Below, one piece after another: positions 1 to 64,000 of a DNA stretch of 64,000 nt. Origin of the DNA: Chitinophagaceae bacterium (GTDB lineage: Bacteria; Bacteroidota; Bacteroidia; Chitinophagales; Chitinophagaceae); contig JAMLGT010000006.1 in the NCBI GenBank assembly GCA_023957755.1, positions 124,001-188,000 of the forward strand. The letters run 5' to 3'. Below the pieces are notes generated by a model that saw nothing but the letters and a program-made list of their open reading frames with translations, searched no databases and was not told the origin of the DNA. Numbering within the stretch: the first letter of the stretch is position 1; the number at the start of each line of letters is the position of its first letter. A program made the position numbers and the translations under genes.

Positions 1-961
1 GTAAATCAGGCGTAAGCCCCGGCCACGGATGATCGCTGATAGTGAGCATGGAACCATCCAGATAGGTTTCTATATCATAAATATCCTGTGAGGGAATATG
101 GATATCATCGCCAACCGTTTCCACAATAATACCCAGTGCCCTGAATCTGTCAGGGATAACTCCCAGATGGGCAATTCCTGCATTCTTAATGGTGAGATCA
201 CTGCGAGTCATCGCTGCAAGGCCAATAAACGACCCCACTTCTATCATATCCGGCAACACGGTGTGGACGGTACCGGACAAGGATGCCACTCCTTCTATCA
301 AGAGCAGATTACTGCCAATACCACTAATTTTTGCTCCCATCCGGTTGAGCATAGAACACAATTGCTGAATATATGGTTCGCACGCAGCATTATACAAAGT
401 AGTGTTTCCCTGTGCGACCACGGCTGCCATTATCAGGTTGGCGGTGCCGGTCACACTGGGCTCATCTAACATGAGGTATGTACCTTTTAAAGCATCTGCC
501 TTTATCAGAAAGAAGCTCGCATCTTTATTGAAATCGATGGTGGCTCCCATCGCTTTGAAACCGGAAATATGTGTATCCAGCTTTCTTCTTCCAATCTTAT
601 CTCCGCCGGGCTTGGGCATACACGCCATTCCTAACCTACCCAGAAGCGGCCCTGCAAGCATCACACTCCCTCTCAGCTTTCCTGTCTTTTCCTGAAAACT
701 TTCGGAGGACAGAAACTCCGTATTCAGGCTTTCTGCACAAAAAGTATATGTATGATTATCCGACTGCCTTACCCTTACTCCAAGATCTTTCAGTAACTCT
801 ATCTGGAGCCTTACATCCAGAATATCAGGAATATTATGAATTGTAACTTCTTCTTTGGTAAGTAAAACGGCCGACACGACCTGAAGCGCCTCATTCTTCG
901 CTCCCTGGGGAGTAATCACTCCGTCTAATCGTTTACCACCTTTTACTATGAAGTTTGCCAT
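1..961 (-). CDS. murA: UDP-N-acetylglucosamine 1-carboxyvinyltransferase (partial, C-terminus off window)
   Basis: First committed step of peptidoglycan synthesis in the cytoplasm: transfer of enolpyruvate from PEP to UDP-GlcNAc. The reading frame opens at the ATG at 961 and runs uninterrupted off the left edge (about 320 codons of a usual ~435). Visible family features are the GAKNEAL segment (Lys22-Asn23, substrate binding) and the catalytic loop PGGDKIG. In that loop residue 121 is Asp where E. coli MurA has Cys115, the residue alkylated by fosfomycin. It follows the DUF4290 gene by 46 bp in the same direction, a common Bacteroidota pairing, so the two are probably co-transcribed. Identity is secure. 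Only the C-terminal quarter is unseen. Confidence 0.95.
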   Translation of the reverse strand, partial: MANFIVKGGKRLDGVITPQGAKNEALQVVSAVLLTKEEVTIHNIPDILDVRLQIELLKDLGVRVRQSDNHTYTFCAESLNTEFLSSESFQEKTGKLRGSVMLAGPLLGRLGMACMPKPGGDKIGRRKLDTHISGFKAMGATIDFNKDASFFLIKADALKGTYLMLDEPSVTGTANLIMAAVVAQGNTTLYNAACEPYIQQLCSMLNRMGAKISGIGSNLLLIEGVASLSGTVHTVLPDMIEVGSFIGLAAMTRSDLTIKNAGIAHLGVIPDRFRALGIIVETVGDDIHIPSQDIYDIETYLDGSMLTISDHPWPGLTPDL

Positions 962-1007
962 TCATCGGAAAATAATATGCCAGCAGTCTTATCCTGTAAC
1001 AGGGATA

Positions 1008-1670
1008 TTAATATTTCTTCTTACCGTATTTACGGTTTCGCCCGTTCCTGTTTCGGGAGTGATTGTTCTTCTTCTTACCTATATTGCTCACGAAATCTTC
1101 TCTGTCTTTGGATGCGCGATGCTTGATATGCGGACGGGTATCGAAAGTAAGCTTACCACCGCTGATTGATGACAACTCTGATTGTATATTATCATCGTGC
1201 ACCAGTTCTTTATGCCAATTGCTATAAGTAAGCTTCATATAATAGGCAATTGCATTCGCTAATCCCTGTCTCTTTTCCTCATCCTCCTCTTTCATAGCCT
1301 TCTCAATCAGTGTCTCAATATTTCTTCCCAGATGGTTGTAGGTCGGGGTTTTCTGAGGGTAAGCGACAGGATCGGGCTTTTCGATATAATCTTCCTTCAC
1401 CGGTCTTGGGTAAGGGCTATCTACATCCAGTTTGAAATCACTAATCAGATACAGGTGATCCCACAACTTATGTTTATAATCTTCGATAGTCTTCAACTGA
1501 GGATTCAGAAACCCCATCAATTCCACTATCGTATGGGCATTGCGGGTCCGTTTTTCACGATCCTCGATGGTCATCACAAAATCTACCATCTTCTGAATGT
1601 GCCTTCCGTATTCACGGATTACAAGAGGTTCACGAGTGGTATTGTACTCCATCTCTTCAAAATTTATCAT
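1008..1670 (-). CDS. DUF4290 family protein
   Basis: A 220-residue soluble, charged protein of unknown biochemical role. The N-terminal two thirds (EYNTTREPLVIREYGRH onward, including RNAHTIVELMGFLNP and KLWDHLYLIS) match my memory of the Bacteroidota-specific DUF4290 family. The C-terminus ends in a Lys/Arg/Asn-rich low-complexity tail (KKKNNHSRNRNGRN), which suggests nucleic-acid or phosphate binding, but this is inference. It lies directly upstream of murA in the same direction. A second possible start is the internal ATG at 1652. No signal peptide or membrane segment is seen. Confidence 0.85.
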   Translation of the reverse strand: MINFEEMEYNTTREPLVIREYGRHIQKMVDFVMTIEDREKRTRNAHTIVELMGFLNPQLKTIEDYKHKLWDHLYLISDFKLDVDSPYPRPVKEDYIEKPDPVAYPQKTPTYNHLGRNIETLIEKAMKEEDEEKRQGLANAIAYYMKLTYSNWHKELVHDDNIQSELSSISGGKLTFDTRPHIKHRASKDREDFVSNIGKKKNNHSRNRNGRNRKYGKKKY

Positions 1671-1766
1671 CAGGCAAAAGTATTATTTCTTATTAATTAA
1701 ACGATTTTCTGCTAAAGCTATTTCACAGTAATAGCCTCCGCGGGATATCCCGCAAAAAGAATTATT

Positions 1767-2627
1767 TTATCTGGCATCAGGGCATTTGTATGAAGTAAGG
1801 CTTAGTGCCAGGCCTATTTCCGCAATCAGATACTGGTCTTTTTGTTTGCTCCATCCTCTCTGGCGCCCTTCCACCCCTATCGGAGTGCCTAGTTCATAAG
1901 AGCGATCTTGTAATAATCCGGCTACATTCTTTCCACCACCAGGATTGGGGAACTTATCAATTCCTACATAGGTAGTACTCACATCATCGATATAATCGGT
2001 ATTGGTAAACCGATATCCCAGTTCCATCGACACACTCAGATTATCCGTAAAAGCATACTTGAATCCAAATCCAATAGGAAAACAAAGTGCCATAGTGCCA
2101 TAAGGCTTCCGGTTCTGATAGAAAGTCTGCCCTTCTGTGTGCAGTGGCCTCAGATAATACTTTGTACCTTCCAGCATCGCATAAGGATCATAGCTGAAGA
2201 TACCCACACCTAAGGTGATATAAGGCGTAAAAGCATAAGACGGATCAGAAGGGATAAACTTAAAGAAGTTAAAATCTCCCTGAAGCGTCAATTCAAATAT
2301 ATTGGTATTAAAGCTCAGATTTCTGGACCTTTCAAATTCACTGGTATTATATCGGTCGCTATACCCCAGTTGCATATAGTGGCCTGAAAGCCTCGCCGCC
2401 ACATAGTTACCAAACTGTTTTCTGTAAAATGCCCCAATGGCAGCTTTAGGCCGGTTGACCCTGAAATGGTTGTTAAGATCCCCGAAATAGTGAGCTACCC
2501 CTGCCGTAATACCAAATTCAGCATCCTGGACATACTGGAATTCTGTTGTCCTGTTTTGGGTAAATTGAGCGTTGCAATACTGAATACCCAAAAACAAGGA
2601 TAGGGTTATCGCAAAAACTTTAGTCAT
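1767..2627 (-). CDS. DUF6089 (PorG-like) outer-membrane beta-barrel protein
   Basis: 286 residues. I start it at the ATG at 2627 because that gives a clean signal peptide (MTKVFAITLSLFLGIQYCNAQ). An upstream in-frame ATG at 2699 would add 24 charged residues before it. After cleavage the chain carries beta-barrel patterns such as ITAGVAHYFGDLNNHFRVN, YITLGVGIFSYDPYA and SMELGYRFTNTDYIDDV. This is the DUF6089 family, which includes PorG of the type IX secretion system. The gene order nadK then this gene is typical for the phylum. A T9SS-targeted protein is encoded at 60900-62123, which fits a role in that secretion route, but this paralogue's membership is inferred. Confidence 0.8.
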   Translation of the reverse strand: MTKVFAITLSLFLGIQYCNAQFTQNRTTEFQYVQDAEFGITAGVAHYFGDLNNHFRVNRPKAAIGAFYRKQFGNYVAARLSGHYMQLGYSDRYNTSEFERSRNLSFNTNIFELTLQGDFNFFKFIPSDPSYAFTPYITLGVGIFSYDPYAMLEGTKYYLRPLHTEGQTFYQNRKPYGTMALCFPIGFGFKYAFTDNLSVSMELGYRFTNTDYIDDVSTTYVGIDKFPNPGGGKNVAGLLQDRSYELGTPIGVEGRQRGWSKQKDQYLIAEIGLALSLTSYKCPDAR

Positions 2628-2699
2628 CAGAAGTTTAAATGGCTTACGGAAATTCCGGAAGTACCGGTGTATCTTGTTTTCAGGGGTTAAAAATACCAT

Positions 2700-3575
2700 T
2701 TAATTCCTTTTGTCCAACCCCCACGAAAGTTTATTTCTTAAAGTTTGTAAAAAATTATTTTCGTTAAGTCTTACCAACCCAATAGTAAAAGTTTCTTTAC
2801 GTACAGCCACCAGTGTCTCTATGGGTGCTATTTCCCGTCGACTATCAAGCGTACAAAGAAAACCATCTGTACGCCCCTCTACTTCGAACGAAATCACGGA
2901 TGTGTCAGGTACTACTATTGGCCTCACGTTCAGATTATGCGGTGAAACCGGGGTAATTACAAAACTCTTCGAATCAGGGAATAATACCGGCCCATTACAA
3001 CTCAAAGAATAACCGGTAGATCCGGTGGGTGTAGCCACAATAAGCCCATCTGCCCAATAAGTATTCAGGAACTCTCCGTTCAGATAAGTATGTATCTTAA
3101 TCATCGGCGAGGCGTCCTTCTTATGGATGGCAAATTCATTTAATCCGAAAGCTACCCCTCCAAACAAAGGAAGATTGGCATCCAGATGCACCAGGGTACG
3201 CTGATCTATCAGGAATGTACGCTGGTGAAGTGATCGCACGGTAGAGGCAATCTCCTCCTTCCCTATATTAGCCAGAAAACCCAGTCGGCCATAATTCACT
3301 CCTATCACCGGAATCTCTCTATTGGCAATAAAGGTGACGGTATCCAATAAGGTGCCATCGCCTCCGAGACTGATCATATAATCGATATTCTCCAGATCTT
3401 CCGGCTTGTTAAACGTCCTCACTTTATCACCCAGTGGGATAGCGGTGTAGATCAGATTAAAAAAATCCTGATAAATAACAGCCTCAATATTATACGTTCT
3501 GAACTCATTCAGCAGCATTTTCATTCCCTCCAGTTGGTCAGATTCCAAGTCGCGGCTATAAACAGCTATCCTCAT
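2700..3575 (-). CDS. nadK: NAD kinase
   Basis: Phosphorylates NAD to NADP with ATP in the cytoplasm. At 291 residues it is normal length for bacterial NAD kinases. The diagnostic GGDGTLL motif (about residue 73) and the conserved PTGSTGYSLS segment (about residue 182) are both present. It begins at ATG 3575 and ends immediately before the ORF of the PorG-like gene, so the two are probably one transcript. Its promoter region contains a TAATTTTG -7 element and a heptamer repeat array, described separately. Confidence 0.96.
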   Translation of the reverse strand: MRIAVYSRDLESDQLEGMKMLLNEFRTYNIEAVIYQDFFNLIYTAIPLGDKVRTFNKPEDLENIDYMISLGGDGTLLDTVTFIANREIPVIGVNYGRLGFLANIGKEEIASTVRSLHQRTFLIDQRTLVHLDANLPLFGGVAFGLNEFAIHKKDASPMIKIHTYLNGEFLNTYWADGLIVATPTGSTGYSLSCNGPVLFPDSKSFVITPVSPHNLNVRPIVVPDTSVISFEVEGRTDGFLCTLDSRREIAPIETLVAVRKETFTIGLVRLNENNFLQTLRNKLSWGLDKRN

Positions 3576-3594
3576 GCAAAACTTATTGTAATGA

Positions 3595-3602
3595 CAAAAT
3601 TA
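3595..3602 (-). promoter_or_regulatory. Candidate -7 box for nadK
   Basis: On the minus strand the sequence reads TAATTTTG, an exact fit to the Bacteroidota -7 consensus TAnnTTTG, about 20 nt before the nadK ATG. No good TTTG -33 element is visible; that position is taken by the edge of the heptamer array. Confidence 0.5.
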
Positions 3603-3615
3603 AGGTAATCCAGTG

Positions 3616-3657
3616 GTTTCGGGGTTAGGGGTTCGGGTGGTGGGTTTCGGGTTTGCT
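3616..3657. repeat. Degenerate heptanucleotide tandem array (GTTTCGG-type)
   Basis: Six units in perfect 7-nt phase: GTTTCGG, GGTTAGG, GGTTCGG, GTGGTGG, GTTTCGG, GTTTGCT. The consensus is the same heptamer, on the opposite strand, as the cleaner array at 60705-60784. It lies just upstream of the nadK -7 box. Confidence 0.75.
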
Positions 3658-4154
3658 TGCAGGGCGCACCACATGATATAAATCCTGTAACCGCGGTGAT
3701 AAATAATATTTTTGGAATTGTTTTTCTATTATCTCAATACGGAACTATCTACCAACCAAACTGCGCTGCTGTGAGTTCATAAAGTTGATTTGGCTTTTGG
3801 GGGAAATTCTGATTCATGTATCTATTCGAGAGTCATGCCCGAAAGTGAAACCATTTCATCAAATCATTTTCTATGGCAATGCAAAGAAAGCGGTTGGAAT
3901 CAATTGAAGCTACAGCCTTTGCATCAGAAGAATATCTATTAATGCAGTATTACCTTCTCCGGTTCCATTGTTCCCCGGTACCCGATCAACCGGCTCTATT
4001 CTTCAGTATCCGGCTATATACCGTTTTATACCGGAAAATTCACTTAACATTGCAATTAATTACAATAAAATGACAGGGCTCAGTAAGGAATATGACTGCT
4101 GTCATCCCCTGAAAAAAGCTCTCCAATTATGTTTGCCGCCAAATATTTGACGAT
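3658..4154. other. Intergenic region between nadK and ccoS
   Basis: About 500 bp with no convincing gene. Short frames at 3873-4073 and 3968-4150 lack recognisable protein character. The right part holds the likely ccoS promoter: a 16-bp dyad at 4050-4065 and a TATGTTTG -7-like box at 4128-4135. Confidence 0.6.
4050..4065 (+). promoter_or_regulatory. Dyad upstream of the cbb3 operon, candidate operator
   Basis: TTGCAATTAATTACAA is a near-perfect inverted repeat (TTGYAA-TTAA-TTRCAA, one mismatched pair) centred about 97 bp before the ccoS ATG. A TATGTTTG box at 4128-4135 matches the -7 consensus. The centre therefore sits near -83 from the predicted transcription start. TTG...CAA arms recall CRP/FNR-family sites, but the spacing is 16 bp rather than the FNR 14. 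Assignment to a regulator is inference. Confidence 0.35.
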
Positions 4155-4310
4155 ATGAGCGTAATGTTAATACTGTTGGGAGCAAGCCTGACAGTGTCTC
4201 TCATTTTTGTATTTGCCTTTATATGGTCCGTCAAAGACGGTCAGTACGACGATGATTACAGTCCCGCTCATCAGATATTTTTTGATGACACAAATACAAC
4301 CAATCCATAG
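4155..4310 (+). CDS. ccoS: cbb3-type cytochrome oxidase assembly protein CcoS
   Basis: A 51-residue single-span membrane protein. The N-terminal hydrophobic segment (about residues 3-24) is followed by the CcoS signature GQYDD...PAHQIFFDD. CcoS is needed for cofactor (haem and copper) insertion in cbb3 oxidase maturation. It starts 20 bp before the fused ccoNO gene and is the first gene of the operon. The usual partner ccoI (copper P-type ATPase) is not beside it. Identification rests on the motif and context and is strong despite the short length. Confidence 0.9.
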   Translation: MSVMLILLGASLTVSLIFVFAFIWSVKDGQYDDDYSPAHQIFFDDTNTTNP

Positions 4311-4330
4311 CTTTTTAAAACTTCAACTTC

Positions 4331-6535
4331 ATGAGTTCAGAACTAAGAAAAAATTCTGAAGAAGCGCAGGAAGCACAGCTATCTACTGCTTCACAATCAG
4401 GCCTTAAACTTGAGACATTTTATTACGACAACAAGATTGTGCGGTCATTCGCCTATGCTACCCTGTTCTGGGGAATCATAGGAATGACAGCCGGCTTGTG
4501 GGCTGCTTTCTCCATCGCCTTTCCACAGGTCAATTTAGGATGGGCCCCTACTACCTTCGGAAGAATGCGGCCCGTACACACGAATGCGGTAATCTTCGCT
4601 TTCGTAGGAAACGCCATTTTCTGTGGAGTTTATTATTCACTACAAAGGCTGGTAAAGGCCAGAATGTGGAGCGATAAACTCAGCCAGATTCACTTCTGGG
4701 GCTGGCAGCTTCTGATTCTGACAGGTGCACTCTCACTCTGGGCCGGCTTTACGCAGGGCAAGGAATATGCAGAGTTAGAATGGCCTTTTGATATCGCCAT
4801 CACTGTGTTGTGGGTAATCTTCGGTGCAAATATGCTTGGCACCATTCTTAAAAGAAGGGTGGCTCACCTTTATGTGGCTATTTGGTTTTATATCGGCACA
4901 TGGGTAGCGGTAGCCATGCTGCACATTGTAAACTCCATATCTATCCCCGTCTCTCTGATGAAGAGCTACTCGTGGTATGCGGGTGTGCAGGATGCGCTGG
5001 TGCAATGGTGGTACGGCCACAACGCAGTAGCCTTCTTCCTCACTACTCCATTTCTGGGGCTGATGTATTACTTCGTACCCAAGGCGGCCAACAGGCCTAT
5101 TTACTCTTACAGATGGTCTATCATTCATTTTTGGGCTTTGATCTTCATTTATATCTGGGCAGGGCCACACCACCTGCTCTATACGGCATTGCCGGAATGG
5201 GCTCAGGGATTAGGTACCGTATTCTCCATTATGCTGATAGCTCCTTCATGGGGTGGAATGCTGAATGGACTACTGACCCTTCGTGGCGCATGGGACAGAG
5301 TGCGTGAAGATGCCACACTTAAATTTATGGTGGTGGCACTCACCTGCTACGGGATGGCCACCTTTGAAGGCCCTATGCTCTCTCTGAAAAGTGTGAATGC
5401 AGTGAGTCACTATACCGACTGGACTATTGCACACGTACACGTAGGGGCGTTAGGATGGAATGGATTCCTGGCATTTGCCATGCTCTATTGGATGCTTCCA
5501 AGAATATTCAACACCCAATTATATTCTAAGAAATGGGCTAATACGCACTTCTGGATCGGTACACTGGGTATTGTATTCTATGTGATTCCGCTCTATTGGG
5601 CTGCGCTTACCCAAAGCCTTATGTGGAAGAAATTCACTCCCGAAGGGATATTGCAATACCAGTTTATGGAAACTGTCACCACCATACAGCCGATGTATGT
5701 GTTGCGTGCTGTGGGCGGATTGCTCTATCTGACAGGTGTGGTATTAATGATTGTGAACTTATGGAAGACCATAAAGTCGGGTAAACTGGTAGAAAACGAA
5801 AAAGCAATGGCTGCTCCTCTTCCGAAGAAACCGGAGCCCGAACCAAATGGTCACTGGCACGGATGGATTGAGAAAAGACCTGTACAGTTGACTATCTTCT
5901 CGCTGATAGCAGTAGGCATCGGCGGACTGGTTGAGATGGTACCCACCTTCCTCGTGAAGTCCAACATCCCTACTATCACAGAGGTAAAACCCTATACGCC
6001 ACTTGAACTTCACGGAAGAAACATCTATGTACGGGAAGGCTGCTACACCTGCCACTCCCAAATGATCAGGCCTTTCAGAGACGAAGTGGCACGCTACGGT
6101 GAATACTCTAAGGCGGGTGAGTTTGTCTATGATCATCCATTCCAATGGGGATCTAAACGTACCGGACCTGACCTGGCACGACTGGGTGGAAAATACCCGG
6201 ATAGCTGGCACTATAATCACATGCTCGATCCTACATCAATGACTTCCGGCTCACTGATGCCTGCATACCCCTGGTTGTTTACCGACAGAATAGATAAGTC
6301 AAAGACGCCTGCGATGATAAAGGCTATGAAAAGGCTTGGCGTACCTTATCCTGCCGGATATGAAAATACCGCTAATAAGGATATAGACACTCAGGCAGAA
6401 AAGATAAAGGCGAGTCTGGCTAAAGATAAGATCAAGGTCAGCAAGAATGACGAAATCGTAGCGCTGATAGCTTATCTGCAACGGTTGGGCACAGACATTA
6501 AAAAAGTAAAACCTGCTGATGCAGCCATGCAATAA
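4331..6535 (+). CDS. ccoNO: cbb3-type cytochrome c oxidase, fused subunits I and II (CcoN-CcoO)
   Basis: 734 residues that join the catalytic haem-copper subunit to the membrane-anchored monohaem cytochrome. Residues ~35-485 are the multi-spanning CcoN part, with the conserved RPVHTNAVIFAFVGNA, WYGHNAVAFFLT and AHVHVGALGWNGF histidine-bearing helices. A Pro/Glu-rich linker (KPEPEP) follows, then a transmembrane helix and the CcoO part. The single haem c site is CYTCH at 571-575, in EGCYTCHSQMIRPFRDE. Reduces O2 to water in the inner membrane with high affinity while pumping protons. The NO fusion is usual in Bacteroidota. The gene sits between ccoS and ccoQ. Confidence 0.96.
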   Translation: MSSELRKNSEEAQEAQLSTASQSGLKLETFYYDNKIVRSFAYATLFWGIIGMTAGLWAAFSIAFPQVNLGWAPTTFGRMRPVHTNAVIFAFVGNAIFCGVYYSLQRLVKARMWSDKLSQIHFWGWQLLILTGALSLWAGFTQGKEYAELEWPFDIAITVLWVIFGANMLGTILKRRVAHLYVAIWFYIGTWVAVAMLHIVNSISIPVSLMKSYSWYAGVQDALVQWWYGHNAVAFFLTTPFLGLMYYFVPKAANRPIYSYRWSIIHFWALIFIYIWAGPHHLLYTALPEWAQGLGTVFSIMLIAPSWGGMLNGLLTLRGAWDRVREDATLKFMVVALTCYGMATFEGPMLSLKSVNAVSHYTDWTIAHVHVGALGWNGFLAFAMLYWMLPRIFNTQLYSKKWANTHFWIGTLGIVFYVIPLYWAALTQSLMWKKFTPEGILQYQFMETVTTIQPMYVLRAVGGLLYLTGVVLMIVNLWKTIKSGKLVENEKAMAAPLPKKPEPEPNGHWHGWIEKRPVQLTIFSLIAVGIGGLVEMVPTFLVKSNIPTITEVKPYTPLELHGRNIYVREGCYTCHSQMIRPFRDEVARYGEYSKAGEFVYDHPFQWGSKRTGPDLARLGGKYPDSWHYNHMLDPTSMTSGSLMPAYPWLFTDRIDKSKTPAMIKAMKRLGVPYPAGYENTANKDIDTQAEKIKASLAKDKIKVSKNDEIVALIAYLQRLGTDIKKVKPADAAMQ

Positions 6536-6556
6536 AAATCATTAAAAGAAAGAGTT

Positions 6557-6718
6557 ATGAAATTCATCAATTATCTCAAAGACATTCACAATGTGCAGAT
6601 ATATCCGATGATCACCCTGATTCTCTTTGTGACCATCTTTATTCTGGCTACCATTCTGGTTTTCTCCAAAAGCAAGAAGACTATTAACGAAATCAAAAGA
6701 CTTCCACTAGACGACTAA
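6557..6718 (+). CDS. ccoQ: cbb3 oxidase small subunit CcoQ
   Basis: A 53-residue protein between ccoNO (21 bp upstream) and ccoP (12 bp downstream). A short amphipathic start (MKFINYLKDIHNVQIYP) precedes one membrane helix (about residues 18-37) and a charged tail (SKSKKTINEIKRLPLDD). CcoQ-type subunits stabilise the assembled oxidase. The call depends on position and single-span architecture, since the family has little sequence conservation. Confidence 0.85.
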   Translation: MKFINYLKDIHNVQIYPMITLILFVTIFILATILVFSKSKKTINEIKRLPLDD

Positions 6719-6730
6719 CTCTCAACCAAT

Positions 6731-7813
6731 ATGAAATACTATAAAATATCTTTTCTACTGATCCTTCTGACACCGGCAATGCCTTTGTTTGCAAGAGTTA
6801 AGACAGAGCCATCGGCATCCCAACCCGCTGCTATGGTGATGCTTGGGGTCATCGCCATACTGGCTGTAGCCATCTTCCTGATGGCCAGAGCAGTGCTGTC
6901 GGTTTATTCAATCAAAAAGCCTCATCAAAAAAAGTCTGCAGGAAAAATAATACCCGTATTGCTGGCCGCCGCTCTGTTAATTCCGGGCTTAGGATGGGCA
7001 CAGGATGTAGCAGCCCCACCCGCTCCACCACAACAATGGATCACCGGGCTGGAAAATGCCACTACGATTATCCTGATTTCAATCATTCTTCTGGAACTGA
7101 TTGTCATCTTTTACTTTTATACGCTCTTCCGCTCACTGACACGCAGGCAGGCAACGGTAGCTGCCTCAGAAGCTCCACGGAAAAAATTTGCATGGTTTGA
7201 AAGATTAAACCGCACCAGAACCGTAGATGCCCAGTCTGAAGCGCAATACAACACGGGGCACGACTATGATGGTATCCAGGAACTGGACAACCCTACACCG
7301 CCATGGTGGAATTGGGGCTTTATACTTTCTGTCGTATTCGGTGTGATCTACCTGTGGGTGTACTTTGTATCGCACTCGGCTCCAAACCAAATTCAGGAAC
7401 TGGAAATTGCAAATAAGAAGGCTGAAGCTAAAATAAAAGCCTTTATGGCATCTTCGGCTAATAACGTGGATGAGAATACGGTAACGCTCCTAACAGATAA
7501 TGCAGACCTCAACGAAGGCAAAAAAATCTTTACGGCCAACTGTGCAGCCTGTCACATGGCAGATGGAGGAGGTTTGGTAGGCCCTAACCTCACCGATAAA
7601 TACTGGCTGCATGGCGGCAGTATCAAAGACATTTTCAGAACAATAAAATATGGTGTGCCAGAAAAAGGAATGAAAAGCTGGAAAGAAGATTTCACGCCAC
7701 GTCAAATCCAGCAGATCGCAAGCTTTGTGCATAGCCTTGGAGGTACCAAACCTGCCAACCCTAAAGAACCGGAAGGAGAACCCTACGAAGAGGGAGGCAC
7801 AGCGATGAAATAA
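6731..7813 (+). CDS. ccoP: cbb3-type cytochrome c oxidase subunit III (CcoP), monohaem
   Basis: 360 residues. A signal-like first helix and a second span at ~33-55 are followed by the CcoP-typical spans near 107-130 and 195-215, the latter preceded by NPTPPWWNWGF. A periplasmic cytochrome c domain then carries one CAACH motif at 271-275, with the distal ligand probably in GVPEKGMKSW. Proteobacterial CcoP carries two haem c groups; here only one is encoded. The subunit shuttles electrons from soluble cytochromes to CcoO. The C-terminal tail is Pro/Glu-rich. Confidence 0.93.
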   Translation: MKYYKISFLLILLTPAMPLFARVKTEPSASQPAAMVMLGVIAILAVAIFLMARAVLSVYSIKKPHQKKSAGKIIPVLLAAALLIPGLGWAQDVAAPPAPPQQWITGLENATTIILISIILLELIVIFYFYTLFRSLTRRQATVAASEAPRKKFAWFERLNRTRTVDAQSEAQYNTGHDYDGIQELDNPTPPWWNWGFILSVVFGVIYLWVYFVSHSAPNQIQELEIANKKAEAKIKAFMASSANNVDENTVTLLTDNADLNEGKKIFTANCAACHMADGGGLVGPNLTDKYWLHGGSIKDIFRTIKYGVPEKGMKSWKEDFTPRQIQQIASFVHSLGGTKPANPKEPEGEPYEEGGTAMK

Positions 7814-7825
7814 AATAACCTGATT

Positions 7826-9265
7826 ATGAAAGACACAGATGAAATAATAGACATACGATCACTGGTAGATGAATCTTTTCGCGATCACCTTAGTACGGTG
7901 ACCAAAGACGGAAAACGAAACTGGATATTCCCGGTAAAACCCAAAGGGAAATGGTTCAGGTATCGCGCTGCCGTGGCTATATTCTTTTATGCTATCTTCT
8001 TTATCACTCCTTTCATCAAAGTACATGGAAGACCGCTGTTGTTATTTAATTTTCCTGAAGGAAAATTTATCCTCTTTGGTTTTGTTTTCTGGCCTCAGGA
8101 CTTCTTCATCTTCGGGTTGATCATGCTGGCAGCTATTGTCTTCATCGCCTTATTCACCAACGCATTTGGAAGGCTCTTTTGTGGATGGGTATGCCCACAA
8201 ACGATTTTTATGGAAATGCTTTTTCGCAGGGTGGACTACATCGTATTGGGCAGCGCCAAAGAACAACGACTGCTCGCCAGAGCAGAATGGTCGGCAAAAA
8301 AAGCATGGAAGTACACACTCCGATATGGTATCTATTTCATACTCAGTTTTATTATAGCCAACACTTTTCTTAGTTATATCATTGGAGTTGATGAACTATG
8401 GAAAATTGTGACTGAACCTATCAGCATGCATGTAGGTGGGTTCGCAGCCATCCTCATCTTTACACTGGTATTCTTCGGTGTATATGCTTATGTACGTGAG
8501 CAGGTGTGTACCAATATCTGCCCTTATGGAAGACTGCAAAGTGTATTGCTCGATAAGAACAGTGTAGTGGTAGCTTATGACTATAAAAGAGGTGAACCCA
8601 GAACCAAATACAAAAAAGTGCAGGCAGAAGGAACCGGCGATTGTATAGACTGTTATGCCTGTGTGAATGTGTGCCCTACAGGGATCGATATCCGAAACGG
8701 TACCCAACTGGAATGTGTGAACTGTACAGCCTGTATTGATGCATGTAACTTCATCATGGAAAAAACCGGAAGGCCGCAGGGATTGATTCGGTACGATTCT
8801 GAAAATAATATTGCTGAAGGGAAAAAGTTCAAATTTACGGGTAAGCTAAAAGGTTACACTGCAATACTCGCTGTACTCATTATAGCTATTGTAGCGTTGC
8901 TCATTACGCGGGAAAATGTGGATGGCACCCTCATGCGTACCTCAGGAATGCTTTATCAGGAGCGCGGCACAGACAGTATTTCAAACCTTTATAACCTGAA
9001 ACTGATCAATAAATCCATTAAAGCATTCAATCTGGAAATACGCCCTGAAAACTTCAACGGCAGGATTGAATTAGTAGGGAATCCAAATGTAAGAATCGAA
9101 CCTGAGAAGCAGGCAAGTGCTACTTTCTTTATTATTAAGCCATCCAAAGAAATCACCGAGAGAAAACAAAAGGTAAAAATTGGTATCTACGAGAATGGCA
9201 AACTCATTAACACACTCTCATCTACGTTCATGGGTCCCGTGAACCGTGGAGATGATGATGAATAA
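7826..9265 (+). CDS. ccoG: Cytochrome c oxidase accessory protein CcoG (FixG/RdxA family)
   Basis: 479-residue polyferredoxin membrane protein. Membrane spans are at about 50-70, 88-110, 165-190, 205-225 and 345-360. FeS ligands include CGWVCP near 120, a second CP pair (CTNICPYGR), CIDCYACVNVCP at 273-284 and CVNCTACIDAC at 297-307. The C-terminal ~120 residues form the Ig-like domain typical of CcoG. CcoG is thought to reduce copper for delivery to the oxidase active site. It is 12 bp after ccoP and 10 bp before fixH. Confidence 0.94.
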   Translation: MKDTDEIIDIRSLVDESFRDHLSTVTKDGKRNWIFPVKPKGKWFRYRAAVAIFFYAIFFITPFIKVHGRPLLLFNFPEGKFILFGFVFWPQDFFIFGLIMLAAIVFIALFTNAFGRLFCGWVCPQTIFMEMLFRRVDYIVLGSAKEQRLLARAEWSAKKAWKYTLRYGIYFILSFIIANTFLSYIIGVDELWKIVTEPISMHVGGFAAILIFTLVFFGVYAYVREQVCTNICPYGRLQSVLLDKNSVVVAYDYKRGEPRTKYKKVQAEGTGDCIDCYACVNVCPTGIDIRNGTQLECVNCTACIDACNFIMEKTGRPQGLIRYDSENNIAEGKKFKFTGKLKGYTAILAVLIIAIVALLITRENVDGTLMRTSGMLYQERGTDSISNLYNLKLINKSIKAFNLEIRPENFNGRIELVGNPNVRIEPEKQASATFFIIKPSKEITERKQKVKIGIYENGKLINTLSSTFMGPVNRGDDDE

Positions 9266-9275
9266 ACAATGAATT

Positions 9276-9755
9276 ATGAACGCAGCTGAAAAGAAAGAAA
9301 AAAATTATGGTTTTTGGAACTGGGGAACAGGCATCACTATTACCTTCATCATAGCTGCATCCTTTATTCTGTTCCTGGTTTATAAAACTACCACAGTCAG
9401 CAACGAAATGGCTGAGGAGGATTATTATGCGCAGGAGCTGAAATTTAACGAACAACTCAAGGCTGCCCAAAATGCAGCGACCCTTTCAGCGGCTATTAAA
9501 GTGACTCAGGATGCCAGTACAGTTTACATCGAACTGCCCGCAGAATGTATCAGCCAGCAAGCCACCGGGTCAATATGGCTCTACAGACCCTCATCCGAAA
9601 AAAATGATGTGCGTTTAAAATTTGACCCAGCAGATGATGGAAAAATAATAGTAGAAAAAGAAAAATTGCTCACAGGAATTTACAAGCTGAAGGCCGACTG
9701 GCAGATGAATGGTAAAGAATACCATCAGGAAGAGAGCTTTTATGTAGAAAGATAA
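9276..9755 (+). CDS. fixH: FixH/CcoH family oxidase assembly protein
   Basis: 159 residues. An N-terminal hydrophobic helix (about 17-38, in NWGTGITITFIIAASFILFLVY) is followed by a periplasmic domain with the FixH-typical EEDYYAQELKFNEQL stretch. FixH/CcoH stays associated with cbb3 oxidase and supports its assembly and stability. It lies between ccoG and the safE-like gene with 10-12 bp gaps. The call is supported by both motif and operon position. Confidence 0.9.
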   Translation: MNAAEKKEKNYGFWNWGTGITITFIIAASFILFLVYKTTTVSNEMAEEDYYAQELKFNEQLKAAQNAATLSAAIKVTQDASTVYIELPAECISQQATGSIWLYRPSSEKNDVRLKFDPADDGKIIVEKEKLLTGIYKLKADWQMNGKEYHQEESFYVER

Positions 9756-9767
9756 TGGTGAGAAAAT

Positions 9768-10472
9768 ATGATTGCAGCATTTATAATTAGTGCCATTGCC
9801 TTAGGTTTCCTGGGCAGTTTCCACTGTGTGGGAATGTGCGGCCCTATTGCGCTCTCTCTGCCTGTGCAGCATCTGAAAGGATTAAATAAACTCTATGGCA
9901 TTCTGCTCTATAATTCAGGCAGGATTGCCACATACGCAATTCTCGGTATGGTGTTCGGTACCATCGGGCTGAGTTTCCGATATTTGGGGTGGCAACAATG
10001 GCTTTCAATTATCCTGGGCGGCCTCCTGCTATTTTCATTCATCATCCAGATTGCGCACATCAGAATTGGAAAGAAATCTATTTCTTTTTCCAAATGGAAT
10101 CATTGGGTTACTTCACTGCTTGCACCTCTATTCAGAAACAGAAAAAAGCATACTCTCTTCCTGATAGGATTCCTAAATGGATTATTGCCATGCGGATTAG
10201 TTTATATGGCGCTTGCAGGTGCTATAGCCACAGGCTACATCACCTACAGTGCCGTTTTCATGGCTGCCTTTGGAGCCGGCACACTCCCAGCCATGATAAT
10301 GGCCAGTTATGCCGCCGGCTGGATCACCCTACCGGTACGAAACAAAATCAGAAAGGCAATGCCCTATATGGTCGCACTTATGGGGATTTTACTGATTCTC
10401 CGGGGTATGGATATACATATCCCCATCATTACACCACACATTCAGCATGCAGGAGCAGTCTCATGTCCATAA
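9768..10472 (+). CDS. SafE/UreH-type membrane protein linked to cbb3 oxidase
   Basis: 234 residues with about six hydrophobic spans. It opens with the conserved GFLGSFHCVGMCGPIALSLP, and a second signature GFLNGLLPCGLVYMAL lies near residue 130. The paired MCGP and PCG motifs are typical of the sulfite exporter TauE/SafE (UreH/DsbD-like) family that closes cbb3 operons in Bacteroidota. The actual cargo is unproven. Copper or reductant transport for the oxidase is plausible given the Cys motifs and the missing ccoI, but that is inference. It is the last gene of the operon; a 109 bp gap follows. Confidence 0.85.
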   Translation: MIAAFIISAIALGFLGSFHCVGMCGPIALSLPVQHLKGLNKLYGILLYNSGRIATYAILGMVFGTIGLSFRYLGWQQWLSIILGGLLLFSFIIQIAHIRIGKKSISFSKWNHWVTSLLAPLFRNRKKHTLFLIGFLNGLLPCGLVYMALAGAIATGYITYSAVFMAAFGAGTLPAMIMASYAAGWITLPVRNKIRKAMPYMVALMGILLILRGMDIHIPIITPHIQHAGAVSCP

Positions 10473-10581
10473 TTTCTCCGCAACTTCCCACAGGCACCAG
10501 CACACGAGCACGTCATACCCACATTTTACATTTCCTTTGGAATTAACAGGGTATTTTTAAAAATACTTCAAACGCAGGCAC

Positions 10582-11439
10582 ATGAGAAAATTAAATTTTA
10601 CACTACTAACATTTGCTTTCTTATTTATCGCAACTAATTTGTGGGCACAGGCGTCAGGCTCGTACCGATTCACCTACGAATTTGTTTTCCAAAAAGATAC
10701 CAACGACGTCCATTCCAAAACTAAGGAGTTATACTTTCTGGATGTGTTCAAAGACCACTCCTCCTTTGTCGGCGCTAACAAACTGAGAATGGATAAAGTG
10801 ATGGATAGCATGGGCCGCGTTATTGAATCCAGATTTGGCAGTAACGGTGGCATGGCAGTAAACATGATGCGGACCAACGCTCCAAGTACCGGTTATGTGA
10901 TCTATAAATTTCCTGATGGCACGATGGAATACCAGAGCGCAATCGGTGGTGTCCTATACGCTTACAATGAGGATATGAATCTCGATTGGGATATTTCTGA
11001 TAGCACCACCACCTATTCCAATTACAACTGCCAAATTGCTACTACTGCATACGGGGGTAGAAAATGGAAAGCCTGGTTCACTATGGATATCCCTGTGCAA
11101 AACGGACCATATAAATTTATGGGACTGCCCGGCCTTATCGTCAAAATTGAAGACGACAAAAATCAGTGCCTATTCGAACTCACGGAAGTAGGCACCATCG
11201 ACATTACCGAATCGCCCATCCCTAAAGCCGAGAAAATCAACAAAGCGAACCTGGTGAAAATGACTGAGAATGCACTTTCCAAACCCATTTCAGCAATGAT
11301 GGGCTCCCTGCCTGCAGGAGCCAATATTAACATGGCCAATATCAGGGATCAGAACGGGAACCCAATCTCACTGGAAGACATTGAGAAAAGAAGGCAGGAA
11401 GCACTACGGAAAAACAACAACAGAATAGAACTGAACTAA
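10582..11439 (+). CDS. GLPGLI family secreted protein
   Basis: 285 residues. A signal peptide (MRKLNFTLLTFAFLFIATNLWAQ) is followed by a beta-rich domain containing the family's eponymous motif, here MGLPGLIVKIEDDKNQCLFEL-like (GLPGLI near residue 185). The family is restricted to Bacteroidota and has no established biochemical function. The gene ends 7 bp before a TonB-type receptor gene, an arrangement often seen for GLPGLI proteins. They probably act together at the outer membrane. The C-terminal end is charged (KRRQEALRKNNNR). Confidence 0.9.
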   Translation: MRKLNFTLLTFAFLFIATNLWAQASGSYRFTYEFVFQKDTNDVHSKTKELYFLDVFKDHSSFVGANKLRMDKVMDSMGRVIESRFGSNGGMAVNMMRTNAPSTGYVIYKFPDGTMEYQSAIGGVLYAYNEDMNLDWDISDSTTTYSNYNCQIATTAYGGRKWKAWFTMDIPVQNGPYKFMGLPGLIVKIEDDKNQCLFELTEVGTIDITESPIPKAEKINKANLVKMTENALSKPISAMMGSLPAGANINMANIRDQNGNPISLEDIEKRRQEALRKNNNRIELN

Positions 11440-11446
11440 CCCTCCA

Positions 11447-14119
11447 ATGAAATTTTTTCTCACAGCGCTATGCTGCACCTTCGGAATACTGGGCTTTTCC
11501 CAAACTACTATTACAGGAAAGTGTATAGATCAGGAGGGCAATGCTGTAGCCTATGGCAGCATCACGATTATCAATCCGGAGACCAAAAAGATTATTGCCT
11601 TCAAAACTGTAGATGCCAAAGGGAACTACAGCATTACTTTCAGAAGTGAGCTGCCAAAAGTGGAGGTAAAATTTTCGCTGATCAACTACGAATCTTTGAG
11701 TAAGTTGATTGATAACAAGTCGCAGACGGTCAACTTTAACGTGCACCAAAAACCTACGGAACTCGAGAATGTGACCATCAAACCACCGATGGTGTATCAA
11801 AAAGGAGATACCATCGTGCACGACGTGAAACAGTTTGCCAACTCAAACGACCGTACACTATCGGATGTAATTAAGAAAATGCCCGGAGTAGAGGTAGATG
11901 AAAGTGGAAAGATTAAATATCAGGGAAAAGATATCAACCAATTCAATGTGGAAGGGCGCGACCTAATGCAGGGGCAATATGGCATCATCCCCAATTCAAT
12001 TCCCTACGGCGATGTCGATAAGTTTCAAATCATCCAGAACAACCAGCCGGTGAAGATGCTCAAAGACAAAGTTCCCTCTGATGCGGCCGGCGTGAACATC
12101 ACACTTAAGAAAGACGTGAGCATCACCGGTTCCGGATCAATAGGCACCGGATTTTCCCCATTCCTCTGGAATGCCAAAATCACACCCATGCTGCTTACGA
12201 AAAAGCATCAGGCACTTTTAAGCTTTAAATCGAACAATGCCGGCGAAGACGTAGGCAGCGACCTGGGTACAATAATGTTTTCCAGTGGGTTCGAAGGATT
12301 TACCAGAGAAGTAAATACCGGTGGTTTTCTGGGAACTGCAAAAGTGAGTCCTCCCGGACAGATAGACAGGCAACGATACTGGTTTAACAAATCCCACGCA
12401 GTCAGTGCAAACGTACTAATTCCGGTTAAGAAAGACTGGGAAATAAAGACTAATACTGTTTATACCGACCACAACCTCACCCTCACCGGCGACCGGGAAA
12501 CCACCATTACTACACTGGGGCCAGACGGCAAGCCGGTAACCATTGCCTACACGCGGGCCAGTACTGACATATCTCGCCAGCAAAAAGTAAAAAGCACGCT
12601 TACCTTCAACCGCAATAGTGAGAAGAACTTCTTCAGAGATAATCTTATCTTCTCGTGGAATAAGCTAGGTGACCACACAAAACTATATACAAATAACCTG
12701 CCTGCTCCCCAGCATATTACCGGCTCAGGCTATGCTATCCAGAACTCACTCAGCACCCTGTTCGCCGTGGATAAACAAAGGAAACACACAGTCAACCTTC
12801 AACATTATTTCAGCTACAGCTCGGATCCACAACATTATTTAACAGACTCACTTCAGTCGCTCCAATTCACTGAACCGGAGATGCAATTAGCTACCTCATT
12901 TCTTCAATACTCCATATTAAATTCCCTGGCCACGCACGCTACTGCATCTATCGGATTTTCAAAATGGAAATGGGAATTCAGGCCTTCGCTAAAGATCAGC
13001 TACAATCACGATGACTTTGCATCAGATATCACAACTACTACTCCGGGAAGTACTACACACTATGGTTATCCGTGGATAAATAACCTTAAATTCGACCAGC
13101 TCACCTCTACGGCGGCTCTGAGTATCTACAAGAAGACAGACCGACTTTCCGTTTCAATCAGTCTACCCTTCTCACAGAACGATATCAAAGCCAGAGAAGC
13201 CAATGCGCCCATACAAAAGCAATTGAATAAATTCACCTTTGAACCCAGTGCTTCCATTCAATATACGTTGAACAGTAAGTGGAAATGGAATACTATGGGC
13301 TCCAGAGGTTTTTCATACTCCGATGTAAGAAGTATTTATCCCGGTTTCATATTTTCAGGGCTGAACTTCTCTGCCTATGATGGCCCAATTTCAATAAGGC
13401 AAAGCCGCTTTGCAAGCACAGGAATTGTATATAAAAATGTATTGCGAAACATTGATGCCAATATCGGATACAACTTCACCCAATCATTGTCTAACGTGAT
13501 TCTGGCACAGGAAATAAATAATAACGGACAGCAGGTACTTGTAGCCAAAGAAAAAGACAACCATACAGAGAGTAATAGTATCGGAGTGGCTTTCAGTAAA
13601 TATTTTACAGATGCGGCCACAAGCCTCCAGTTAGGCTACAACTTCAGCCTATCTAAAGCCCTGAACCTGATAAATGAAGAAACATTCCCTGTCAGAAACC
13701 TTTCCAATCTCTTTTCTGCCAGAATAGAAAACGCCTCTGCAAAGTGGATGGTAGCCAGCTACAGGCTTTCGTTTAGCTCAGGGAAAAGATCGGGAGCAGG
13801 TCCCGATACAAAAAGCCAATCGTTGACACACAATGGGAAAATAATTATAAGCCCCGACAAGATCGGAAGTTTCATAGCAGCGTATGATGCCAACCAATAC
13901 CTTATTGGCAGCCAGCGCTTCTTTAATCATTTCCTGGATCTTTCGTACCGCTATACTATTGGAAAGAGAAAAACAGATATAGAACTGAAATGGTCAAACA
14001 TCCTGAATACAAAAGAGTTTCAGCAGATAATAGTTTCATCCATTCAAACTGATATTACCCACTTCAAACTAAGGCCGGCTCAAATCATGTTGAGCATAAG
14101 AGCTAATCTGAGGAAATAA
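11447..14119 (+). CDS. Outer-membrane TonB-dependent-receptor-like protein paired with GLPGLI protein
   Basis: 890 residues. Signal peptide (residues 1-18), then a carboxypeptidase-regulatory-like domain (about 20-100: ITGKCIDQEGNAVAYGSITI). Next comes a plug-like segment (TLSDVIKKMPGVEVDESGKIKYQGKDI) and a long beta-barrel to the C-terminus. It belongs to the outer membrane receptor group that accompanies GLPGLI proteins. The transported ligand is unknown; no TonB box can be assigned confidently. It is probably co-transcribed with the upstream GLPGLI gene and perhaps the small barrel gene downstream. Confidence 0.85.
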   Translation: MKFFLTALCCTFGILGFSQTTITGKCIDQEGNAVAYGSITIINPETKKIIAFKTVDAKGNYSITFRSELPKVEVKFSLINYESLSKLIDNKSQTVNFNVHQKPTELENVTIKPPMVYQKGDTIVHDVKQFANSNDRTLSDVIKKMPGVEVDESGKIKYQGKDINQFNVEGRDLMQGQYGIIPNSIPYGDVDKFQIIQNNQPVKMLKDKVPSDAAGVNITLKKDVSITGSGSIGTGFSPFLWNAKITPMLLTKKHQALLSFKSNNAGEDVGSDLGTIMFSSGFEGFTREVNTGGFLGTAKVSPPGQIDRQRYWFNKSHAVSANVLIPVKKDWEIKTNTVYTDHNLTLTGDRETTITTLGPDGKPVTIAYTRASTDISRQQKVKSTLTFNRNSEKNFFRDNLIFSWNKLGDHTKLYTNNLPAPQHITGSGYAIQNSLSTLFAVDKQRKHTVNLQHYFSYSSDPQHYLTDSLQSLQFTEPEMQLATSFLQYSILNSLATHATASIGFSKWKWEFRPSLKISYNHDDFASDITTTTPGSTTHYGYPWINNLKFDQLTSTAALSIYKKTDRLSVSISLPFSQNDIKAREANAPIQKQLNKFTFEPSASIQYTLNSKWKWNTMGSRGFSYSDVRSIYPGFIFSGLNFSAYDGPISIRQSRFASTGIVYKNVLRNIDANIGYNFTQSLSNVILAQEINNNGQQVLVAKEKDNHTESNSIGVAFSKYFTDAATSLQLGYNFSLSKALNLINEETFPVRNLSNLFSARIENASAKWMVASYRLSFSSGKRSGAGPDTKSQSLTHNGKIIISPDKIGSFIAAYDANQYLIGSQRFFNHFLDLSYRYTIGKRKTDIELKWSNILNTKEFQQIIVSSIQTDITHFKLRPAQIMLSIRANLRK

Positions 14120-14153
14120 ACAGTAGCACTGCAATCTCAACAATAAACCGAAG

Positions 14154-14771
14154 ATGATGAAAGGTGTAATGATTATATTATTCTTCTTAACAACAGCAAC
14201 CGCCAATGCCCAGCCTGAAGCATCCACAGGACTTGCCGTTAACAGAGAGTACGCATGGGGACTGCCTGTCCAATTAGCCTTCGATATCAAACTTGCCAAT
14301 CGCCTTTACACCAAACCACAATTAGGATATAAATATCTGCACTATTATAATGATTTTGTAGGAACTTCATTAAGGTATTCCATTCTGGAACTTCACCAAA
14401 CAGTATCTTACGAAGTAATTAAAAGGAAAAAGTACATCCTCAAACCCAACATTGGTATTAATTACCGGTTCTACACTATTAATGCCCTGATGGATCCGCC
14501 CTACAACCAGTTGCCACAGCGCGCCTGGATTCTGGACATCTTCAGAGACCAGCCACGAATCAGATTAAACAGTTTCGATGATGATGGTACTACCCATGAT
14601 AAAAGGAAGGTAAATAACCTCGGATTCACCATTCAGTTGCAAAACCAATTTAGAGTTTCCGAAAAACTATGGCTTCACATTACCCCATTTCTAGAACCTG
14701 ACTACGACAGAATACAGAATACAGGAGGATGTTATATCGGAGTGATTTACAAAAGCAAGCCATTAGATTAA
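14154..14771 (+). CDS. Secreted protein of unknown function, probable small beta-barrel
   Basis: 205 residues. Signal peptide (MMKGVMIILFFLTTATANAQ) followed by alternating aromatic and polar strands (LYTKPQLGYKYLHYYN, KPNIGINYRFYTINAL, CYIGVIYKSK), as in small outer-membrane barrels. I do not recognise the family. It follows the receptor gene by 34 bp in the same direction and may belong to that unit. Confidence 0.7.
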   Translation: MMKGVMIILFFLTTATANAQPEASTGLAVNREYAWGLPVQLAFDIKLANRLYTKPQLGYKYLHYYNDFVGTSLRYSILELHQTVSYEVIKRKKYILKPNIGINYRFYTINALMDPPYNQLPQRAWILDIFRDQPRIRLNSFDDDGTTHDKRKVNNLGFTIQLQNQFRVSEKLWLHITPFLEPDYDRIQNTGGCYIGVIYKSKPLD

Positions 14772-14832
14772 TTGTGGATTGGTTATTGCTGACAATCATG
14801 AACTGAAGGCCTAAAATCTTCAACCTTATAAA

Positions 14833-15102
14833 ATGACTTTTGTTACAATACTCGGTTTTATAGCCGCAGGGCTTACTACAAGTTCTTTCATTCCACAAGC
14901 CGTCAAAACAATCCGTACGAACGACACCAAAAGTATTTCGCTGTTTATGTATCTGCTTTTTTCCACAGGCACAATGCTCTGGCTGCTTTTTGGTATTTTT
15001 TCAGGTAATATGCCCATCATAGTAGCCAATGCGATAACACTGGTTTTTGCAATAATCATTCTGATCTACAAAATCAGGCATCAACTTGCCCACAGGTTAT
15101 AA
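14833..15102 (+). CDS. SemiSWEET-type sugar transporter (PQ-loop/MtN3 family)
   Basis: 89 residues forming one three-helix bundle. Helix 1 holds the PQ motif (SSFIPQAVKTIRTNDTKSIS), helix 2 reads LFSTGTMLWLLFGIFSG, and helix 3 contains the conserved Asn in IIVANAITLVFAIIIL. Bacterial SemiSWEETs dimerise to move mono- or disaccharides across the inner membrane. The length is exactly that of the family. The substrate cannot be told from sequence. It stands alone, convergent with ruvX. Confidence 0.88.
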   Translation: MTFVTILGFIAAGLTTSSFIPQAVKTIRTNDTKSISLFMYLLFSTGTMLWLLFGIFSGNMPIIVANAITLVFAIIILIYKIRHQLAHRL

Positions 15103-15160
15103 ATCCGTTTAAGATTAAGATAGCGTGGAAAGTGTGTTGAATGCGATTAATACTGCAAAT

Positions 15161-15571
15161 TTACCGGATACCCATATACTCCTGAAGCAGCATAGTGGCA
15201 GCTATGAGGTCGACATTTTCCTTAACCCGCCTTTGCGATTTCTTCATTCCCATGTCGTGCATGGCACTCACCGCTCTTTTGGAACTGTATTGCTCATCAA
15301 TCTGTTCCACCGGTATTTGAGGAAAGGCTTTTCTCAGCGATTCATAGGCTTTTTGTGCAGGAAGCGTTGCATGCGTGTTTGTATTGTCAAGATTTTTGGG
15401 CAGGCCAATAACTATCTTTTCGACTTCCTCCTGTTGCACATAGCTCTTCAGAAAAGGCAACAATTCCTTTTCAGGCACAGTTTTCAGGCCGGTCGCTATT
15501 ATTTGTAGCATATCCGTTACTGCAATCCCACAACGCTTAAGCCCGTAATCAATACAAATAATCCTTGCCAT
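15161..15571 (-). CDS. ruvX: Holliday junction resolvase-like protein RuvX/YqgF
   Basis: 136 residues from ATG 15571. The upstream in-frame extension would overlap the preceding gene and adds no family sequence. The RNase H-like fold opens with ARIICIDYGLKRCGIAVTD, giving the catalytic Asp; the conserved GLPKNLD and a final VDLIAA follow. YqgF proteins act on nucleic acids, and pre-16S rRNA end maturation is reported for E. coli. The start lies one base after the stop of the SpoU methyltransferase gene, so translation is probably coupled. Confidence 0.93.
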   Translation of the reverse strand: MARIICIDYGLKRCGIAVTDMLQIIATGLKTVPEKELLPFLKSYVQQEEVEKIVIGLPKNLDNTNTHATLPAQKAYESLRKAFPQIPVEQIDEQYSSKRAVSAMHDMGMKKSQRRVKENVDLIAATMLLQEYMGIR

Positions 15572-15572
15572 C

Positions 15573-16124
15573 CTATCCTTTTTGTAATTGTACAAAAGCA
15601 GGAACATTCTTTACCGCCTCCCAAAGCACCGTGCCGGCCGCTACCGAAATATTCAATGAATGTTTGGTGCCAAATTGAGGAATCTCCAGCAGTTTATCAC
15701 ACAATTCCAGTGTTTCCTGTTCTACTCCACTCACCTCGTTGCCAAAAATAAAAGCTACCGGCTTGTCCACATATTGCCCCAAATCCTGCAACATCACACT
15801 TTCGTCAGTCTGCTCCACCCCGAATATAAAATATCCTTCCGTCTTCAGGTATTCCAAAGCTTCCCTGCTAGTCTTAAAATGCTTCCAACTGACAGACTCC
15901 TCTGCTCCCAGTGCTGTTTTCATTATTTGCTTGTGAGGCGGATAGGCCGTATAACCCACCAGCACAATTTCTTTTAGCATAAAAGCATCCGCTGTGCGAA
16001 AAACGCTTCCCACATTATAGGCACTTCTAATATTTTCCAGAACAGCCACTACAGGAAATTTTGTGGTTTCAGAAAATTCGCCCAAAGATTTCCGGTTCAG
16101 TTCGTCCATGCTCAGTTTTCTCAT
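15573..16124 (-). CDS. TrmH/SpoU-family RNA 2'-O-methyltransferase
   Basis: 183 residues from ATG 16124. SPOUT-fold signatures are all present: VVAVLENIRSAYNVGSVFRTADAF (motif 1, with catalytic Arg), AFIFGNEVSGV (motif 2) and IPQFGTKHSLNISVAAGTVLWE (motif 3). Transfers a methyl group from SAM to a ribose in tRNA or rRNA; the specific target is not predictable. A TAATTTTG -7-like element (minus strand, 16143-16150) lies 19 nt upstream. The gene diverges from mutS and precedes ruvX. Confidence 0.92.
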   Translation of the reverse strand: MRKLSMDELNRKSLGEFSETTKFPVVAVLENIRSAYNVGSVFRTADAFMLKEIVLVGYTAYPPHKQIMKTALGAEESVSWKHFKTSREALEYLKTEGYFIFGVEQTDESVMLQDLGQYVDKPVAFIFGNEVSGVEQETLELCDKLLEIPQFGTKHSLNISVAAGTVLWEAVKNVPAFVQLQKG

Positions 16125-16142
16125 CAAAACGGTATTAATTTG

Positions 16143-16150
16143 CAAAATTA
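16143..16150 (-). promoter_or_regulatory. Candidate -7 box for the SpoU methyltransferase-ruvX operon
   Basis: Minus-strand TAATTTTG fits TAnnTTTG exactly, 19 nt upstream of the ATG at 16124, within the 74 bp divergent gap shared with mutS. The -33 element is not obvious. Confidence 0.45.
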
Positions 16151-16198
16151 ACCCATTGGATTTAGAATGTTTATCTTAAGCGTTTGGTAGCACCCGGC

Positions 16199-18808
16199 AT
16201 GGCAAAGAATGATACTCCCTTAATGAAGCAGCACAATGAGATCAAGGCGAAATATCCTGATGCCATACTGCTTTTTCGTGTAGGTGATTTTTATGAGACT
16301 TTTGGTGCGGATGCCATAATCGCTTCGCGGATTCTCGGTATCACGCTTACCAAAAGAAATAATGGCTCTGCTTCGGCTACCGAACTGGCTGGATTTCCGC
16401 ATCATGCACTGGATACCTATTTGCACAAACTGGTAAAAGCAGGCTATCGCGTGGCGATCTGCGACCAGCTCGAAGATCCTAAAACCGCAAAAGGCCTGGT
16501 GAAACGAGGAGTCACTGAAATGATTACCCCCGGCATTGCCACCAACGATCAGCTTCTGGAACACAATGACAATAACTTTCTTTGCGGCATCTTTCTCGAC
16601 GACACAACTAACGGGCTTGCCTTTCTGGATATTTCCACAGGCGAATTCTTTGTTGCCGAAGGCGATGATGAATATGCCGATAAGTTGTTGCAGAGTCTGC
16701 AGCCGGCAGAAGTAATTTTCCAGCGCAATAAACAGAAGTATTTCAAGAACAAATACGGAAACAATTTTTATACGTACGCACTCGATGAGTGGATCTTTGC
16801 AGAACAATACGGAAGAGATTCACTATTAAAGCACTTCGGTACACTCAACCTTAAAGGATTTGGAATCGAGGAGATGCGATCGGGTATCATTGCAGCAGGC
16901 GCTGTGCTACATTATCTGCGTGAGACAGCACATCCTAATCTTGCGCATATCACTACCATTCAGCGGATTGTTCGCGGAGAACATCTCTGGATGGACCGGT
17001 TTACTATCCGCAATCTGGAATTATTGCCTACAAGCGAGAGGCCGGAATCGCTGCTGAAAGTACTCGACAACACCGTCTCTCCTATGGGCGCACGCCTGAT
17101 GAAACGCTGGATGCTGATGCCTCTCACTGATCTCGCAAGAATCAACGAACGGCTCGATCTGACAGAGTTCCTGATCGTACAAACAGATCTCCGAAACAAC
17201 CTCAGCCAGCAGATTAAACAGTGTGGCGATATTGAACGGCTTGTAAGCAAAGTGCCGCTGAAGAAAATCAACCCGCGTGAAGTATTGCAAATAGCTAAGG
17301 GACTGCAACTGGTAGCAAAAATTAAAACAGAAATATCGACCGCCCCAAATGAATACCTGAAACGACTGGGCGACAGCCTTAATGAATGTAAATACCTGGC
17401 AGACAAAATTCATTCTGTCATTCTTCCCAACCCGCCTGCACTTGCAGCTAAAGGAAATATGATCGCCGACGGAGTGGATAAAGAGCTTGACGAATTGCGC
17501 GATATCGCACGGCATGGCAAAGATCACCTGGTTAAGATTCAGCAGAAAGAAACACTGGCTACGGGTATATCTTCTTTAAAAATCGGATTCAACAACGTAT
17601 TTGGCTACTACCTTGAAGTTACGAATACGCATAAGGATAAGGTACCTGAAAGCTGGATCAGGAAGCAGACCCTTACCAACGCAGAGAGATATATCACTCC
17701 GGAATTGAAGGAGTATGAGGAGAAAATTACGGGCGCAGAAGAGAAAATCCTGGCAATTGAGTTAAGGATTTTTGAAAGTCTGCTCAATGAACTTCAGGAC
17801 TACATCAGCCCAATGCAAATCAACGGCCATGTACTGGCGATTATCGATTGCATTTGCTGCTTTGCCAATAATGCTTTGCAATATCAGTATCGGAAACCGG
17901 AATTAAATGACGGGTATGAAATTCAATTGAAAGACAGCCGTCATCCGGTCATTGAAAGAAACCTGCCACCCGGCGAAGCTTTTGTGGCAAATGACCTCAC
18001 ACTGAATCCAGACTCCCAACAAATCATCATTCTTACGGGACCAAATATGAGTGGTAAGAGCGCACTGCTACGACAGACTGCACTCATTACCATCATGGCG
18101 CACATCGGGAGTTTTGTACCTGCAAAGGAAGCTATCATTCCACTAACCGACAAGGTGTTCACCCGGGTCGGAGCAAGCGATAACCTCAGCAGCGGCGAAA
18201 GTACTTTCATGGTCGAGATGAACGAGACAGCCAGCATCATCAATAACATTACCGGTCGCAGTCTGATTCTGCTCGATGAGATCGGACGAGGTACTTCCAC
18301 CTACGACGGTATTTCCATAGCATGGAGCATTGTAGAGTTTCTCCACAACTCACCTTACAAGCCTAAAACTCTTTTTGCCACTCACTATCATGAGTTGAAC
18401 GAACTGGAAAATAAACTGCCACGTGTAAAGAACTTCCACATCTCCAACAAAGAAGCCGGCAACCAGATTATCTTCCTGCGTAAGCTTGTGCCGGGAGGCA
18501 GCCTCCACAGTTTCGGTATCCATGTAGCGCGAATGGCCGGCATGCCCCCATCACTGATTAAAAGAGCTAATGAAATTCTAAGTCAGCTCGAAGATAAACA
18601 GGCAAGCCTTGATGACGATGAAAAGGCTACATCTATCAGTGACAAAGTCAAAGGCATCTCATCTTCTCAGATGCAGCTTAGTATCTTTGACATCCATTCC
18701 CAAACCTTTGAAGAAATCCGACAGATGCTGCACGAGGTGGATATTAACAGGCTTACTCCTGTAGAGGCATTATTAAAATTGCAGGAAATAAAGAATAAGA
18801 TACATTAA
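16199..18808 (+). CDS. mutS: DNA mismatch repair protein MutS
   Basis: 869 residues from ATG 16199 (MAKNDTPLMKQH). A TTG five codons earlier is possible but less likely. Recognises mismatches and starts repair with MutL. The mismatch-probing Phe-x-Glu lies in VGDFYETFG (about residue 35). The ATPase domain shows Walker A GPNMSGKSALLRQ near 615, the signature SSGESTFMVEM, Walker B LILLDEIGRGTSTYDG and FATHYHEL. Length is normal for the family. It is transcribed alone and away from the SpoU gene. Confidence 0.97.
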   Translation: MAKNDTPLMKQHNEIKAKYPDAILLFRVGDFYETFGADAIIASRILGITLTKRNNGSASATELAGFPHHALDTYLHKLVKAGYRVAICDQLEDPKTAKGLVKRGVTEMITPGIATNDQLLEHNDNNFLCGIFLDDTTNGLAFLDISTGEFFVAEGDDEYADKLLQSLQPAEVIFQRNKQKYFKNKYGNNFYTYALDEWIFAEQYGRDSLLKHFGTLNLKGFGIEEMRSGIIAAGAVLHYLRETAHPNLAHITTIQRIVRGEHLWMDRFTIRNLELLPTSERPESLLKVLDNTVSPMGARLMKRWMLMPLTDLARINERLDLTEFLIVQTDLRNNLSQQIKQCGDIERLVSKVPLKKINPREVLQIAKGLQLVAKIKTEISTAPNEYLKRLGDSLNECKYLADKIHSVILPNPPALAAKGNMIADGVDKELDELRDIARHGKDHLVKIQQKETLATGISSLKIGFNNVFGYYLEVTNTHKDKVPESWIRKQTLTNAERYITPELKEYEEKITGAEEKILAIELRIFESLLNELQDYISPMQINGHVLAIIDCICCFANNALQYQYRKPELNDGYEIQLKDSRHPVIERNLPPGEAFVANDLTLNPDSQQIIILTGPNMSGKSALLRQTALITIMAHIGSFVPAKEAIIPLTDKVFTRVGASDNLSSGESTFMVEMNETASIINNITGRSLILLDEIGRGTSTYDGISIAWSIVEFLHNSPYKPKTLFATHYHELNELENKLPRVKNFHISNKEAGNQIIFLRKLVPGGSLHSFGIHVARMAGMPPSLIKRANEILSQLEDKQASLDDDEKATSISDKVKGISSSQMQLSIFDIHSQTFEEIRQMLHEVDINRLTPVEALLKLQEIKNKIH

Positions 18809-19179
18809 CAGATAGTGAGCGGCTGAAACAAAAGTACTTTGGTTATTCGTAATTCATATCACCACACACGCTACTTCTCCACCCTTAGCGAATCGTCTGT
18901 TCCAAAATTCTTGTAAAATCCAGCCATGGATAATCAATTGGTGATATCAAATCTTTGATAATTTGACGGCACTAATCGACTCAACCTTCTTTTTGGTGTC
19001 ATTCCTTTTTTCTTTTGCCCTGATAAAAAAGAAACAATCCCGGTGCTGCAGGAACAAGGTTGCCATCGTAGGGGCTAGGATTCGCTGGACTAAGGTTCTA
19101 AATTTATTACCCTGCCCTTCAGGGCAGGATTACGAAAGTCTTACTCAATAAGGGTTTTAGCTGTACTTCACTAAGAATA
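18809..19179. other. Gene-free spacer with palindromic remnants
   Basis: No supported gene. It holds a T-rich/A-rich inverted repeat (CTTTTTT at 19005-19011 with AAAAAAG at 19025-19031). A perfect 7-bp hairpin CCTGCCC-TTCA-GGGCAGG lies at 19111-19128, with no T-run after it. These look like intergenic repeat debris upstream of the Y1 transposase element. Confidence 0.55.
19111..19128. repeat. Perfect GC-rich hairpin CCTGCCC-TTCA-GGGCAGG
   Basis: Seven-base-pair stem with a four-base loop in an AT-rich spacer. It has no poly-T tail, so it is not a standard terminator. It resembles a REP-type palindrome of a different family from the GGCTAAAGCC elements beside it. Confidence 0.6.
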
Positions 19180-19428
19180 ATGTGGCTAAAGCCGTAAGGC
19201 TTTAATTCTTATTCCGTTGGCTAAAGCCAACGATAATAATTGTCCGTTAAAGCTCTTTAAACACAGAACTACTTCAGGCAAAAAGAGCAATTATGGAGGG
19301 AAGAGACAATACGCAATTTGAAAATTCTGACTTAGGAAAAAGCAAACCGTAGCAAACCTCTCAGAGCCTTTTACAGTTGGCTTTAGCCAATTGAAAAGAG
19401 AGGCTACCTACTAAGGCTTTAGCCGCAT
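19180..19428 (+). repeat. Structured palindromic element, copy A
   Basis: 249 bp. Terminal inverted repeats are ATGTGGCTAAAGCC and GGCTTTAGCCGCAT (13 of 14 pair). Internal hairpins are CGTTGGC-TAAA-GCCAACG at 19215-19232, GCTCTTT/AAAGAGC (19252-19258 with 19282-19288, 23-nt loop) and CAGTTGGC-TTTA-GCCAATTG at 19374-19393. The last ~127 bp differ from copy B at only about five positions by eye; the first half is more diverged. Confidence 0.85.
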
Positions 19429-19494
19429 TTCTTCCCTAGAAAAAGCTACTATTAAAAATTCTGTAATTTCATTTCCAGCCAAAAAACAGTAATT

Positions 19495-19938
19495 ATGAGT
19501 TGGGTAAGAATTTGGGTTCACCTGGTTTTCACAACTAAAAACAGAAAGCCTTTTCTTAACTCAAAAGAATTACGCGCTGAAGTATTTCAGCATATAAAAG
19601 AAAATGCTAAGCAGAAAGACTTATGGCTTGATAGTATTAATGGATACCAGGAGCATGTGCATTGCCTTATTTCACTAGGACGAACACAAACTATCAGCCA
19701 GGTGGGGCAGCTTATTAAAGGCGAGTCTTCACGTTGGATCAACAAATCCGGGTTAATAAAGTCCCCATTTAATTGGCAGGATGATTTCTGGGCTGTGAGT
19801 GTGAGCGAAAGCCATTTGAATGCGCTTAGAAAGTATATCCAAAATCAGGAGAAACATCATAAGAAGACAACTTTTAATGAAGAGGTAGATTTGTTTATAA
19901 AAAAATATGGATGGGAAATTATTAAACAGGGTGACTGA
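19495..19938 (+). CDS. Y1 (HUH) single-strand transposase, RAYT/IS200-like
   Basis: 147 residues, full length for the family. The HUH metal-binding pair is HVH at residues 54-56 (GYQEHVHCLISL). The catalytic tyrosine is Tyr114 in LRKYIQNQEKHHKK. The segment WQDDFWAVSVSES before it is typical of the Bacteroidota branch of Y1 transposases. Such enzymes nick and join single-stranded DNA at hairpins. No accessory tnpB gene is present. The TGA stop shares its last base with the first base of repeat copy B, so gene and element are physically joined. The frame is intact, so it may be active. Confidence 0.9.
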   Translation: MSWVRIWVHLVFTTKNRKPFLNSKELRAEVFQHIKENAKQKDLWLDSINGYQEHVHCLISLGRTQTISQVGQLIKGESSRWINKSGLIKSPFNWQDDFWAVSVSESHLNALRKYIQNQEKHHKKTTFNEEVDLFIKKYGWEIIKQGD

Positions 19939-20187
19939 TGCGGCTAAAGCCGTAACTATTTTATTGCAGAGCCCGTTGACTAAAGTCAACGATAATAATA
20001 ACTAGTTAATGCACTTTAAACACAAAACCACTTCAGGCAAAAAGTGCAGTTGCGGCGGGAAGAGACATTACGCAATTTGAAAATTCTGACTTAGGAAAAA
20101 GCAAACCGTAGCAAACCTCTTAGAGCCTTTTACCGTTGGCTTTAGCCAACTGAAAGGAGAGGCTACCTACTAAGGCTTTAGCCGCAT
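19938..20187 (+). repeat. Structured palindromic element, copy B
   Basis: 250 bp, direct orientation relative to copy A. Terminal repeats ATGCGGCTAAAGCC and GGCTTTAGCCGCAT pair perfectly. Hairpins are CGTTGAC-TAAA-GTCAACG at 19974-19991, GCACTTT/AAAGTGC (20011-20017 with 20041-20047, 23-nt loop) and GTTGGC-TTTA-GCCAAC at 20135-20150. Two of these stems differ from copy A by paired, compensatory changes. Confidence 0.85.
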
Positions 20188-20318
20188 CTTTAACAATTTA
20201 ACCAGATGGCGATGATTTTTTATTTTCCCCGCCCAGGGTGAAATTGCAGGCCACAGCCGATCAATTTGATTTGCTCTTTTACCGCACTTCAGCAGACAAG
20301 CCAGCACAATTCATACTA

Positions 20319-21038
20319 TCACACATACTCCACTTCTTCACTTTGCAACAGTGGCTTTCCATTGAGCTTGCGAATAATATTAGCAACTGTCAGTACATCC
20401 TTCTGGCAATACACGGCAATTCGCTTCAGGTCTTTATCCTTCCAGAATATTTCTCCCACCATACTGCCGTCAATGTCATCTTTCGGTGAAGGAATGCCCA
20501 ATGCGGCTGCCAGCAACTCAAGTGATATATAACTCTTAAAGTCGCCAAAGCGCCAGAACTGCATGGTATCTACAAGTAAAATATCCCACGGCTTTTTGTC
20601 ATAAAACCGCATAGACTCCGGCAACTCGAGTCCATTAATAAGGATTCTTCTCGAGAGATAGGGAATATCGAATTCACGGATATTATGCCCGGCAAAAGCC
20701 CACCCGCGGTGGTGTTTTTCAAATTGCTTCAGGTCGTCGCAAAACTCCTGCAGGAGGGCTTTCTCATCTTCTTTTGCGATAGACTTAATCCTCAGTTTGC
20801 GCTCACTGCCTGAGGCTCTGTAATAACCAAAACTTATACATACCACTCTCCCAAATTCAGCAAAGAGTGCTGCCTTGTCATGGTAATGGCTCTCCAGTGT
20901 GGCATCATCTGTGATTGTCTTTCCGGCTTTCTTATTCCAGAGTGCCTGCCAGTCTTCGGACAGTTCCTCAAAATTTGCCTTTCCTGACGCTGTTTCAATA
21001 TCCATGAAAATCAGGCTACCTGTTTCTATTATTGCCAT
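20319..21038 (-). CDS. DnaQ-like 3'-5' exonuclease (PolB exonuclease-2 type)
   Basis: 239 residues. The RNase H-fold DEDD exonuclease pattern is visible: Exo I LIFMDIETA (DxE), Exo II FAGHNIREFDIPYL (the N-x-x-x-FD of the PolB-like group), and a late Asp in AVYCQKDVLTVANI (Exo III, YxxxD type). It resembles stand-alone predicted exonucleases related to the proofreading domain of family B polymerases. It probably trims DNA or RNA ends in the cytoplasm, with unknown partner. It lies 58 bp downstream of the glycosidase cluster but is probably independent of it. Confidence 0.85.
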   Translation of the reverse strand: MAIIETGSLIFMDIETASGKANFEELSEDWQALWNKKAGKTITDDATLESHYHDKAALFAEFGRVVCISFGYYRASGSERKLRIKSIAKEDEKALLQEFCDDLKQFEKHHRGWAFAGHNIREFDIPYLSRRILINGLELPESMRFYDKKPWDILLVDTMQFWRFGDFKSYISLELLAAALGIPSPKDDIDGSMVGEIFWKDKDLKRIAVYCQKDVLTVANIIRKLNGKPLLQSEEVEYV

Positions 21039-21096
21039 TGTGATAATATTATTACTTTCAAATTAAGGATAACTTGCTGTAAATCCTTCATAGCAA

Positions 21097-24090
21097 TCAG
21101 TGATTGCCATCAATCTCTACAAAAGTAAACATCCACTTGGCAGGATTCTGCCAGTCTTTTCCCCTAAAACTACCAATAGGGCATTTTACCAGCACCTCAT
21201 TCCAGCCTTGTTTTAATGAAATCACTGTCGCCGGCCTGTACGAGTACCCTTCGTCTGTCAACGGCACTTCTGAATTTCCTTTTTCTCCCCCATGTTTCCA
21301 CCGGGGAGGATCAATCCGATTTCCATTTACCCATACAGCAGCAAGCTTATCATTCCATTCACCGACGGGCGGTGCATCAGTTGCCGGCGAACGCGAAATA
21401 TCATTAAATCCAATCCAAAATCCCTGCTGACCTCCGGAATCACTCCATAACTTCGTATAAGCATAGAAGGTAGTCTGCTCTTTCGCACTATCTACTGCAC
21501 CTTTAACCAGAGGTGCCCACCAGTGCCTTAACACCACTGTGCCACCCAGCACTTTTTTGTTAAGGCTCCATAGCGACTTATCCACTTGTGTTTCAGGACT
21601 AAAAGGCATAGCCGGATTTCCCTGATTTTCGTAGGGACCAATTAGCATCCAGCGCATTCCATCCTGTTTAACATAAGGAAATGGCAACGTAGAAAAGTAC
21701 CTTTTCTTATGATCCAGGATTCTGGACTCAAATTCCTTAAACCGTGCAATATCTCCATCACTCACATTCGATATCCATTGCTTCTGTCCGCCTCCACGCC
21801 ATACCCTTTCTGAAAAAGCAAGCATCCCAGGAAATACAGGATTCATCCTCAGGATGTCCTCTCCTTCTGCTACCCTTCTGTCATTCCACATACAAAGTGT
21901 AGCCCCCAGCATGGAGGCAGACCCTTTTGGTACATCACCGATTTCTCTGTTAAACAGGGTTACCACTGCCTCGAGCGGATCGATATGGTTCAGATAAAGG
22001 TGGCGGGAATCGATAAACCTGAACTCGTTCCTTTCGGCCAGATGCGCATTATCGTCCATCCACAACTGACGAATGGTGTTTGCAGTAAAGTTGCCACCCG
22101 GTTGCCATCCAATTACCTGCTTTCCATAGCGCTCAATGAACCTTGTCATCTCCGGCACAAACTGAGAATTGGTAATCTTTACTTCATCTGCTCCAATATG
22201 GATATAAGGCACATCATATTCCGTACATATTTCTTTTAGAATATTTTTCAAAATCCCTATTCCTTCCCTGCTTTGCATATCCACCCCCATAGCCCTAGTG
22301 AATGCAGCACTGTGCCCCGGCATATCTATTTCAGGCACAAATGTGATATACCGTTCCTTACAATACCGGATTAACTCCTGAATATCTTCCCGGGTATAAT
22401 ACTTTCCGGGATTCCGGGTCATCGTGCCGGCAGCAGTCAGTTGCGGATATTTTTTAATCTCGAACCTCCATGCGATATCCTCCGTAGCATGAAAATGAAA
22501 CACATTGAATTTATAGTGTGACATTACCTCGATTTGCTTCTTTAGCAAATCGACTGACATATAATTTCTTCCCACATCAATCATATACCCTCTCCATGCA
22601 AAGGCCGGCGTATCTTCTATCTCACAGGCCATCACTTTATGATCCTGAGCTATCAACTGCATGAGTGTCTGGATGCCATTAAAGATACCATGGGGCGATC
22701 CTGCGCTGATAGAAATATTCGCTTTGTCGACAGTTACCTTATACCTCTCCTTGTCAGCCTTATCAAAAGATTTATCCAGTATCAGATCAATAGCCATCTC
22801 ATTCGTACTTTTACCACTTGTAGCCGCTATCCTGAATCCGGATACATTCAATTGATTTTCCAGATAAGCTGCTTCTTTCTTCAGCAAAGCATCATTCCAT
22901 CTGATCTGCTTGCACATTTCCAGATTGAAAAAAGCATCTTTCCAGACGACCTTTTGCGGCAGTGGTATCAGAGAGGGCGTGTGTAATGTCTCGTCTTTAT
23001 TTTCCTCAAATATCTTCTTCAATATTTTTTCATAAGCATCTGCATAGTGCATCATACCAATATCATTAGGATGCACTCCATCTACAGTCGATTCGATATC
23101 CTGCCCAATCACTTCCTTCTTCAGAATATAAAGCCTGCTTACGCCTGCCGCGGTTAACGAATCGAACACTGTATCCAGCACCCTGTTTGCCGCACTGTAC
23201 CCCTCTTTGCTCACAGGATTGATATCCTCATCTGTAAAACCATCATGTGCAGTCAATAAGATAGGTGTAAACGGATGGTGCGCTTTCAACTCCATCACAG
23301 AATTCACAAGTCGCTTTCGCAATTCACCGTCATATACATACGGACCTGTAAGGTTAGGAAGGCAGTCCAACACATATACCCTGGCATCTATTTCTGAAAT
23401 CAGGTCGATCAATTCCGGTTCCAGTCTTCCATTACCTGAAAAAGCCAGATTTATAACAGGTTCATCTATTCTTCTACTCAGGATATTTGTCCATCCCAGC
23501 CCGGGTCTTGACGCACAACCTCCCTGCGCTATAGAGGTGCCATACACTACTACAGGTTTTCTCTTTGACACCGGCATAGGAGTAAATTCCTTTCCTTCAG
23601 GCACCCCTATTTCCATCCATCTCACTGAATTGTATAACGGTAAGTATAACACGTATTCACGCCGCTCAGGTGACAGGTTGCTATACCGATATACAATAGT
23701 ATCCTTAAATGTATATTTGCCAGCGGCCCAAAGCCAGCGGCCTGTTCCATCCTTTGCATAAAGATCCACACCGCTCACTCCTGTGGCAGGCATGTGTGGC
23801 ATTTGCAGCCCTCCCCCCACCGTGTATCTCACAACTATTTCAGAAGCATCAGACATAAATCTGATCTGCAATCCGGCACTTTGCCTGGACAGATTCCATA
23901 CGGGCTTGCGAACGATTTTCTCAGCTCTTGCCGGGAGCCTGTCAAAAAAACCAGCGGCCTCTTCCGGCCAGGCCTGTCCCTCAATTACGAATGCAGGATC
24001 CTGCTGAGGTGTGTAATACTTAAATCTTACTTCCTGGGCTGTCAATCGGCTGCTGATAAGCAGCACCACCCAAAAAATCCAATATTTCAT
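21097..24090 (-). CDS. Secreted SGNH esterase-GH20 beta-N-acetylhexosaminidase fusion
   Basis: 997 residues with a signal peptide (ends near LTAQ, residue 19). Residues ~25-365 form an SGNH hydrolase with the GxDLY motif (107-111), nucleophile Ser186 in GTSIAQGG and the Asp337-x-x-His340 pair in DGVHPND. Residues ~370-790 are a GH20 module: FHFHATEDIAWRFEIKKYP, then the catalytic Asp635-Glu636 in HIGADEV. The C-terminal ~200 residues look like a beta-sandwich sugar-binding region. It should release terminal GlcNAc/GalNAc and probably an ester group (acetyl) from the same glycan. The exact ester is inference. Last gene of the cluster, 10 bp after the cytochrome gene. Confidence 0.9.
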   Translation of the reverse strand: MKYWIFWVVLLISSRLTAQEVRFKYYTPQQDPAFVIEGQAWPEEAAGFFDRLPARAEKIVRKPVWNLSRQSAGLQIRFMSDASEIVVRYTVGGGLQMPHMPATGVSGVDLYAKDGTGRWLWAAGKYTFKDTIVYRYSNLSPERREYVLYLPLYNSVRWMEIGVPEGKEFTPMPVSKRKPVVVYGTSIAQGGCASRPGLGWTNILSRRIDEPVINLAFSGNGRLEPELIDLISEIDARVYVLDCLPNLTGPYVYDGELRKRLVNSVMELKAHHPFTPILLTAHDGFTDEDINPVSKEGYSAANRVLDTVFDSLTAAGVSRLYILKKEVIGQDIESTVDGVHPNDIGMMHYADAYEKILKKIFEENKDETLHTPSLIPLPQKVVWKDAFFNLEMCKQIRWNDALLKKEAAYLENQLNVSGFRIAATSGKSTNEMAIDLILDKSFDKADKERYKVTVDKANISISAGSPHGIFNGIQTLMQLIAQDHKVMACEIEDTPAFAWRGYMIDVGRNYMSVDLLKKQIEVMSHYKFNVFHFHATEDIAWRFEIKKYPQLTAAGTMTRNPGKYYTREDIQELIRYCKERYITFVPEIDMPGHSAAFTRAMGVDMQSREGIGILKNILKEICTEYDVPYIHIGADEVKITNSQFVPEMTRFIERYGKQVIGWQPGGNFTANTIRQLWMDDNAHLAERNEFRFIDSRHLYLNHIDPLEAVVTLFNREIGDVPKGSASMLGATLCMWNDRRVAEGEDILRMNPVFPGMLAFSERVWRGGGQKQWISNVSDGDIARFKEFESRILDHKKRYFSTLPFPYVKQDGMRWMLIGPYENQGNPAMPFSPETQVDKSLWSLNKKVLGGTVVLRHWWAPLVKGAVDSAKEQTTFYAYTKLWSDSGGQQGFWIGFNDISRSPATDAPPVGEWNDKLAAVWVNGNRIDPPRWKHGGEKGNSEVPLTDEGYSYRPATVISLKQGWNEVLVKCPIGSFRGKDWQNPAKWMFTFVEIDGNH

Positions 24091-24100
24091 CTTTCAATAT

Positions 24101-26329
24101 TTAAAGCCCTAACTGACGGGCTAATTGTTCATACGTTGGATTTCCCGGACTAATCCTTCTCAGTGCTCGTGCAACTTCTTTAGCCTTCTCCATCTTTCCT
24201 GTTTGAAAATAAATCCAACACAGTGCATAATTCAGATCGCCATCCTCCGGCGCTAATTCCACCGCCTTCTGCAATTGCCTGGTAGCTGCCTCCATCATCC
24301 CTCTTTGTTGCAGCATGAGCCCGTAATTATAATACACACGGGGATTTTGCGAATTCAGCTTTGCTGCTTCAGCCAGGCTGCTTTCTGCCTTCTCCTTTTC
24401 ATTTAACTCATTATAAAGAAGCGCCAGATTGAAATAGATTCTGTCGTTCTTTGGCTGTATTTTTAATGCCTGCTGCAATACCTCCAGTGCGTCTTTATTC
24501 TTTCCGAGCGAGCTATACACCACCGACAGGTTCAACCGCGCCTCATTGAGCTGGTCATCTTTCTTCAGCGCTCTTTCATAAAAAAACTGAGAACTCCTGA
24601 AATCATTCTGCCGCAAATAATAATCCCCTGCCATAATATTCCCCATAGCAAAGTCAGTTTGATATAGAATATACTGCTGTAATTCATTTTTGGCAGAAGC
24701 GAATGCGGATTGATAGGCAGATGGAATCCGTGAAGAAGGAATCGTAAGCAGCAGGTCTGCCGCAGCGATCCTTACCGCCCTTACTTTATCCGACATTAAG
24801 GGCAACACCTGATTGATCCACGTTTCAGGAGGAAAGTTAGACAAACTTCTCAACGCCTGGTATCGAATCTGTGCGCTGCTATTCCCTAATTCTTTTGTCA
24901 ACAATCCCACGGATTGTGGATCTACGATGTTTCTCAGATAATACAATCCTGCTGCCTTCACGATCTCTGCATTGGCAGTATCCGAAACCAGCTTTATGAC
25001 ATGCTTTATGGTAGCCGAGTCTTCGCGCGATGCCAATATCAGGTCTTCAGCAAAATGCGCAGGCCGCACAGTTCCATACCACTTCTCTACTGCATTTGCT
25101 GCCCATTGAGCCGACTTGTCTGAGTGGCACTGATTACAGGCATTTGGCATTCCGTATTTCACTGTGAGGTCGGGCCTTGGCGCTCTGAAAAAATGATCAT
25201 GGCGCACATCATTTCCCATATAGGTTTCAGCAGGCATGTGGCAACTCTTGCATAAAGCGCCGGCAGTATTCACTGCATGAAAAGTATGCGAAGGCATATC
25301 ATACTTGTCTTCATGACAGCGCATGCACAATTGATTGTCTATCTGATATACCTTACCGGAATGTGGTTCGTGGCAATCGATACAGGAGACTCCTCTCCTA
25401 AACATTTTACTTTGCAGAAATGAAGTATAATTATAGTCCTCATCCCGCATTTGGCCATCGGCATAGAAATGTGCTGTGGTAGGTAATTCGGGAATATAAT
25501 TATCTAACAGCTCGGGGCTTGTCAACTTGTGGGGAGATATCTCACCCGCTCTTGCATGACAGGGAGCACAGGTATTAATCACCGCCATGTGGCTACTCTC
25601 TTTTCCCGTTTCCAGAAATGAGCCCACTATCTTTTTTCCATTCTTATACGACTTGCTGTTTACATATTCAAGATGCTTTTCACCGGGTCCATGACAACTT
25701 TCACAACTTACCGTCATAGTGCTATACGTAGTATGATACGTATCCGTATTGAGGTCGTAATTCTTTTGCAAGTCGGTAGAATGGCAACGGGAGCACATGG
25801 TATTCCAGTTTTGTGCATTGGCAGTCCAGTGCATCCAGTCATGGGCAGGTATTTTCTGGCCGGCATACTGATGAAACCATCTTTTCTTTTCCGTATCCCA
25901 ACTTTGCCGCGTGGCCTGCAGCCTTCCTCCGGGAAAGGCCACTAAGTATTGTTGAAGGGGTTTGTATCCAAAGGTGTAAAGAATCTCATAGTCATGATTC
26001 TCCCCATCGGGGCCCTGCGTATTGATATAGTACTTTCCTCCTTTCCTGAAAAACTTACTGGTGACTCCATCCGCAGTATAGGTTGTATTATCAAAATTTC
26101 CCAATACTGTATTTTCATTAGCAGGCTGCATTGCCCTGAAATGGTCTGATGTGAGCCATGAGTCATATTCTGCTTTATGGCACGACTGGCAGGAGGCATC
26201 ACCTATGTATTTGTTATCAGAAACCCGGGCTGAATCTCCTTTGTCAGGCGAACATCTTTCCAACACCACCACGCCGGAAATTATCCCGACTGCTATTAAG
26301 AGTGTCCAGAGTTTCTTGCTTCTTAACAT
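24101..26329 (-). CDS. Octahaem cytochrome c with C-terminal HEAT-like and TPR repeats
   Basis: 742 residues. An N-terminal hydrophobic export or anchor segment (about 7-24) precedes the haem domain. Eight CxxCH motifs are visible between residues 47 and ~400 (CQSCH, CSRCH, CESCH, CAPCH, CIDCH, CMRCH, CKSCH, CNQCH). Residues ~430-545 resemble HEAT-type helical repeats and ~560-742 contain TPRs (ALEVLQQALKIQPKN, then two more). The protein should sit in the periplasm or outer envelope. The redox partner and substrate are unknown. It lies inside a run of glycosidase genes (80 bp after the sialidase, 10 bp before SGNH-GH20), which is unexpected. Confidence 0.88.
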   Translation of the reverse strand: MLRSKKLWTLLIAVGIISGVVVLERCSPDKGDSARVSDNKYIGDASCQSCHKAEYDSWLTSDHFRAMQPANENTVLGNFDNTTYTADGVTSKFFRKGGKYYINTQGPDGENHDYEILYTFGYKPLQQYLVAFPGGRLQATRQSWDTEKKRWFHQYAGQKIPAHDWMHWTANAQNWNTMCSRCHSTDLQKNYDLNTDTYHTTYSTMTVSCESCHGPGEKHLEYVNSKSYKNGKKIVGSFLETGKESSHMAVINTCAPCHARAGEISPHKLTSPELLDNYIPELPTTAHFYADGQMRDEDYNYTSFLQSKMFRRGVSCIDCHEPHSGKVYQIDNQLCMRCHEDKYDMPSHTFHAVNTAGALCKSCHMPAETYMGNDVRHDHFFRAPRPDLTVKYGMPNACNQCHSDKSAQWAANAVEKWYGTVRPAHFAEDLILASREDSATIKHVIKLVSDTANAEIVKAAGLYYLRNIVDPQSVGLLTKELGNSSAQIRYQALRSLSNFPPETWINQVLPLMSDKVRAVRIAAADLLLTIPSSRIPSAYQSAFASAKNELQQYILYQTDFAMGNIMAGDYYLRQNDFRSSQFFYERALKKDDQLNEARLNLSVVYSSLGKNKDALEVLQQALKIQPKNDRIYFNLALLYNELNEKEKAESSLAEAAKLNSQNPRVYYNYGLMLQQRGMMEAATRQLQKAVELAPEDGDLNYALCWIYFQTGKMEKAKEVARALRRISPGNPTYEQLARQLGL

Positions 26330-26409
26330 AAATTGTAAGACTGAGGAGGAAAGATACCATAAGAATTAATAAGAGGCTGATTGTATTCTGCCCAATCCCT
26401 GCAACTTCA

Positions 26410-27570
26410 TCATCTCCATTTGATCACAGAGAAAACAATCTTTTTGTATCCATCCGATTCATATAGTATTCCTACCCTTTTCTTTCCTATCGCCACAAGA
26501 TCAGAGTAGGCCGTGTAATCACCTTTATTATCGGGGCTTTTATCCACTGTAATCGATTTCTTCCAAGTATGCCCGTCATCATAGCTGATACGCAGTGTCA
26601 GATTATCTCTCCGTTGCATATCAGCAGTATTGCTGAAAGCCAGAATACGCTTTCCTTTCTTCCGGCCAATTGTCAGGAGGCTTCCTTCATTCACGGGGTC
26701 TATCAGTGTTTTATCAAAGTAACTGGTATCCCATGTAGCACCTCCATCACTACTTACAGATACGATTCTCGCCCTTATATCGCCCCGCTGGTTCCGGCTA
26801 TTCATCATCAGTCTGCTATCACTTAATTCAGCAGCAGTGGACTCATTCCCTCCGGGAAAAATTACATTCTCGCTGAGGTGAAACGACTTCCCATGATCGT
26901 CGGTAAAATATCCATGTGCTGCGTAGTCCATAAATGCATTCTGTGGCGCTCCGGCCGAATGATTAGCAGCGACAAATATCCGGCCTTTAAACTTTCCTGA
27001 TGCGAACTGCATGGCATGGCCGGGTGTGTTGGCATAGCTACGCCAGTCTTCAGAAAAATTATAAGCAGCATTTCGCTGAGGTTGTTTGGGACGATGAGTC
27101 TGCGTTGTAATATTAACCGGATCACTCCATGAGTTACCATTATCGATAGAAGTCTTATACCATACTTCTCTTAAGCCATTACCCTTTCTTACTTCACCTT
27201 CATGGTTGTCGCCAGTGTTATAAAATAAAAATATTCTGCCTCCGGGGTATTTAGGATCTGTACGATCTACAACAGGCGCAGGATTACCTGCCTGCAAAGT
27301 ATCATAATCCACCACAGTCTGCAAACCACTCCATGTTTTCCCACCATCTACACTCCGCTTCATCACTATATTGATATCTCCAAAATCGCCCGCATGATGC
27401 ACCCTGCCTTCGCAAAAAGCCAACAGATCACCATTTGGCGCGGCGATAATTGCCGGGATACGATAGCTTTGGTGTCCATCCTGCCCTGAGACAAATACCG
27501 GCACTTTTGTCTGGCAATAAGCGGCCGACACCAGCAACAAAGTGGTCAGGCATGAAAATACCCTATTCAT
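26410..27570 (-). CDS. Exo-alpha-sialidase (BNR/GH33-type)
   Basis: 386 residues with a signal peptide (to about residue 19). Sialidase hallmarks: the YRIP motif near residue 36 (QSYRIPAII), supplying an arginine of the substrate triad, and five Asp-boxes (SVDGGKTW, SIDNGNSW, TDDHGKSF, SSDGGATW, SYDDGHTW). The tyrosine in GILYESDGY near the end is the probable nucleophile. Cleaves terminal sialic acid from glycans in the periplasm or outside the cell. It is 6 bp after the fucosidase gene, consistent with joint decapping of sialylated and fucosylated chains. Confidence 0.92.
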   Translation of the reverse strand: MNRVFSCLTTLLLVSAAYCQTKVPVFVSGQDGHQSYRIPAIIAAPNGDLLAFCEGRVHHAGDFGDINIVMKRSVDGGKTWSGLQTVVDYDTLQAGNPAPVVDRTDPKYPGGRIFLFYNTGDNHEGEVRKGNGLREVWYKTSIDNGNSWSDPVNITTQTHRPKQPQRNAAYNFSEDWRSYANTPGHAMQFASGKFKGRIFVAANHSAGAPQNAFMDYAAHGYFTDDHGKSFHLSENVIFPGGNESTAAELSDSRLMMNSRNQRGDIRARIVSVSSDGGATWDTSYFDKTLIDPVNEGSLLTIGRKKGKRILAFSNTADMQRRDNLTLRISYDDGHTWKKSITVDKSPDNKGDYTAYSDLVAIGKKRVGILYESDGYKKIVFSVIKWR

Positions 27571-27576
27571 AATTCA

Positions 27577-28908
27577 CTATTTTTTTGTCAATTCAATAAT
27601 TGCATCCACACTATTCTCCGGCAGATCGTCTATATACACAAATACGCCCTCCGCCTGCTGGCGAAATCGCAATGCCTTTCCATTATCAAAAGCCACAGCC
27701 CCGGCTATCTTCTCACTCAGCCCCGGTATGAATACATAATTTTCCTTAGGCCTGTAAAACACATGAATAAAGATGCGGTTGCCTTTTGCGACCACCACAC
27801 CCCAGTCCTGCGGATCTACAATACCCCCTCTGGTGCCATAAACCGTCTCACCATATCTGGCAGTCCATTTCCCAATTTCCTTTAGGGTATCAATAAATTC
27901 AGGTTGCACACTCCCATCCGGCATGGGCCCGATGTTGAGCAGGAAGTTAGCGTTCCTTCCGGCCGCACCTGCCAGATAATGCACGAGATCTTTTGTGGAC
28001 TTAAAATTATTATCTGTGATATTAAATCCCCACGACCCATTCATGGTCTCACATGTTTCAAGTGGTAGCACATCAGATGCCGTCTGAAAACTCAGCCCGC
28101 TTTTGTTCTGACCGGGCAGGTCGCGCTCAAACATTTGAAAGTCTTCTCCTGCAAAAGGCGTCTGATGATGATTGTTGCCAATCAATACTGCCGGTTGCAA
28201 TTTATGAATATGAGCATAGAGTTCGTCATAGTGCCAGTTGAGCCTCGAACTCATATCACTGCTGCCTTCCACATTTGTCTGATCCCAATGGCCATCTAAC
28301 CAGATAGACATCACAGGCCCATATTCAGTAAGCAGTTCAGTAAGTTGATTTTTCATAAACTGCAGATAGTGGTTATAATCGCTCTTAACTGTTCTGCCAC
28401 TTGCCTTTCCCGTACGCCCGGTTTCATAGGGGTAATCACTCCTGTACCAATCAATGAGGGAATAATACAGGCCTAACTGAATTCCCTGCTTTTGACATTC
28501 TGCTGCCAGCATTTTCAGCACATCCTTACCATAAGGTGTATTCGTAATCTTCCAATCTGAGTACTTTGTATCCCAATTCGAAAATCCATCGTGATGCCTT
28601 GTAATAAAGACAATATACTTCATACCTGCACTCTTTGCAGCACCCACCCACGCTGCTGCATCAAAATTTACTGGATTAAAAGCAGGCAGCAACCTTCCAT
28701 AATCTTCGGCAGTTATCTTCCGGTTGTTCATCACCCATTCGCCATCGCCCAAAATACTGGACAGCCCCCAGTGGATAAACATACCAAACTTATTATCCTG
28801 AAAATGTTGCCGGGCCTGCAGGTTCTCAGCCGAAGGCACATACTGCTGTGCATAGCCTGTCGACAAACCCGTTCCCATCATCAGCATGAATAAGAAATAC
28901 TTTTTCAT
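27577..28908 (-). CDS. Alpha-L-fucosidase (GH29)
   Basis: 443 residues with a signal peptide (to about residue 20). GH29 signatures: KFGMFIHWGLSS (His46), FITRHHDGFSNWDT (His105-His106), LGLYYSLIDWY and the nucleophile Asp205 in SIWLDGHWDQ. The C-terminal ~90 residues form the usual beta-sandwich. Removes fucose from blood-group H/Lewis or core structures. It is separated from the alpha-galactosidase gene by a single base and from the sialidase gene by 6 bp, so co-translation is likely. Confidence 0.94.
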   Translation of the reverse strand: MKKYFLFMLMMGTGLSTGYAQQYVPSAENLQARQHFQDNKFGMFIHWGLSSILGDGEWVMNNRKITAEDYGRLLPAFNPVNFDAAAWVGAAKSAGMKYIVFITRHHDGFSNWDTKYSDWKITNTPYGKDVLKMLAAECQKQGIQLGLYYSLIDWYRSDYPYETGRTGKASGRTVKSDYNHYLQFMKNQLTELLTEYGPVMSIWLDGHWDQTNVEGSSDMSSRLNWHYDELYAHIHKLQPAVLIGNNHHQTPFAGEDFQMFERDLPGQNKSGLSFQTASDVLPLETCETMNGSWGFNITDNNFKSTKDLVHYLAGAAGRNANFLLNIGPMPDGSVQPEFIDTLKEIGKWTARYGETVYGTRGGIVDPQDWGVVVAKGNRIFIHVFYRPKENYVFIPGLSEKIAGAVAFDNGKALRFRQQAEGVFVYIDDLPENSVDAIIELTKK

Positions 28909-28909
28909 T

Positions 28910-30085
28910 TCAATTTAGTTTTTTCAACCTGTAAAATTTCGCTTCATGCGGCAGCACTTCACCTTTCCATTTTGCCCCCCTTCCTATATCTGCCTTCTGC
29001 CATAAGTCTCTGATAATAAAACTGCCTTCAAGGCCAATTTCCCGGAAGTCAAGGGTCACTGTCTGCTTTTTGCTACTCTTATTTAACACTGCAACAGCAT
29101 GGTCTCCATTACTCAAAGGCTTTAACAACACATCTACAGAGTCTCTGCTTATCATCCGAACTGCCTGCTTACCAAGTGGATCCTGATTGACGGCAATTAC
29201 CTCAGGGTTTGTCAGAATTTCTTTATACACCGTACTCATGTTTCTGATATCATTGGTAGCCACTAACGGCGAAGCCATGATACTCCAGAGGCTCATATTG
29301 CTCATATACTCAATATCGTTGCAGCCTGTACCTCCCAAATCACTTGCAGGGCCACTCTTTCCGCGAAGCCCTACAATCAGCATATCCGGATCGTTCCACC
29401 GTCCGGGACCGGCATACTTATCCAATTTCACATTTATCTCATAGATATACATCAAACTGCCCCATGAATCTCGGACGTCATAAGTAGTCCGCCATAAGTT
29501 CCCACCCAGTTGAGCAGCCCAGAACCAGGGATACCGCTGTCCCCATTCACACACACTGAATACAATCTCTCTTCCACTATGCTTAAGTGCATCTGCCATT
29601 GATTTATAACGTACTTTGGCGGTAACCGAATCTCCGGGCGCATGGCAGTAATCATATTTCAGGTAATCTATCCCCCAGGAAGCAAATGTTTTTGCATCCT
29701 GGTTTTCAAAACCATAACTGGCAGTGTACCCGGCACACGTAAGTTGTGCAGCATCAGAATAAATCCCCAACTTTAATCCTTTGGAATGAACATAATCTGC
29801 CAACGCTTTGATTCCCGAAGGAAACTTCTTCGGATCAGGGAGCATATTATTTTTGTTATCCCTTCCGCCCTGCCATCCGTCGTCTATCATGATATAATGA
29901 TAACCTGCTTCCTTCATCCCACTTGACACCATCGCATCAGCCATCTCACGGATAATTTCTTCATTGATGTTCTCTCCAAAAAGATTCCAGGTCATCCACC
30001 CCATCGGGGGTGTGGGCACAAGGGACTGTGCACTTGCACCTGCTGTAAGCACATAAAATGCAATAAGAAAAAATATCCTTTTCAT
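28910..30085 (-). CDS. Alpha-galactosidase (GH27)
   Basis: 391 residues from ATG 30085, which gives a proper signal peptide (MKRIFFLIAFYVLTAGASAQ). A longer frame from 30169 would put 28 polar residues before it. GH27 features: TPPMGWMTWN at the start of the barrel, MIDDGWQGG, the nucleophile Asp145 in YLKYDYCHAP, and WNDPDML, which carries the acid/base Asp. Cleaves terminal alpha-1,3/1,6-linked galactose, for example from blood-group B. The 87-bp leader to the GH35 gene contains a stem-loop. Followed after 1 bp by the fucosidase gene. Confidence 0.93.
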   Translation of the reverse strand: MKRIFFLIAFYVLTAGASAQSLVPTPPMGWMTWNLFGENINEEIIREMADAMVSSGMKEAGYHYIMIDDGWQGGRDNKNNMLPDPKKFPSGIKALADYVHSKGLKLGIYSDAAQLTCAGYTASYGFENQDAKTFASWGIDYLKYDYCHAPGDSVTAKVRYKSMADALKHSGREIVFSVCEWGQRYPWFWAAQLGGNLWRTTYDVRDSWGSLMYIYEINVKLDKYAGPGRWNDPDMLIVGLRGKSGPASDLGGTGCNDIEYMSNMSLWSIMASPLVATNDIRNMSTVYKEILTNPEVIAVNQDPLGKQAVRMISRDSVDVLLKPLSNGDHAVAVLNKSSKKQTVTLDFREIGLEGSFIIRDLWQKADIGRGAKWKGEVLPHEAKFYRLKKLN

Positions 30086-30135
30086 TTCTCTGATTGGTTT
30101 GTCCTTAAATATAACAAAATTCGGGCTCCCATAGC

Positions 30136-30169
30136 ATGTCATACGACGCAATACCGTCTGAAATGACAT
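30136..30169 (-). repeat. Stem-loop between GH35 and GH27 genes
   Basis: Seven-base arms ATGTCAT (30136-30142) and ATGACAT (30163-30169) pair perfectly around a 20-nt loop that itself contains a short ACG/CGT pairing. There is no poly-T tract in transcription direction, so it is not a simple terminator. It could be an RNA processing or stability element in the operon mRNA. Confidence 0.5.
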
Positions 30170-30172
30170 TCA

Positions 30173-31993
30173 CTAATCATCACTTAACTTGTGCAGGCCC
30201 TGCACAGAAGCGGCATGCTGCTGCAGCAGATCGAAAACCAATATTTCATTTTCGCCTTTTTTCAGAAAAGAGGCCGGGCAATACAATCTCTGTTGTGGCC
30301 CTATATTCCAATACCTGCCAAGATTGTGGCCATTGATGTACACCACTCCTTTGGTATATCCGCTCATATCGATATATGTATCGCCCACTTCCGAAAGATT
30401 AAAACGGCCTTCAAAGAAATTACATGGTTTGCCTGCATCTACCTTCACCGTCAAATCGGGTATTCGGTTCTTAATAAAATCTTCATCCAGCGGAAGCAAT
30501 GTAGTGTACCAGTTCATCAGCGTCATTCCATTTAGTGTCACCCTATCGGTTATCCCCTTTCGGTCAATCATGAATTGCGCAAAATTAATATGCCCCATTC
30601 CTTCAACTACTATCTCTAACAAGGGTGTATCTGCCTCTGTCTTTGGGATGTTTACCTCCCATCTGCCACCATCCCGATATACTGTGTCAATAAATTTCCC
30701 ATTGAGAAACACCAGTGCAAAATCGTGCGGCTCCCAAATCTTCAGTTTGCCGCTCTTATGTCCTATCAGCTTCGTCTTGTAGATAACCAGCCCCTGGTTC
30801 TGATCAAAGTTCTCCATCGGCTGAGGCTGCACTGTATTAATTTCGGGCAACACATAATTCCAGAGGTTCCATGCTTTCTTCAACTGCACACGGGGAATAG
30901 CAATCGTGGAAATAGGCGCAGGCACATCAGGAATTTTATAATTCACATATTGCTGTATCAACCTTCGTAGCATAAAATATTTAGGCGTAGGTTGTCCCTG
31001 TTCGTTGATCGGTGCGTCATAATCATAGCTCGTCAGGTCTGGTTGATAAGAGACAGCAGAGGTAGTATTGGCTCCGGCTGTAAATCCGAAATTAGTTCCT
31101 CCGTGAATTACATAAAAATTGAACGACTTCTTATTCTTCAGCAAAAACTCCACCTCTTTTTTCAGGCTATTGGTATCAGGCCTTGCCCAGTGCTCTCCCC
31201 AATGCGTCAACCAGCCCGGATAGGTCTCTGAACTAAAGACAGGCACATGTGGATTATGTTTCTTTGCCAATGCAAAGTCCGCTTCATCGGTTCCGCTATC
31301 GAGGCCTATCGCAGCGCCGGGTATGGTGCCGGCGTCCAACATGTAAGTTGTGGGGCCATCTCCGGTAAAGAAAGGTACCTCTATACCATTTCTAACCCAT
31401 AAATCCCGAAGCGTCAGCAAATATTCTTTATCGTTTCCATAGCTGCCATACTCATTTTCCACCTGTACCATCAACAGTGGCCCTCCCTGAGTGCATTGCA
31501 GAGGCGCAATCTCTCTGGCCAGGTGACTGATATATTTTCTCACTGGTTCCATATACCGCGGATCCATACCTCTGACTTTAATATCCGGAATCTTTAGCAG
31601 ATAGGTAGGCAACCCTCCAAAATCCCATTCCGCACACACGTAGGGTCCCGGGCGAATCAATACCCACATACCTTCTTCCTGACAGATGCGTATAAACGAT
31701 GCGATGTCTTTGTTGCCCGTACTAAAATCGAACTGACCGGGAATTGTCTCGTGGTAATTCCAGAAAATATAGGCAGAGATTGTATTGCACCCCATCGCCT
31801 TTGCCATCTGAATCCGATGGCGCCAGTATTCACGCGGAATCCTTGCCGGATGCAATTCACCACTAATTATTTGAAACGGCTTTCCATCCAGAAGAAAATT
31901 ATCAGGAGAGAGAGAAAATGTGTGCTTCCCCTGTGCCCATCCTGACGTCGCCAGAAAAACAAAAAGAATAAAAATGGTTGCTCTTTTACCCAT
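30173..31993 (-). CDS. Beta-galactosidase (GH35)
   Basis: 606 residues, signal peptide to about residue 20. GH35 pattern: FQIISGELHPARIPREYW, then WVLIRPGPYVCAEWDFGGLP. The acid/base Glu181 is in VQVENEYGSYG and the nucleophile Glu256 in FSSETYPGWLTHWG. C-terminal jelly-roll domains extend to the end (VYINGHNLGRYW). Cleaves terminal beta-galactose, as in galacto-N-biose or N-acetyllactosamine. Length and domain plan match the lysosomal GLB1-like subgroup. It is 33 bp after the sugar kinase gene in the same direction. Confidence 0.95.
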   Translation of the reverse strand: MGKRATIFILFVFLATSGWAQGKHTFSLSPDNFLLDGKPFQIISGELHPARIPREYWRHRIQMAKAMGCNTISAYIFWNYHETIPGQFDFSTGNKDIASFIRICQEEGMWVLIRPGPYVCAEWDFGGLPTYLLKIPDIKVRGMDPRYMEPVRKYISHLAREIAPLQCTQGGPLLMVQVENEYGSYGNDKEYLLTLRDLWVRNGIEVPFFTGDGPTTYMLDAGTIPGAAIGLDSGTDEADFALAKKHNPHVPVFSSETYPGWLTHWGEHWARPDTNSLKKEVEFLLKNKKSFNFYVIHGGTNFGFTAGANTTSAVSYQPDLTSYDYDAPINEQGQPTPKYFMLRRLIQQYVNYKIPDVPAPISTIAIPRVQLKKAWNLWNYVLPEINTVQPQPMENFDQNQGLVIYKTKLIGHKSGKLKIWEPHDFALVFLNGKFIDTVYRDGGRWEVNIPKTEADTPLLEIVVEGMGHINFAQFMIDRKGITDRVTLNGMTLMNWYTTLLPLDEDFIKNRIPDLTVKVDAGKPCNFFEGRFNLSEVGDTYIDMSGYTKGVVYINGHNLGRYWNIGPQQRLYCPASFLKKGENEILVFDLLQQHAASVQGLHKLSDD

Positions 31994-32026
31994 CTCAAAA
32001 AAAGTTAATTCGCTTATTAAAAAAAG

Positions 32027-33061
32027 TTAGTATTCCACTTCCTGCAAACGCTTCAGCAGGGTGAGCTGATTCTGTGCTCTTACAAAGTTATGTCCTTCGT
32101 ACCTGGCCCCATAATACACATCATCCATCAAATGATCTGTCATAAACCGCAGCGCCTGCATATAAATCATAAACCTGCCCGAATATAAAAAAGAATGTTT
32201 TTCGGCGACCGAAAGTTCATGCTGCATTTCTTCTTCATATCCATGAATCAAAGCTTGCAAAATTTCCTTACGGATATAAATCCTGCTGAAGTCTTTCTCC
32301 TCTTCACTCACAGGCGAGAGGTAGGTGCGCATCATATCTCCGGTATCACTGATAAAATATCCGGGCATTACCGTGTCGAGGTCTATCACACAAAGCCCCT
32401 TACCTGCAGCATCGAATAATACATTACTGATTTTGGTATCATGGTGCATAATCCGAACACGAAAGTCCTTATTCGCACGGATGTTATTGAACTCTTTAAC
32501 GATTGCTTCCTCTCCCTGAAGTGCCCTGATCACCATTTCACCTTCCATAATCCTCTCCTTATTTCCATGAACTATGGCATGATTAAATTGTTCAAAACGC
32601 AGTTGCAGATTATGAAAATCAGGAATGGGGACTTTCAGAAGTGAAGCATCCAAACCTGAAAGCTTCTGCGTGAACCGACCAAATTGCCTTGCGGCCTCAT
32701 AAGCCTGGTCTGCATCCTGCACTACATCAAAGGAATGCGAGCCATCTGCAAAGGGGGCCATGCGATACCAGCCATCTTCAAAATGACAAAGATTCGATCC
32801 ATCTACCGTCTTCAACGGCGCTATAAAATAATATTCCGGATGATGTGCTGCCAGGTAGTCGGCTATCAGCCGGACATTGTATCCAAGGTCTTCCGGCTGT
32901 TTGAATACATTCGTATTAATTTTCTGTAAGATAAAATTTCCACTTGTTGTGCCCACCTTCCAGGTGCTGTTAATCAATCCACTGCCAAATCCGGCTACGT
33001 TAGCATCTGTAATACCAAAACGAGTCAACACCTGGCGCAATCCGTTCTGCGTGTCCTCCAT
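32027..33061 (-). CDS. N-acetylhexosamine 1-kinase-like phosphotransferase (NahK/APH fold)
   Basis: 344 residues, cytoplasmic, APH-type kinase fold. N-lobe: GFGSGLINSTWKVG and FILQKINTNVF, the latter giving the ATP-binding Lys. The catalytic loop is HHDTKISNVLFD and the metal site is VIDLDTVMPG. This family includes NahK, which phosphorylates GlcNAc/GalNAc at C1 in bifidobacterial mucin-sugar use. Placement between GH109 and GH35 genes makes HexNAc the likely substrate here (inference). It is the only cytoplasmic enzyme of the cluster, suggesting salvage of the released amino sugars. Confidence 0.8.
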   Translation of the reverse strand: MEDTQNGLRQVLTRFGITDANVAGFGSGLINSTWKVGTTSGNFILQKINTNVFKQPEDLGYNVRLIADYLAAHHPEYYFIAPLKTVDGSNLCHFEDGWYRMAPFADGSHSFDVVQDADQAYEAARQFGRFTQKLSGLDASLLKVPIPDFHNLQLRFEQFNHAIVHGNKERIMEGEMVIRALQGEEAIVKEFNNIRANKDFRVRIMHHDTKISNVLFDAAGKGLCVIDLDTVMPGYFISDTGDMMRTYLSPVSEEEKDFSRIYIRKEILQALIHGYEEEMQHELSVAEKHSFLYSGRFMIYMQALRFMTDHLMDDVYYGARYEGHNFVRAQNQLTLLKRLQEVEY

Positions 33062-33085
33062 TCAGAATTATTTAGATAAAGGTTT

Positions 33086-34438
33086 TTAGAATTCGTTGTT
33101 AAGTGCAAACACGGGCGTTCTGTACATCCACTGTCCTCCGGTAAAATCAGGAAACTCCACTGTTTCGTTTCCTAGTTCAATCGACTGTTCGCTCAATGGG
33201 GTAATGGCGCTCCATGCTGCTGAGTCGTACACGTCGATGGGAGTAGGCTGGCTCCTCTTGATAGACTCAATAAAAGCGTGAATCACAAAGAAGTCCATTC
33301 CGCCATGCCCTGCCCCTTCTGTGTCTTTGCTCCATCGCTGCCATAACGGATGATCGTATTTATCAAGCCACGTCTGTGCCTCATCCCACTGGTGGGCTTT
33401 TTGAGATTTACCTTCAATGTAAATACCCTTATTCACATCCATCCAGATACCATCAGTACCCTGCACCCTGAATCCAAGTGAATACGGCCGGGGCAGATTA
33501 GTATCGTGTTGCAGCAGAATCGTTTCTCCATTTGCACAATCAATAGAGGTCGTCACCACATCGCCCAATTTGAATCTCACCTTAGCATTGGGCGTATTCT
33601 CACCGCCCATCTTCACAATGTAGTCGTGTAGTCCTCTTGATTTTGAAGAAAATGAGCACAGCGAAAGGAACCTGTTACCGCGATTGACATTGATATAATG
33701 CGCTATCGGCCCAATGCCGTGTGTGGGATAGAGGTCTCCGTTGCGGTGTACAGAATGATTGGTACGCCACCTGGCCTCGGAGAAGGCTTTGGGGCCAAAT
33801 TCTACCCCATGCCCGATTGCATTCACCCCATCATTAAACTTCACATTCCTGAGGTCGTGCTGATAGCCTCCCTGGAGGTGTATTAATTCACCAAACAATC
33901 CCTGCCTTACCATATTTAATACGGCCATTACATCTCTGCGGTAACATACATTCTCCAGCATCATCACATGGCCCTTATACTTTTCAGCAGCCTTCACCAC
34001 ATCCCAATGATCCTGGAGGGTGATCCCCAGCACTACTTCGGTACCTACGTACTTCACACCTGCCTCGAGCGATCCTATTATCATGGGCTTATGCCACTCC
34101 CAGGGAGTAGCAATCACTACTCCATCCAGCTTTTCTTTTTCCAGCATAGTGCGCCAGGCATAGTCATTTCCCGTATAGACCTGAGGCATCTTTTTTCCAC
34201 TCTTTGTAATCATTGTTTTAGACATCGTCAGCATACGGTCGTCGACATCGCAGATGGCAGTTACATCCACATCCTTACGTCTTAAAAGCAAATCCAGATG
34301 ACTCTGCCCTCTCAACCCCACACCTATAATACCTATACTCAATTTGCTTTCTCGTTGACCGGCAAATAAGCTACCGGCAGGAATGACCATCGCAGCAGTA
34401 GCCAGCGCCGTGGTCTTGATAAATTCTTTTCTTTTCAT
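33086..34438 (-). CDS. GH109-type alpha-N-acetylgalactosaminidase (Gfo/Idh/MocA fold)
   Basis: 450 residues. A twin-arginine-like or Sec leader (MKRKEFIKTTALATAAMVIPAGSLFAG) is followed by an NAD-binding Rossmann motif (IGIIGVGLRGQSH). Family segments are TPWEWH, TEVVLGIT, LENVCYRRDVMAV, GGYQHDLR and LYPTHGIGP (Tyr237/His240, the probable catalytic pair). GH109 enzymes use bound NAD to cleave alpha-GalNAc, as in blood-group A antigen. This is the first gene of the cluster and follows a terminator and tRNA. A non-hydrolytic oxidoreductase is a less likely alternative given the neighbours. Confidence 0.88.
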   Translation of the reverse strand: MKRKEFIKTTALATAAMVIPAGSLFAGQRESKLSIGIIGVGLRGQSHLDLLLRRKDVDVTAICDVDDRMLTMSKTMITKSGKKMPQVYTGNDYAWRTMLEKEKLDGVVIATPWEWHKPMIIGSLEAGVKYVGTEVVLGITLQDHWDVVKAAEKYKGHVMMLENVCYRRDVMAVLNMVRQGLFGELIHLQGGYQHDLRNVKFNDGVNAIGHGVEFGPKAFSEARWRTNHSVHRNGDLYPTHGIGPIAHYINVNRGNRFLSLCSFSSKSRGLHDYIVKMGGENTPNAKVRFKLGDVVTTSIDCANGETILLQHDTNLPRPYSLGFRVQGTDGIWMDVNKGIYIEGKSQKAHQWDEAQTWLDKYDHPLWQRWSKDTEGAGHGGMDFFVIHAFIESIKRSQPTPIDVYDSAAWSAITPLSEQSIELGNETVEFPDFTGGQWMYRTPVFALNNEF

Positions 34439-34593
34439 AATGATTAGGTTATAGTCTGGTGATTTTTCTTCGATTCTGTTTCTCTCGTTCGAAAGTAAAC
34501 TTTATGCGTCAATCAATGCCGATTAAATTTGAACCTATACCCATAAAGCATACCGCCAAGCCTTTCTCAGATATTAAAGAGAATATACCAGCA

Positions 34594-34619
34594 ATAAAAA
34601 AAGAGGCTTTCGCCTCTTT
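34594..34619 (-). terminator. Rho-independent terminator after tRNA-Ala
   Basis: On the minus strand an 8-bp stem AAAGAGGC / GCCTCTTT with a GAAA loop is followed by a run of T (poly-A on the plus strand, 34595-34602). It lies 11 nt past the tRNA 3' end and separates it from the glycosidase cluster. Confidence 0.85.
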
Positions 34620-34629
34620 GTTATTTCCG

Positions 34630-34702
34630 TGGAGAATACCGGATTCGAACCGGTGACCCTTTGCATGCCATGCAAATACTCTACCAACTGAGCTAATTCC
34701 CC
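34630..34702 (-). tRNA. tRNA-Ala (anticodon GGC)
   Basis: 73-nt cloverleaf: acceptor GGGGAAT/ATTCTCC with discriminator A73, D-stem GCTC/GAGT, anticodon stem TTTGC/GCAAA around loop ATGGCAT, T-arm ACCGG TTCGAAT CCGGT. The acceptor has the G3:U70 wobble that defines alanine tRNAs. CCA is not encoded. It is transcribed after gltA in the same direction, with its own -7 box. Confidence 0.97.
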
Positions 34703-34734
34703 ATGACGCTTCTCCCTTATTGAGAAAAGCGCGG

Positions 34735-34742
34735 CAAATATA
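34735..34742 (-). promoter_or_regulatory. Candidate -7 box for tRNA-Ala
   Basis: Minus-strand TATATTTG matches TAnnTTTG exactly, 33 nt upstream of the mature tRNA. The leader between them contains a 10-bp stem-loop (34707-34716 with 34722-34731, two wobble pairs). Confidence 0.5.
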
Positions 34743-34763
34743 GTAGTTCGTTTTGAAATTTAA

Positions 34764-36086
34764 TTACCCCCAAATTTCTTCTTTTCCTTCCAGCCACAAT
34801 TTCACCAAGCGGGTACTTACCGACTTCGGGCGCTCCAGTGGCATGCCCAATGCCCTATCCCAACAAAGGCCGGCCAGCACACCCAACGCACGTGATACAC
34901 CAAAGAGCACTGTGTAGAATTCATATTCTTTCATTCCGTAGTGTACCAGCAGCGCGCCGCTATGCGCATCCACATTGGGCCACGGGTTCTTGATCTTGGC
35001 GATGCTTCCCAGAATTTCAGGAACTGTGTCATAGATATTCCATACGGTTTGCAACAGGTGATCGTCCGGCATGTGTTTCTTTCCAAAGCGCATCTGGGCC
35101 TCGAAACGAGGATCTGTCCTTCTCAGCACTGCATGACCATATCCGGGTATTACTTTCCCTTCCGAAAGGGTTTTCTTCACATATTCTGTGATCTGTTCTT
35201 TTGTAGGCAGGTCACTTCCAATCTGCTCCTGCATTTCAAAAATCCATTTGATCACTTCCTGATTTGCCAGTCCGTGTAACGGCCCTGCCAATCCATTCAT
35301 CCCGGCTGCAAATGCCAGATAAGGATCGCTCAGTGCAGAACCTACAAGATGTGTAGTATGTGCAGAAACATTCCCTCCTTCATGGTCGCAGTGAATAGTC
35401 ATATAGAGCCGCATCAGCTCACGAAACTCTTCGTTCTCGTATCCGAGCATGTGAGCAAAATTACCTGCCCAATCCAGCAGCCCGTTGGGCTGTATATGCT
35501 TTCCACCTTTATACTTTCTACGATACACATACGCAGCGATTCGCGGCAGGCGGGCAATCAGGTCCATCACGTCGTCGAATGTGGCCTCCCAATAATCTTT
35601 TTTGCTCATCCCCTCTGAATAGCGTCTGGCAAAGTTGCTCTCGTTTTGCAGTGCCATAATCCCCACTACAAACTGCGTCATGGGATGTGTGCTCTCAGGG
35701 AGTGCCTCGATAGTGTCAAACACATAATTAGGCACATGGCTTCTGCGTTGCCATACACTGGTGATATGCTGTACATCCTCATCGCCGGGCAGGCTGCCCA
35801 CCAGCATCAGGTAAAATAATCCTTCCGGCAGTGGTTCACTACCGCCTTCCGCTTTCGGTAGTGCCTTCTCTAATTCAGGTATTGAATAGCCGCGAAAACG
35901 AATTCCATCCTGAGGATCCAGAAGGGAGGTCTCTGTTACCAAACCCGTAATTCCCCTCATACCTCCATATATCTGAGAAAGCTTCACTTCTCCAATTGGT
36001 TTTTCGCCATGCTCTTTCAACATTTCCTTCACTTCGCCGGCCAATTGCGCTGCTTTCTCCTTAAATCTGTCTTTTAAAACACCCAT
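34764..36086 (-). CDS. gltA: Citrate synthase, mitochondrial (Si) type
   Basis: 440 residues. Condenses oxaloacetate and acetyl-CoA in the TCA cycle. Catalytic segments: the substrate His in LAGPLHGLANQE, the second His in VIPGYGHAVLRRTDPR, and the Asp in NPWPNVDAHSG. An N-terminal helical extension (KDRFKEKAAQLAGEVKEMLKEHG), the overall length and SQIYGGMRGITGLV match the eukaryote-like class of citrate synthase rather than the usual Gram-negative hexameric form. It is transcribed singly, ending 61 bp before the tRNA. Confidence 0.96.
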   Translation of the reverse strand: MGVLKDRFKEKAAQLAGEVKEMLKEHGEKPIGEVKLSQIYGGMRGITGLVTETSLLDPQDGIRFRGYSIPELEKALPKAEGGSEPLPEGLFYLMLVGSLPGDEDVQHITSVWQRRSHVPNYVFDTIEALPESTHPMTQFVVGIMALQNESNFARRYSEGMSKKDYWEATFDDVMDLIARLPRIAAYVYRRKYKGGKHIQPNGLLDWAGNFAHMLGYENEEFRELMRLYMTIHCDHEGGNVSAHTTHLVGSALSDPYLAFAAGMNGLAGPLHGLANQEVIKWIFEMQEQIGSDLPTKEQITEYVKKTLSEGKVIPGYGHAVLRRTDPRFEAQMRFGKKHMPDDHLLQTVWNIYDTVPEILGSIAKIKNPWPNVDAHSGALLVHYGMKEYEFYTVLFGVSRALGVLAGLCWDRALGMPLERPKSVSTRLVKLWLEGKEEIWG

Positions 36087-36286
36087 AATATTCCTCTATT
36101 TTTAAGTTGTTAACGATAAAATTGATAGCGCCTAAAGGTAAAGAGGGATACAGGCAAAAAAAAATAAATATCGAATTGCCTGTGAAAATGTCTCTTTTCG
36201 TAAAAGAGCCTTTACCTGCTTAGGTTTTAACGGGAGGCTTAACAATAATTTTGAGAAAATACTGTTTAATTTGTTCAAATAATCAA

Positions 36287-37213
36287 ATGAAAAATCTGTC
36301 GTTCCTTACGAGCCTGTTACTCTTCAGCGCGATTGCCTCTGCACAACTCAGCAAGAGCGACTATGCCGCACTGCAACAGCGTGAAGACAGTATGAAGGCT
36401 TATGCTATCGCTATTGTCCGGGCAGAGAACCCCGAGGAGCGGGCCTATGCAGACAGTATTTTTACAAGAATGTTTGTGAGAGCATTAGTAACGCCCTATT
36501 CATTCGATTACCCATTCGACTCTCTGGTATCCATCTCCCGCCTGGCTCCTCCTGACAGCTCATTCAAAATATTTACCTGGCAATTAGCCATCAGCGACGA
36601 CAACGTCAGAAAACATGGTGCCATCCAGATGAGAACCAAGGACGGCGCCCTGAAACTCTTCCCCCTGATCGACCGAACAAAAAACATGCAATCGCCGGAA
36701 GATTCTGTGGGCAATAACCTCAATTGGGTAGGCGCTCTCTACTACAAAATCGTCCCAAAGAAGGCAGGCAAGAGAACGTATTATACCCTGATTGGGTTTG
36801 ATGACTATGACATGCGCATAGACAGAAAAATAGTGGATGTGCTTACCTTCCGGGATGGCGAACCTGTATTTGGAGGTAACTATTTCAGTATTCCCGATAA
36901 TGACCTGAAGAAAAAGGGAATTGCCAGATACATCATGACTTTTAAGAAGGCATCGAGCCCTAAACTAAACTACGACCCCGAAATGGATTTGATTATTCTG
37001 GAGCATCTGGTATCTGAATCAGGCGAGCCTGAAAAAAAATATACATATATACCAGATGGAGACTATGACGGCCTCAAATGGAAAAATGGGAAATGGGTTT
37101 TTGTAAAAAAACTCTTTACCGAAACCACTCCTGAAGGAAAGGAACCTGTACCTCTGCCCATTCTGGATAAGAAAGGAAACGGGAAATTTGACACAAAAGG
37201 AAATAATCATTAA
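36287..37213 (+). CDS. Secreted protein of unknown function
   Basis: 308 residues from ATG 36287, chosen because it yields a clean signal peptide (MKNLSFLTSLLLFSAIASAQ). A TTG 12 codons earlier adds unlikely sequence. The mature part is globular with aromatic beta-strand patterns (YYTLIGFDDYDMRIDRKIVDVL) and a charged C-terminus. I do not recognise a named family. It probably acts in the periplasm. It is convergent with tgt (7 bp gap) and shares an upstream region with gltA. Confidence 0.75.
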   Translation: MKNLSFLTSLLLFSAIASAQLSKSDYAALQQREDSMKAYAIAIVRAENPEERAYADSIFTRMFVRALVTPYSFDYPFDSLVSISRLAPPDSSFKIFTWQLAISDDNVRKHGAIQMRTKDGALKLFPLIDRTKNMQSPEDSVGNNLNWVGALYYKIVPKKAGKRTYYTLIGFDDYDMRIDRKIVDVLTFRDGEPVFGGNYFSIPDNDLKKKGIARYIMTFKKASSPKLNYDPEMDLIILEHLVSESGEPEKKYTYIPDGDYDGLKWKNGKWVFVKKLFTETTPEGKEPVPLPILDKKGNGKFDTKGNNH

Positions 37214-37220
37214 CCGGCAG

Positions 37221-38360
37221 TTATAATCGCTGCTGTAGGCGTACCGTCATTTCGTTTTTCCACAACTGAAAATCTCCTGCTTTAATATGTTTGCGCGCCT
37301 CAGTTACAAGATGCAGATAGAAGGCCAGGTTATGTATGCTGGCGATTTCCAATCCAAGGATCTCACCTGCCTTAAATAAATGGCGCACATAAGCTTTGGA
37401 ATAATTACGACTTGCGTCACAGTCCAGACCTTCGTCCAACGGAGAAAAATCATTCTCCCACTTCTTATTGTCAATATTGATAATTCCGTTTGTAGTAAAC
37501 AACATCGCATTCCGGCCGTTTCGTGTGGGCATCACACAATCAAACATATCTATGCCCATGCCGATACATTCAAGGATATTCCACGGTGTGCCCACTCCCA
37601 TCAGATATCGCGGTTTTTCCTGCGGCAGATGCTCACAGCAAAGTGCACATATTTCATACATCTTTTCCAAAGGCTCCCCCACGCTGAGTCCGCCGATTGC
37701 ATTACCCGTCGCTTCTTTTGATGCCACATAATCGCACGACTCTTTTCTCAGGTCTGTGAATGTGCCACCCTGCACTATGGGAAAAAGATTTTGAGTGTAT
37801 CCATATCTGTCCGATGTCGACTGAAATCTTTTGAAACAACGATCCAGCCAGCGATGTGTCAATTTCAGCGATTTGTTTGCGTACGCATAATCGCTGCCTC
37901 CCTGCGGGCATTCATCAAATGCCATGATGATATCGGCCCCGATGCTCCGCTGAATATCCATCACCTTCTCAGGAGTGAATAAATGCCTGCTGCCATCAAT
38001 ATGGCTTTGAAACAAAGCTCCTTCCTCGGTTAGTTTTCGCGCACCACTCAATGAAAATACCTGAAACCCTCCACTATCAGTCAGCACAGGCCTGTCCCAA
38101 TTAATGAACCGGTGCAATCCGCCTGCCTGTTCCAAAATATCTATTCCGGGGCGCAAATACAGATGATAGGTATTGCCAAGGATAATCTGGGCTTTGACCT
38201 GCCGTTTCAAGTCTTCCTGCGACACCGCCTTCACACTGCCTACTGTGCCCACCGGCATAAAGATGGGTGTGCGGATGACTCCATGGTCAGTAGTAATCGC
38301 GCCACAACGTGCCTTGCTGTGCACATCTCTTTTTTCAATTTCAAACTTCAGTGCTGCCAT
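37221..38360 (-). CDS. tgt: tRNA-guanine transglycosylase (queuosine pathway)
   Basis: 379 residues from ATG 38360 (MAALKFEIEKRD). Exchanges the wobble guanine for preQ1 in GUN-anticodon tRNAs. Motifs: TPIFMPVGTVGSVKAV, catalytic Asp in PVLTDSGGFQVFSL, RYLMGVGTPWNILE and FDCVMPTRNGRNA with the nucleophile Asp. The C-terminal zinc site (normally Cys-x-Cys-x2-Cys and a distant His) is reduced to one Cys in GLDCDASRNYSKAY, though the His in ASIHN is kept. The stop lies 7 bp from the convergent neighbour. Confidence 0.95.
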   Translation of the reverse strand: MAALKFEIEKRDVHSKARCGAITTDHGVIRTPIFMPVGTVGSVKAVSQEDLKRQVKAQIILGNTYHLYLRPGIDILEQAGGLHRFINWDRPVLTDSGGFQVFSLSGARKLTEEGALFQSHIDGSRHLFTPEKVMDIQRSIGADIIMAFDECPQGGSDYAYANKSLKLTHRWLDRCFKRFQSTSDRYGYTQNLFPIVQGGTFTDLRKESCDYVASKEATGNAIGGLSVGEPLEKMYEICALCCEHLPQEKPRYLMGVGTPWNILECIGMGIDMFDCVMPTRNGRNAMLFTTNGIINIDNKKWENDFSPLDEGLDCDASRNYSKAYVRHLFKAGEILGLEIASIHNLAFYLHLVTEARKHIKAGDFQLWKNEMTVRLQQRL

Positions 38361-38454
38361 TATAATCAATTCAACTGGCGGGCAAAGATACAATGCGGCG
38401 CCCTGCAAGTATCGGAATTCTGAATATTCGTCTCAAAACTCACCGGCTCCTGCT

Positions 38455-38462
38455 TATTTTTG
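38455..38462 (+). promoter_or_regulatory. Candidate -7 box for rsmG
   Basis: TATTTTTG fits TAnnTTTG and ends 4 nt before the ATG at 38467. This would give an extremely short or absent 5' leader. Confidence 0.4.
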
Positions 38463-38466
38463 CCGC

Positions 38467-39084
38467 ATGGAGCTACAGGGAGAAATATTAGATTTTGTCA
38501 CAGACGAACAGCAGGAGAAATTACTTCAGTTAAAAGACCTGTATGCTTACTGGAACCAACAGATTAATGTAATCTCCCGAAAAGATATGGACAGCTTTTA
38601 CATCCATCATGTCCTCCACTCTCTGGCTATAGCAAAAGTATTTTCTTTTCTGCCTCATACTACCCTTATGGACCTGGGGTGCGGTGGTGGCTTTCCGGGC
38701 ATTCCTCTCGCCATCTGCTTTCCACAAACGCATTTCCACATGGTCGACAGTATCGGGAAAAAAATAAAAGTAGTACTGGCGGTAGCGGAAGAACTGAGTC
38801 TTGCAAATATTACTGCAGCCCACACGCGTGCAGAAGATATTAAGGACAGGAAATTTGACGGCGTTATTTCCAGGGCGGTAGCCCCATTGAAAGACCTTTG
38901 GCGCTGGAGCCATCCACTCCTGAAAAAGAATGGTGCAGGCTATGGCCTCATCTGCCTGAAGGGCGGCGATCTCGCAAGAGAAATCCACGACACCGGCAAA
39001 CGAATTCATCAATGGGAAATTTATGGGAACATATATAAGCACGAGTGGTTCAAAGAAAAATACATCCTACAAATTAAACACTGA
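38467..39084 (+). CDS. rsmG: 16S rRNA (guanine527-N7)-methyltransferase
   Basis: 205 residues from ATG 38467 (MELQGEILDFVTDEQQEKL). The longer frame upstream overlaps tgt and is not family sequence. SAM-binding motif MDLGCGGGFPGIPLAI near residue 70, with the RsmG-specific ISRAVAPLKDLWRW and a YNQQINVISRKD-like N-terminus (YWNQQINVIS). Methylates G527 of 16S rRNA in the decoding region. Divergent from tgt, followed by a GT2 gene after 67 bp. Confidence 0.94.
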   Translation: MELQGEILDFVTDEQQEKLLQLKDLYAYWNQQINVISRKDMDSFYIHHVLHSLAIAKVFSFLPHTTLMDLGCGGGFPGIPLAICFPQTHFHMVDSIGKKIKVVLAVAEELSLANITAAHTRAEDIKDRKFDGVISRAVAPLKDLWRWSHPLLKKNGAGYGLICLKGGDLAREIHDTGKRIHQWEIYGNIYKHEWFKEKYILQIKH

Positions 39085-39151
39085 AGAGGCATGGCAGCAG
39101 AAACGCACCGATACTGAATAACTTCTTTGAAAGTATTGCCGCCGGTAATAT

Positions 39152-40300
39152 ATGTTTGCACTCCAAATGAATGTACCTGCTTATTTCTCCGACCCGCTTA
39201 ACTACGTTTTCCCGGCATTCTGTCTGATTGCAGCCATTCAATTATTTTACTACCTGTATTTCTTCAGAAAGCTGGCATTTTACAAAACTAAATCCAGCGA
39301 ACGCAGTCAGACTTACCCCGTATCTGTTATCATCTGTGCCAAAGATGAAGCAAAGAATCTAATTAACTTCCTGCCCGGCGTACTCGTACAAAACTACCCT
39401 ACCACGCATGAGGTAATTGTGGTAAACGACAATTCTACTGACGAGACAAAGTACGTGTTGGAAGAGTATTACCGTTCATTCAAACAATTGAAGATCGTAG
39501 AACTCAAGCAGGAAGCGCGGTTCATCCCCGGCAAGAAATATCCGCTCAGCGTAGGTATAAAAACCGCCAAATACGAAATTGTATTGCTTACGGATGCGGA
39601 CTGTGTACCGGCCTCAGAATTCTGGATCGACAAAATGCAACAACAATTCAGGGAAGGAATCGATGTAGTTGTTGGTTACAGCCCGTTCAGAAAGAAAAAG
39701 GGATTACTCAATAAACTTGTCCGATGGGAAGGATTCCACACAGCCCTTCAATACTTCTCTTATGCTGAAAAAGGCCTCCCTTACATGGGTGTAGGTCGAA
39801 ATCTCAGCTACAAAAAAACCATCTTTTTCAATCAAAAGGGATTCAGTTCTTTCAACCACCTGCCCGGTGGCGACGACGACCTGTTTATCAACAAAGTCAG
39901 CAATGCCCGGAACACCGCGACCTGCCTCGATCCGGATACCTTCACCATTACCAACGCTCCTGCCACCTGGAGCCAGTGGAGGCGCCAGAAAGCCCGTCAC
40001 TACACCACTTCGCGCTATTACAAGAAGGTGCACAAAAGGCTGTTAGGATTATACGCACTCTCTCTATTCCTTTTTTACCCTCTGATGGCTGCCAGTTTCT
40101 TCTTTTTCGACTGGAAATATGTATTAGGCGTTTTTGCATTGCGCCTCCTTATCCAGACGATTATCATTTATAAGGCCGCCAAAAGGCTTCAGGAATCTGA
40201 CCTTACAGGGTGGTTGCTCTTCTTTGATATTTGGATGTTTTTTTACTACCTGATCTTCGCCAGATCGCTTTTTAAAAAGCCTGCGAGAACCTGGAAGTAA
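39152..40300 (+). CDS. Membrane-bound family 2 glycosyltransferase
   Basis: 382 residues. An N-terminal membrane helix (about 16-35) leads into a GT-A domain: VSVIICAKDEAKNL, VVNDNSTDET, the DxD-type VLLTDADC and the acceptor motif GGDDDLFINK. A QxxRW-like segment (SQWRRQKARH) follows, then three C-terminal spans (about 295-375). The topology resembles processive GT2 enzymes that build polysaccharide or glycolipid at the inner membrane. Sugar and acceptor are unknown. Convergent with proC (12 bp). Confidence 0.85.
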   Translation: MFALQMNVPAYFSDPLNYVFPAFCLIAAIQLFYYLYFFRKLAFYKTKSSERSQTYPVSVIICAKDEAKNLINFLPGVLVQNYPTTHEVIVVNDNSTDETKYVLEEYYRSFKQLKIVELKQEARFIPGKKYPLSVGIKTAKYEIVLLTDADCVPASEFWIDKMQQQFREGIDVVVGYSPFRKKKGLLNKLVRWEGFHTALQYFSYAEKGLPYMGVGRNLSYKKTIFFNQKGFSSFNHLPGGDDDLFINKVSNARNTATCLDPDTFTITNAPATWSQWRRQKARHYTTSRYYKKVHKRLLGLYALSLFLFYPLMAASFFFFDWKYVLGVFALRLLIQTIIIYKAAKRLQESDLTGWLLFFDIWMFFYYLIFARSLFKKPARTWK

Positions 40301-40312
40301 CCGCCCGACCAA

Positions 40313-41092
40313 TCATTCCAATATCTTGTCGTAGCTGGCAGTAAGGCCTTTTATCACAGCAGAGCTAAAGCCATAATGTTCCATTTCGTTAAGTCCGGCA
40401 ATAGTACATCCTCTTGGAGTTGTCACCTTATCTATTTCCTGTTCAGGATGCGTACTGTTTTCAAGCAACAAAGCCGCTGCTCCATTCACCGTATGTTCTA
40501 CAATCAAAGCTGCCTGTTGGGCGCTAAACCCGATCTGAATGCCACCCTGTGTGCAGGCACGAATAAAGCGCATCACATAGGCAATTCCACAAGCACCCAC
40601 AACCGTGGCCGCATCCATGAGTTTCTCGTCTATGACCACAGAACTGCCTAGTTGATTAAACAGATTACACACCAATTCAGCCGAGGCCGCCTGCACCTTT
40701 CCGTGTGCAATACAGGTCATGCTTTTACGCACTGCAATTGCCGTATTAGGCATAGCCCTGAAAACTTCGATGCCCGCCCCTGCCCAAATTGTCAAATCTC
40801 TTAACCAGACACCGGTTACCGTACTCACCAATATCTGTCCTTGCGTTAAATGAATCTGTTCGAGTACCTCCTTAGCCTGAAAGGGCTTCACTGCCAGAAT
40901 CACCACATCAGCACCTTTCACCGCTTTATTGTTGTCGTTGGTAATCTGAAATCCTTTCTCTTTCAGATGTTGAATCATCTGAACGTTTCTTCTTGTAATT
41001 CGAATATTCTTTGCATCTACAAAACGGGATGCAGCTAGGCCGGAAGCAATGGAAGAACCCAGATTACCTCCACCGATAATTGCGATTTTCAT
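40313..41092 (-). CDS. proC: Pyrroline-5-carboxylate reductase
   Basis: 259 residues from ATG 41092; an in-frame TTG at 41098 is less likely. Last step of proline synthesis, NADPH-dependent. Rossmann motif MKIAIIGGGNLGSSIASGL, VILAVKPFQAKEVL, VFRAMPNTAIAV and the C-terminal signature VTTPRGCTIAGLNEME (P5CR family: TPGG-type) are present. Length is normal. It stands alone. A spacer with a GC-rich hairpin separates it from the thioesterase gene upstream. Confidence 0.94.
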   Translation of the reverse strand: MKIAIIGGGNLGSSIASGLAASRFVDAKNIRITRRNVQMIQHLKEKGFQITNDNNKAVKGADVVILAVKPFQAKEVLEQIHLTQGQILVSTVTGVWLRDLTIWAGAGIEVFRAMPNTAIAVRKSMTCIAHGKVQAASAELVCNLFNQLGSSVVIDEKLMDAATVVGACGIAYVMRFIRACTQGGIQIGFSAQQAALIVEHTVNGAAALLLENSTHPEQEIDKVTTPRGCTIAGLNEMEHYGFSSAVIKGLTASYDKILE

Positions 41093-41164
41093 TATCAAAA
41101 TAATTAATTAGGGAAAAAATACAGGTACGGACAAACTGTGATATAAGGATCAGAAAAAGATTCA

Positions 41165-41196
41165 CTGACAGGTGGCTGTCCGCCAGCGCCTGTCAG
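41165..41196. repeat. GC-rich nested hairpin in the proC-thioesterase spacer
   Basis: Outer arms CTGACAGG (41165-41172) and CCTGTCAG (41189-41196) enclose an inner TGGC/GCCA pair. The surrounding 41165-41220 is about two thirds G+C, well above the local average, and includes CCCGGG. There is no T-run, so it is more like a dispersed palindromic repeat than a terminator. No gene is supported in 41093-41298. Confidence 0.6.
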
Positions 41197-41298
41197 CACC
41201 CGGGAGGCGGGCACGGCACGAAGAAAGCAATATGAATAATATCCCTTTTCATCATCTCTGATGAAACAAATATATAAGAATTTGGAAATTCTCAAATA

Positions 41299-41718
41299 TT
41301 ATTTTTCTTCAGGGAAATAAGGCTTCAGTTTATCAGCGATGGCTTTAGGGATATTCATGCGCGTCATGGAATTGCGATTCATAAAATATAAACTTGCATG
41401 ACCTGTAATCAGTAATTCCTTCTTCTCATTAAATATCTCCGTATAGAAAGTAATCTTATGATTATGCGGAATTTCCCTGAGGGTAGTGGCAACCGTCACC
41501 ACATCATCATAACGGGCAGGGCGCAAAAACCTGATCTGCAACTCTGTGACCGGCATGATGATACCCTCAGTTTCCATATCCTTATAGGTGAATCCCAATT
41601 GGCGCAGGGACTCTACCCTGCCAATCTCCATAAACTCCGCATAGCGGCTGTGATACACTACTCCCATCTGATCTGTAAGTGCGTAATGCACCCGAACCTG
41701 AGTTTCTGAACGATACAC
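41299..41718 (-). CDS. Acyl-CoA thioesterase, hot-dog fold (YbgC/4HBT type)
   Basis: 139 residues with a GTG start (MYRSETQVRVHY), placed 6 bp after the DoxX stop. Hot-dog signature: VHYALTDQMGVVYHSRYAEFMEIGRVE, with the active-site Asp in TDQMG and the central helix. It hydrolyses an acyl- or aroyl-CoA thioester; the chain preferred is not predictable. Co-orientation and tight spacing indicate an operon with doxX. Confidence 0.88.
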   Translation of the reverse strand: MYRSETQVRVHYALTDQMGVVYHSRYAEFMEIGRVESLRQLGFTYKDMETEGIIMPVTELQIRFLRPARYDDVVTVATTLREIPHNHKITFYTEIFNEKKELLITGHASLYFMNRNSMTRMNIPKAIADKLKPYFPEEK

Positions 41719-41724
41719 CTTCTA

Positions 41725-42132
41725 CTACTTTGAAATGGCTCCGTCGATACTGAATTTTCCGGGGCCTACCATCAATAACAAAAATGCAATACACGCAAAT
41801 ACCAAAGGCATTTCGCCTTCTGAAAACACAGCACCATGCGCCATTGTAAACGCAACCATCATACCAATTAATACAGGAATAGCTGCCAGCCTTGTGAACA
41901 TTCCCAATATCAGCAGGAATCCGCAAAAGAATTCAGCAAATGTGATCAGCGACAAAGATACCGTACTGCCAAGATTCATAAAGTTCATGAACTTTTCTTT
42001 CATCGTAGGGAAATTAGTCAGTTTTCTGTAACCATGATTGGCCATTAAGGCCAGGCCGAATGCCACTCGCAAAACCAACATGCCAATATTGAAAGCAAGG
42101 TGTGAGTATTTAACGCTAAAAAGCTTTTTCAT
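41725..42132 (-). CDS. DoxX family membrane protein
   Basis: 135 residues from ATG 42132 (MKKLFSVKYSH); the longer frame adds unlikely sequence. Four hydrophobic helices are seen: GMLVLRVAFGLALMANHGYRK, VSLSLITFAEFFCGFLLILGMF, IPVLIGMMVAFTMAH and MPLVFACIAFLLLMVGPG. This matches the DoxX/DoxD-like quinone-linked family. The precise redox function is unknown. First gene of a two-gene unit with the thioesterase. Confidence 0.87.
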   Translation of the reverse strand: MKKLFSVKYSHLAFNIGMLVLRVAFGLALMANHGYRKLTNFPTMKEKFMNFMNLGSTVSLSLITFAEFFCGFLLILGMFTRLAAIPVLIGMMVAFTMAHGAVFSEGEMPLVFACIAFLLLMVGPGKFSIDGAISK

Positions 42133-42206
42133 AAAAAAAAGGAAGGTTTGAATTAACAAAGATTTGCGCAAAATAATAGCTTTTTTCTTCAGGCATTGAA
42201 GTAATA

Positions 42207-42235
42207 TTGAAAAATTATGTGAATTGGTATTTTTG
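42207..42235 (+). promoter_or_regulatory. Promoter of the TPR-barrel operon
   Basis: TTG (42207-42209), 18-bp spacer, then TATTTTTG (42228-42235): a good match to the Bacteroidota -33/-7 arrangement. The predicted start is about 50 nt upstream of the ATG at 42295. Confidence 0.6.
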
Positions 42236-42294
42236 CGCTGAAAAAACCATATTCTTTCACTCACTCCGATACCCGCATTTCTAAAAATATCTGA

Positions 42295-45200
42295 ATGAAT
42301 CGTTTCATTTTTTCTGTATTCCTGCTCCTTACAACCCTCAACCTAAATGCTCAGGCTAACTACAGCACTACTGATCCCGAAAAAGATTATAAGAAAGCCA
42401 AGGAGTACTTTATGAAAGGAGACTATGCACTTTCTTATTCATTGCTTCAGTCGCTCCTCGACAAATATCCCGACAATACCGAAAGTAGTCACGCCTACAT
42501 CAACCAGGATATAAAATATTTTTATATCGTTACCAGATTAAAATTGGGGCAGTCGTGGGCCGAAGGAGAAGCAAGGTCTTACATTGAATCAGCAGTAAAT
42601 GAGCCGCGGCAGCAAATGATGAGTTTTCATCTGGCTCATTACTATTTCACTCAGGAAGATTTTGCACGTGCCGCTGTGTATTACGAAAGAGCAGGATATG
42701 AAAACCTCAGCAACGACGAAATTGCGGATGCGAAATTTGAATTGGCCTACTCCTATTTTAAAATGAATCAGGACGCAAAAGCGAAACCTCTCTTCAACGA
42801 AATCCACCAACTGTCATCCAATAAATACTATAAGGACGCCAACTACTATTACGGATATATTTGCTTCAAGCAAAAGGATTACAATCAGGCGCTCGCCTCT
42901 TTTCGTCTGGTAGAAAACACTCCTGAATACGGGCAGAAAATCCCATACTACATTGCCCAGATTTATTATTTCCAGGGGCACAAAGAACAAGCCCTTTCCT
43001 ACGGAGAAAATGCGCTCCGGTCAGGGAATATCGAAAGCAGAAAAGAAATGAATCTGCTTCTGGGGCAGATTTATTACGAAAGAAAAGAATTTGCCAAAGC
43101 GCTCCCACTGCTGCAGGACTATGTGAACAATACAGACAAAGTGAGCAAGGAGGTAATGTACGAACTGGCATATTGTTATTATGATGCCAACCGGGTGGAT
43201 AAGGCTATTGAATCATTCAAGCAACTCAGCAATGAGCAGGATTCTCTGGGGCAAAATTCCATGTACCTGTTAGGTGACCTTTATTTGCGTACTAATCAAA
43301 AATCTAATGCCCGTAACGCATTTCAGTATAGTGCTGATAATAACAGCAACCGGTTTCAACAGGAGGTGAGCCGTTTCAATTATGCAAAGCTGTCGTACGA
43401 ACTGGGGTATAACGATATTGCCCTCAGTGCAATCAACCAATTCCTGAATCTCTATCCGCAATCGGCATATTCCAATGAAGCCAAGGAAATCCTGATCAAC
43501 CTGTTGGCAAACAGCAATAATTTCGCTGAAGCATTACGGTTATACGAATCATTCGACAAGCCCACACCTACTATGCAGCGAATTCATACCAGAATTCTCT
43601 TTGGCCGTGCTATAGAATACATTAACAAAGGCCAATATGCTGAAGCTAATAATCTGCTCGACAAAGTAATCAAAGACCCGCTTCCGGGCAAAGCGCTTCC
43701 ATTTGCTTACTTCTGGAAGGGCGAAATAGCATATCGCCAAAATAGGTTTGAAGATGCAATCCTCAATCTGAACAGATATCTTCAATACCAGGCAGTTGAA
43801 GGCGAAGCTACTCCGCACAACGCCAGATATTCGTTGGGTTACAGCTACCTGCAAACTGATAATTTTCCAAAAGCATACGAGAATTTCAACAAGGTGTCCC
43901 CCCGCATAACCGCTACATCCTCCTCAATGCAGCAGGATGCCTATGTGAGGTCGGCTGATGCATTATACATGCAGAAGAACTATGCTACTGCAAAAACAAT
44001 GTATCAAAATGTAATCAACCTTGGACTGCCTCAAAGCGACTACAGTCTTTACCAGCTTGCGCTGATAGCAGGCATCAATAACCAGCCGGAAAAAATCAGG
44101 ACATTCAATAAACTTGTAGAACAATATCCCAACAGCGAATTGGTTCCTGAATCGTACCTGCAAATTGCAAGTGCATATATGGCACAGGAGAAGTTCAGGG
44201 ATGCAGTACCTTATCTTGAAAAAATTCTGGCAAACCCTAATGCGACAGCATTTTACCCCACCACATACCTTAAACTCGGCCTGGCATACTATAATGTAAG
44301 TAATAATAACAAAGCATTGGAAAATTATCAGGCACTTGTAAATAAGTTCCCACAGTCGGATGAAGCTGATGAGGCACTTGCAAATATGAAGTCTATTTAT
44401 GTGGAACTTGGCAGGCCAAATGACTACCTGGAGTTTGCCAGAAAAACCGGAAAAAACCTCAGCGTATCGGAAGCCGACTCACTCACTTATGCTGCCGCTC
44501 AACATAAGTTGAATGAAAATGATTGTAACGCCGCCATCCTGGCCCTGAATGATTACCTTTCAAAATATCCTGATGGCACCTACTCACTCCAGGCCACATT
44601 TTATAGGAGCGAATGTTATTACCGCAATAGTGACTGGCAAAATGCCATTAGAGGCTATGCGGATGTGGTAGCAAAGGGTGCCAGCCGCTTTGCAGAGCAA
44701 TCAGCACTCGCAGCCGCGCGTATATATTATTTTGACGCAGCAAACTATGACAGTTCCAAGGTTTACTTCAGCAGATTACTCAGTCTGGCTACTTCTCAGG
44801 AAAATCAACTGGAAGCACTTCGCGGGCTTACACGTAGTTATTACCAGACAAAAGATTTTTCTCAGGCAAATACAGCCGCTCAGGAATTACTTACCCGCAA
44901 AGGAATTAGTACAGATGATAAATCAATCGCCAACCTCGTTCTAGGGAAATCATTACAATCCAAAGGTCAGTATGCTGATGCTATAAAAGCGTACAAACAG
45001 GCAGCCAATACAAACAAAGGTGCATGGGGAGCAGAAGCCCGTTATGAAATTGCCAACTGTCAATTCCAACAAAACAATCTGACAGAGGCAGAGAAAGCGG
45101 GTATGGATGCCATCAAAGCTTCCGGCTCTGATTACTGGGTAGCCAGGTCATATATCCTTCTGGGAGATATCTACCTGAAGCAGAAAGATTACTTCAACGC

Positions 45201-45330
45201 CAAAGCTACCTTCAAGAGCGTGGCTGACAACGCAAGTATCGAAGAGCTTAAACAGGAAGCCGCACAGAAACTTCAGAAAGCTATTGACGAAGAAAAAATA
45301 AATTCAAAAGTTGAATCATCAAATCCTTAA
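42295..45330 (+). CDS. Large secreted tetratricopeptide-repeat protein
   Basis: 1011 residues. A signal peptide (MNRFIFSVFLLLTTLNLNAQ) precedes a chain made almost entirely of TPR/Sel1-like helix pairs. Examples are KKAKEYFMKGDYALSYSLLQSLLDKYP at the start, SALNQFLNLYPQS-type linkers and ADAIKAYKQAANTNKGAWGAEARYEIA near the end. The C-terminus is Lys/Glu-rich. It should form a periplasmic scaffold, perhaps attached to the outer membrane through the beta-barrel protein encoded 12 bp downstream. No enzymatic motif is seen. The partner and client are unknown. Confidence 0.85.
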   Translation: MNRFIFSVFLLLTTLNLNAQANYSTTDPEKDYKKAKEYFMKGDYALSYSLLQSLLDKYPDNTESSHAYINQDIKYFYIVTRLKLGQSWAEGEARSYIESAVNEPRQQMMSFHLAHYYFTQEDFARAAVYYERAGYENLSNDEIADAKFELAYSYFKMNQDAKAKPLFNEIHQLSSNKYYKDANYYYGYICFKQKDYNQALASFRLVENTPEYGQKIPYYIAQIYYFQGHKEQALSYGENALRSGNIESRKEMNLLLGQIYYERKEFAKALPLLQDYVNNTDKVSKEVMYELAYCYYDANRVDKAIESFKQLSNEQDSLGQNSMYLLGDLYLRTNQKSNARNAFQYSADNNSNRFQQEVSRFNYAKLSYELGYNDIALSAINQFLNLYPQSAYSNEAKEILINLLANSNNFAEALRLYESFDKPTPTMQRIHTRILFGRAIEYINKGQYAEANNLLDKVIKDPLPGKALPFAYFWKGEIAYRQNRFEDAILNLNRYLQYQAVEGEATPHNARYSLGYSYLQTDNFPKAYENFNKVSPRITATSSSMQQDAYVRSADALYMQKNYATAKTMYQNVINLGLPQSDYSLYQLALIAGINNQPEKIRTFNKLVEQYPNSELVPESYLQIASAYMAQEKFRDAVPYLEKILANPNATAFYPTTYLKLGLAYYNVSNNNKALENYQALVNKFPQSDEADEALANMKSIYVELGRPNDYLEFARKTGKNLSVSEADSLTYAAAQHKLNENDCNAAILALNDYLSKYPDGTYSLQATFYRSECYYRNSDWQNAIRGYADVVAKGASRFAEQSALAAARIYYFDAANYDSSKVYFSRLLSLATSQENQLEALRGLTRSYYQTKDFSQANTAAQELLTRKGISTDDKSIANLVLGKSLQSKGQYADAIKAYKQAANTNKGAWGAEARYEIANCQFQQNNLTEAEKAGMDAIKASGSDYWVARSYILLGDIYLKQKDYFNAKATFKSVADNASIEELKQEAAQKLQKAIDEEKINSKVESSNP

Positions 45331-45342
45331 GAAAACTAAATT

Positions 45343-46980
45343 ATGTCATTGAGTTGTATGTCATTTAGAAAAACTTTTCCCATCACCATGCTCTCGCTAT
45401 GCGCCTGGGTGGGCACTTATGCACAGGATACATTGAGCAGGCAGACAGTAGAAATCATCTCTGCCTACAAGCCGCACCTCAGAAATGCAGTTAAAATCAA
45501 TTTCGCTGCATCCCCTCTGGCAGCCGATACCGCAGCACCCAGACTGGCATACAACATCCCTGCGCAAAACCTTTTCTTTACACACAGCCCGGTAGTATTG
45601 CAACCACAAACCCTGAGCATGGATACCTCACTCTTACTGGGTACCAGAAACTATGTAAAGGCCGGGTTTGGAAATTTTACCACTCCGTATTTCGAAGGGG
45701 CCCTTGGGTTTGGCAATGGAAAAGATGGCTTACTTAATATTTACGGAGACTATATCTCTTCGAGAGGTAAAATCAAAAATCAGGATTTCAGTAAGATTAA
45801 CCTGAAAGCAAGTGGTATCCACGGACTAGGCCACAATGAAGTATATGGCTCATTTGGTATATCCACCAATGAGCAGTATCTCTACGGCTACGATCACGAC
45901 CTTTACGATTTTGACAAGAAAGATATCCGCAGAAGCTTCAGAAACCTATCGCTTACAGCGGGATTCAGAAACAAGGAAATAAACGACATCGGAATCAATT
46001 ACGATCCGCATATTGAACTCAATGCCTTTACCCGCGAAAACAAAGTGGACGAAAGTTCGCTGTTTGTCAACCTACCGGCCGAAAAGGCCTTTGGTGAAAA
46101 TATGAAAGTAAAATTGAACGTGCAGGCCCATATCAACGGGTACAAGGTAAACAGCACTTCCTTAAAGGTAAATAATTCGCTCTTTCAGATATCACCTTCG
46201 TTTGAATACAGGAACGATGTGTTTACGCTGAATGCCGGTATTACTCCTTCATGGAACAACGCTGTCTCAACCCTGCTACCCAATATATACGGTGAGGTGC
46301 AACTGGAAGAAAATGCCATTGTAATTCAGGGAGGATGGGTAGGCCGCTATATCGCTAACAGCTACAGAACGCTTACCGGTGACAACCCTTTCATAATCGA
46401 TCCCGTATTTCTGCTCAACACAAAAGAAATGCAGTATTACGGTGGTGTAAAGGCAACTGTGGGAAGCCACTTTAACTTCAATGCCAAAGCTGCCTTTATA
46501 AGATATACTGACATGCCATTGTATATCAATGACGGCACCGATCCAAAAGATTTTCTACTTGTTTATGAATCACACTTCAATGATCTTCAGATTCATGGAG
46601 ATATGAACTTCATCAAACAGGATAAATTTTCTGTAACTGCCGGGGTTGACCTGAACTATTATTCCGGGCTAAAAGACAATACCCAGGCGTGGGGGCTTTA
46701 CCCAATGAAGGTTACAGGATCTATCCGGTGGAATGCGATGGATCAGCTCCTCATAAAGGGAGATCTGGTATCATTCTCCGGTGCCAAAGCGCTTAATGGT
46801 GGTCTTGAGAAGACACTCAATGGGGGCACAGACCTTAGTATAGGAGCCGAATTCAAAATCAACAAAATGTTCAGTGCATGGTTTGATCTTAATAATATCC
46901 TGAATAGCAAATATGAATGGTGGTATCGTTATCCGGCCTATGGCCTTCAGGCGATTGGAGGGGTGATTATCAGATTTTAA
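45343..46980 (+). CDS. Outer-membrane beta-barrel protein paired with TPR protein
   Basis: 545 residues. Signal peptide (cleaved near GTYAQ, residue 28; an internal ATG at 45358 is an alternative start). A short N-terminal region (QTVEIISAYKPHLRNAVKINF) is followed by a barrel of repeating strands (YVKAGFGNFTTPYFEGALGFG, LNIYGDYISSRG, FSAWFDLNNILNSKYEWWYRYP). The ending resembles TonB-receptor barrels (QAIGGVIIRF), but no plug domain is present. It probably works with the upstream TPR protein. Ligand unknown. Confidence 0.78.
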   Translation: MSLSCMSFRKTFPITMLSLCAWVGTYAQDTLSRQTVEIISAYKPHLRNAVKINFAASPLAADTAAPRLAYNIPAQNLFFTHSPVVLQPQTLSMDTSLLLGTRNYVKAGFGNFTTPYFEGALGFGNGKDGLLNIYGDYISSRGKIKNQDFSKINLKASGIHGLGHNEVYGSFGISTNEQYLYGYDHDLYDFDKKDIRRSFRNLSLTAGFRNKEINDIGINYDPHIELNAFTRENKVDESSLFVNLPAEKAFGENMKVKLNVQAHINGYKVNSTSLKVNNSLFQISPSFEYRNDVFTLNAGITPSWNNAVSTLLPNIYGEVQLEENAIVIQGGWVGRYIANSYRTLTGDNPFIIDPVFLLNTKEMQYYGGVKATVGSHFNFNAKAAFIRYTDMPLYINDGTDPKDFLLVYESHFNDLQIHGDMNFIKQDKFSVTAGVDLNYYSGLKDNTQAWGLYPMKVTGSIRWNAMDQLLIKGDLVSFSGAKALNGGLEKTLNGGTDLSIGAEFKINKMFSAWFDLNNILNSKYEWWYRYPAYGLQAIGGVIIRF

Positions 46981-47016
46981 TATTCCTGTAAGAGGTTTTG
47001 CATAGTTTTGTTTCAA

Positions 47017-47637
47017 ATGGAAGAATTTATTGCATCATTTTTGGTTCAGAAAGGTATATGCAGAATGCCCTTTGGCGACCTTTCATTGCACATGCAGGGT
47101 GCAGTTCCTGACAGATCAGGAAAGGTGATGGCAGGACCTGAATTCACCTACAGATTCCAGAGACAAAAAAACCAGGTCTCCCGGGAATTTGCTGACTACC
47201 TCTCTCACCATCTCAGTTGCAACGAAGCAGAGGCTGTGCAAAGGTTAGAAGCCTGGTCAGAAAACACCCTTCAGCGACTACAGCATGCTGAGACAATTCA
47301 CTTTCCTCTGATCGGAACACTCACTATGGAGCAAAGCGGGAAGATTCAATTGAATAGAGAAAATACTTTTTCGCTTTTTCCAAAGGTAAATGCTGAAGTA
47401 GCCGTCCATAAAGATACTGCCCACACACTCCTGGTGGGAGACACAGAATCAGATTCAAGAGAAATGCATCATCTCCTGCACGAAAATGTGGAAGAGGAGC
47501 AAAGTAACCGTTGGTGGATCGCAGCAATCATATTACTTCTTACCGCTGCTGCAATCTATGGTTTCTTTTACTTTACCGGAAATCACGCTTCTTACCTGAA
47601 TCCCCAAAATACACCGGCGACCTATATTTCAAAATGA
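47017..47637 (+). CDS. CCDC81-like HU-domain protein with a single membrane span
   Basis: 206 residues from ATG 47017. The N-terminal ~120 residues (EFIASFLVQKGICRMPFGDLSL and the turn HFPLIGTLTMEQSGKIQL) resemble the tandem CCDC81/HU-type domains found before SPOR domains in Bacteroidota. One membrane helix (about 168-188, RWWIAAIILLLTAAAIYGFFYF) follows, then a short outside tail lacking a SPOR domain. It may link cytoplasmic filament-like domains to the envelope (inference). It overlaps the methyltransferase gene by four bases (ATGA). Confidence 0.65.
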   Translation: MEEFIASFLVQKGICRMPFGDLSLHMQGAVPDRSGKVMAGPEFTYRFQRQKNQVSREFADYLSHHLSCNEAEAVQRLEAWSENTLQRLQHAETIHFPLIGTLTMEQSGKIQLNRENTFSLFPKVNAEVAVHKDTAHTLLVGDTESDSREMHHLLHENVEEEQSNRWWIAAIILLLTAAAIYGFFYFTGNHASYLNPQNTPATYISK

Positions 47638-48524
47638 TTCACTATCACCACTGTCCGCTTTGCAATAGCGAAACGTTCGAACCGCAATTGGAAATTAAAG
47701 ACTTCTCAATCAGTGGGGAGTCATTCGCTGTGTGTGCCTGCCTGCATTGCGGGCTCTGGTTCACCCAGGATGCACCTTCTGAAGCGGAAAGCAGCAGATA
47801 TTATCAGGCAGAACAATACATCTCACACTCAGACACCGACAAAGGACTGGTCAACCGGCTTTACCATCTCGTTAGAAGACGAACACTTAAATCGAAACAA
47901 AAACTTATTGAGGCATCCTCAGGAATAAAAGGGGGATCACTATTGGATATCGGAAGCGGCACGGGAAGTTTTCTGCATACGATGCAATCTGCCGGATGGA
48001 CTGTGACCGGAATAGAACCTGATGATATCGCCAGAAAAAATGCACTTTCTCTCCATCAGATAGAGACCTTTCCTCCGGATCGGATCGCTTCGCTTGCCGG
48101 CAATTCATTCGATATCATTACAATGTGGCATGTACTGGAGCATGTGCACGGTTTAGAAAGCCAATTGAATGAACTGCGTCGTTTACTAAAAGATGGTGGA
48201 AAGATTTTCATCGCGGTTCCCAATCATACTTCGTATGATGCGACACATTACGCCGCCTTCTGGGCTGCGTGGGATGTACCAAGACACCTGTATCATTTTT
48301 CTCCTGCAGCAATGGAATTTCTGTCAGAAAAATATCATTTTAAAATTAATGCCAGGAGGCCGATGTGGTTCGATAGTTTTTATGTAAGTCTCCTTAGTGA
48401 AAAATACAAAACCGGGAAATCACGGTTTATCAGTGCAATGTGGATTGGCCTCAGATCAAATCTGAAAGCTTTGACAAAGGTCCGAAAGTGCAGTTCCATC
48501 ATTTACATCCTGGAAAAGAAATAA
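47634..48524 (+). CDS. Class I SAM-dependent methyltransferase
   Basis: 296 residues from ATG 47634, overlapping the previous stop in an ATGA junction. An N-terminal zinc-ribbon-like portion (HCPLCNSETFEP and CACLHCGLWF) precedes the SAM-binding fold: LLDIGSGTGSFLHTMQ, GWTVTGIEPDD, FDIITMWHVLEHVHG and GGKIFIAVPN. This arrangement is common in methyltransferases of surface-sugar or lipid modification. The substrate is unknown. Convergent with the epimerase gene (6 bp gap). Confidence 0.88.
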   Translation: MIHYHHCPLCNSETFEPQLEIKDFSISGESFAVCACLHCGLWFTQDAPSEAESSRYYQAEQYISHSDTDKGLVNRLYHLVRRRTLKSKQKLIEASSGIKGGSLLDIGSGTGSFLHTMQSAGWTVTGIEPDDIARKNALSLHQIETFPPDRIASLAGNSFDIITMWHVLEHVHGLESQLNELRRLLKDGGKIFIAVPNHTSYDATHYAAFWAAWDVPRHLYHFSPAAMEFLSEKYHFKINARRPMWFDSFYVSLLSEKYKTGKSRFISAMWIGLRSNLKALTKVRKCSSIIYILEKK

Positions 48525-48530
48525 TGGCTA

Positions 48531-49577
48531 TCAGATCACCTGAAATCCTAAAGCATAAGGGTCATCTTCCTTATCTATAGAAATAGTGTTGTACCCATAA
48601 ATCTTTGCCCAACCCCTGATGCCGGGGCGTATGGCAGGCTTGCCACTTATGGTCAGTTCCTCTTCAATCGTGCCTTCAAACCTGGAACCGATGATGCTTT
48701 CGTGGATAAAAGATACTCCCTTCTTTAGTTTCCCTTTGGTGTACCACTGCGCCATACGTGCTGAAGTGCCCGTCCCGCAAGGAGACCGGTCAATTGCCTT
48801 ATCACCATAAAACACTGCATTACGGGCTGTAGAAGTCGGGTCCAGAACTTTACCCGTCCACAGTACGTGTGCGCATCCGCGTATGGTGTCATTTTCAGGG
48901 TGCACAAAAGTATGCTGCTCATTGATCATCTTTCGCAACTCACGGCTCATACTTATTAACTGATCTGCTGAGTAGTGCTCTAGCCCTTTAAAATTTTGTT
49001 GCACATCCACAATTGCATAAAAATTACCACCATAGGAAACATCTACACTAATACGTCCCAGCGGTGGAAAATCAAACTCCAGTCCTTCGGCAGCAAGAAA
49101 AGAAGGCACATTTACCAGTTTGACTGACCTCACCTTTTCTCCTTCCATTTGATACGACACCTCAACCAATCCTGCAGGCGCTTCCATCCTCACTTTTCCC
49201 GGAACCTTTGGGGTTATCAGCCCTTCTTCAATAGCAATGGTAATAGTACCTATAGTGCCATGTCCGCACATTGGCAGGCATCCGCTGGTTTCAATAAATA
49301 GTACTGCCACATCATTTTCAGGATTGTGCGGCGGATAGAGAATGCTTCCACTCATCATGTCATGCCCGCGAGGTTCGAACATCAATCCTTTGCGAATCCA
49401 GTCGTACTCTCTGAGGAAATGCTGACGCTTTTCGCTCATATCCTTACCCTCTAATGGTGGGCCTCCGGCCGCCACCACCCTCACAGGATTTCCACAGGTA
49501 TGTGCATCGATACAATGAAATATATTTCCTTTCAGAATCCCTTTATGGTGCTTCTGACTTAGAGGTGAGGTGGGCAT
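48531..49577 (-). CDS. 4-hydroxyproline epimerase / proline racemase family enzyme
   Basis: 348 residues, cofactor-independent epimerase fold. Both catalytic cysteines are present: MCGHGTIG (about residue 101) and SPCGTGTSARMA (about 265). The Cys/Cys pair indicates racemase or epimerase activity rather than the Cys/Thr dehydratase subgroup. The start IDAHTCGNPVRVV and the ending WAKIYGYNTISID are typical of 4-hydroxyproline 2-epimerases acting on collagen-derived hydroxyproline. No partner oxidase or aldolase genes are adjacent. Choice between hydroxyproline and proline is inferred. Confidence 0.9.
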   Translation of the reverse strand: MPTSPLSQKHHKGILKGNIFHCIDAHTCGNPVRVVAAGGPPLEGKDMSEKRQHFLREYDWIRKGLMFEPRGHDMMSGSILYPPHNPENDVAVLFIETSGCLPMCGHGTIGTITIAIEEGLITPKVPGKVRMEAPAGLVEVSYQMEGEKVRSVKLVNVPSFLAAEGLEFDFPPLGRISVDVSYGGNFYAIVDVQQNFKGLEHYSADQLISMSRELRKMINEQHTFVHPENDTIRGCAHVLWTGKVLDPTSTARNAVFYGDKAIDRSPCGTGTSARMAQWYTKGKLKKGVSFIHESIIGSRFEGTIEEELTISGKPAIRPGIRGWAKIYGYNTISIDKEDDPYALGFQVI

Positions 49578-49676
49578 AGGCTTATATTATGTAAATTGAT
49601 CGCCATGATTGAGATCACAAATTTATATTGAAATGGCCTTTTACTAATTTTCTGTTCTAAAAGTTACTGGCATTGT

Positions 49677-50858
49677 CTAGTGTGCATGTCCTCCCGATAA
49701 CCCTTTCTTAAGCAGGTACTCACTATTCAATAGATACACACCACTCACCACGACTTTATCACCTGCGTTTAATCCGGAAACTACAGCTACCTGCCGGTTG
49801 CTTTCTTCACCCAGTTTCACCTCCCGCCACTTGAAATTTCCTTCTCCTGTCTGTATCCAGACAATATTCTTATCCTTATCGCGGATGACTGCATCCACAG
49901 GCAGTACAGGAGTCTTTTCGGCTTTCCGTTCAAAAAGGACGTAGGCAGCCATTCCCGGTTTCAACACTTTGTTCTTGTTGGCTACTTCGATCCTAACCTG
50001 TGCCAGGCGACTGTCAGGCATTATCTCCGGACTTATAAATGCAATTTTTCCCGGAAGTCTTAACTCAGCTAAATCGGGAAAATCCAATTGTACCTTATCC
50101 CCCTCTCTCATTGTTGCCAACTGATTGGGATATACCTGTGCCTGTACCCACAGCGTACTGTAATCTGCAAGCCTCATTACCACATCTCCTGCCTGGACAT
50201 ACCCTCCCTCTAATATGGGGAGTTCAATAATAGTACCCGACACAGGGCTGTAATAGGTAGTCAGTCCCGGCGCCTTACCTTCCTTCTTTAAGGCCTCTAT
50301 CTGTGAAGAGGTAATGCCCATCACTTTTAATTTTTGTGCGGCGGCATCTATGATACGGTCGAAGTCCACAATGGAATTATCCAGTGTGCGCTTCTTTTCG
50401 ATTGCTGCAAGGTATTCCTGCTGTGCATTTCTCAACTCTTCACTGAAGATAGAAAAGACCGGTGCACCTCGGGGCACAAAGTCAGCCGTGTTCTTGTAGT
50501 ACAGTTTGTCGACTCTTCCCTGTATCCAGGAAGTGACTGTACTTGTCCTGCTTTCATCTTCTGTAACTACTCCGGTGAGCACATCCTTTGCTCCGACCCC
50601 CTCTTCAATAACCTGGGCCGTAACCACATTCGCAAGCCTGATCTGCTCTTCATTCAGCGACACCTCGTCGGGAGCAGATTGTGTGCGCTTTACCTTTATC
50701 AGGTCCATGTGACAGATAGGGCATAGCCCGGGCTTGTTTTCTACAATCTGTGGGTGCATACTACACGTGTAATAATATTCTGATGATACCAGCTCAGGTT
50801 CGGATGACTTACATGCCACCAGAAATAACAATGTGATGATGCTGATCCATTTTTTCAT
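49677..50858 (-). CDS. cusB: RND efflux periplasmic adaptor (CusB-like) with one heavy-metal-binding domain
   Basis: 393-residue lipoprotein (lipobox LVAC, Cys16). Residues ~29-56 form a metal-binding domain (TCSMHPQ...LCPICHMDL). Then comes the adaptor core: barrel-sandwich hybrid (GRVDKLYYKNTADFVPRG), helical hairpin (NAQQEYLAAIEKKRTLDNS) and C-terminal membrane-proximal domain (GLNAGDKVVVSGVYLL). Bridges the CusA pump to the TolC-like channel for Cu(I)/Ag(I) export. It is the last gene of the copper operon, 5 bp after a second, longer adaptor gene. The ending GGHAH may also bind metal. Confidence 0.9.
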   Translation of the reverse strand: MKKWISIITLLFLVACKSSEPELVSSEYYYTCSMHPQIVENKPGLCPICHMDLIKVKRTQSAPDEVSLNEEQIRLANVVTAQVIEEGVGAKDVLTGVVTEDESRTSTVTSWIQGRVDKLYYKNTADFVPRGAPVFSIFSEELRNAQQEYLAAIEKKRTLDNSIVDFDRIIDAAAQKLKVMGITSSQIEALKKEGKAPGLTTYYSPVSGTIIELPILEGGYVQAGDVVMRLADYSTLWVQAQVYPNQLATMREGDKVQLDFPDLAELRLPGKIAFISPEIMPDSRLAQVRIEVANKNKVLKPGMAAYVLFERKAEKTPVLPVDAVIRDKDKNIVWIQTGEGNFKWREVKLGEESNRQVAVVSGLNAGDKVVVSGVYLLNSEYLLKKGLSGGHAH

Positions 50859-50863
50859 AATCC

Positions 50864-52204
50864 TTACTTTTTTGTTACGATAAAACTCTCGCTATCTACC
50901 AGAAATCCCGCATTGGAAGCGACTGCCTCCTCCTGTTGCAAACCGTCCAGAATCTGAATCAGGTGGTTGCTCACAAGCCCTGTATTCACCTTTCGGGCCA
51001 CAAATCCATCCTGCTCTCTTACAAAAACTACCTTGTCCATTCCCAGCGAAAAGACAGCCTCCTCCGGCAACCACTGTGCTTTTTTATAACCGGTGAAGAT
51101 GATTGCCTTCACCACACTTCCTACAGGAAGCTGTAATGCCGAATTATCAAATGGAATTCTTGCGCTGAGGGTATTAGTCTCTGTGCCATAAAAAGGCAAC
51201 AGGTCTCTTATCTCTGTCCTGAAATCATTCCCGGAATTTCCCTCCGGTATTATCCTCGCCTTATTTCCTTTGCTCACCATATCTGCATATTGGGCAGGTA
51301 TCTGCAGGGTGATTCTTGCTTTCGAAGGATTGAATAACGAAAATAGCGTCTGCCCTTTCTCTACATACATACCTTCTTTAAGTGCAAGCGGCATAATGCC
51401 TCCTGCCGGTAATGGCACATCAGCAGGTGTACTGTTTTCATAAATAACGCCTGCCCTGTTACTATACACTGTCACCGAATACAGTGATTTTCCCGTGCGG
51501 GTAATTTGCGATATCTGTGCTGCACTCATCCCCATATTCAACAATTTCTCCCTAGCTGCATTTATGAGCGACTGGTTACCCGCATCCTGCTTTAATAAAA
51601 AAAGCAGGTTATTCTGTCCCGCCACAAGATCGGGACTATAGACATCTATCAACGGCTGACCCACGGTTATCTTCTGGTAACGATACCTGATGTACATCCT
51701 TGTAATTCGACCTGAAAATCTGGAAGCGACTGTGCCTGAATAATCGGGATTATATTCTACTACACCGGTTGCATTGACTTCGTCATCTTCATCACGATGA
51801 GCCATGTGCACCATCGGCACCTGGGCTACTACCGCCTGATTGGCGGGTTTCAATAACATCTCCAGAGAAAGTTCCAAAGGCTCGTTATCTGACTTTATCC
51901 TTTCCAACTTCATTCCACACACCGGGCAGTTGCCTTCGGAATCACTGTGTACCTGCGGGTGCATCGGACAGGTGAATCCTAAGGAAGCGGCTATTGAAGT
52001 GCTGTCGCTATGCTCATGTGGAGATTCCATCGGCACCAGATCCATCCCACACTTCGGACATCTGCCGGGCTTATCGCTAAACACGGAGTCTTCAGGCATT
52101 GGGCAGGTATATACTACCCCCGGCTCTCCTTTTACTTCGTGCTCAGTGCAGGAAAAGTAAATCAGCCCCAGCAAAGGAATTATCCAATAAAAAAATCTTT
52201 TCAT
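50864..52204 (-). CDS. cusB: RND efflux periplasmic adaptor (CusB-like) with two heavy-metal-binding domains
   Basis: 446-residue adaptor, lipoprotein-like N-terminus (Cys19). Two metal-binding domains: residues ~32-58 (TCPMPEDS...RCPKCGMDLVPM) and ~77-101 (TCPMHPQ...NCPVCGMKLERI). They are followed by the CusB core (RFSGRITRMYIRYRYQKITVGQPLIDVYSPDL) and a C-terminal domain. It shares its first base region with the stop of the TolC-like gene, so translation is coupled. Two different adaptors in tandem suggest either mixed hexamers or alternative partners for the pump. Metal is inferred from the neighbours (copper). Confidence 0.9.
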   Translation of the reverse strand: MKRFFYWIIPLLGLIYFSCTEHEVKGEPGVVYTCPMPEDSVFSDKPGRCPKCGMDLVPMESPHEHSDSTSIAASLGFTCPMHPQVHSDSEGNCPVCGMKLERIKSDNEPLELSLEMLLKPANQAVVAQVPMVHMAHRDEDDEVNATGVVEYNPDYSGTVASRFSGRITRMYIRYRYQKITVGQPLIDVYSPDLVAGQNNLLFLLKQDAGNQSLINAAREKLLNMGMSAAQISQITRTGKSLYSVTVYSNRAGVIYENSTPADVPLPAGGIMPLALKEGMYVEKGQTLFSLFNPSKARITLQIPAQYADMVSKGNKARIIPEGNSGNDFRTEIRDLLPFYGTETNTLSARIPFDNSALQLPVGSVVKAIIFTGYKKAQWLPEEAVFSLGMDKVVFVREQDGFVARKVNTGLVSNHLIQILDGLQQEEAVASNAGFLVDSESFIVTKK

Positions 52205-53484
52205 TATGCTGTAATTTGAAATAAGTTCATCAATTCCGACTGAATATCAAGTGCCTCTTTCAGCAGGTTTAACTGCTCATTCTTTGCATCAATCAGTTCC
52301 TGCCAGGCATCTAATAATTCCAGTATCTCGGTTTTATTCTGTTCAAACCCCAGGAGATTAACCTGAAAATTTTTCTCTAATGCGGGGATAATCTTTTCCT
52401 GATACAGTTTCATCTCCACCTGCACTCCGTTTCTTTCAATCCATTTTGTTCTAATAACAGTATAAGCTTCAGACAAAAATGCACGCTGAGATGCCTTCAG
52501 ACTTTCATTCTCCAGTTCCAGGCTCTTCACTTTTGCTTCGTTCATTTTAGACGACCACCTAGCCATCGGCAATTTCACCATACCCATCAGCGAAAACATC
52601 TGAGGCTGTCTTCCAAAGCCCGTCATGTGTTCGAACCGAATACCAAACTGAGGTTTTAATGCCATCTTTTCAGACTGAATCATCAATTGATTGGAGTACA
52701 TCTGTTGCTGAATACCCTTGTAAGCCGCATTCTGCATCAGCACAGTACTGTCACCTATCAATCCCGAAAAATCTACCCACTGTATGGTAGTATCCACCGA
52801 AAAATCTGCGGGTTGCTCTTCCAGCATGAGGGAGTGAATGAGTGACTTCTGTTTCACTTCATCTACCCTGATCAACTGGCTGTCTATCGATAATCTTGCC
52901 AGGGCAGCGGTGAGTTTATAATAAGAGTTAATATTACCCAGATCATTTTTGTATCTGATTTCAGCGCTCTGCATCATGAACCGGATCAGTTTTCTGTTCT
53001 GCTCAATCAGTTCCAGCTTTTTCGTTGCCAGCATTAATGAATAATACGCACCCCGCACACGTGTCATCATCTCATTTAGCATCTCCTGCTTCTTTTCCAG
53101 TTCCACACCACCCCTCGACTTCAGATAGTCGTATTGTGCCTGCTGCGCTTTCTTATTGGGAAACATCTGTTCTGCACTCACCATAAACATCCCCATTCCG
53201 GGCATACCGTTTTCCGACTTCCATTTCGACACATTGTACGGTGCCTGAAAGAATCCGGCTCCCACTTCCGGCGCCATCCACGAAAAAGCCCCTTCAGCTT
53301 CTGCATCCATTGCCTTTACCGATGCATCCACCATGCTGAATGCAGGATGCCTTTGCAGAATCTCGTCGCGAATCTCCTTAAAGGAACGAACAGGCTGAGC
53401 TACCACACTCATTGAGGACTGAAGGAGTACTGCGGCGAGCACCACCCTTCCACTATATTTTAATATGCTAATGATGGGTTTCAT
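52204..53484 (-). CDS. cusC: TolC-family outer-membrane channel (CusC-like)
   Basis: 426 residues from ATG 53484, giving a signal peptide (MKPIISILKYSG...SVVAQ). An ATG at 53502 is also possible. The long alpha-helical body shows repeating coiled-coil character (MLNEMMTRVRGAYYSLMLATKKLELIEQNRKLI and EILELLDAWQELIDAKNEQLNLLKEALDI), typical of outer-membrane efflux proteins. Forms the trans-envelope exit duct for the Cus-type pump. Its start overlaps the end of the pump gene by 17 bp and it is followed directly by the two adaptor genes. Confidence 0.9.
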   Translation of the reverse strand: MKPIISILKYSGRVVLAAVLLQSSMSVVAQPVRSFKEIRDEILQRHPAFSMVDASVKAMDAEAEGAFSWMAPEVGAGFFQAPYNVSKWKSENGMPGMGMFMVSAEQMFPNKKAQQAQYDYLKSRGGVELEKKQEMLNEMMTRVRGAYYSLMLATKKLELIEQNRKLIRFMMQSAEIRYKNDLGNINSYYKLTAALARLSIDSQLIRVDEVKQKSLIHSLMLEEQPADFSVDTTIQWVDFSGLIGDSTVLMQNAAYKGIQQQMYSNQLMIQSEKMALKPQFGIRFEHMTGFGRQPQMFSLMGMVKLPMARWSSKMNEAKVKSLELENESLKASQRAFLSEAYTVIRTKWIERNGVQVEMKLYQEKIIPALEKNFQVNLLGFEQNKTEILELLDAWQELIDAKNEQLNLLKEALDIQSELMNLFQITA

Positions 53485-55402
53485 ACACTTCAATTTTTCC
53501 ATATTTTTTTAATTCATATTCCTTTGACATCAGGAAGATCAAAGGTGTCACCAGGAGGATATGCGTGGCAGAAGTAATCACTCCACCCACCATCGGAAGA
53601 ATAATCGGAATCATCACATCACTTCCCACACCCGTACTCCAAAGAATGGGCAGCAGCGCAAATAATGCAATACTCACTGTCATTATCTTTGGGCGGAGAC
53701 GCTTTGCTGCTCCGGCAACCACATATTGTTCAAGGTCTTTTTTGGTAATCGTCTCGCGTGAATTTCCTTTAAGGGCAATCAGCTGTTGCATCGCATCATT
53801 CAGGTAAATCACCATTACAATACCCGTCTCTACTGCGATTCCAAACAATGCAATAAACCCTACAGCCACGGCAACCGACAAATTCACTCCCCAGAAATAC
53901 ACCATCAATGCGCCCCCAATCAAGGCAAACGGCAGACTGATAAGACTGAGGAACGCCTCACGCACACTATGGAAAGCAAAATACATTGAAAGGAAAATCA
54001 CAATCAATACCACCGGCAAAATCATCAATAATGTCCGTTCACTCCGAATCAGATTTTCATATTCACCACTCCACTCTACATAATAACCCTGTGGTAATTT
54101 TTTCACAAACGATTCCAATACTTCTTTAGCATCCTTCACAGTGCTCCCCAGATCGCGCCCTCTGACATTGAACAACACGGTACCCCGTAGCATTGCATTC
54201 TCACTGTTAATCATGGAAGGCCCTTCAGACACTCTTACATCAGCCACTGTCTGCAACGGAATAGGCCCGAATTGCGGAGTGCGTATCTGCAGATTTTTTA
54301 AATCGGTGAGGCTGCTTCTGAAATCCTGCCCAAATCGAGCATTAATCGAGAACCGTCTCCTGCCTTCCACTGTGGTGGTAATCGGTGTGCCACCTAAAGC
54401 CACTTCCACTACCCTGTTTACATCGTCGACTGAAAGTCCGTACCTGCTGATTTCATCGCGTCTGATGGCAATGTCAATATACTTTCCTCCTGTAATTGGT
54501 TCTACATACAGATCTTTCACCCCATCTACTCTTTCCAGTTCGCTCCTGAATGCCTGTGAAAGTGAATAAATCGTATCCAGGTTTTGTCCAAACACTTTCA
54601 GACCCACATCCGTACGAATACCCGTACTCAGCATATTGATACGATTGATAATTGGCTGTGTCCAGCTATTCACAACACCCGGAATCTGCAGTTTGGCATC
54701 CAGCTCTGCTACAATATCTGCTTTGGTAATTCCCTTGCGCCACTCCTTTTGCGGTTTCAAAAGGATAATGGTTTCGATCATACTGATCGGGCTGTTATCC
54801 GTAGCTGTATTGGCTCTGCCAGCCTTGCCCAACACATTCTTTACCTCAGGTACTGAAGCAATAATTTTATCCTGCACCTGCAAAATTCTTTTCACCTCTG
54901 TATTGCTGACATCCGGCATGGTGGTAGGCATAAACAATAAAGACCCTTCATCCAGCGGAGGCATGAACTCGCGCCCAAGACTAAACAACAAAGGCGCACT
55001 AATTGCAAGTGCCAGAATATTCACCGCTATGGTCGTCTTCCGATATTTGATACACTTCCTGATAATTGGAGTGTAAACTCTCTCCAGAAACCTGTTTAAT
55101 GGGTTCTTATTCTCAGGTACAAACTTCCCTTTCAGGAAAATCGCAATCAATGCAGGAGCCAGCAGAATTACCAGGATAGCATCCACAACCAAAATGAAAG
55201 TCTTGGTGTAAGCCAGCGGATGAAAGAGCTTTCCCTCCTGGCCTGTAAGGAGGAACACCGGCAGGAACGAAGTAATAATAATTACTGTCGAAAAGAACAC
55301 ACCACGCGATACCTGTTTGCACGCCCTGCCGATAAGGTCGAGCCTCACATCCTTCGGAATAGGGATATAAGATTTCTTCTTTTTCTTTTTAAACAATTTC
55401 AT
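53468..55402 (-). CDS. cusA: CusA/CzcA-type RND pump, C-terminal portion
   Basis: 644 residues equivalent to the C-terminal part of a CusA-family pump. It opens with a Lys-rich stretch (MKLFKKKKKKSYIPIPKD), then TM5 onward (GVFFSTVIIITSFLPVFLLTGQEGKLFHPLAYTKTFIL). The second periplasmic porter region contains MPTTMPDVS, GRANTATDNSPISM and GIRTDVGLKVFGQNLD, with the remaining TM helices to the C-terminus. Its ATG is in the same frame as the N-terminal ORF, separated only by a TGA (55411-55409) and two codons. Together they equal a normal full-length pump of about 1071 residues. It may be made by reinitiation or by readthrough. Confidence 0.88.
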   Translation of the reverse strand: MKLFKKKKKKSYIPIPKDVRLDLIGRACKQVSRGVFFSTVIIITSFLPVFLLTGQEGKLFHPLAYTKTFILVVDAILVILLAPALIAIFLKGKFVPENKNPLNRFLERVYTPIIRKCIKYRKTTIAVNILALAISAPLLFSLGREFMPPLDEGSLLFMPTTMPDVSNTEVKRILQVQDKIIASVPEVKNVLGKAGRANTATDNSPISMIETIILLKPQKEWRKGITKADIVAELDAKLQIPGVVNSWTQPIINRINMLSTGIRTDVGLKVFGQNLDTIYSLSQAFRSELERVDGVKDLYVEPITGGKYIDIAIRRDEISRYGLSVDDVNRVVEVALGGTPITTTVEGRRRFSINARFGQDFRSSLTDLKNLQIRTPQFGPIPLQTVADVRVSEGPSMINSENAMLRGTVLFNVRGRDLGSTVKDAKEVLESFVKKLPQGYYVEWSGEYENLIRSERTLLMILPVVLIVIFLSMYFAFHSVREAFLSLISLPFALIGGALMVYFWGVNLSVAVAVGFIALFGIAVETGIVMVIYLNDAMQQLIALKGNSRETITKKDLEQYVVAGAAKRLRPKIMTVSIALFALLPILWSTGVGSDVMIPIILPMVGGVITSATHILLVTPLIFLMSKEYELKKYGKIEVYETHH

Positions 55403-55408
55403 AACGGG

Positions 55409-56683
55409 TCAGCTTTTCGATTGATTTTGATATTCGGATAAATACCTGTAACTGTTTTCACTCATAATGATTCCATTATCCACAATCACACTGATGGCTA
55501 ATGCAATCCCTGTAAGCGACATAATATTTGAGGACACTCCAAAAAGATTCAACAGAATAAAACTTATGGCGATAGTAATCGGTATCTGAATGATGATGCT
55601 GATAGCGCTTCTCCAATGAAACAAAAAGAGAATCACAATCAATGCCACTATCGACATTTCTTCCACCAGCTTCCACTTGATATTGCTTACCGCAGCATCT
55701 ATCAGATCACTCCTGTCATAATCTACTTTAAAAGACACCCCCGGCGGAAGCCCTTTTTCTACTGATACAAGTTTTTCTTTCACAGCCGCAATCACCTTGT
55801 CGGCATTCTCGCCATAACGCATTACCACTATCCCGCCTACCACTTCACCGTTACCGTTGTCATCAAAAATACCTGTCCGAATATCACCTCCCATCTGTAC
55901 AGTCCCGATATCACGCACTTTTACCGGTACACCTTCTCTGTTAGCCACAGCTACATTTTCTATATCCTCCTTGTTTTTGATGTATCCCAATCCGCGCACG
56001 ATATAAGCCATATCACTCATCTCAAATTTCCTTCCCCCCACATCGTTATTGTTAGCTTTTACCTTGTCCACCACATCAGTAAGTGACACATTATAATATT
56101 GAAGTTTGACAGGGTCTAAGACCAGTTGATACTGCTTTTCAAAGCCACCAAAACTGGCCACTTCGGCGACTCCGGGTACGGTCTGCAACGCAAGTTTCAC
56201 ATACCAGTCCTGCAGTGCACGCTGCTCTCCCAGATCCATATTGTTTGCCTTTAGCGAGTACCAGAAGATATGGCCCACGCCGGTTCCGTCAGGGCCGAGA
56301 GAAGGCACTACCCCTTCAGGTAACAAGCGCTGTGCATAGTTCAATCGCTCAAGCACCCTTGTACGTGCCCAATACACATCCGTATTATCGTCGAAGATGA
56401 TATAGAGAAAACTCATTCCAAACATCGACGAAGCTCTGATGTCCTTCACCCGGGCCACCCCCTGAAGGTTAGATACCAGTGGATACGTGACCTGATCCTC
56501 TATTATCTGCGGACTACGCCCTGGCCACTCAGTGAATACTATAATCTGATTCTCACTCAGATCAGGTATTGCATCCACCGGATTATCCAGCATATTAAAT
56601 ATACCCCAGACAAAAAGTCCCAGGGCAAAGACCACTACGATAAACCTGTTTCGGATAGACCAGGAAATTGCTTTTGAAATCAT
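55409..56683 (-). CDS. cusA: CusA/CzcA-type RND pump, N-terminal portion
   Basis: 424 residues equivalent to the N-terminal part of a heavy-metal RND pump: TM1 (NRFIVVVFALGLFVWGIF), VDAIPDLSENQIIVFTEWPGRSPQIIEDQVTYPL-type porter sequence, and TM2-TM4 (IVALIVILFLFHWRSAI, IAISFILLNLFGVSSNIMSLTGIALAISVIVDNGIIMSEN). The proton-relay Asp in VIVDNG is present. The frame stops at TGA in a predicted cytoplasmic loop, just before the C-terminal ORF in the same frame. Follows the DUF3347 gene by 10 bp. Confidence 0.9.
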   Translation of the reverse strand: MISKAISWSIRNRFIVVVFALGLFVWGIFNMLDNPVDAIPDLSENQIIVFTEWPGRSPQIIEDQVTYPLVSNLQGVARVKDIRASSMFGMSFLYIIFDDNTDVYWARTRVLERLNYAQRLLPEGVVPSLGPDGTGVGHIFWYSLKANNMDLGEQRALQDWYVKLALQTVPGVAEVASFGGFEKQYQLVLDPVKLQYYNVSLTDVVDKVKANNNDVGGRKFEMSDMAYIVRGLGYIKNKEDIENVAVANREGVPVKVRDIGTVQMGGDIRTGIFDDNGNGEVVGGIVVMRYGENADKVIAAVKEKLVSVEKGLPPGVSFKVDYDRSDLIDAAVSNIKWKLVEEMSIVALIVILFLFHWRSAISIIIQIPITIAISFILLNLFGVSSNIMSLTGIALAISVIVDNGIIMSENSYRYLSEYQNQSKS

Positions 56684-56693
56684 AATTCAGTTT

Positions 56694-57296
56694 TTAATGG
56701 ATCGCTTCCTTCACAGTGCCGCAGGTGAGCATCTTATCGCCATAATAAGGATTCAGAATATCTTTTGAATCGCTCAGCCATGAAGAGCCACCCTCATACA
56801 TCGGGCAATATTGCCGGTATAACTCCTTTCCGGATTCAAAAGTGCTCACGAGCTTATGCATATTATTGCTCATCTCTATGAAGCTCTTCCTTTGCTCATC
56901 GAGCTTCGATTTGGCAATTGCCTGGGCACTCTGGCTGATTCCGGGCACTATCTGGTCAAAGTCAGCTTTCTCGTCACTTTTCAGAAAAGACTTGTCAAAC
57001 GATTTTAATTGTCCGGTGATGGCCTCTGCAGACTTTGCGGCAGTAGTTTCGTCACCTTTCACCAGTGCTGACTTCATGTCGAGATAGTCAGCAACCAGGC
57101 TCTTTACAAGGCCACCTACTTCTGCTCCCGGCTCCGCATACTTCGCTGAAACCATCACGATGTTTGCTTCATCATTCGCACTCATAGAAGCATGTGCTTC
57201 TGTTGCCGGTTGTTCGGTTGTTTCATTTTTCGCCTGTTGGTTGCAGGCAGCAAGCCCTACTACGAGCGCGCCCAAAAGGAAAATTTGCTTTTTCAT
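56694..57296 (-). CDS. DUF3347 lipoprotein of the copper operon
   Basis: 200 residues. Lipobox LAAC (Cys18) places it in the envelope. A Thr/Glu/Ala-rich linker precedes a helical DUF3347 domain (LVKSLVADYLDMKSALVKGDETTAA). The conserved C-terminal motif YCPMYEGGSSWLSDSKDI, ending in YYGDKMLTCG, has Cys/Met groups suited to Cu(I) binding; a copper-capture role is inferred from these and from its place just before cusA. The family is often fused or adjacent to CusB-like adaptors. Confidence 0.87.
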   Translation of the reverse strand: MKKQIFLLGALVVGLAACNQQAKNETTEQPATEAHASMSANDEANIVMVSAKYAEPGAEVGGLVKSLVADYLDMKSALVKGDETTAAKSAEAITGQLKSFDKSFLKSDEKADFDQIVPGISQSAQAIAKSKLDEQRKSFIEMSNNMHKLVSTFESGKELYRQYCPMYEGGSSWLSDSKDILNPYYGDKMLTCGTVKEAIH

Positions 57297-57380
57297 TGAT
57301 TTTAGGTTTGAAATGTTAGGAATAGAAAAGTGCAGGGGAAATGATACCCCTAATACGAAAAATCCCCAATGGTGGCAGCA

Positions 57381-57397
57381 TGCAACATAGCGTTGTA
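57381..57397. promoter_or_regulatory. Dyad in the DUF3347 leader, candidate operator
   Basis: TGCAACATAGCGTTGTA: arms TGCAAC and GTTGTA around a 5-bp spacer (one mismatch), 85-101 bp upstream of the DUF3347 start. It could bind a copper-responsive regulator, but no regulator gene is in the window. Confidence 0.25.
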
Positions 57398-57450
57398 TAA
57401 AGCATCACATAGAAGTAATACTTTAGCTGTCCCCATCAGAGAAAAATAAA

Positions 57451-57837
57451 TCAGATTCTGAAATTGCAGTTCCGCGTGTAAATCGGAATGTCAGGTGGAT
57501 CCACCACACTGGCGCAAAATGCAGGTGCTTCTGTAACACGCTCTGCGTCATGCACCATAACCATAGCACTGAGCAATAAAACAGGCACTTGTGGTGAAGA
57601 AACATAGTCTGGTACCTGATGATCTACCGACAACTTTACAAAGTGATGCTCGTCCTTACAACATCCATTGTCACTGGCCTCCTGCTTTGCCATGTGACAG
57701 TTCTCACAAATAGCAGCCTCATCATAACCGATAGTAGTACCTAAATCTTTACCCATACAGAAGTGCATGGCCATTACAGTACCTACTGTAGAAAGGAAGT
57801 AAATGGTCGCAAATAATATGGCAGCTACTTTTTTCAC
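57451..57837 (-). CDS. HYC_CC_PP family small secreted protein
   Basis: 128 residues if started at GTG 57837 (VKKVAAILFATIYFLSTVGTVMA signal peptide). The only alternative is a TTG at 57969 with an implausible extension. The mature part shows the pattern that names the family: an MHFC segment (normally HYC), then CENCHM and GCCKDEH, and a late PP (DPPDIPIY). The Cys/His/Met richness suggests copper binding. It lies between the HMA chaperone and DUF3347 genes; the 154-bp gap that follows may hold an internal regulatory site. Confidence 0.75.
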   Translation of the reverse strand: MKKVAAILFATIYFLSTVGTVMAMHFCMGKDLGTTIGYDEAAICENCHMAKQEASDNGCCKDEHHFVKLSVDHQVPDYVSSPQVPVLLLSAMVMVHDAERVTEAPAFCASVVDPPDIPIYTRNCNFRI

Positions 57838-57972
57838 CGTAGTAAAGATATAGGTATTGTCTAAATAACGATATTGTTTAAGATATATTTTTCTTTTGCG
57901 CCCTGTCACCGGGCTGAATATACTGGCTGCCCCTCCCTGCTCATACGTTCTTGTAACGGGGCAGATCAAATA

Positions 57973-58176
57973 TTAAAGTGCCTCAACCTTGTAGCCTACC
58001 TCTTTTAACCCTTCTGCCAGCGCTTTTTCATCGGCTACACCATCCACAGTAAGGATTCTCTTCGGATCTTTCAGATCTACAGACCATTTGCCTTCGCCTA
58101 CTGTTTTGTTAAGTATGGGAGTCACTTTGCTGATGCAACTGTTGCACATGATATTCGATTTGAACTGTTTTTTCAT
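57973..58176 (-). CDS. Heavy-metal-associated (HMA) domain copper chaperone
   Basis: 67 residues, one ferredoxin-like HMA domain: the metal-binding CxxC is in NIMCNSCISKVTPILN (Cys11 and Cys14). Strand-helix repeats end in LAEGLKEVGYKVEAL. Carries Cu(I) in the cytoplasm to CopA, whose gene lies 21 bp upstream in the same operon. Sized like CopZ/Atx1 proteins, with an N-terminal KKQFKS lead. Confidence 0.9.
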   Translation of the reverse strand: MKKQFKSNIMCNSCISKVTPILNKTVGEGKWSVDLKDPKRILTVDGVADEKALAEGLKEVGYKVEAL

Positions 58177-58197
58177 TTCTTCTAAATTTTAAAAATA

Positions 58198-60597
58198 TTA
58201 ATCAATTCTCTTTGTCTTCAATCTGAGACTGTTGGTTACTACACTCACAGAGCTAAGCGCCATAGCTGCTCCGGCAATCATCGGATTCAGGAGAAATCCA
58301 TTAACTGGATACAACAACCCTGCAGCAATCGGTATGCCTATGACGTTATAAATAAATGCCCAGAACAGGTTTTGCTTTATGGTGCGCACTGTATTTCTCG
58401 AGAGCTTGAATGCCTGTGGTATCTTGTTAAGGTCAGGAGATATGATGGCCATCCTTGCTACATCCAGCGCGATGTCGCTTCCCTTACCCATCGCAATGCT
58501 CACATCAGCCTGGGCTAAGGCTGCACTATCGTTGATTCCATCCCCAGCCATTGCTACCACCTTCCTGGCAGACTGTAATTCCTTTACAAAGTCCTGCTTA
58601 AATGCCGGCGACACATTTGACTTCCAGTTGGTGATACCCACCTCTTTGGAAACCGCTGCTGCCGTAGCTTCGTGGTCGCCGGTAAGCATATACACCTCAA
58701 TCCCTTCCCGTTTCAATTGCTGAATGGCTTCCTTCGCCGAGTCTTTGATTTTGTCAGTGATACCGGCTAATCCTTTCACTTCACCATCTACAGCCAGATA
58801 AATAAGTGTATAAGCTCTTGCCGAAAACGCTCTCGCTTTTTCTTCAATACTAACAGGTATGGATACCTTGTTTTCGTTCATCAGTTTCAGATTTCCTGCC
58901 AAATAACCTTTTCCCTCAATAACCCCACGCAGCCCACCACCGGGCACATTTTCAAAATGATCAATATCAGGATAAGGGCCCTGGAGCGCCTTTGTCAAGG
59001 CATTTGCCAGCGGATGTTCTGAGCGGCTTTCCAATGAGGCCAGCTCGGCTTCGTAAGATTCATCAACCCAAAAAATTTCTGCTAGTGAAGGATTGCCTTC
59101 AGTTATGGTTCCCGTTTTGTCGAGCACCACTGCATTTACTTTCTTTCCTAACTCCAGGCTCTCAACATCCTTTATCAAAATCCCATTCTCAGCAGCCTTT
59201 CCGATTCCCACCATGATAGCTGTAGGAGTTGCCAGGCCTAAGGCGCAGGGACAGGCAATCACCAAAACCGTTACCAAAGCCAGCAGGCCGTGGACAGTAC
59301 CTTCACTACCACCTGCAAAATGCCAGATAATGAAACTAAGCAGTGCAATAATAATGACCACAGGCACAAATATCCCTGCTATCTTATCTACCAGATTCTG
59401 AACGGGCGCACGGCTTCCCTGCGCCTCGTCCACCATCTTAATTATATGGGCCAGCATGGTATCGCTACCAACCTTTTTGGCTTCAAAATTGAAACTCCCC
59501 TTCTGATTAATGGTTCCTGCAAACACCTCTGCTCCTTCATTCTTTTCTACGGCTAGTGGCTCCCCGCTAATCATACTTTCATCCACAAAAGAATTCCCTG
59601 ACAATACTTTTCCATCCACAGGAATTCGCTCGCCGGGTTTCACAATCAGCACATCTCCCGGAAATACCTCGCTTACGGACACTACGGCGGTTTCACCACT
59701 CGCCAGCACTTTAGTCACAGTGTCCGGCTGCAGCCCAATAAGCTTCCTGATTGCTGAAGAGGTATTTCCTTTTGCTCTGTCTTCCAGTAGCCGTCCCACC
59801 AGGATGAAGGCAATGATCACCCCTGCTGCTTCAAAATACACATGGGGTGTGATACCCCGCTTCAACCAAAAGTCCGGAAAAAACAGATTGAACAGGCTGA
59901 ACAGGTAAGCGATCCCTGTGCTCAGGGCAACCAGGGTATCCATATTCGCTTTCCTGTGCTTCAGTTGCTTCCACGCCCCCACAAAAAACTGTTTCCCGAA
60001 TACAAAAACCACAGGAGTAGATAATATCCACAATGCCCAATCTACATAAGGCACGTGCATAAAAAACATCCCCAGCACAATCAAGGGTACTGAAAATACG
60101 ACTGCCCATAAGGTATGACGCTTCAGCGTCCGGTACTGTTTCCGCTTTATCTGCTCCGCCGTATCACCCTGCGTATCTTCTTCCACCAATAGATCGTAAC
60201 CTATAGACTGGATAGCCGTCTTCATCTCCTGCGGACTAATAAGATTCGGGATATATTCGACCGCTGCCTTTCCATTGGCGTAATTCACTGTTGCCGACAC
60301 CACACCCGGTACATTCTCGAGCGTGCTTTGCACACTTACGGCACATGAAGCGCAACTCATATTCAACACCGGAAATTTTTCTTTCTCAGTCTGAAAGTCA
60401 AAACCTTCTTCCCGGATCGCCTTCACTGTATGCTGAAAGCTATCGATAGTAAACCCCGTATCTATCACCACCTTCTCTCCATTATTCTCCAGCCTTGGTG
60501 CCACTACCTCAGGCTCTGCAGTTAACCGCTTTAGCAACCTGTCGGCATCCTGACGATTTCTTACGCCCACTACAGGTATTTCGAGTTCCTTTTTCAT
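58198..60597 (-). CDS. copA: Copper-exporting P1B-type ATPase
   Basis: 799 residues from ATG 60597. Two N-terminal HMA-like domains: the first (residues ~5-75) has lost CxxC, the second has MSCASC near 85-90. Eight-helix membrane part with the Cu(I) motif [13 protein letters not shown]. Catalytic domains show the actuator [15 protein letters not shown], the phosphorylation motif [23 protein letters not shown], and the hinge [22 protein letters not shown]. Exports Cu(I) from the cytoplasm to the periplasm, where the Cus-type system would take over. First gene of the copper operon. Confidence 0.95.
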
Positions 60598-60704
60598 AAA
60601 TGCAAAGTTCAATCTTCATTCTCAGGATGTGTTACATGAATAAGGGAAAAATGTACAGATAAATAGGAAATTGATACATATCTACCTGAACTTATCACCT
60701 CGCG

Positions 60705-60784
60705 ACCCGAAACCCGAAACCCGAAACCCGAAACCTGAAACCTGAAACCTGAAACCTGAAACCTGAAACCTGAAACCTGAAACC
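60705..60784. repeat. Heptanucleotide tandem array (AACCCGA / AACCTGA)
   Basis: Partial ACCCGA, then three AACCCGA and seven AACCTGA units in strict 7-nt phase, ending AACC. It lies about 110 bp upstream of copA. A frame across it (60609-60860, minus) gives a repeated FQVSGFR peptide and is not accepted as a gene. Confidence 0.9.
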
Positions 60785-60823
60785 AAAAAGCCGGAACCAA
60801 TACCCACCCATCATAAAAAGAAA

Positions 60824-60853
60824 ATAGGCCACATCTTTTCAGATGCAGCCTAT
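60824..60853 (-). terminator. Terminator after the T9SS-sorted protein gene
   Basis: Arms ATAGGC (60824-60829) and GCCTAT (60848-60853) enclose a second 5-bp stem (CATCT/AGATG) with a TTTC loop. The minus transcript continues into a T-rich tract (plus strand 60813-60824 is A-rich). Confidence 0.65.
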
Positions 60854-60899
60854 TAGACAATTTATTGTTTTACTGCTTAATCACAGCATAGAAATATTA

Positions 60900-62123
60900 T
60901 TAGTTCTTCACAAAGCGAGTGGATACACTTTCGTTTTTCTCCTTAATTGTGGCTCTCACAGAATATACGCCCGCAGGGATGGCAGACAGATTAATATTAA
61001 TTCTATTCTCTCCTGAATTCAGGTTTCGATCAGACTTGTGTACAATCTTGCCTTCGATATTTGTGATCTCAATCAACACATTATTATTAGCCTGAGAGGT
61101 CAATAATAAGTTCAGTGAAGACTTCACCGGATTAGGATATACGGGTGCAAGGCTGAAGCTCAACTCGCCTCCTTTTACAGAAACTATCTTTGAGAGAGAA
61201 CTCCTATCATCCATATCTATTTGATTCAATCTGTAGTAGGCAGCACCGGATCCGGCTCTGGTATCCACGTAAGAATAATCGAGCGTGGTATTGCTGTTGC
61301 CACCATTTGCTTTACTGGCTACAAAACCAATACTGCTGAAGTTCACCCCATCGGCAGCACGCTGCACTTCAAAACCCTTATTGTGTTGTTCATTTCCGGT
61401 GGACCATTTCAGCAGATTGGAAGACGCATCTTTCCTGGTAGCGCTGAAGCTTGCAAGATTGATGGGAACCGCAGTCTCAAAGTGAAGAATTACATTAGCA
61501 TAACTGGGCTTATAATTATCAGCCACGGGTAAATTATCCAGATCCGGAAGTGGATTATCATCGGCATCAGGCCCGTCAGTAATATAATACATTACTCTAT
61601 TCAATATGCCGGTAGTACTTCTAAAAGTATAGTTGTCATTTGCATCATAATCATTTCCATCGCCTTTTTCATATATTGCGATAACCAGATTATCGGTGTT
61701 TGTATAATGATATGGGGTAGTCAGATCAATAGGTACTATCCCGGGCAAAGTTGAGGGCAGCGTCAGAACGCCATCAAATACCTTTACCATATCAGCGGTT
61801 TTTAACCAGTCATTATAATCATCCGGAATAAACTGATCCTTGGTAGCAGGAAAGGTACCCATATAGATTGCAAGCGTCTTACTATTGTCAAGTACGGTTC
61901 CCTTAAAAAAATAGCTAATCTTCGTAATATACCCGGAAGTATTAATCTCTTCCTGAAGGTAAATAGTCTGTACATACGAGTAATTGTAGGAGGTTGTCCA
62001 GGGTGAACGATATTGCTGTTGACTTAGATCCATTGGAGCTTCCGGATCACCAATACTCACGTCCTGGGCGGTCAGTCCCAGAGAAACAAATGCAAAAGCA
62101 AATGCGAGGTAGATTTTCTTCAT
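60900..62123 (-). CDS. Secreted protein with type IX secretion C-terminal sorting domain
   Basis: 407 residues. Signal peptide (MKKIYLAFAFAFVSLGLTAQ). An N-terminal adhesin- or carbohydrate-like beta domain (YSYVQTIYLQEEINTSGYITKISYFF) spans residues ~20-205. A fibronectin-like segment follows (LKWSTGNEQHNKGFEVQRAADG, ~215-300). The C-terminal T9SS type A sorting domain has APVYPNPVKSSLNLLL and the terminal GVYSVRATIKEKNESVSTRFVKN-type strand. It should be exported by T9SS and displayed or released. The ligand is unknown. Single gene with its own terminator. Confidence 0.88.
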   Translation of the reverse strand: MKKIYLAFAFAFVSLGLTAQDVSIGDPEAPMDLSQQQYRSPWTTSYNYSYVQTIYLQEEINTSGYITKISYFFKGTVLDNSKTLAIYMGTFPATKDQFIPDDYNDWLKTADMVKVFDGVLTLPSTLPGIVPIDLTTPYHYTNTDNLVIAIYEKGDGNDYDANDNYTFRSTTGILNRVMYYITDGPDADDNPLPDLDNLPVADNYKPSYANVILHFETAVPINLASFSATRKDASSNLLKWSTGNEQHNKGFEVQRAADGVNFSSIGFVASKANGGNSNTTLDYSYVDTRAGSGAAYYRLNQIDMDDRSSLSKIVSVKGGELSFSLAPVYPNPVKSSLNLLLTSQANNNVLIEITNIEGKIVHKSDRNLNSGENRININLSAIPAGVYSVRATIKEKNESVSTRFVKN

Positions 62124-62454
62124 TTTTTCTGATTTTTATTGTTGACATTTTTTGTGTAAGGCCTATAAAGGTAGGAGATTCCCTGATGACTTCCCGAAAA
62201 TTATTCGGGAAAAAATAAGTAAGACATCTCTGCAACATCAGAAAATAAAATAAATTCCACATCTCAGAAGTTGATTCAAATATTTGAAATACTACCTTGA
62301 TAATCTGGTAATTACGTAATACTTTCCCATACTAAGCACCACACAGGGGCTCACATTAAAAGTACACATATCGCTTTAATGAATTTAAGACCCACTTAGA
62401 AAATGGGATTCCGGGCACAGCCTGTCAGATCGACAATAAAGTGGGAAAATGGGG
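62124..62454. other. Intergenic region upstream of the T9SS-sorted protein gene
   Basis: No gene seen. It holds an 8-bp-arm palindrome (62191-62211) and a TACCTTTA -7-like box on the minus strand near 62168-62175. The part right of 62250 is plain AT-rich sequence with no recognised element. Confidence 0.5.
62191..62211 (-). promoter_or_regulatory. Perfect palindrome near the T9SS-protein promoter, candidate operator
   Basis: Arms TTCCCGAA (62191-62198) and TTCGGGAA (62204-62211) with a 5-bp spacer. Centred 78 bp upstream of the ATG, at about the -33 region of a predicted TACCTTTA -7 box. No T-run follows in either direction, so it does not look like a terminator. Confidence 0.4.
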
Positions 62455-63180
62455 TTAGAATATGTTTTCTAATTCTTTGAGATGGCTTATTTCAAAAGTC
62501 GACTGCGCAGCTATCTCTTTATGGGTATGATTTACAAAAATACTATCCATACCCACGTTTCTGGCACCTGCAATATCGGCGTCCAGATTGTCGCCAATCA
62601 TTATTGAATTTTCAACTTTTCCATCACAGGCTTTTAATGCAAAATCAAAAATTTCCTTTTTCGGCTTCATGGAGTTCGAAGCTTCAGAAGTAATTACCTG
62701 GTCAAAATATTTACCAAGATTACTGCTTTCCAATTTTCGCCGTTGTGTCTTTTCAAAACCATTAGTCAGCAGATGCAATTCGTATCCTTTCTCTGTGAGA
62801 TAATTCAGGATTTCAAACGTATAATCAAACACTTTAGACTTTGTAGGAAGCAAATCAAGATAAGAAGCGCTCATATCCCTGGCCAGTTTCTCATCAGCTA
62901 TCTTGAAATCCAGGAGCGTGCGCCACATCCTTTTCCATTTCAACTCTTCCACTGTGATAAATCCTTTTTCAAACCGGGACCAAAGCAGCGCATTATGATG
63001 ATGATAAATACTATAGAACTCATCAAATGATGGGGTCACTCTTTTCTCAAGGCTATAATCTGAAAATATCTCTGAAAGGCAGTCCCTTGCATTAGTTTCA
63101 AAATCCCACAGCGTGTGATCCAGGTCAAAAAACAAATGGCGGTATTTCAGTTCGGCCGGTATTTTACTATTTTTGGTCAT
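62455..63180 (-). CDS. yjjG: YjjG-type HAD phosphatase (noncanonical pyrimidine nucleotidase family)
   Basis: 241 residues from ATG 63180. HAD subfamily IA: motif I HLFFDLDHTLWDF (nucleophile and acid Asp), motif II LLTNGF, motif III Lys in NSMKPKKEIFDFAL, motif IV MIGDNLDADIAGARNVGM. The cap region SIYHHHNALLWSRFEKG matches YjjG, which dephosphorylates nucleotides including damaged pyrimidines. Cytoplasmic. Divergent from the SDR gene by 26 bp. Confidence 0.9.
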   Translation of the reverse strand: MTKNSKIPAELKYRHLFFDLDHTLWDFETNARDCLSEIFSDYSLEKRVTPSFDEFYSIYHHHNALLWSRFEKGFITVEELKWKRMWRTLLDFKIADEKLARDMSASYLDLLPTKSKVFDYTFEILNYLTEKGYELHLLTNGFEKTQRRKLESSNLGKYFDQVITSEASNSMKPKKEIFDFALKACDGKVENSIMIGDNLDADIAGARNVGMDSIFVNHTHKEIAAQSTFEISHLKELENIF

Positions 63181-63206
63181 TCTCTCTCTCAAACGGTAGT
63201 AATCTT

Positions 63207-63908
63207 ATGAATATTGTCATCACAGGAGGCAGCAAAGGTATGGGAAAAGCTATAGCCATGCGGTTTGCCGCAGCCAATCATCACATTCTGCTAAATGCCC
63301 GGACTGAGTCAGCCCTGAGGGAAACAGCCTTGGAAATCCGGCATGCCCACCCTGATAGTACTGTACAATTCTGTGCAGCCGACCTGAGCACACGCGAAGG
63401 GGTGGCCATACTTGTGCACCATATCCGGTCGCAATCGCTGAAAGTGGATGTGCTGGTGAACAATGCAGGTATCTTCCTGCCGGGTAGTGTACACAATGAG
63501 CCTGAAGGCACACTGGACACAATGATACAAACTAACCTCTACAGTGCCTACCACCTCACCCGTGCACTGCTTCCTCAAATGATGAAGCATCGCCAGGGAC
63601 ATATTTTCAACATGTGCAGTATCGCTTCCTTTCAGGCATATCCTAACGGTGGGGCATACAGCATCAGTAAATTTGCACTATCAGGCTTCAGCAAAAATCT
63701 GCGCGAAGAAATGAAGCCACATAATATTAAAGTCACCGCCGTCTATCCCGGTGCTGTATATACAGACTCCTGGAGCGGGTCAGGACTTCCGGAAAGCCGC
63801 TTTATCCGTGCAGAAGATGTGGCGGAACTCATATTTGCTGCCTCTCAACTCTCCCCATCCGCCTGCATGGAGGAAATCATCATCAGGCCTCAGGAAGGAG
63901 ACATCTGA
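63207..63908 (+). CDS. Short-chain dehydrogenase/reductase
   Basis: 233 residues. NAD(P)-binding GGSKGMGKAIA (TGxxxGxG), NNAG motif in VLVNNAGIF, catalytic Ser in NMCSIASF and Tyr-x-x-x-Lys in GGAYSISKFAL. The size and the final PGAVYTDSW fit classical SDRs of the 3-ketoacyl-reductase-like group. The substrate is unknown. Its N-terminal coding region nearly abuts the divergent HAD gene. Confidence 0.92.
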   Translation: MNIVITGGSKGMGKAIAMRFAAANHHILLNARTESALRETALEIRHAHPDSTVQFCAADLSTREGVAILVHHIRSQSLKVDVLVNNAGIFLPGSVHNEPEGTLDTMIQTNLYSAYHLTRALLPQMMKHRQGHIFNMCSIASFQAYPNGGAYSISKFALSGFSKNLREEMKPHNIKVTAVYPGAVYTDSWSGSGLPESRFIRAEDVAELIFAASQLSPSACMEEIIIRPQEGDI

Positions 63909-63984
63909 CCTATAAGGCTGCCCTCAACTTTTTTCCATTACTCCTTAATCCCCGCTTCACTGTAGTTGTTATCTTCGCACCGAT

Positions 63985-64000
63985 ATGTACAGGATCATCA
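63985..64000 (+). CDS. Possible start of a further gene (runs off window)
   Basis: ATG at 63985 opens MYRII and runs off the edge. It is preceded by TATCTTCG (63970-63977), one mismatch from the -7 consensus and close to the ATG, as seen for rsmG. Too short to identify. Confidence 0.3.

Follow-up and report, generated by a model that had tools for sequence, protein, structure and literature searches.

A probable REPIN-like repeat family associated with a single-copy Y1 transposase gene in a Chitinophagaceae bacterium

Organization of the tnpA locus

The window analysed here is a 64,000-nucleotide stretch (positions 124001-188000 of contig 32) from the 3.67 Mb genome of a Chitinophagaceae bacterium, hereafter the host. 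Within it, a putative mutS gene and an exonuclease-like gene bracket a Y1 transposase gene, tnpA, and the two structured units that flank it, A and B (Table 1). The first-pass annotation had described these units as two direct copies of 249 and 250 bp around an intact HUH/Y1 gene, and both the coordinates and the Pfam match agree with that description. The direct repeats (19175-19428 versus 19933-20187) are 88% identical without gaps over a 228-nt core. Copy B does begin, as had been noted, on the final base of the tnpA stop codon: the TGA occupies 19936-19938, and its A is the first base of unit B. The annotation needs extension in one respect: both units are internal to a larger repeat, which adds a left part, a lead and a tail common to other long copies, so that the 250-bp unit does not mark the outer boundary of the repeat in this genome. 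Similarity between this longer repeat and the host's other long copies begins at 18885-18911 and ends near 20300, and its outer ends are degenerate inverted repeats with the family consensus CGACTTGTCCGGT and ACGGACAAGTCGG.

Table 1. Features of the tnpA locus, in window coordinates. S is a separate repeat element of the host that is described in the text.
Feature	Position	Strand	Remarks
Putative mutS	16184-18808		Named from translation
Longer repeat	18889-20303 (ends approximate)	+	Contains lead, A, tnpA, B and tail; from similarity to the genome's other long copies
Lead segment	19071-19179	+	Palindrome CCCTGCCCTTCAGGGCAGG, right hairpin GGGTTTTAGCTG; akin to left part of S
Unit A (249 bp)	19180-19428	+	
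Unit A, ATGT foot	19180-19183		
Unit A, hairpins	19184-19193, 19216-19231, 19376-19391, 19415-19424		
Unit A, GCAT end	19425-19428		
tnpA	19495-19938	+	147 aa, HUH/Y1 transposase, subclass 1.2 type
tnpA, HVH codons	19654-19662		
tnpA, catalytic Tyr114 codon	19834-19836		
Unit B (250 bp)	19938-20187	+	
Unit B, ATGC foot	19938-19941		
Unit B, hairpins	19942-19951, 19975-19990 (GTTGACTAAAGTCAAC), 20135-20150, 20174-20183		
Unit B, GCAT end	20184-20187		
Tail	20188-20303	+	Occurs likewise in further long copies and in part of the S copies
Putative exonuclease-like gene	20319-21038	Opposite to tnpA	Named from translation

Structure of the units

The 14-bp terminal inverted repeats reported previously are exact in unit B, where ATGCGGCTAAAGCC (from 19938) and GGCTTTAGCCGCAT (to 20187) match in inverted orientation at 14 of 14 positions; in unit A the match between ATGTGGCTAAAGCC (from 19180) and GGCTTTAGCCGCAT (to 19428) falls one short, at 13 of 14. 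Four self-complementary hairpins are found in each unit, ordered as a nested inverted series (GGCTAAAGCC, GTTGGCTAAAGCCAAC, GTTGGCTTTAGCCAAC and GGCTTTAGCC), which bears out the earlier observation of internal hairpins built from nested inverted modules. Hairpin 2 of unit B is a compensated variant, GTTGACTAAAGTCAAC, that differs by a paired change. Both units folded as DNA (z = -3.64 for unit A and -3.57 for unit B), and unit A folded as RNA (z = -5.71), are more stable than their shuffled counterparts, none of 200 shuffles being as stable in any of these comparisons.

Among 34 distinct unit copies from the host and a relative that is approximately 91% identical to it (G006), variation in the stems is roughly a quarter of that elsewhere (0.05 versus 0.20). 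The terminal hairpin carries a paired change, from GGCT..AGCC to GACT..AGTC, in eight units of the host and G006 set. We counted 11 double-change cells at paired positions, compared to 0-8 for slid partners, the control used. This modest covariation supports selection on unit structure, short of proof.

A strong RNA fold and conserved stems are also what one could expect if the units were regulatory or terminator structures, of RNA or DNA, that had been spread by recombination, with the adjacency to tnpA reflecting autoregulation. We regard this explanation as very improbable, given that an Rfam search returned no family over its cutoff, that solo copies in another genome, G044, lie in unrelated flanks, and that the orientation of genes around copies of the S element has no clear bias.

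Probable assignment of the transposase to subclass 1.2

The tnpA open reading frame is intact and matches the Pfam family Y1_Tnp (PF01797, E = 4.7e-25). The suggestion that its product is RAYT-like did not hold at the level of protein family: TnpA scores 35.5 bits against the NCBIfam RAYT model, below the cutoff of 80, and passes the IS200/IS605 model with 60 bits against a cutoff of 55. Residues H54, H56, Y114, Q118 and H122 are invariant in 30 relatives, and H121 and Q95 are nearly so. The predicted structure (mean pLDDT 90.5) has the DNA-bound TnpA proteins of ISDra2 and IS608 as its closest folds.

Subclass 1.2 of the TnpA-Y1 proteins, as described by Quentin (2018), comprises low-copy proteins of approximately 148 aa from Bacteroidota that lie near IS200 TnpA and carry Y---Q--HH and WQ motifs; no associated REPs have been reported for it, and its members are generally without typical IS200 end structures (PMC6006769). 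The host protein has 147 aa, the Y...Q..HH signature (Y...NQ..HH in this case) and the WQ motif. A survey of 395 Bacteroidota genomes detected its clade in 72, of which 63 have one match, and its named relatives come from Chitinophagaceae, Bacteroidales, Flavobacteriales and similar groups. On the basis of signature motif, size and copy number, we provisionally assign TnpA to subclass 1.2. The host itself has one copy of this tnpA clade and two distant Y1 paralogues (29-33% identity).

The family and fold of TnpA, together with the presence of hairpins on both sides of its gene, would suit an ordinary IS200/IS605-type insertion sequence in which A and B are the left and right ends and A-tnpA-B is mobile as a whole. 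Such an element would not be expected to have a single tnpA copy in the host, a single match in most positive genomes and approximately 20 units that lie elsewhere without the gene, nor to be flanked by near-identical direct repeats that are each complete with both inverted ends. We therefore consider an ordinary insertion sequence highly unlikely.

Copies of the unit and of a MITE in the host genome

The host genome contains approximately 20 further matches to the unit that have no tnpA beside them, several of which are tandem pairs spaced approximately 8-14 bp apart. These copies are old, at approximately 72-88% identity. Two loci common to the host and G006 have unequal unit counts (1 versus 2 and 1 versus 3); these are whole-unit gains or losses, for which ordinary recombination between units would suffice as a mechanism. 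We found no empty site, of either a unit or tnpA, in the genomes compared. In G006 one contig breaks off within mutS and another where unit B ends, so the tnpA locus of this relative falls in an assembly gap. One 3782-bp contig of G006 (G006:C5, L153) is 99.9% identical to host contig G000:C23 (L021), compared to approximately 87-95% for other shared loci, and may reflect assembly cross-contamination or recent transfer.

The host also carries S, a separate element of approximately 150 bp with ends TATTRTTGTCCGRTTAA and some 40 matches (for example L135, L140, L142, L145 and L149, on C1, C11, C2, C9 and C30, respectively). Copies of S have terminal inverted repeats and A/T-rich flanking direct repeats of approximately 9 bp. 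For the 24 copies measured, the mean longest match shared by the two flanks is 7.96, compared to 5.75 for shuffled pairings, of which 0 of 2000 reach 7.96. By its inverted ends and its target-site duplication (TSD) of fixed length, S is a DDE-type MITE, a classification that was measured on S copies. The lead and tail of the long element are akin to S. Hairpins of the GGCTWWAGCC type occur inside S as well.

Y1 enzymes of the IS200/IS605 type leave no target-site duplication. Given the 9-bp duplications of S, the many short copies in the host should not be attributed to the Y1 gene. Furthermore, since most host units sit between the lead and tail of longer elements that have inverted ends and are akin to S, part of the dispersal of the units in the host was probably not carried out by the Y1 enzyme.

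These same observations, along with the TTGTCCG-type inverted ends of the long elements, could be taken to mean that the units are passengers of a DDE-type MITE, with the long element and S moving by terminal inverted repeats and TSD and the Y1 gene having been captured in one copy. We think this unlikely. The end motif of the units tracks the gene across genomes of the phylum, and the solo units of G044 have no TSD and differ in their flanks. S resembles known TIR/TSD MITEs in its inverted ends and 9-bp duplications; the units show no TSD in G044, and they follow a Y1 gene rather than a DDE gene.

An end motif accompanies tnpA in other genomes

The motif GGCTNNAGCC flanks most of the genes among the 25 closest relatives of tnpA (55-76% identity). 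Because the motif was chosen on these relatives, we tested it on a second, separately obtained set of loci that came from searching 395 genomes of the phylum. Removal of two loci identical to earlier ones left 27, including one pair (L234 and L236) that is more than 90% identical. GGCTWWAGCC occurs no more than 300 bp from the gene in 26 of these 27 independent loci, which come from Bacteroidota and neighbouring phyla. There are 89 motifs near the gene (5.4 per kb) and 2 in the 40.6 kb further out (0.05 per kb), a difference of approximately 100-fold. At loci of more distant Y1 genes, the end motif was found in 0 of 34.

The orientation of the motif is also consistent. The nearest upstream motif is GGCTTTAGCC in 42 of 47 loci, the nearest downstream motif is GGCTAAAGCC in 32 of 40, and the order seen in the window (> > < < tnpA > > < <) is seen again in a distant genome (L240). 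At 35 of 56 loci the gene lies between direct repeats, which control segments lack. While the inner hairpins vary between species, the end motif stays. A search of the open literature found no published link between GGCTAAAGCC repeats and a transposase, the matches appearing incidental by title.

Solo units in genomes that carry the gene

We then counted an extended end pattern, ATGKGGCTRAAGCC, across whole genomes. The host has 56 matches, G044 (the genome of L036) has 40, and G043, G048, G049 and G057 have 11-17. Gillisia limnaea DSM 15749, which has a relative of TnpA (L034), carries arrays of units near 338, 353 and 1402 kb of its contig 2. Genomes with the clade other than the host range from 0 to 40, compared to 0-2 in 23 genomes without it (P ~1e-6, or 3e-5 if two ambiguous genomes count as being without the gene), with the qualification that the counts include copies beside the gene and that the genomes are non-independent. 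Six genomes with a more divergent tnpA (44-64%) have 0-1 matches. G006 and G039 have motif copies and no detected gene of the clade; the G006 locus lies at contig ends, and the G039 assembly is 57% complete.

In G044, a distant genome, we identified fourteen solo units of 117-311 bp, measured end to end, that start with ATGK and finish with MCAT. They are bounded by ATGTGGCTAAAGCC...GGCTTTAGCCACAT, scattered, and set in differing flanks. No TSD was detected at these units, the flank match being 3.86 compared to 3.98 for shuffled pairings. Some copies are alike for 10-40 bp outside their presumed ends, so the true border of the unit may fall slightly further out. At L203, L207-L210 and L212-L215 the right flank is TAAAT in most copies and the left flank is loosely A/T-rich, an asymmetry that recalls the element-side and target-side cleavage sites of IS200/IS605. 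Short tandem repeats occur inside the units at L209 (317-628), L211 (354-628) and L222, for example GCTAAAGCTGACTGCAATAGATTTGCC repeated approximately seven times, suggesting that unit length grows through inner duplication.

The search for solo copies yielded them in other genomes with the gene. With the unit multicopy in the host, the motif beside the gene phylum-wide and solo copies present in gene-carrying genomes, we found neither confinement of the element to this locus nor a lack of connection between solo copies and the transposase. The first-pass proposal that the element is mobilized by this transposase stands in part: multicopy occurrence, the motif-gene link and the solo units favour it, and the MITE probably explains part of the dispersal in the host.

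A REPIN-like interpretation and its relation to known systems

The architecture of a REPIN, in which two inverted hairpins are separated by a spacer in dispersed, multicopy units, is present in the G044 solo units and in the host arrays. Given that one transposase clade is tied to one inverted end motif, and given the solo units, the arrays and the single-copy gene, we read A and B as probable REPIN-like repeats whose end hairpins are the likely DNA substrate of the single-copy subclass 1.2 TnpA. We infer that TnpA binds and cuts the units, that a ssDNA intermediate is involved, and that TnpA is what moves them. The two inverted ends of a unit share one small hairpin, which carries a foot on its 5' side (ATGT/ATGG followed by GGCT-loop-AGCC). 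When the strand becomes single-stranded, for example in replication, a TnpA dimer would bind both end hairpins, cut near the foot by means of Tyr114 and the HUH metal site, and then join the ends. The unit would insert at an A/T-rich site or beside another unit without a TSD, and tandem arrays could lengthen or shorten through TnpA action or ordinary recombination.

In several respects this arrangement resembles REPIN-RAYT systems (class 2 TnpA-REP), which also have a single-copy Y1 gene flanked by repeats and without sign of moving, dispersed two-hairpin units with a foot, and tandem clusters (PMC3116915, PMC6006769, PMC8266576). It differs in its class 1 signature (Y...Q..HH rather than Y...NP), in its foot (ATGT/ATGG rather than GTAG/GTGG), and in its units, which measure 117-311 bp, have extra inner hairpins and end in a hairpin with a 4-bp stem. 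A canonical RAYT is ruled out by the protein family and by the foot, which is ATGT, ATGG or ATGC. TnpA shares its fold and catalytic residues with IS200/IS605 elements (IS608, ISDra2), which likewise have hairpins on either side of the gene; unlike these elements, the present system has no multicopy gene, no adjoining tnpB, and repeats that are direct rather than end-specific. The copy number and the direct-repeat layout led us to reject a simple IS200 element. TIRYTs likewise have a Y1 gene between longer repeats, and these repeats can be present at other genomic sites as well, but TIRYTs are mostly of class 2.1, with inverted flanking repeats that often contain GGGG[AT][CG]A[CG] (PMC3733652). 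Integron attC sites were considered and provisionally set aside, as the expected boxes appear to be lacking.

In contrast to what has been reported for subclass 1.2, in which no associated repeats were described (PMC6006769), such repeats are the rule in the clade studied here. We lean, by slightly better than even chances, towards a second and independently evolved REPIN-like system, in which a TnpA of the IS200 branch serves multi-hairpin units, dispersed and in tandem arrays, in trans, without the proliferation typical of insertion sequences, and with an arrangement that is maintained in Bacteroidota and in neighbouring phyla. If so, a REP/RAYT-like mode of existence would have evolved in two branches, class 2 and IS200. 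Subclass 1.2 has so far been without a known substrate or role, and the end motif (ATGK followed by GGCTRAAGCC) makes the clade experimentally tractable and bears on how insertion sequences become single-copy genes that maintain small repeats.

Structured repeats of other sequence, direct or inverted, are frequently found beside the genes of a second Y1 clade, which is 29-38% identical and also has the Y...Q..HH signature. The loci of this clade include L010 (G000:C4:3451), where GACCCTTTCTGGGTC arrays are found, L011 (G000:C33:112014), L058-L061, L102 and L112.

Follow-up and report, generated by a model that had tools for sequence, protein, structure and literature searches.

In textbook accounts, CusA-type pumps are single chains with 12 transmembrane (TM) segments. 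RND pumps may also be heteromeric, as is MdtB/MdtC, in which each subunit is a full-length permease, and many bacteria keep SecD and SecF, members of the RND superfamily, as two genes. SecD and SecF are fused in the Thermus form, which has a 2 x 6 TM layout (PMC8277102). The CusA-type permease described here, encoded in a 64,000-nucleotide stretch of Chitinophagaceae bacterium DNA (the window), has its nearest RND precedent in SecD/SecF, since in both cases the fold occurs as one chain or as two; however, SecD/SecF is divided 6 + 6 TM, between the repeats, whereas the split CusA is divided 4 + 8, within the first repeat. As in MdtB/MdtC, products of different genes would make up a single RND trimer (a CusA trimer being our proposal), but neither CusA half is full-length. 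E. coli CusA, of the CusCBA Cu(I)/Ag(I) efflux system (PDB 3k07), can be aligned end to end over the window's two chains, and the equivalents of its Met573, Met623, Met672, D405, E939 and K984 are all found in the window pump; E. coli CusA, however, is one chain, whereas the window pump is two, broken in the TM4–TM5 loop. The nearest unsplit relatives are one-chain CusA proteins of other Bacteroidota and of a Pelobacter propionicus plasmid, 52–54% identical to the C half. Unlike the split CusA, the one-chain Bacteroidota CusA is a single ORF of about 1049 residues, with a shorter loop and without a Lys-rich stretch. Databases already record the two halves as distinct genes; the literature searched, whose coverage took in few subscription journals, yielded no account of a CusA or RND permease split in this way. 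What we observe is the split itself, its presence throughout the orthologues, an origin placed once on the tree, purifying selection on both halves, key residues divided between them, and the operon. We consider it highly likely that the gene of a CusA-type heavy-metal RND permease underwent a stable fission, giving a conserved two-chain (4 + 8 TM) pump.

The two chains of the window permease

The features of the locus, all on the reverse strand, are as follows.

58198–60612, reverse strand: copper-type P-type ATPase, a same-strand neighbour
56694–57296, reverse strand: DUF3347 lipoprotein-like gene, first in the conserved operon
55409–56683, reverse strand: CusA-N chain, 424 aa, TM1–4 and first periplasmic domain, with proton-relay residue D402 (E. 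coli D405)
55409–55411, reverse strand: TGA stop of CusA-N, its shared frame with the C chain being fortuitous
55403–55408, reverse strand: spacer CCCGTT, 6 nt from stop to ATG (CCCATC in the sister genome, L009)
53468–55402, reverse strand: CusA-C chain, 644 aa, TM5–12, with Met triad M158/M208/M257 and proton-relay residues E525 and K572
55370–55402, reverse strand: Lys-rich start of CusA-C, MKLFKKKKKKS; comparable Lys/aromatic starts in split orthologues, none in fused pumps
52204–53502, reverse strand: TolC-like outer-membrane efflux protein, overlapping the end of the C chain
50864–52204, reverse strand: CusB-like adaptor with two heavy-metal-binding domains
49677–50858, reverse strand: second CusB-like adaptor, with one heavy-metal-binding domain

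CusA-N starts with ATG; its TGA is followed by CCC GTT (Pro-Val) and then by the ATG of CusA-C at 55402–55400. The initial annotation had placed the two pump ORFs in the same frame, with the TGA at 55411–55409 and two codons between them, and had put the read-through product at about 1071 residues; both statements are confirmed, the length being 1071. It had also called both halves intact, and indeed the two chains together match the TIGR00914 (CusA/CzcA) profile over its full length (1–428 in CusA-N, 425–1036 in CusA-C), with no part missing. Taken singly, the chains score 467 bits (CusA-N) and 605 bits (CusA-C), short of the curated 701-bit cut-off; because each half falls below it, metal-resistance surveys that demand full-length matches may miss split pumps or call them broken. 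The locus thus carries the full profile of the CusA/CzcA family (TIGR00914, PF00873) but not its single polypeptide of about 1040–1070 residues. Because two ORFs are found here and in nearly all orthologues, the window pump is, by its sequence, a two-chain variant and not a standard CusA/CzcA member.

In the alignment to the solved E. coli CusA, the break is the short gap between the last and first aligned residues; we assign it to the TM4–TM5 cytoplasmic loop by an RND topology that we take to be established, in agreement with the site first proposed. The Lys-rich stretch said to follow the break is present, as the very start of CusA-C. An AlphaFold model of the read-through protein had a mean pLDDT of 51.5, too poor for use. 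Two further CusA-like proteins, distant paralogues at about 34% identity, are encoded in the window genome (L002 and L003; G000 C7:78023-79843 and C35:135798-137561); they are single ORFs of 1454 and 1462 aa, a length that an extra fused domain would fit.

The proton relay of E. coli CusA, which from the literature we take to be D405, E939 and K984, is divided between the window chains, with D402 in the N chain and E525 and K572 in the C chain. The equivalents of D405 and E939 are kept in all 107 split orthologues and that of K984 in 103 of the 107. The Met triad of the Cu(I)/Ag(I) type (E. coli M573, M623 and M672) corresponds to M158, M208 and M257 of the C chain and is likewise retained in 107 of 107. 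Because the relay residues are divided between the chains, neither half alone should be able to pump. A deep-branching split subgroup (L029, L140 and L141) has lost the K984-equivalent Lys (RVRPILMT or RVRPLLMT).

Both halves are under strong purifying selection. Compared with L009, dN/dS is 0.004 for CusA-N and 0.012 for CusA-C (dS about 0.23–0.33; dN 0.001 and 0.004, respectively), and in other close pairs it is about 0.02–0.05.

Distribution, fission and re-fusion of the split gene

The initial annotation had proposed a search for the same split in orthologues. More than 100 Bacteroidota orthologues, from several families, are cut at the same place, between TM4 and TM5, and a separate C-half ORF is found in every well-covered orthologue (59 relatives examined). 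The best 80 of 430 loci, drawn from named genomes of the Chitinophagaceae, Sphingobacteriaceae, Weeksellaceae, Flavobacteriaceae and Cyclobacteriaceae/Flammeovirgaceae, show in nearly every case an ORF for the N half and then one for the C half. In a phylum-wide sample, all places with at least about 53% identity and an ORF of 640–730 aa are split, and a more distant group (at most 54% identity) has single ORFs of about 1031–1187 aa. Of 64 N-half matches within the family to which the window belongs, 63 fall in short ORFs and the remaining one, in G482, falls in an ORF of 1057 aa. Moreover, finished plasmid records of Runella, Adhaeribacter, Mucilaginibacter and Hymenobacter carry two annotated ORFs, and NCBI labels each half 'efflux RND transporter permease subunit'.

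Left out of these comparisons was L168 (G398), a lone C half at 42% identity whose N half was undetected within about 1.1 kb. L169 is a locus ended by a contig edge, L020 contains runs of N that make its apparent gap an assembly artefact, and an apparent internal stop in L062 was discarded as a match running over the junction. In L162, on a finished Hymenobacter radiodurans plasmid (NZ_CP037921.1), the C half matches in two pieces with only 1098 bp annotated, which may reflect decay of this copy or an error in it; its CusA-N has a class I SAM methyltransferase gene immediately upstream.

On a tree built from 69 split and 20 fused representatives, one fission and one later re-fusion are the only changes of state required. 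The fission falls on the basal branch of the split group (support 94); the re-fused L066 and L086 nest within that group (starred branch, 98). G482 is 83–88% identical to these two, and the three fused genomes are close relatives, with proteins of 1057–1063 aa; the Lys-rich stretch is absent at the junction of the re-fused proteins. Long branches in the tree make the exact position of the root of the split group more doubtful than the placement of the re-fused clade inside it. Read from this tree, the CusA permease gene underwent one stable fission and, later, one re-fusion.

The C-chain heads carry motifs such as MKxxFKK. From the chosen ATG to TM5 their mean net charge is +5.3 (n = 75 loci with both ends recognised, including nearly identical, non-independent ones); that of the corresponding whole loop in 10 fused pumps is +1.4. 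Such a charged head would fit the positive-inside rule, and may have adapted the C chain to inserting on its own.

The junction and the alternatives to a two-chain pump

The initial annotation described the pump as split by one in-frame UGA, in a leaky context with C following. The description does not extend to the orthologues, in which the stop of the N-half gene may be TAA, TGA or TAG and the halves stand in all three relative frames (0, 1 and 2 in 11, 23 and 35 of the 69 tree representatives), often with an ATGA overlap; because stops and frames vary in this way, the UGA–C context is irrelevant to the family. The commonest positions of the C-chain ATG relative to the stop are -4 (the ATGA overlap), +2 and +4 nt, taking for each locus the ATG closest to the preceding stop; automatic choice of the first ATG had produced long overlaps at some loci that were not real (for example, -77). 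Only 11 of the 69 representatives are in frame, against the one in three expected by chance given a split. The in-frame position of the window halves is incidental, and not above chance.

Programmed readthrough of the UGA, even at a low basal level, could yield some one-chain CusA in the window species, and the in-frame UGA followed by C speaks for it, as does the TGACCC retained in the nearly identical sister genome L009, where two changes have occurred in the 6-nt spacer. Readthrough cannot, however, be the mechanism of the family. On the tree, the relative frame shifts no fewer than 26 times; in most orthologues the halves are out of frame, among them L010, of the same genus and 92–93% identical; the in-frame ones mostly have TAA; and an in-frame stop, which a readthrough gene would keep, is not kept across orthologues. 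Moreover, in two genomes other genes separate the halves. In L015 (G010) a reverse-strand gene pair, encoding a PIN-domain protein (PF13470) and a small protein that resembles an antitoxin but matches no Pfam family, sits exactly between CusA-N and CusA-C, and in L125/L158 (G409) a methyltransferase-like gene does. Because the frame varies and genes intervene, the two-chain form must suffice in the relatives, and we regard readthrough in the window species as very unlikely. Frameshifting may join the halves in individual cases, but is unlikely as a mechanism of the family, frames and spacings being too variable for a conserved signal and two genomes having the intervening genes.

A recent nonsense mutation, or a decaying pseudogene, could produce such an arrangement in one genome with a single stop, and a sequencing or assembly error at 55409 is conceivable in a draft genome of 35 contigs. 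Both had been listed among the initial options, and both are contradicted by the same split in L009, in more than 100 other loci of several families and in the finished plasmid records; L009, an independent genome, has the same TGA, and the finished records of other species have two ORFs. The split is thus not confined to one genome, nor is selection relaxed: dN/dS is far below 1 in both halves, and the key residues are intact. The chance that mutation or decay explains the locus is negligible, and that of an error is equally minute. It is also highly improbable that the separate chains have ceased to work together as a pump, with another role taken on by either or both. Room for that reading comes from the fact that we infer two-chain assembly from sequence; against it, the halves remain adjacent and ordered in a copper operon, under similar constraint, the proton relay is conserved while divided across the chains, and a re-fused form exists. 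Among the options first raised, the evidence of conserved split, purifying selection and divided conserved residues supports the functional two-chain pump, in which the C chain may start by coupled reinitiation or by an initiation of its own.

Operon context and a proposed assembly pathway

The order lipoprotein (DUF3347), N half, C half, outer-membrane efflux protein, adaptor, adaptor recurs across loci, often with a gene of the HYC_CC_PP family and a copper P-type ATPase gene nearby. An operon with adaptor and outer-membrane factor is as expected for a CusA of the Cu(I)/Ag(I) type. This context points to copper/silver efflux as the probable function.

Very probably the clade has an obligate two-chain RND pump whose relay site is assembled between polypeptides, and which arose once and was re-fused once. 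We propose that both genes share a transcript and are translated one after the other, probably aided by overlap or close spacing, so that the chains would be made separately. Each chain would have both termini in the cytoplasm and could therefore insert on its own, as a 4-TM N piece and an 8-TM C piece, with the Lys/aromatic start possibly helping insertion of the C chain. CusA-N and CusA-C would then pair into an ordinary 12-TM protomer, and three protomers would form a pump, presumably transporting Cu(I)/Ag(I), together with the TolC-like channel and the CusB-like adaptors that the operon also encodes. If so, a CusA-type pump tolerates, and has long kept, a cut beside the proton-relay helix TM4. 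It would be a natural split transporter, showing by what route a membrane pump of this size can be divided and joined again, and a natural system for the study of RND folding, insertion and assembly, with the re-fused relatives as built-in controls.

The HYC_CC_PP family protein (NF047658) of the window is encoded at 57451–57969; it has 172 aa, contains His and Cys, and adjoins the split pump in many loci. Beside the copper ATPase, a 7-bp tandem repeat, ACCTGAA, in about 11 copies (60705–60798), lies inside a spurious 83-aa ORF.
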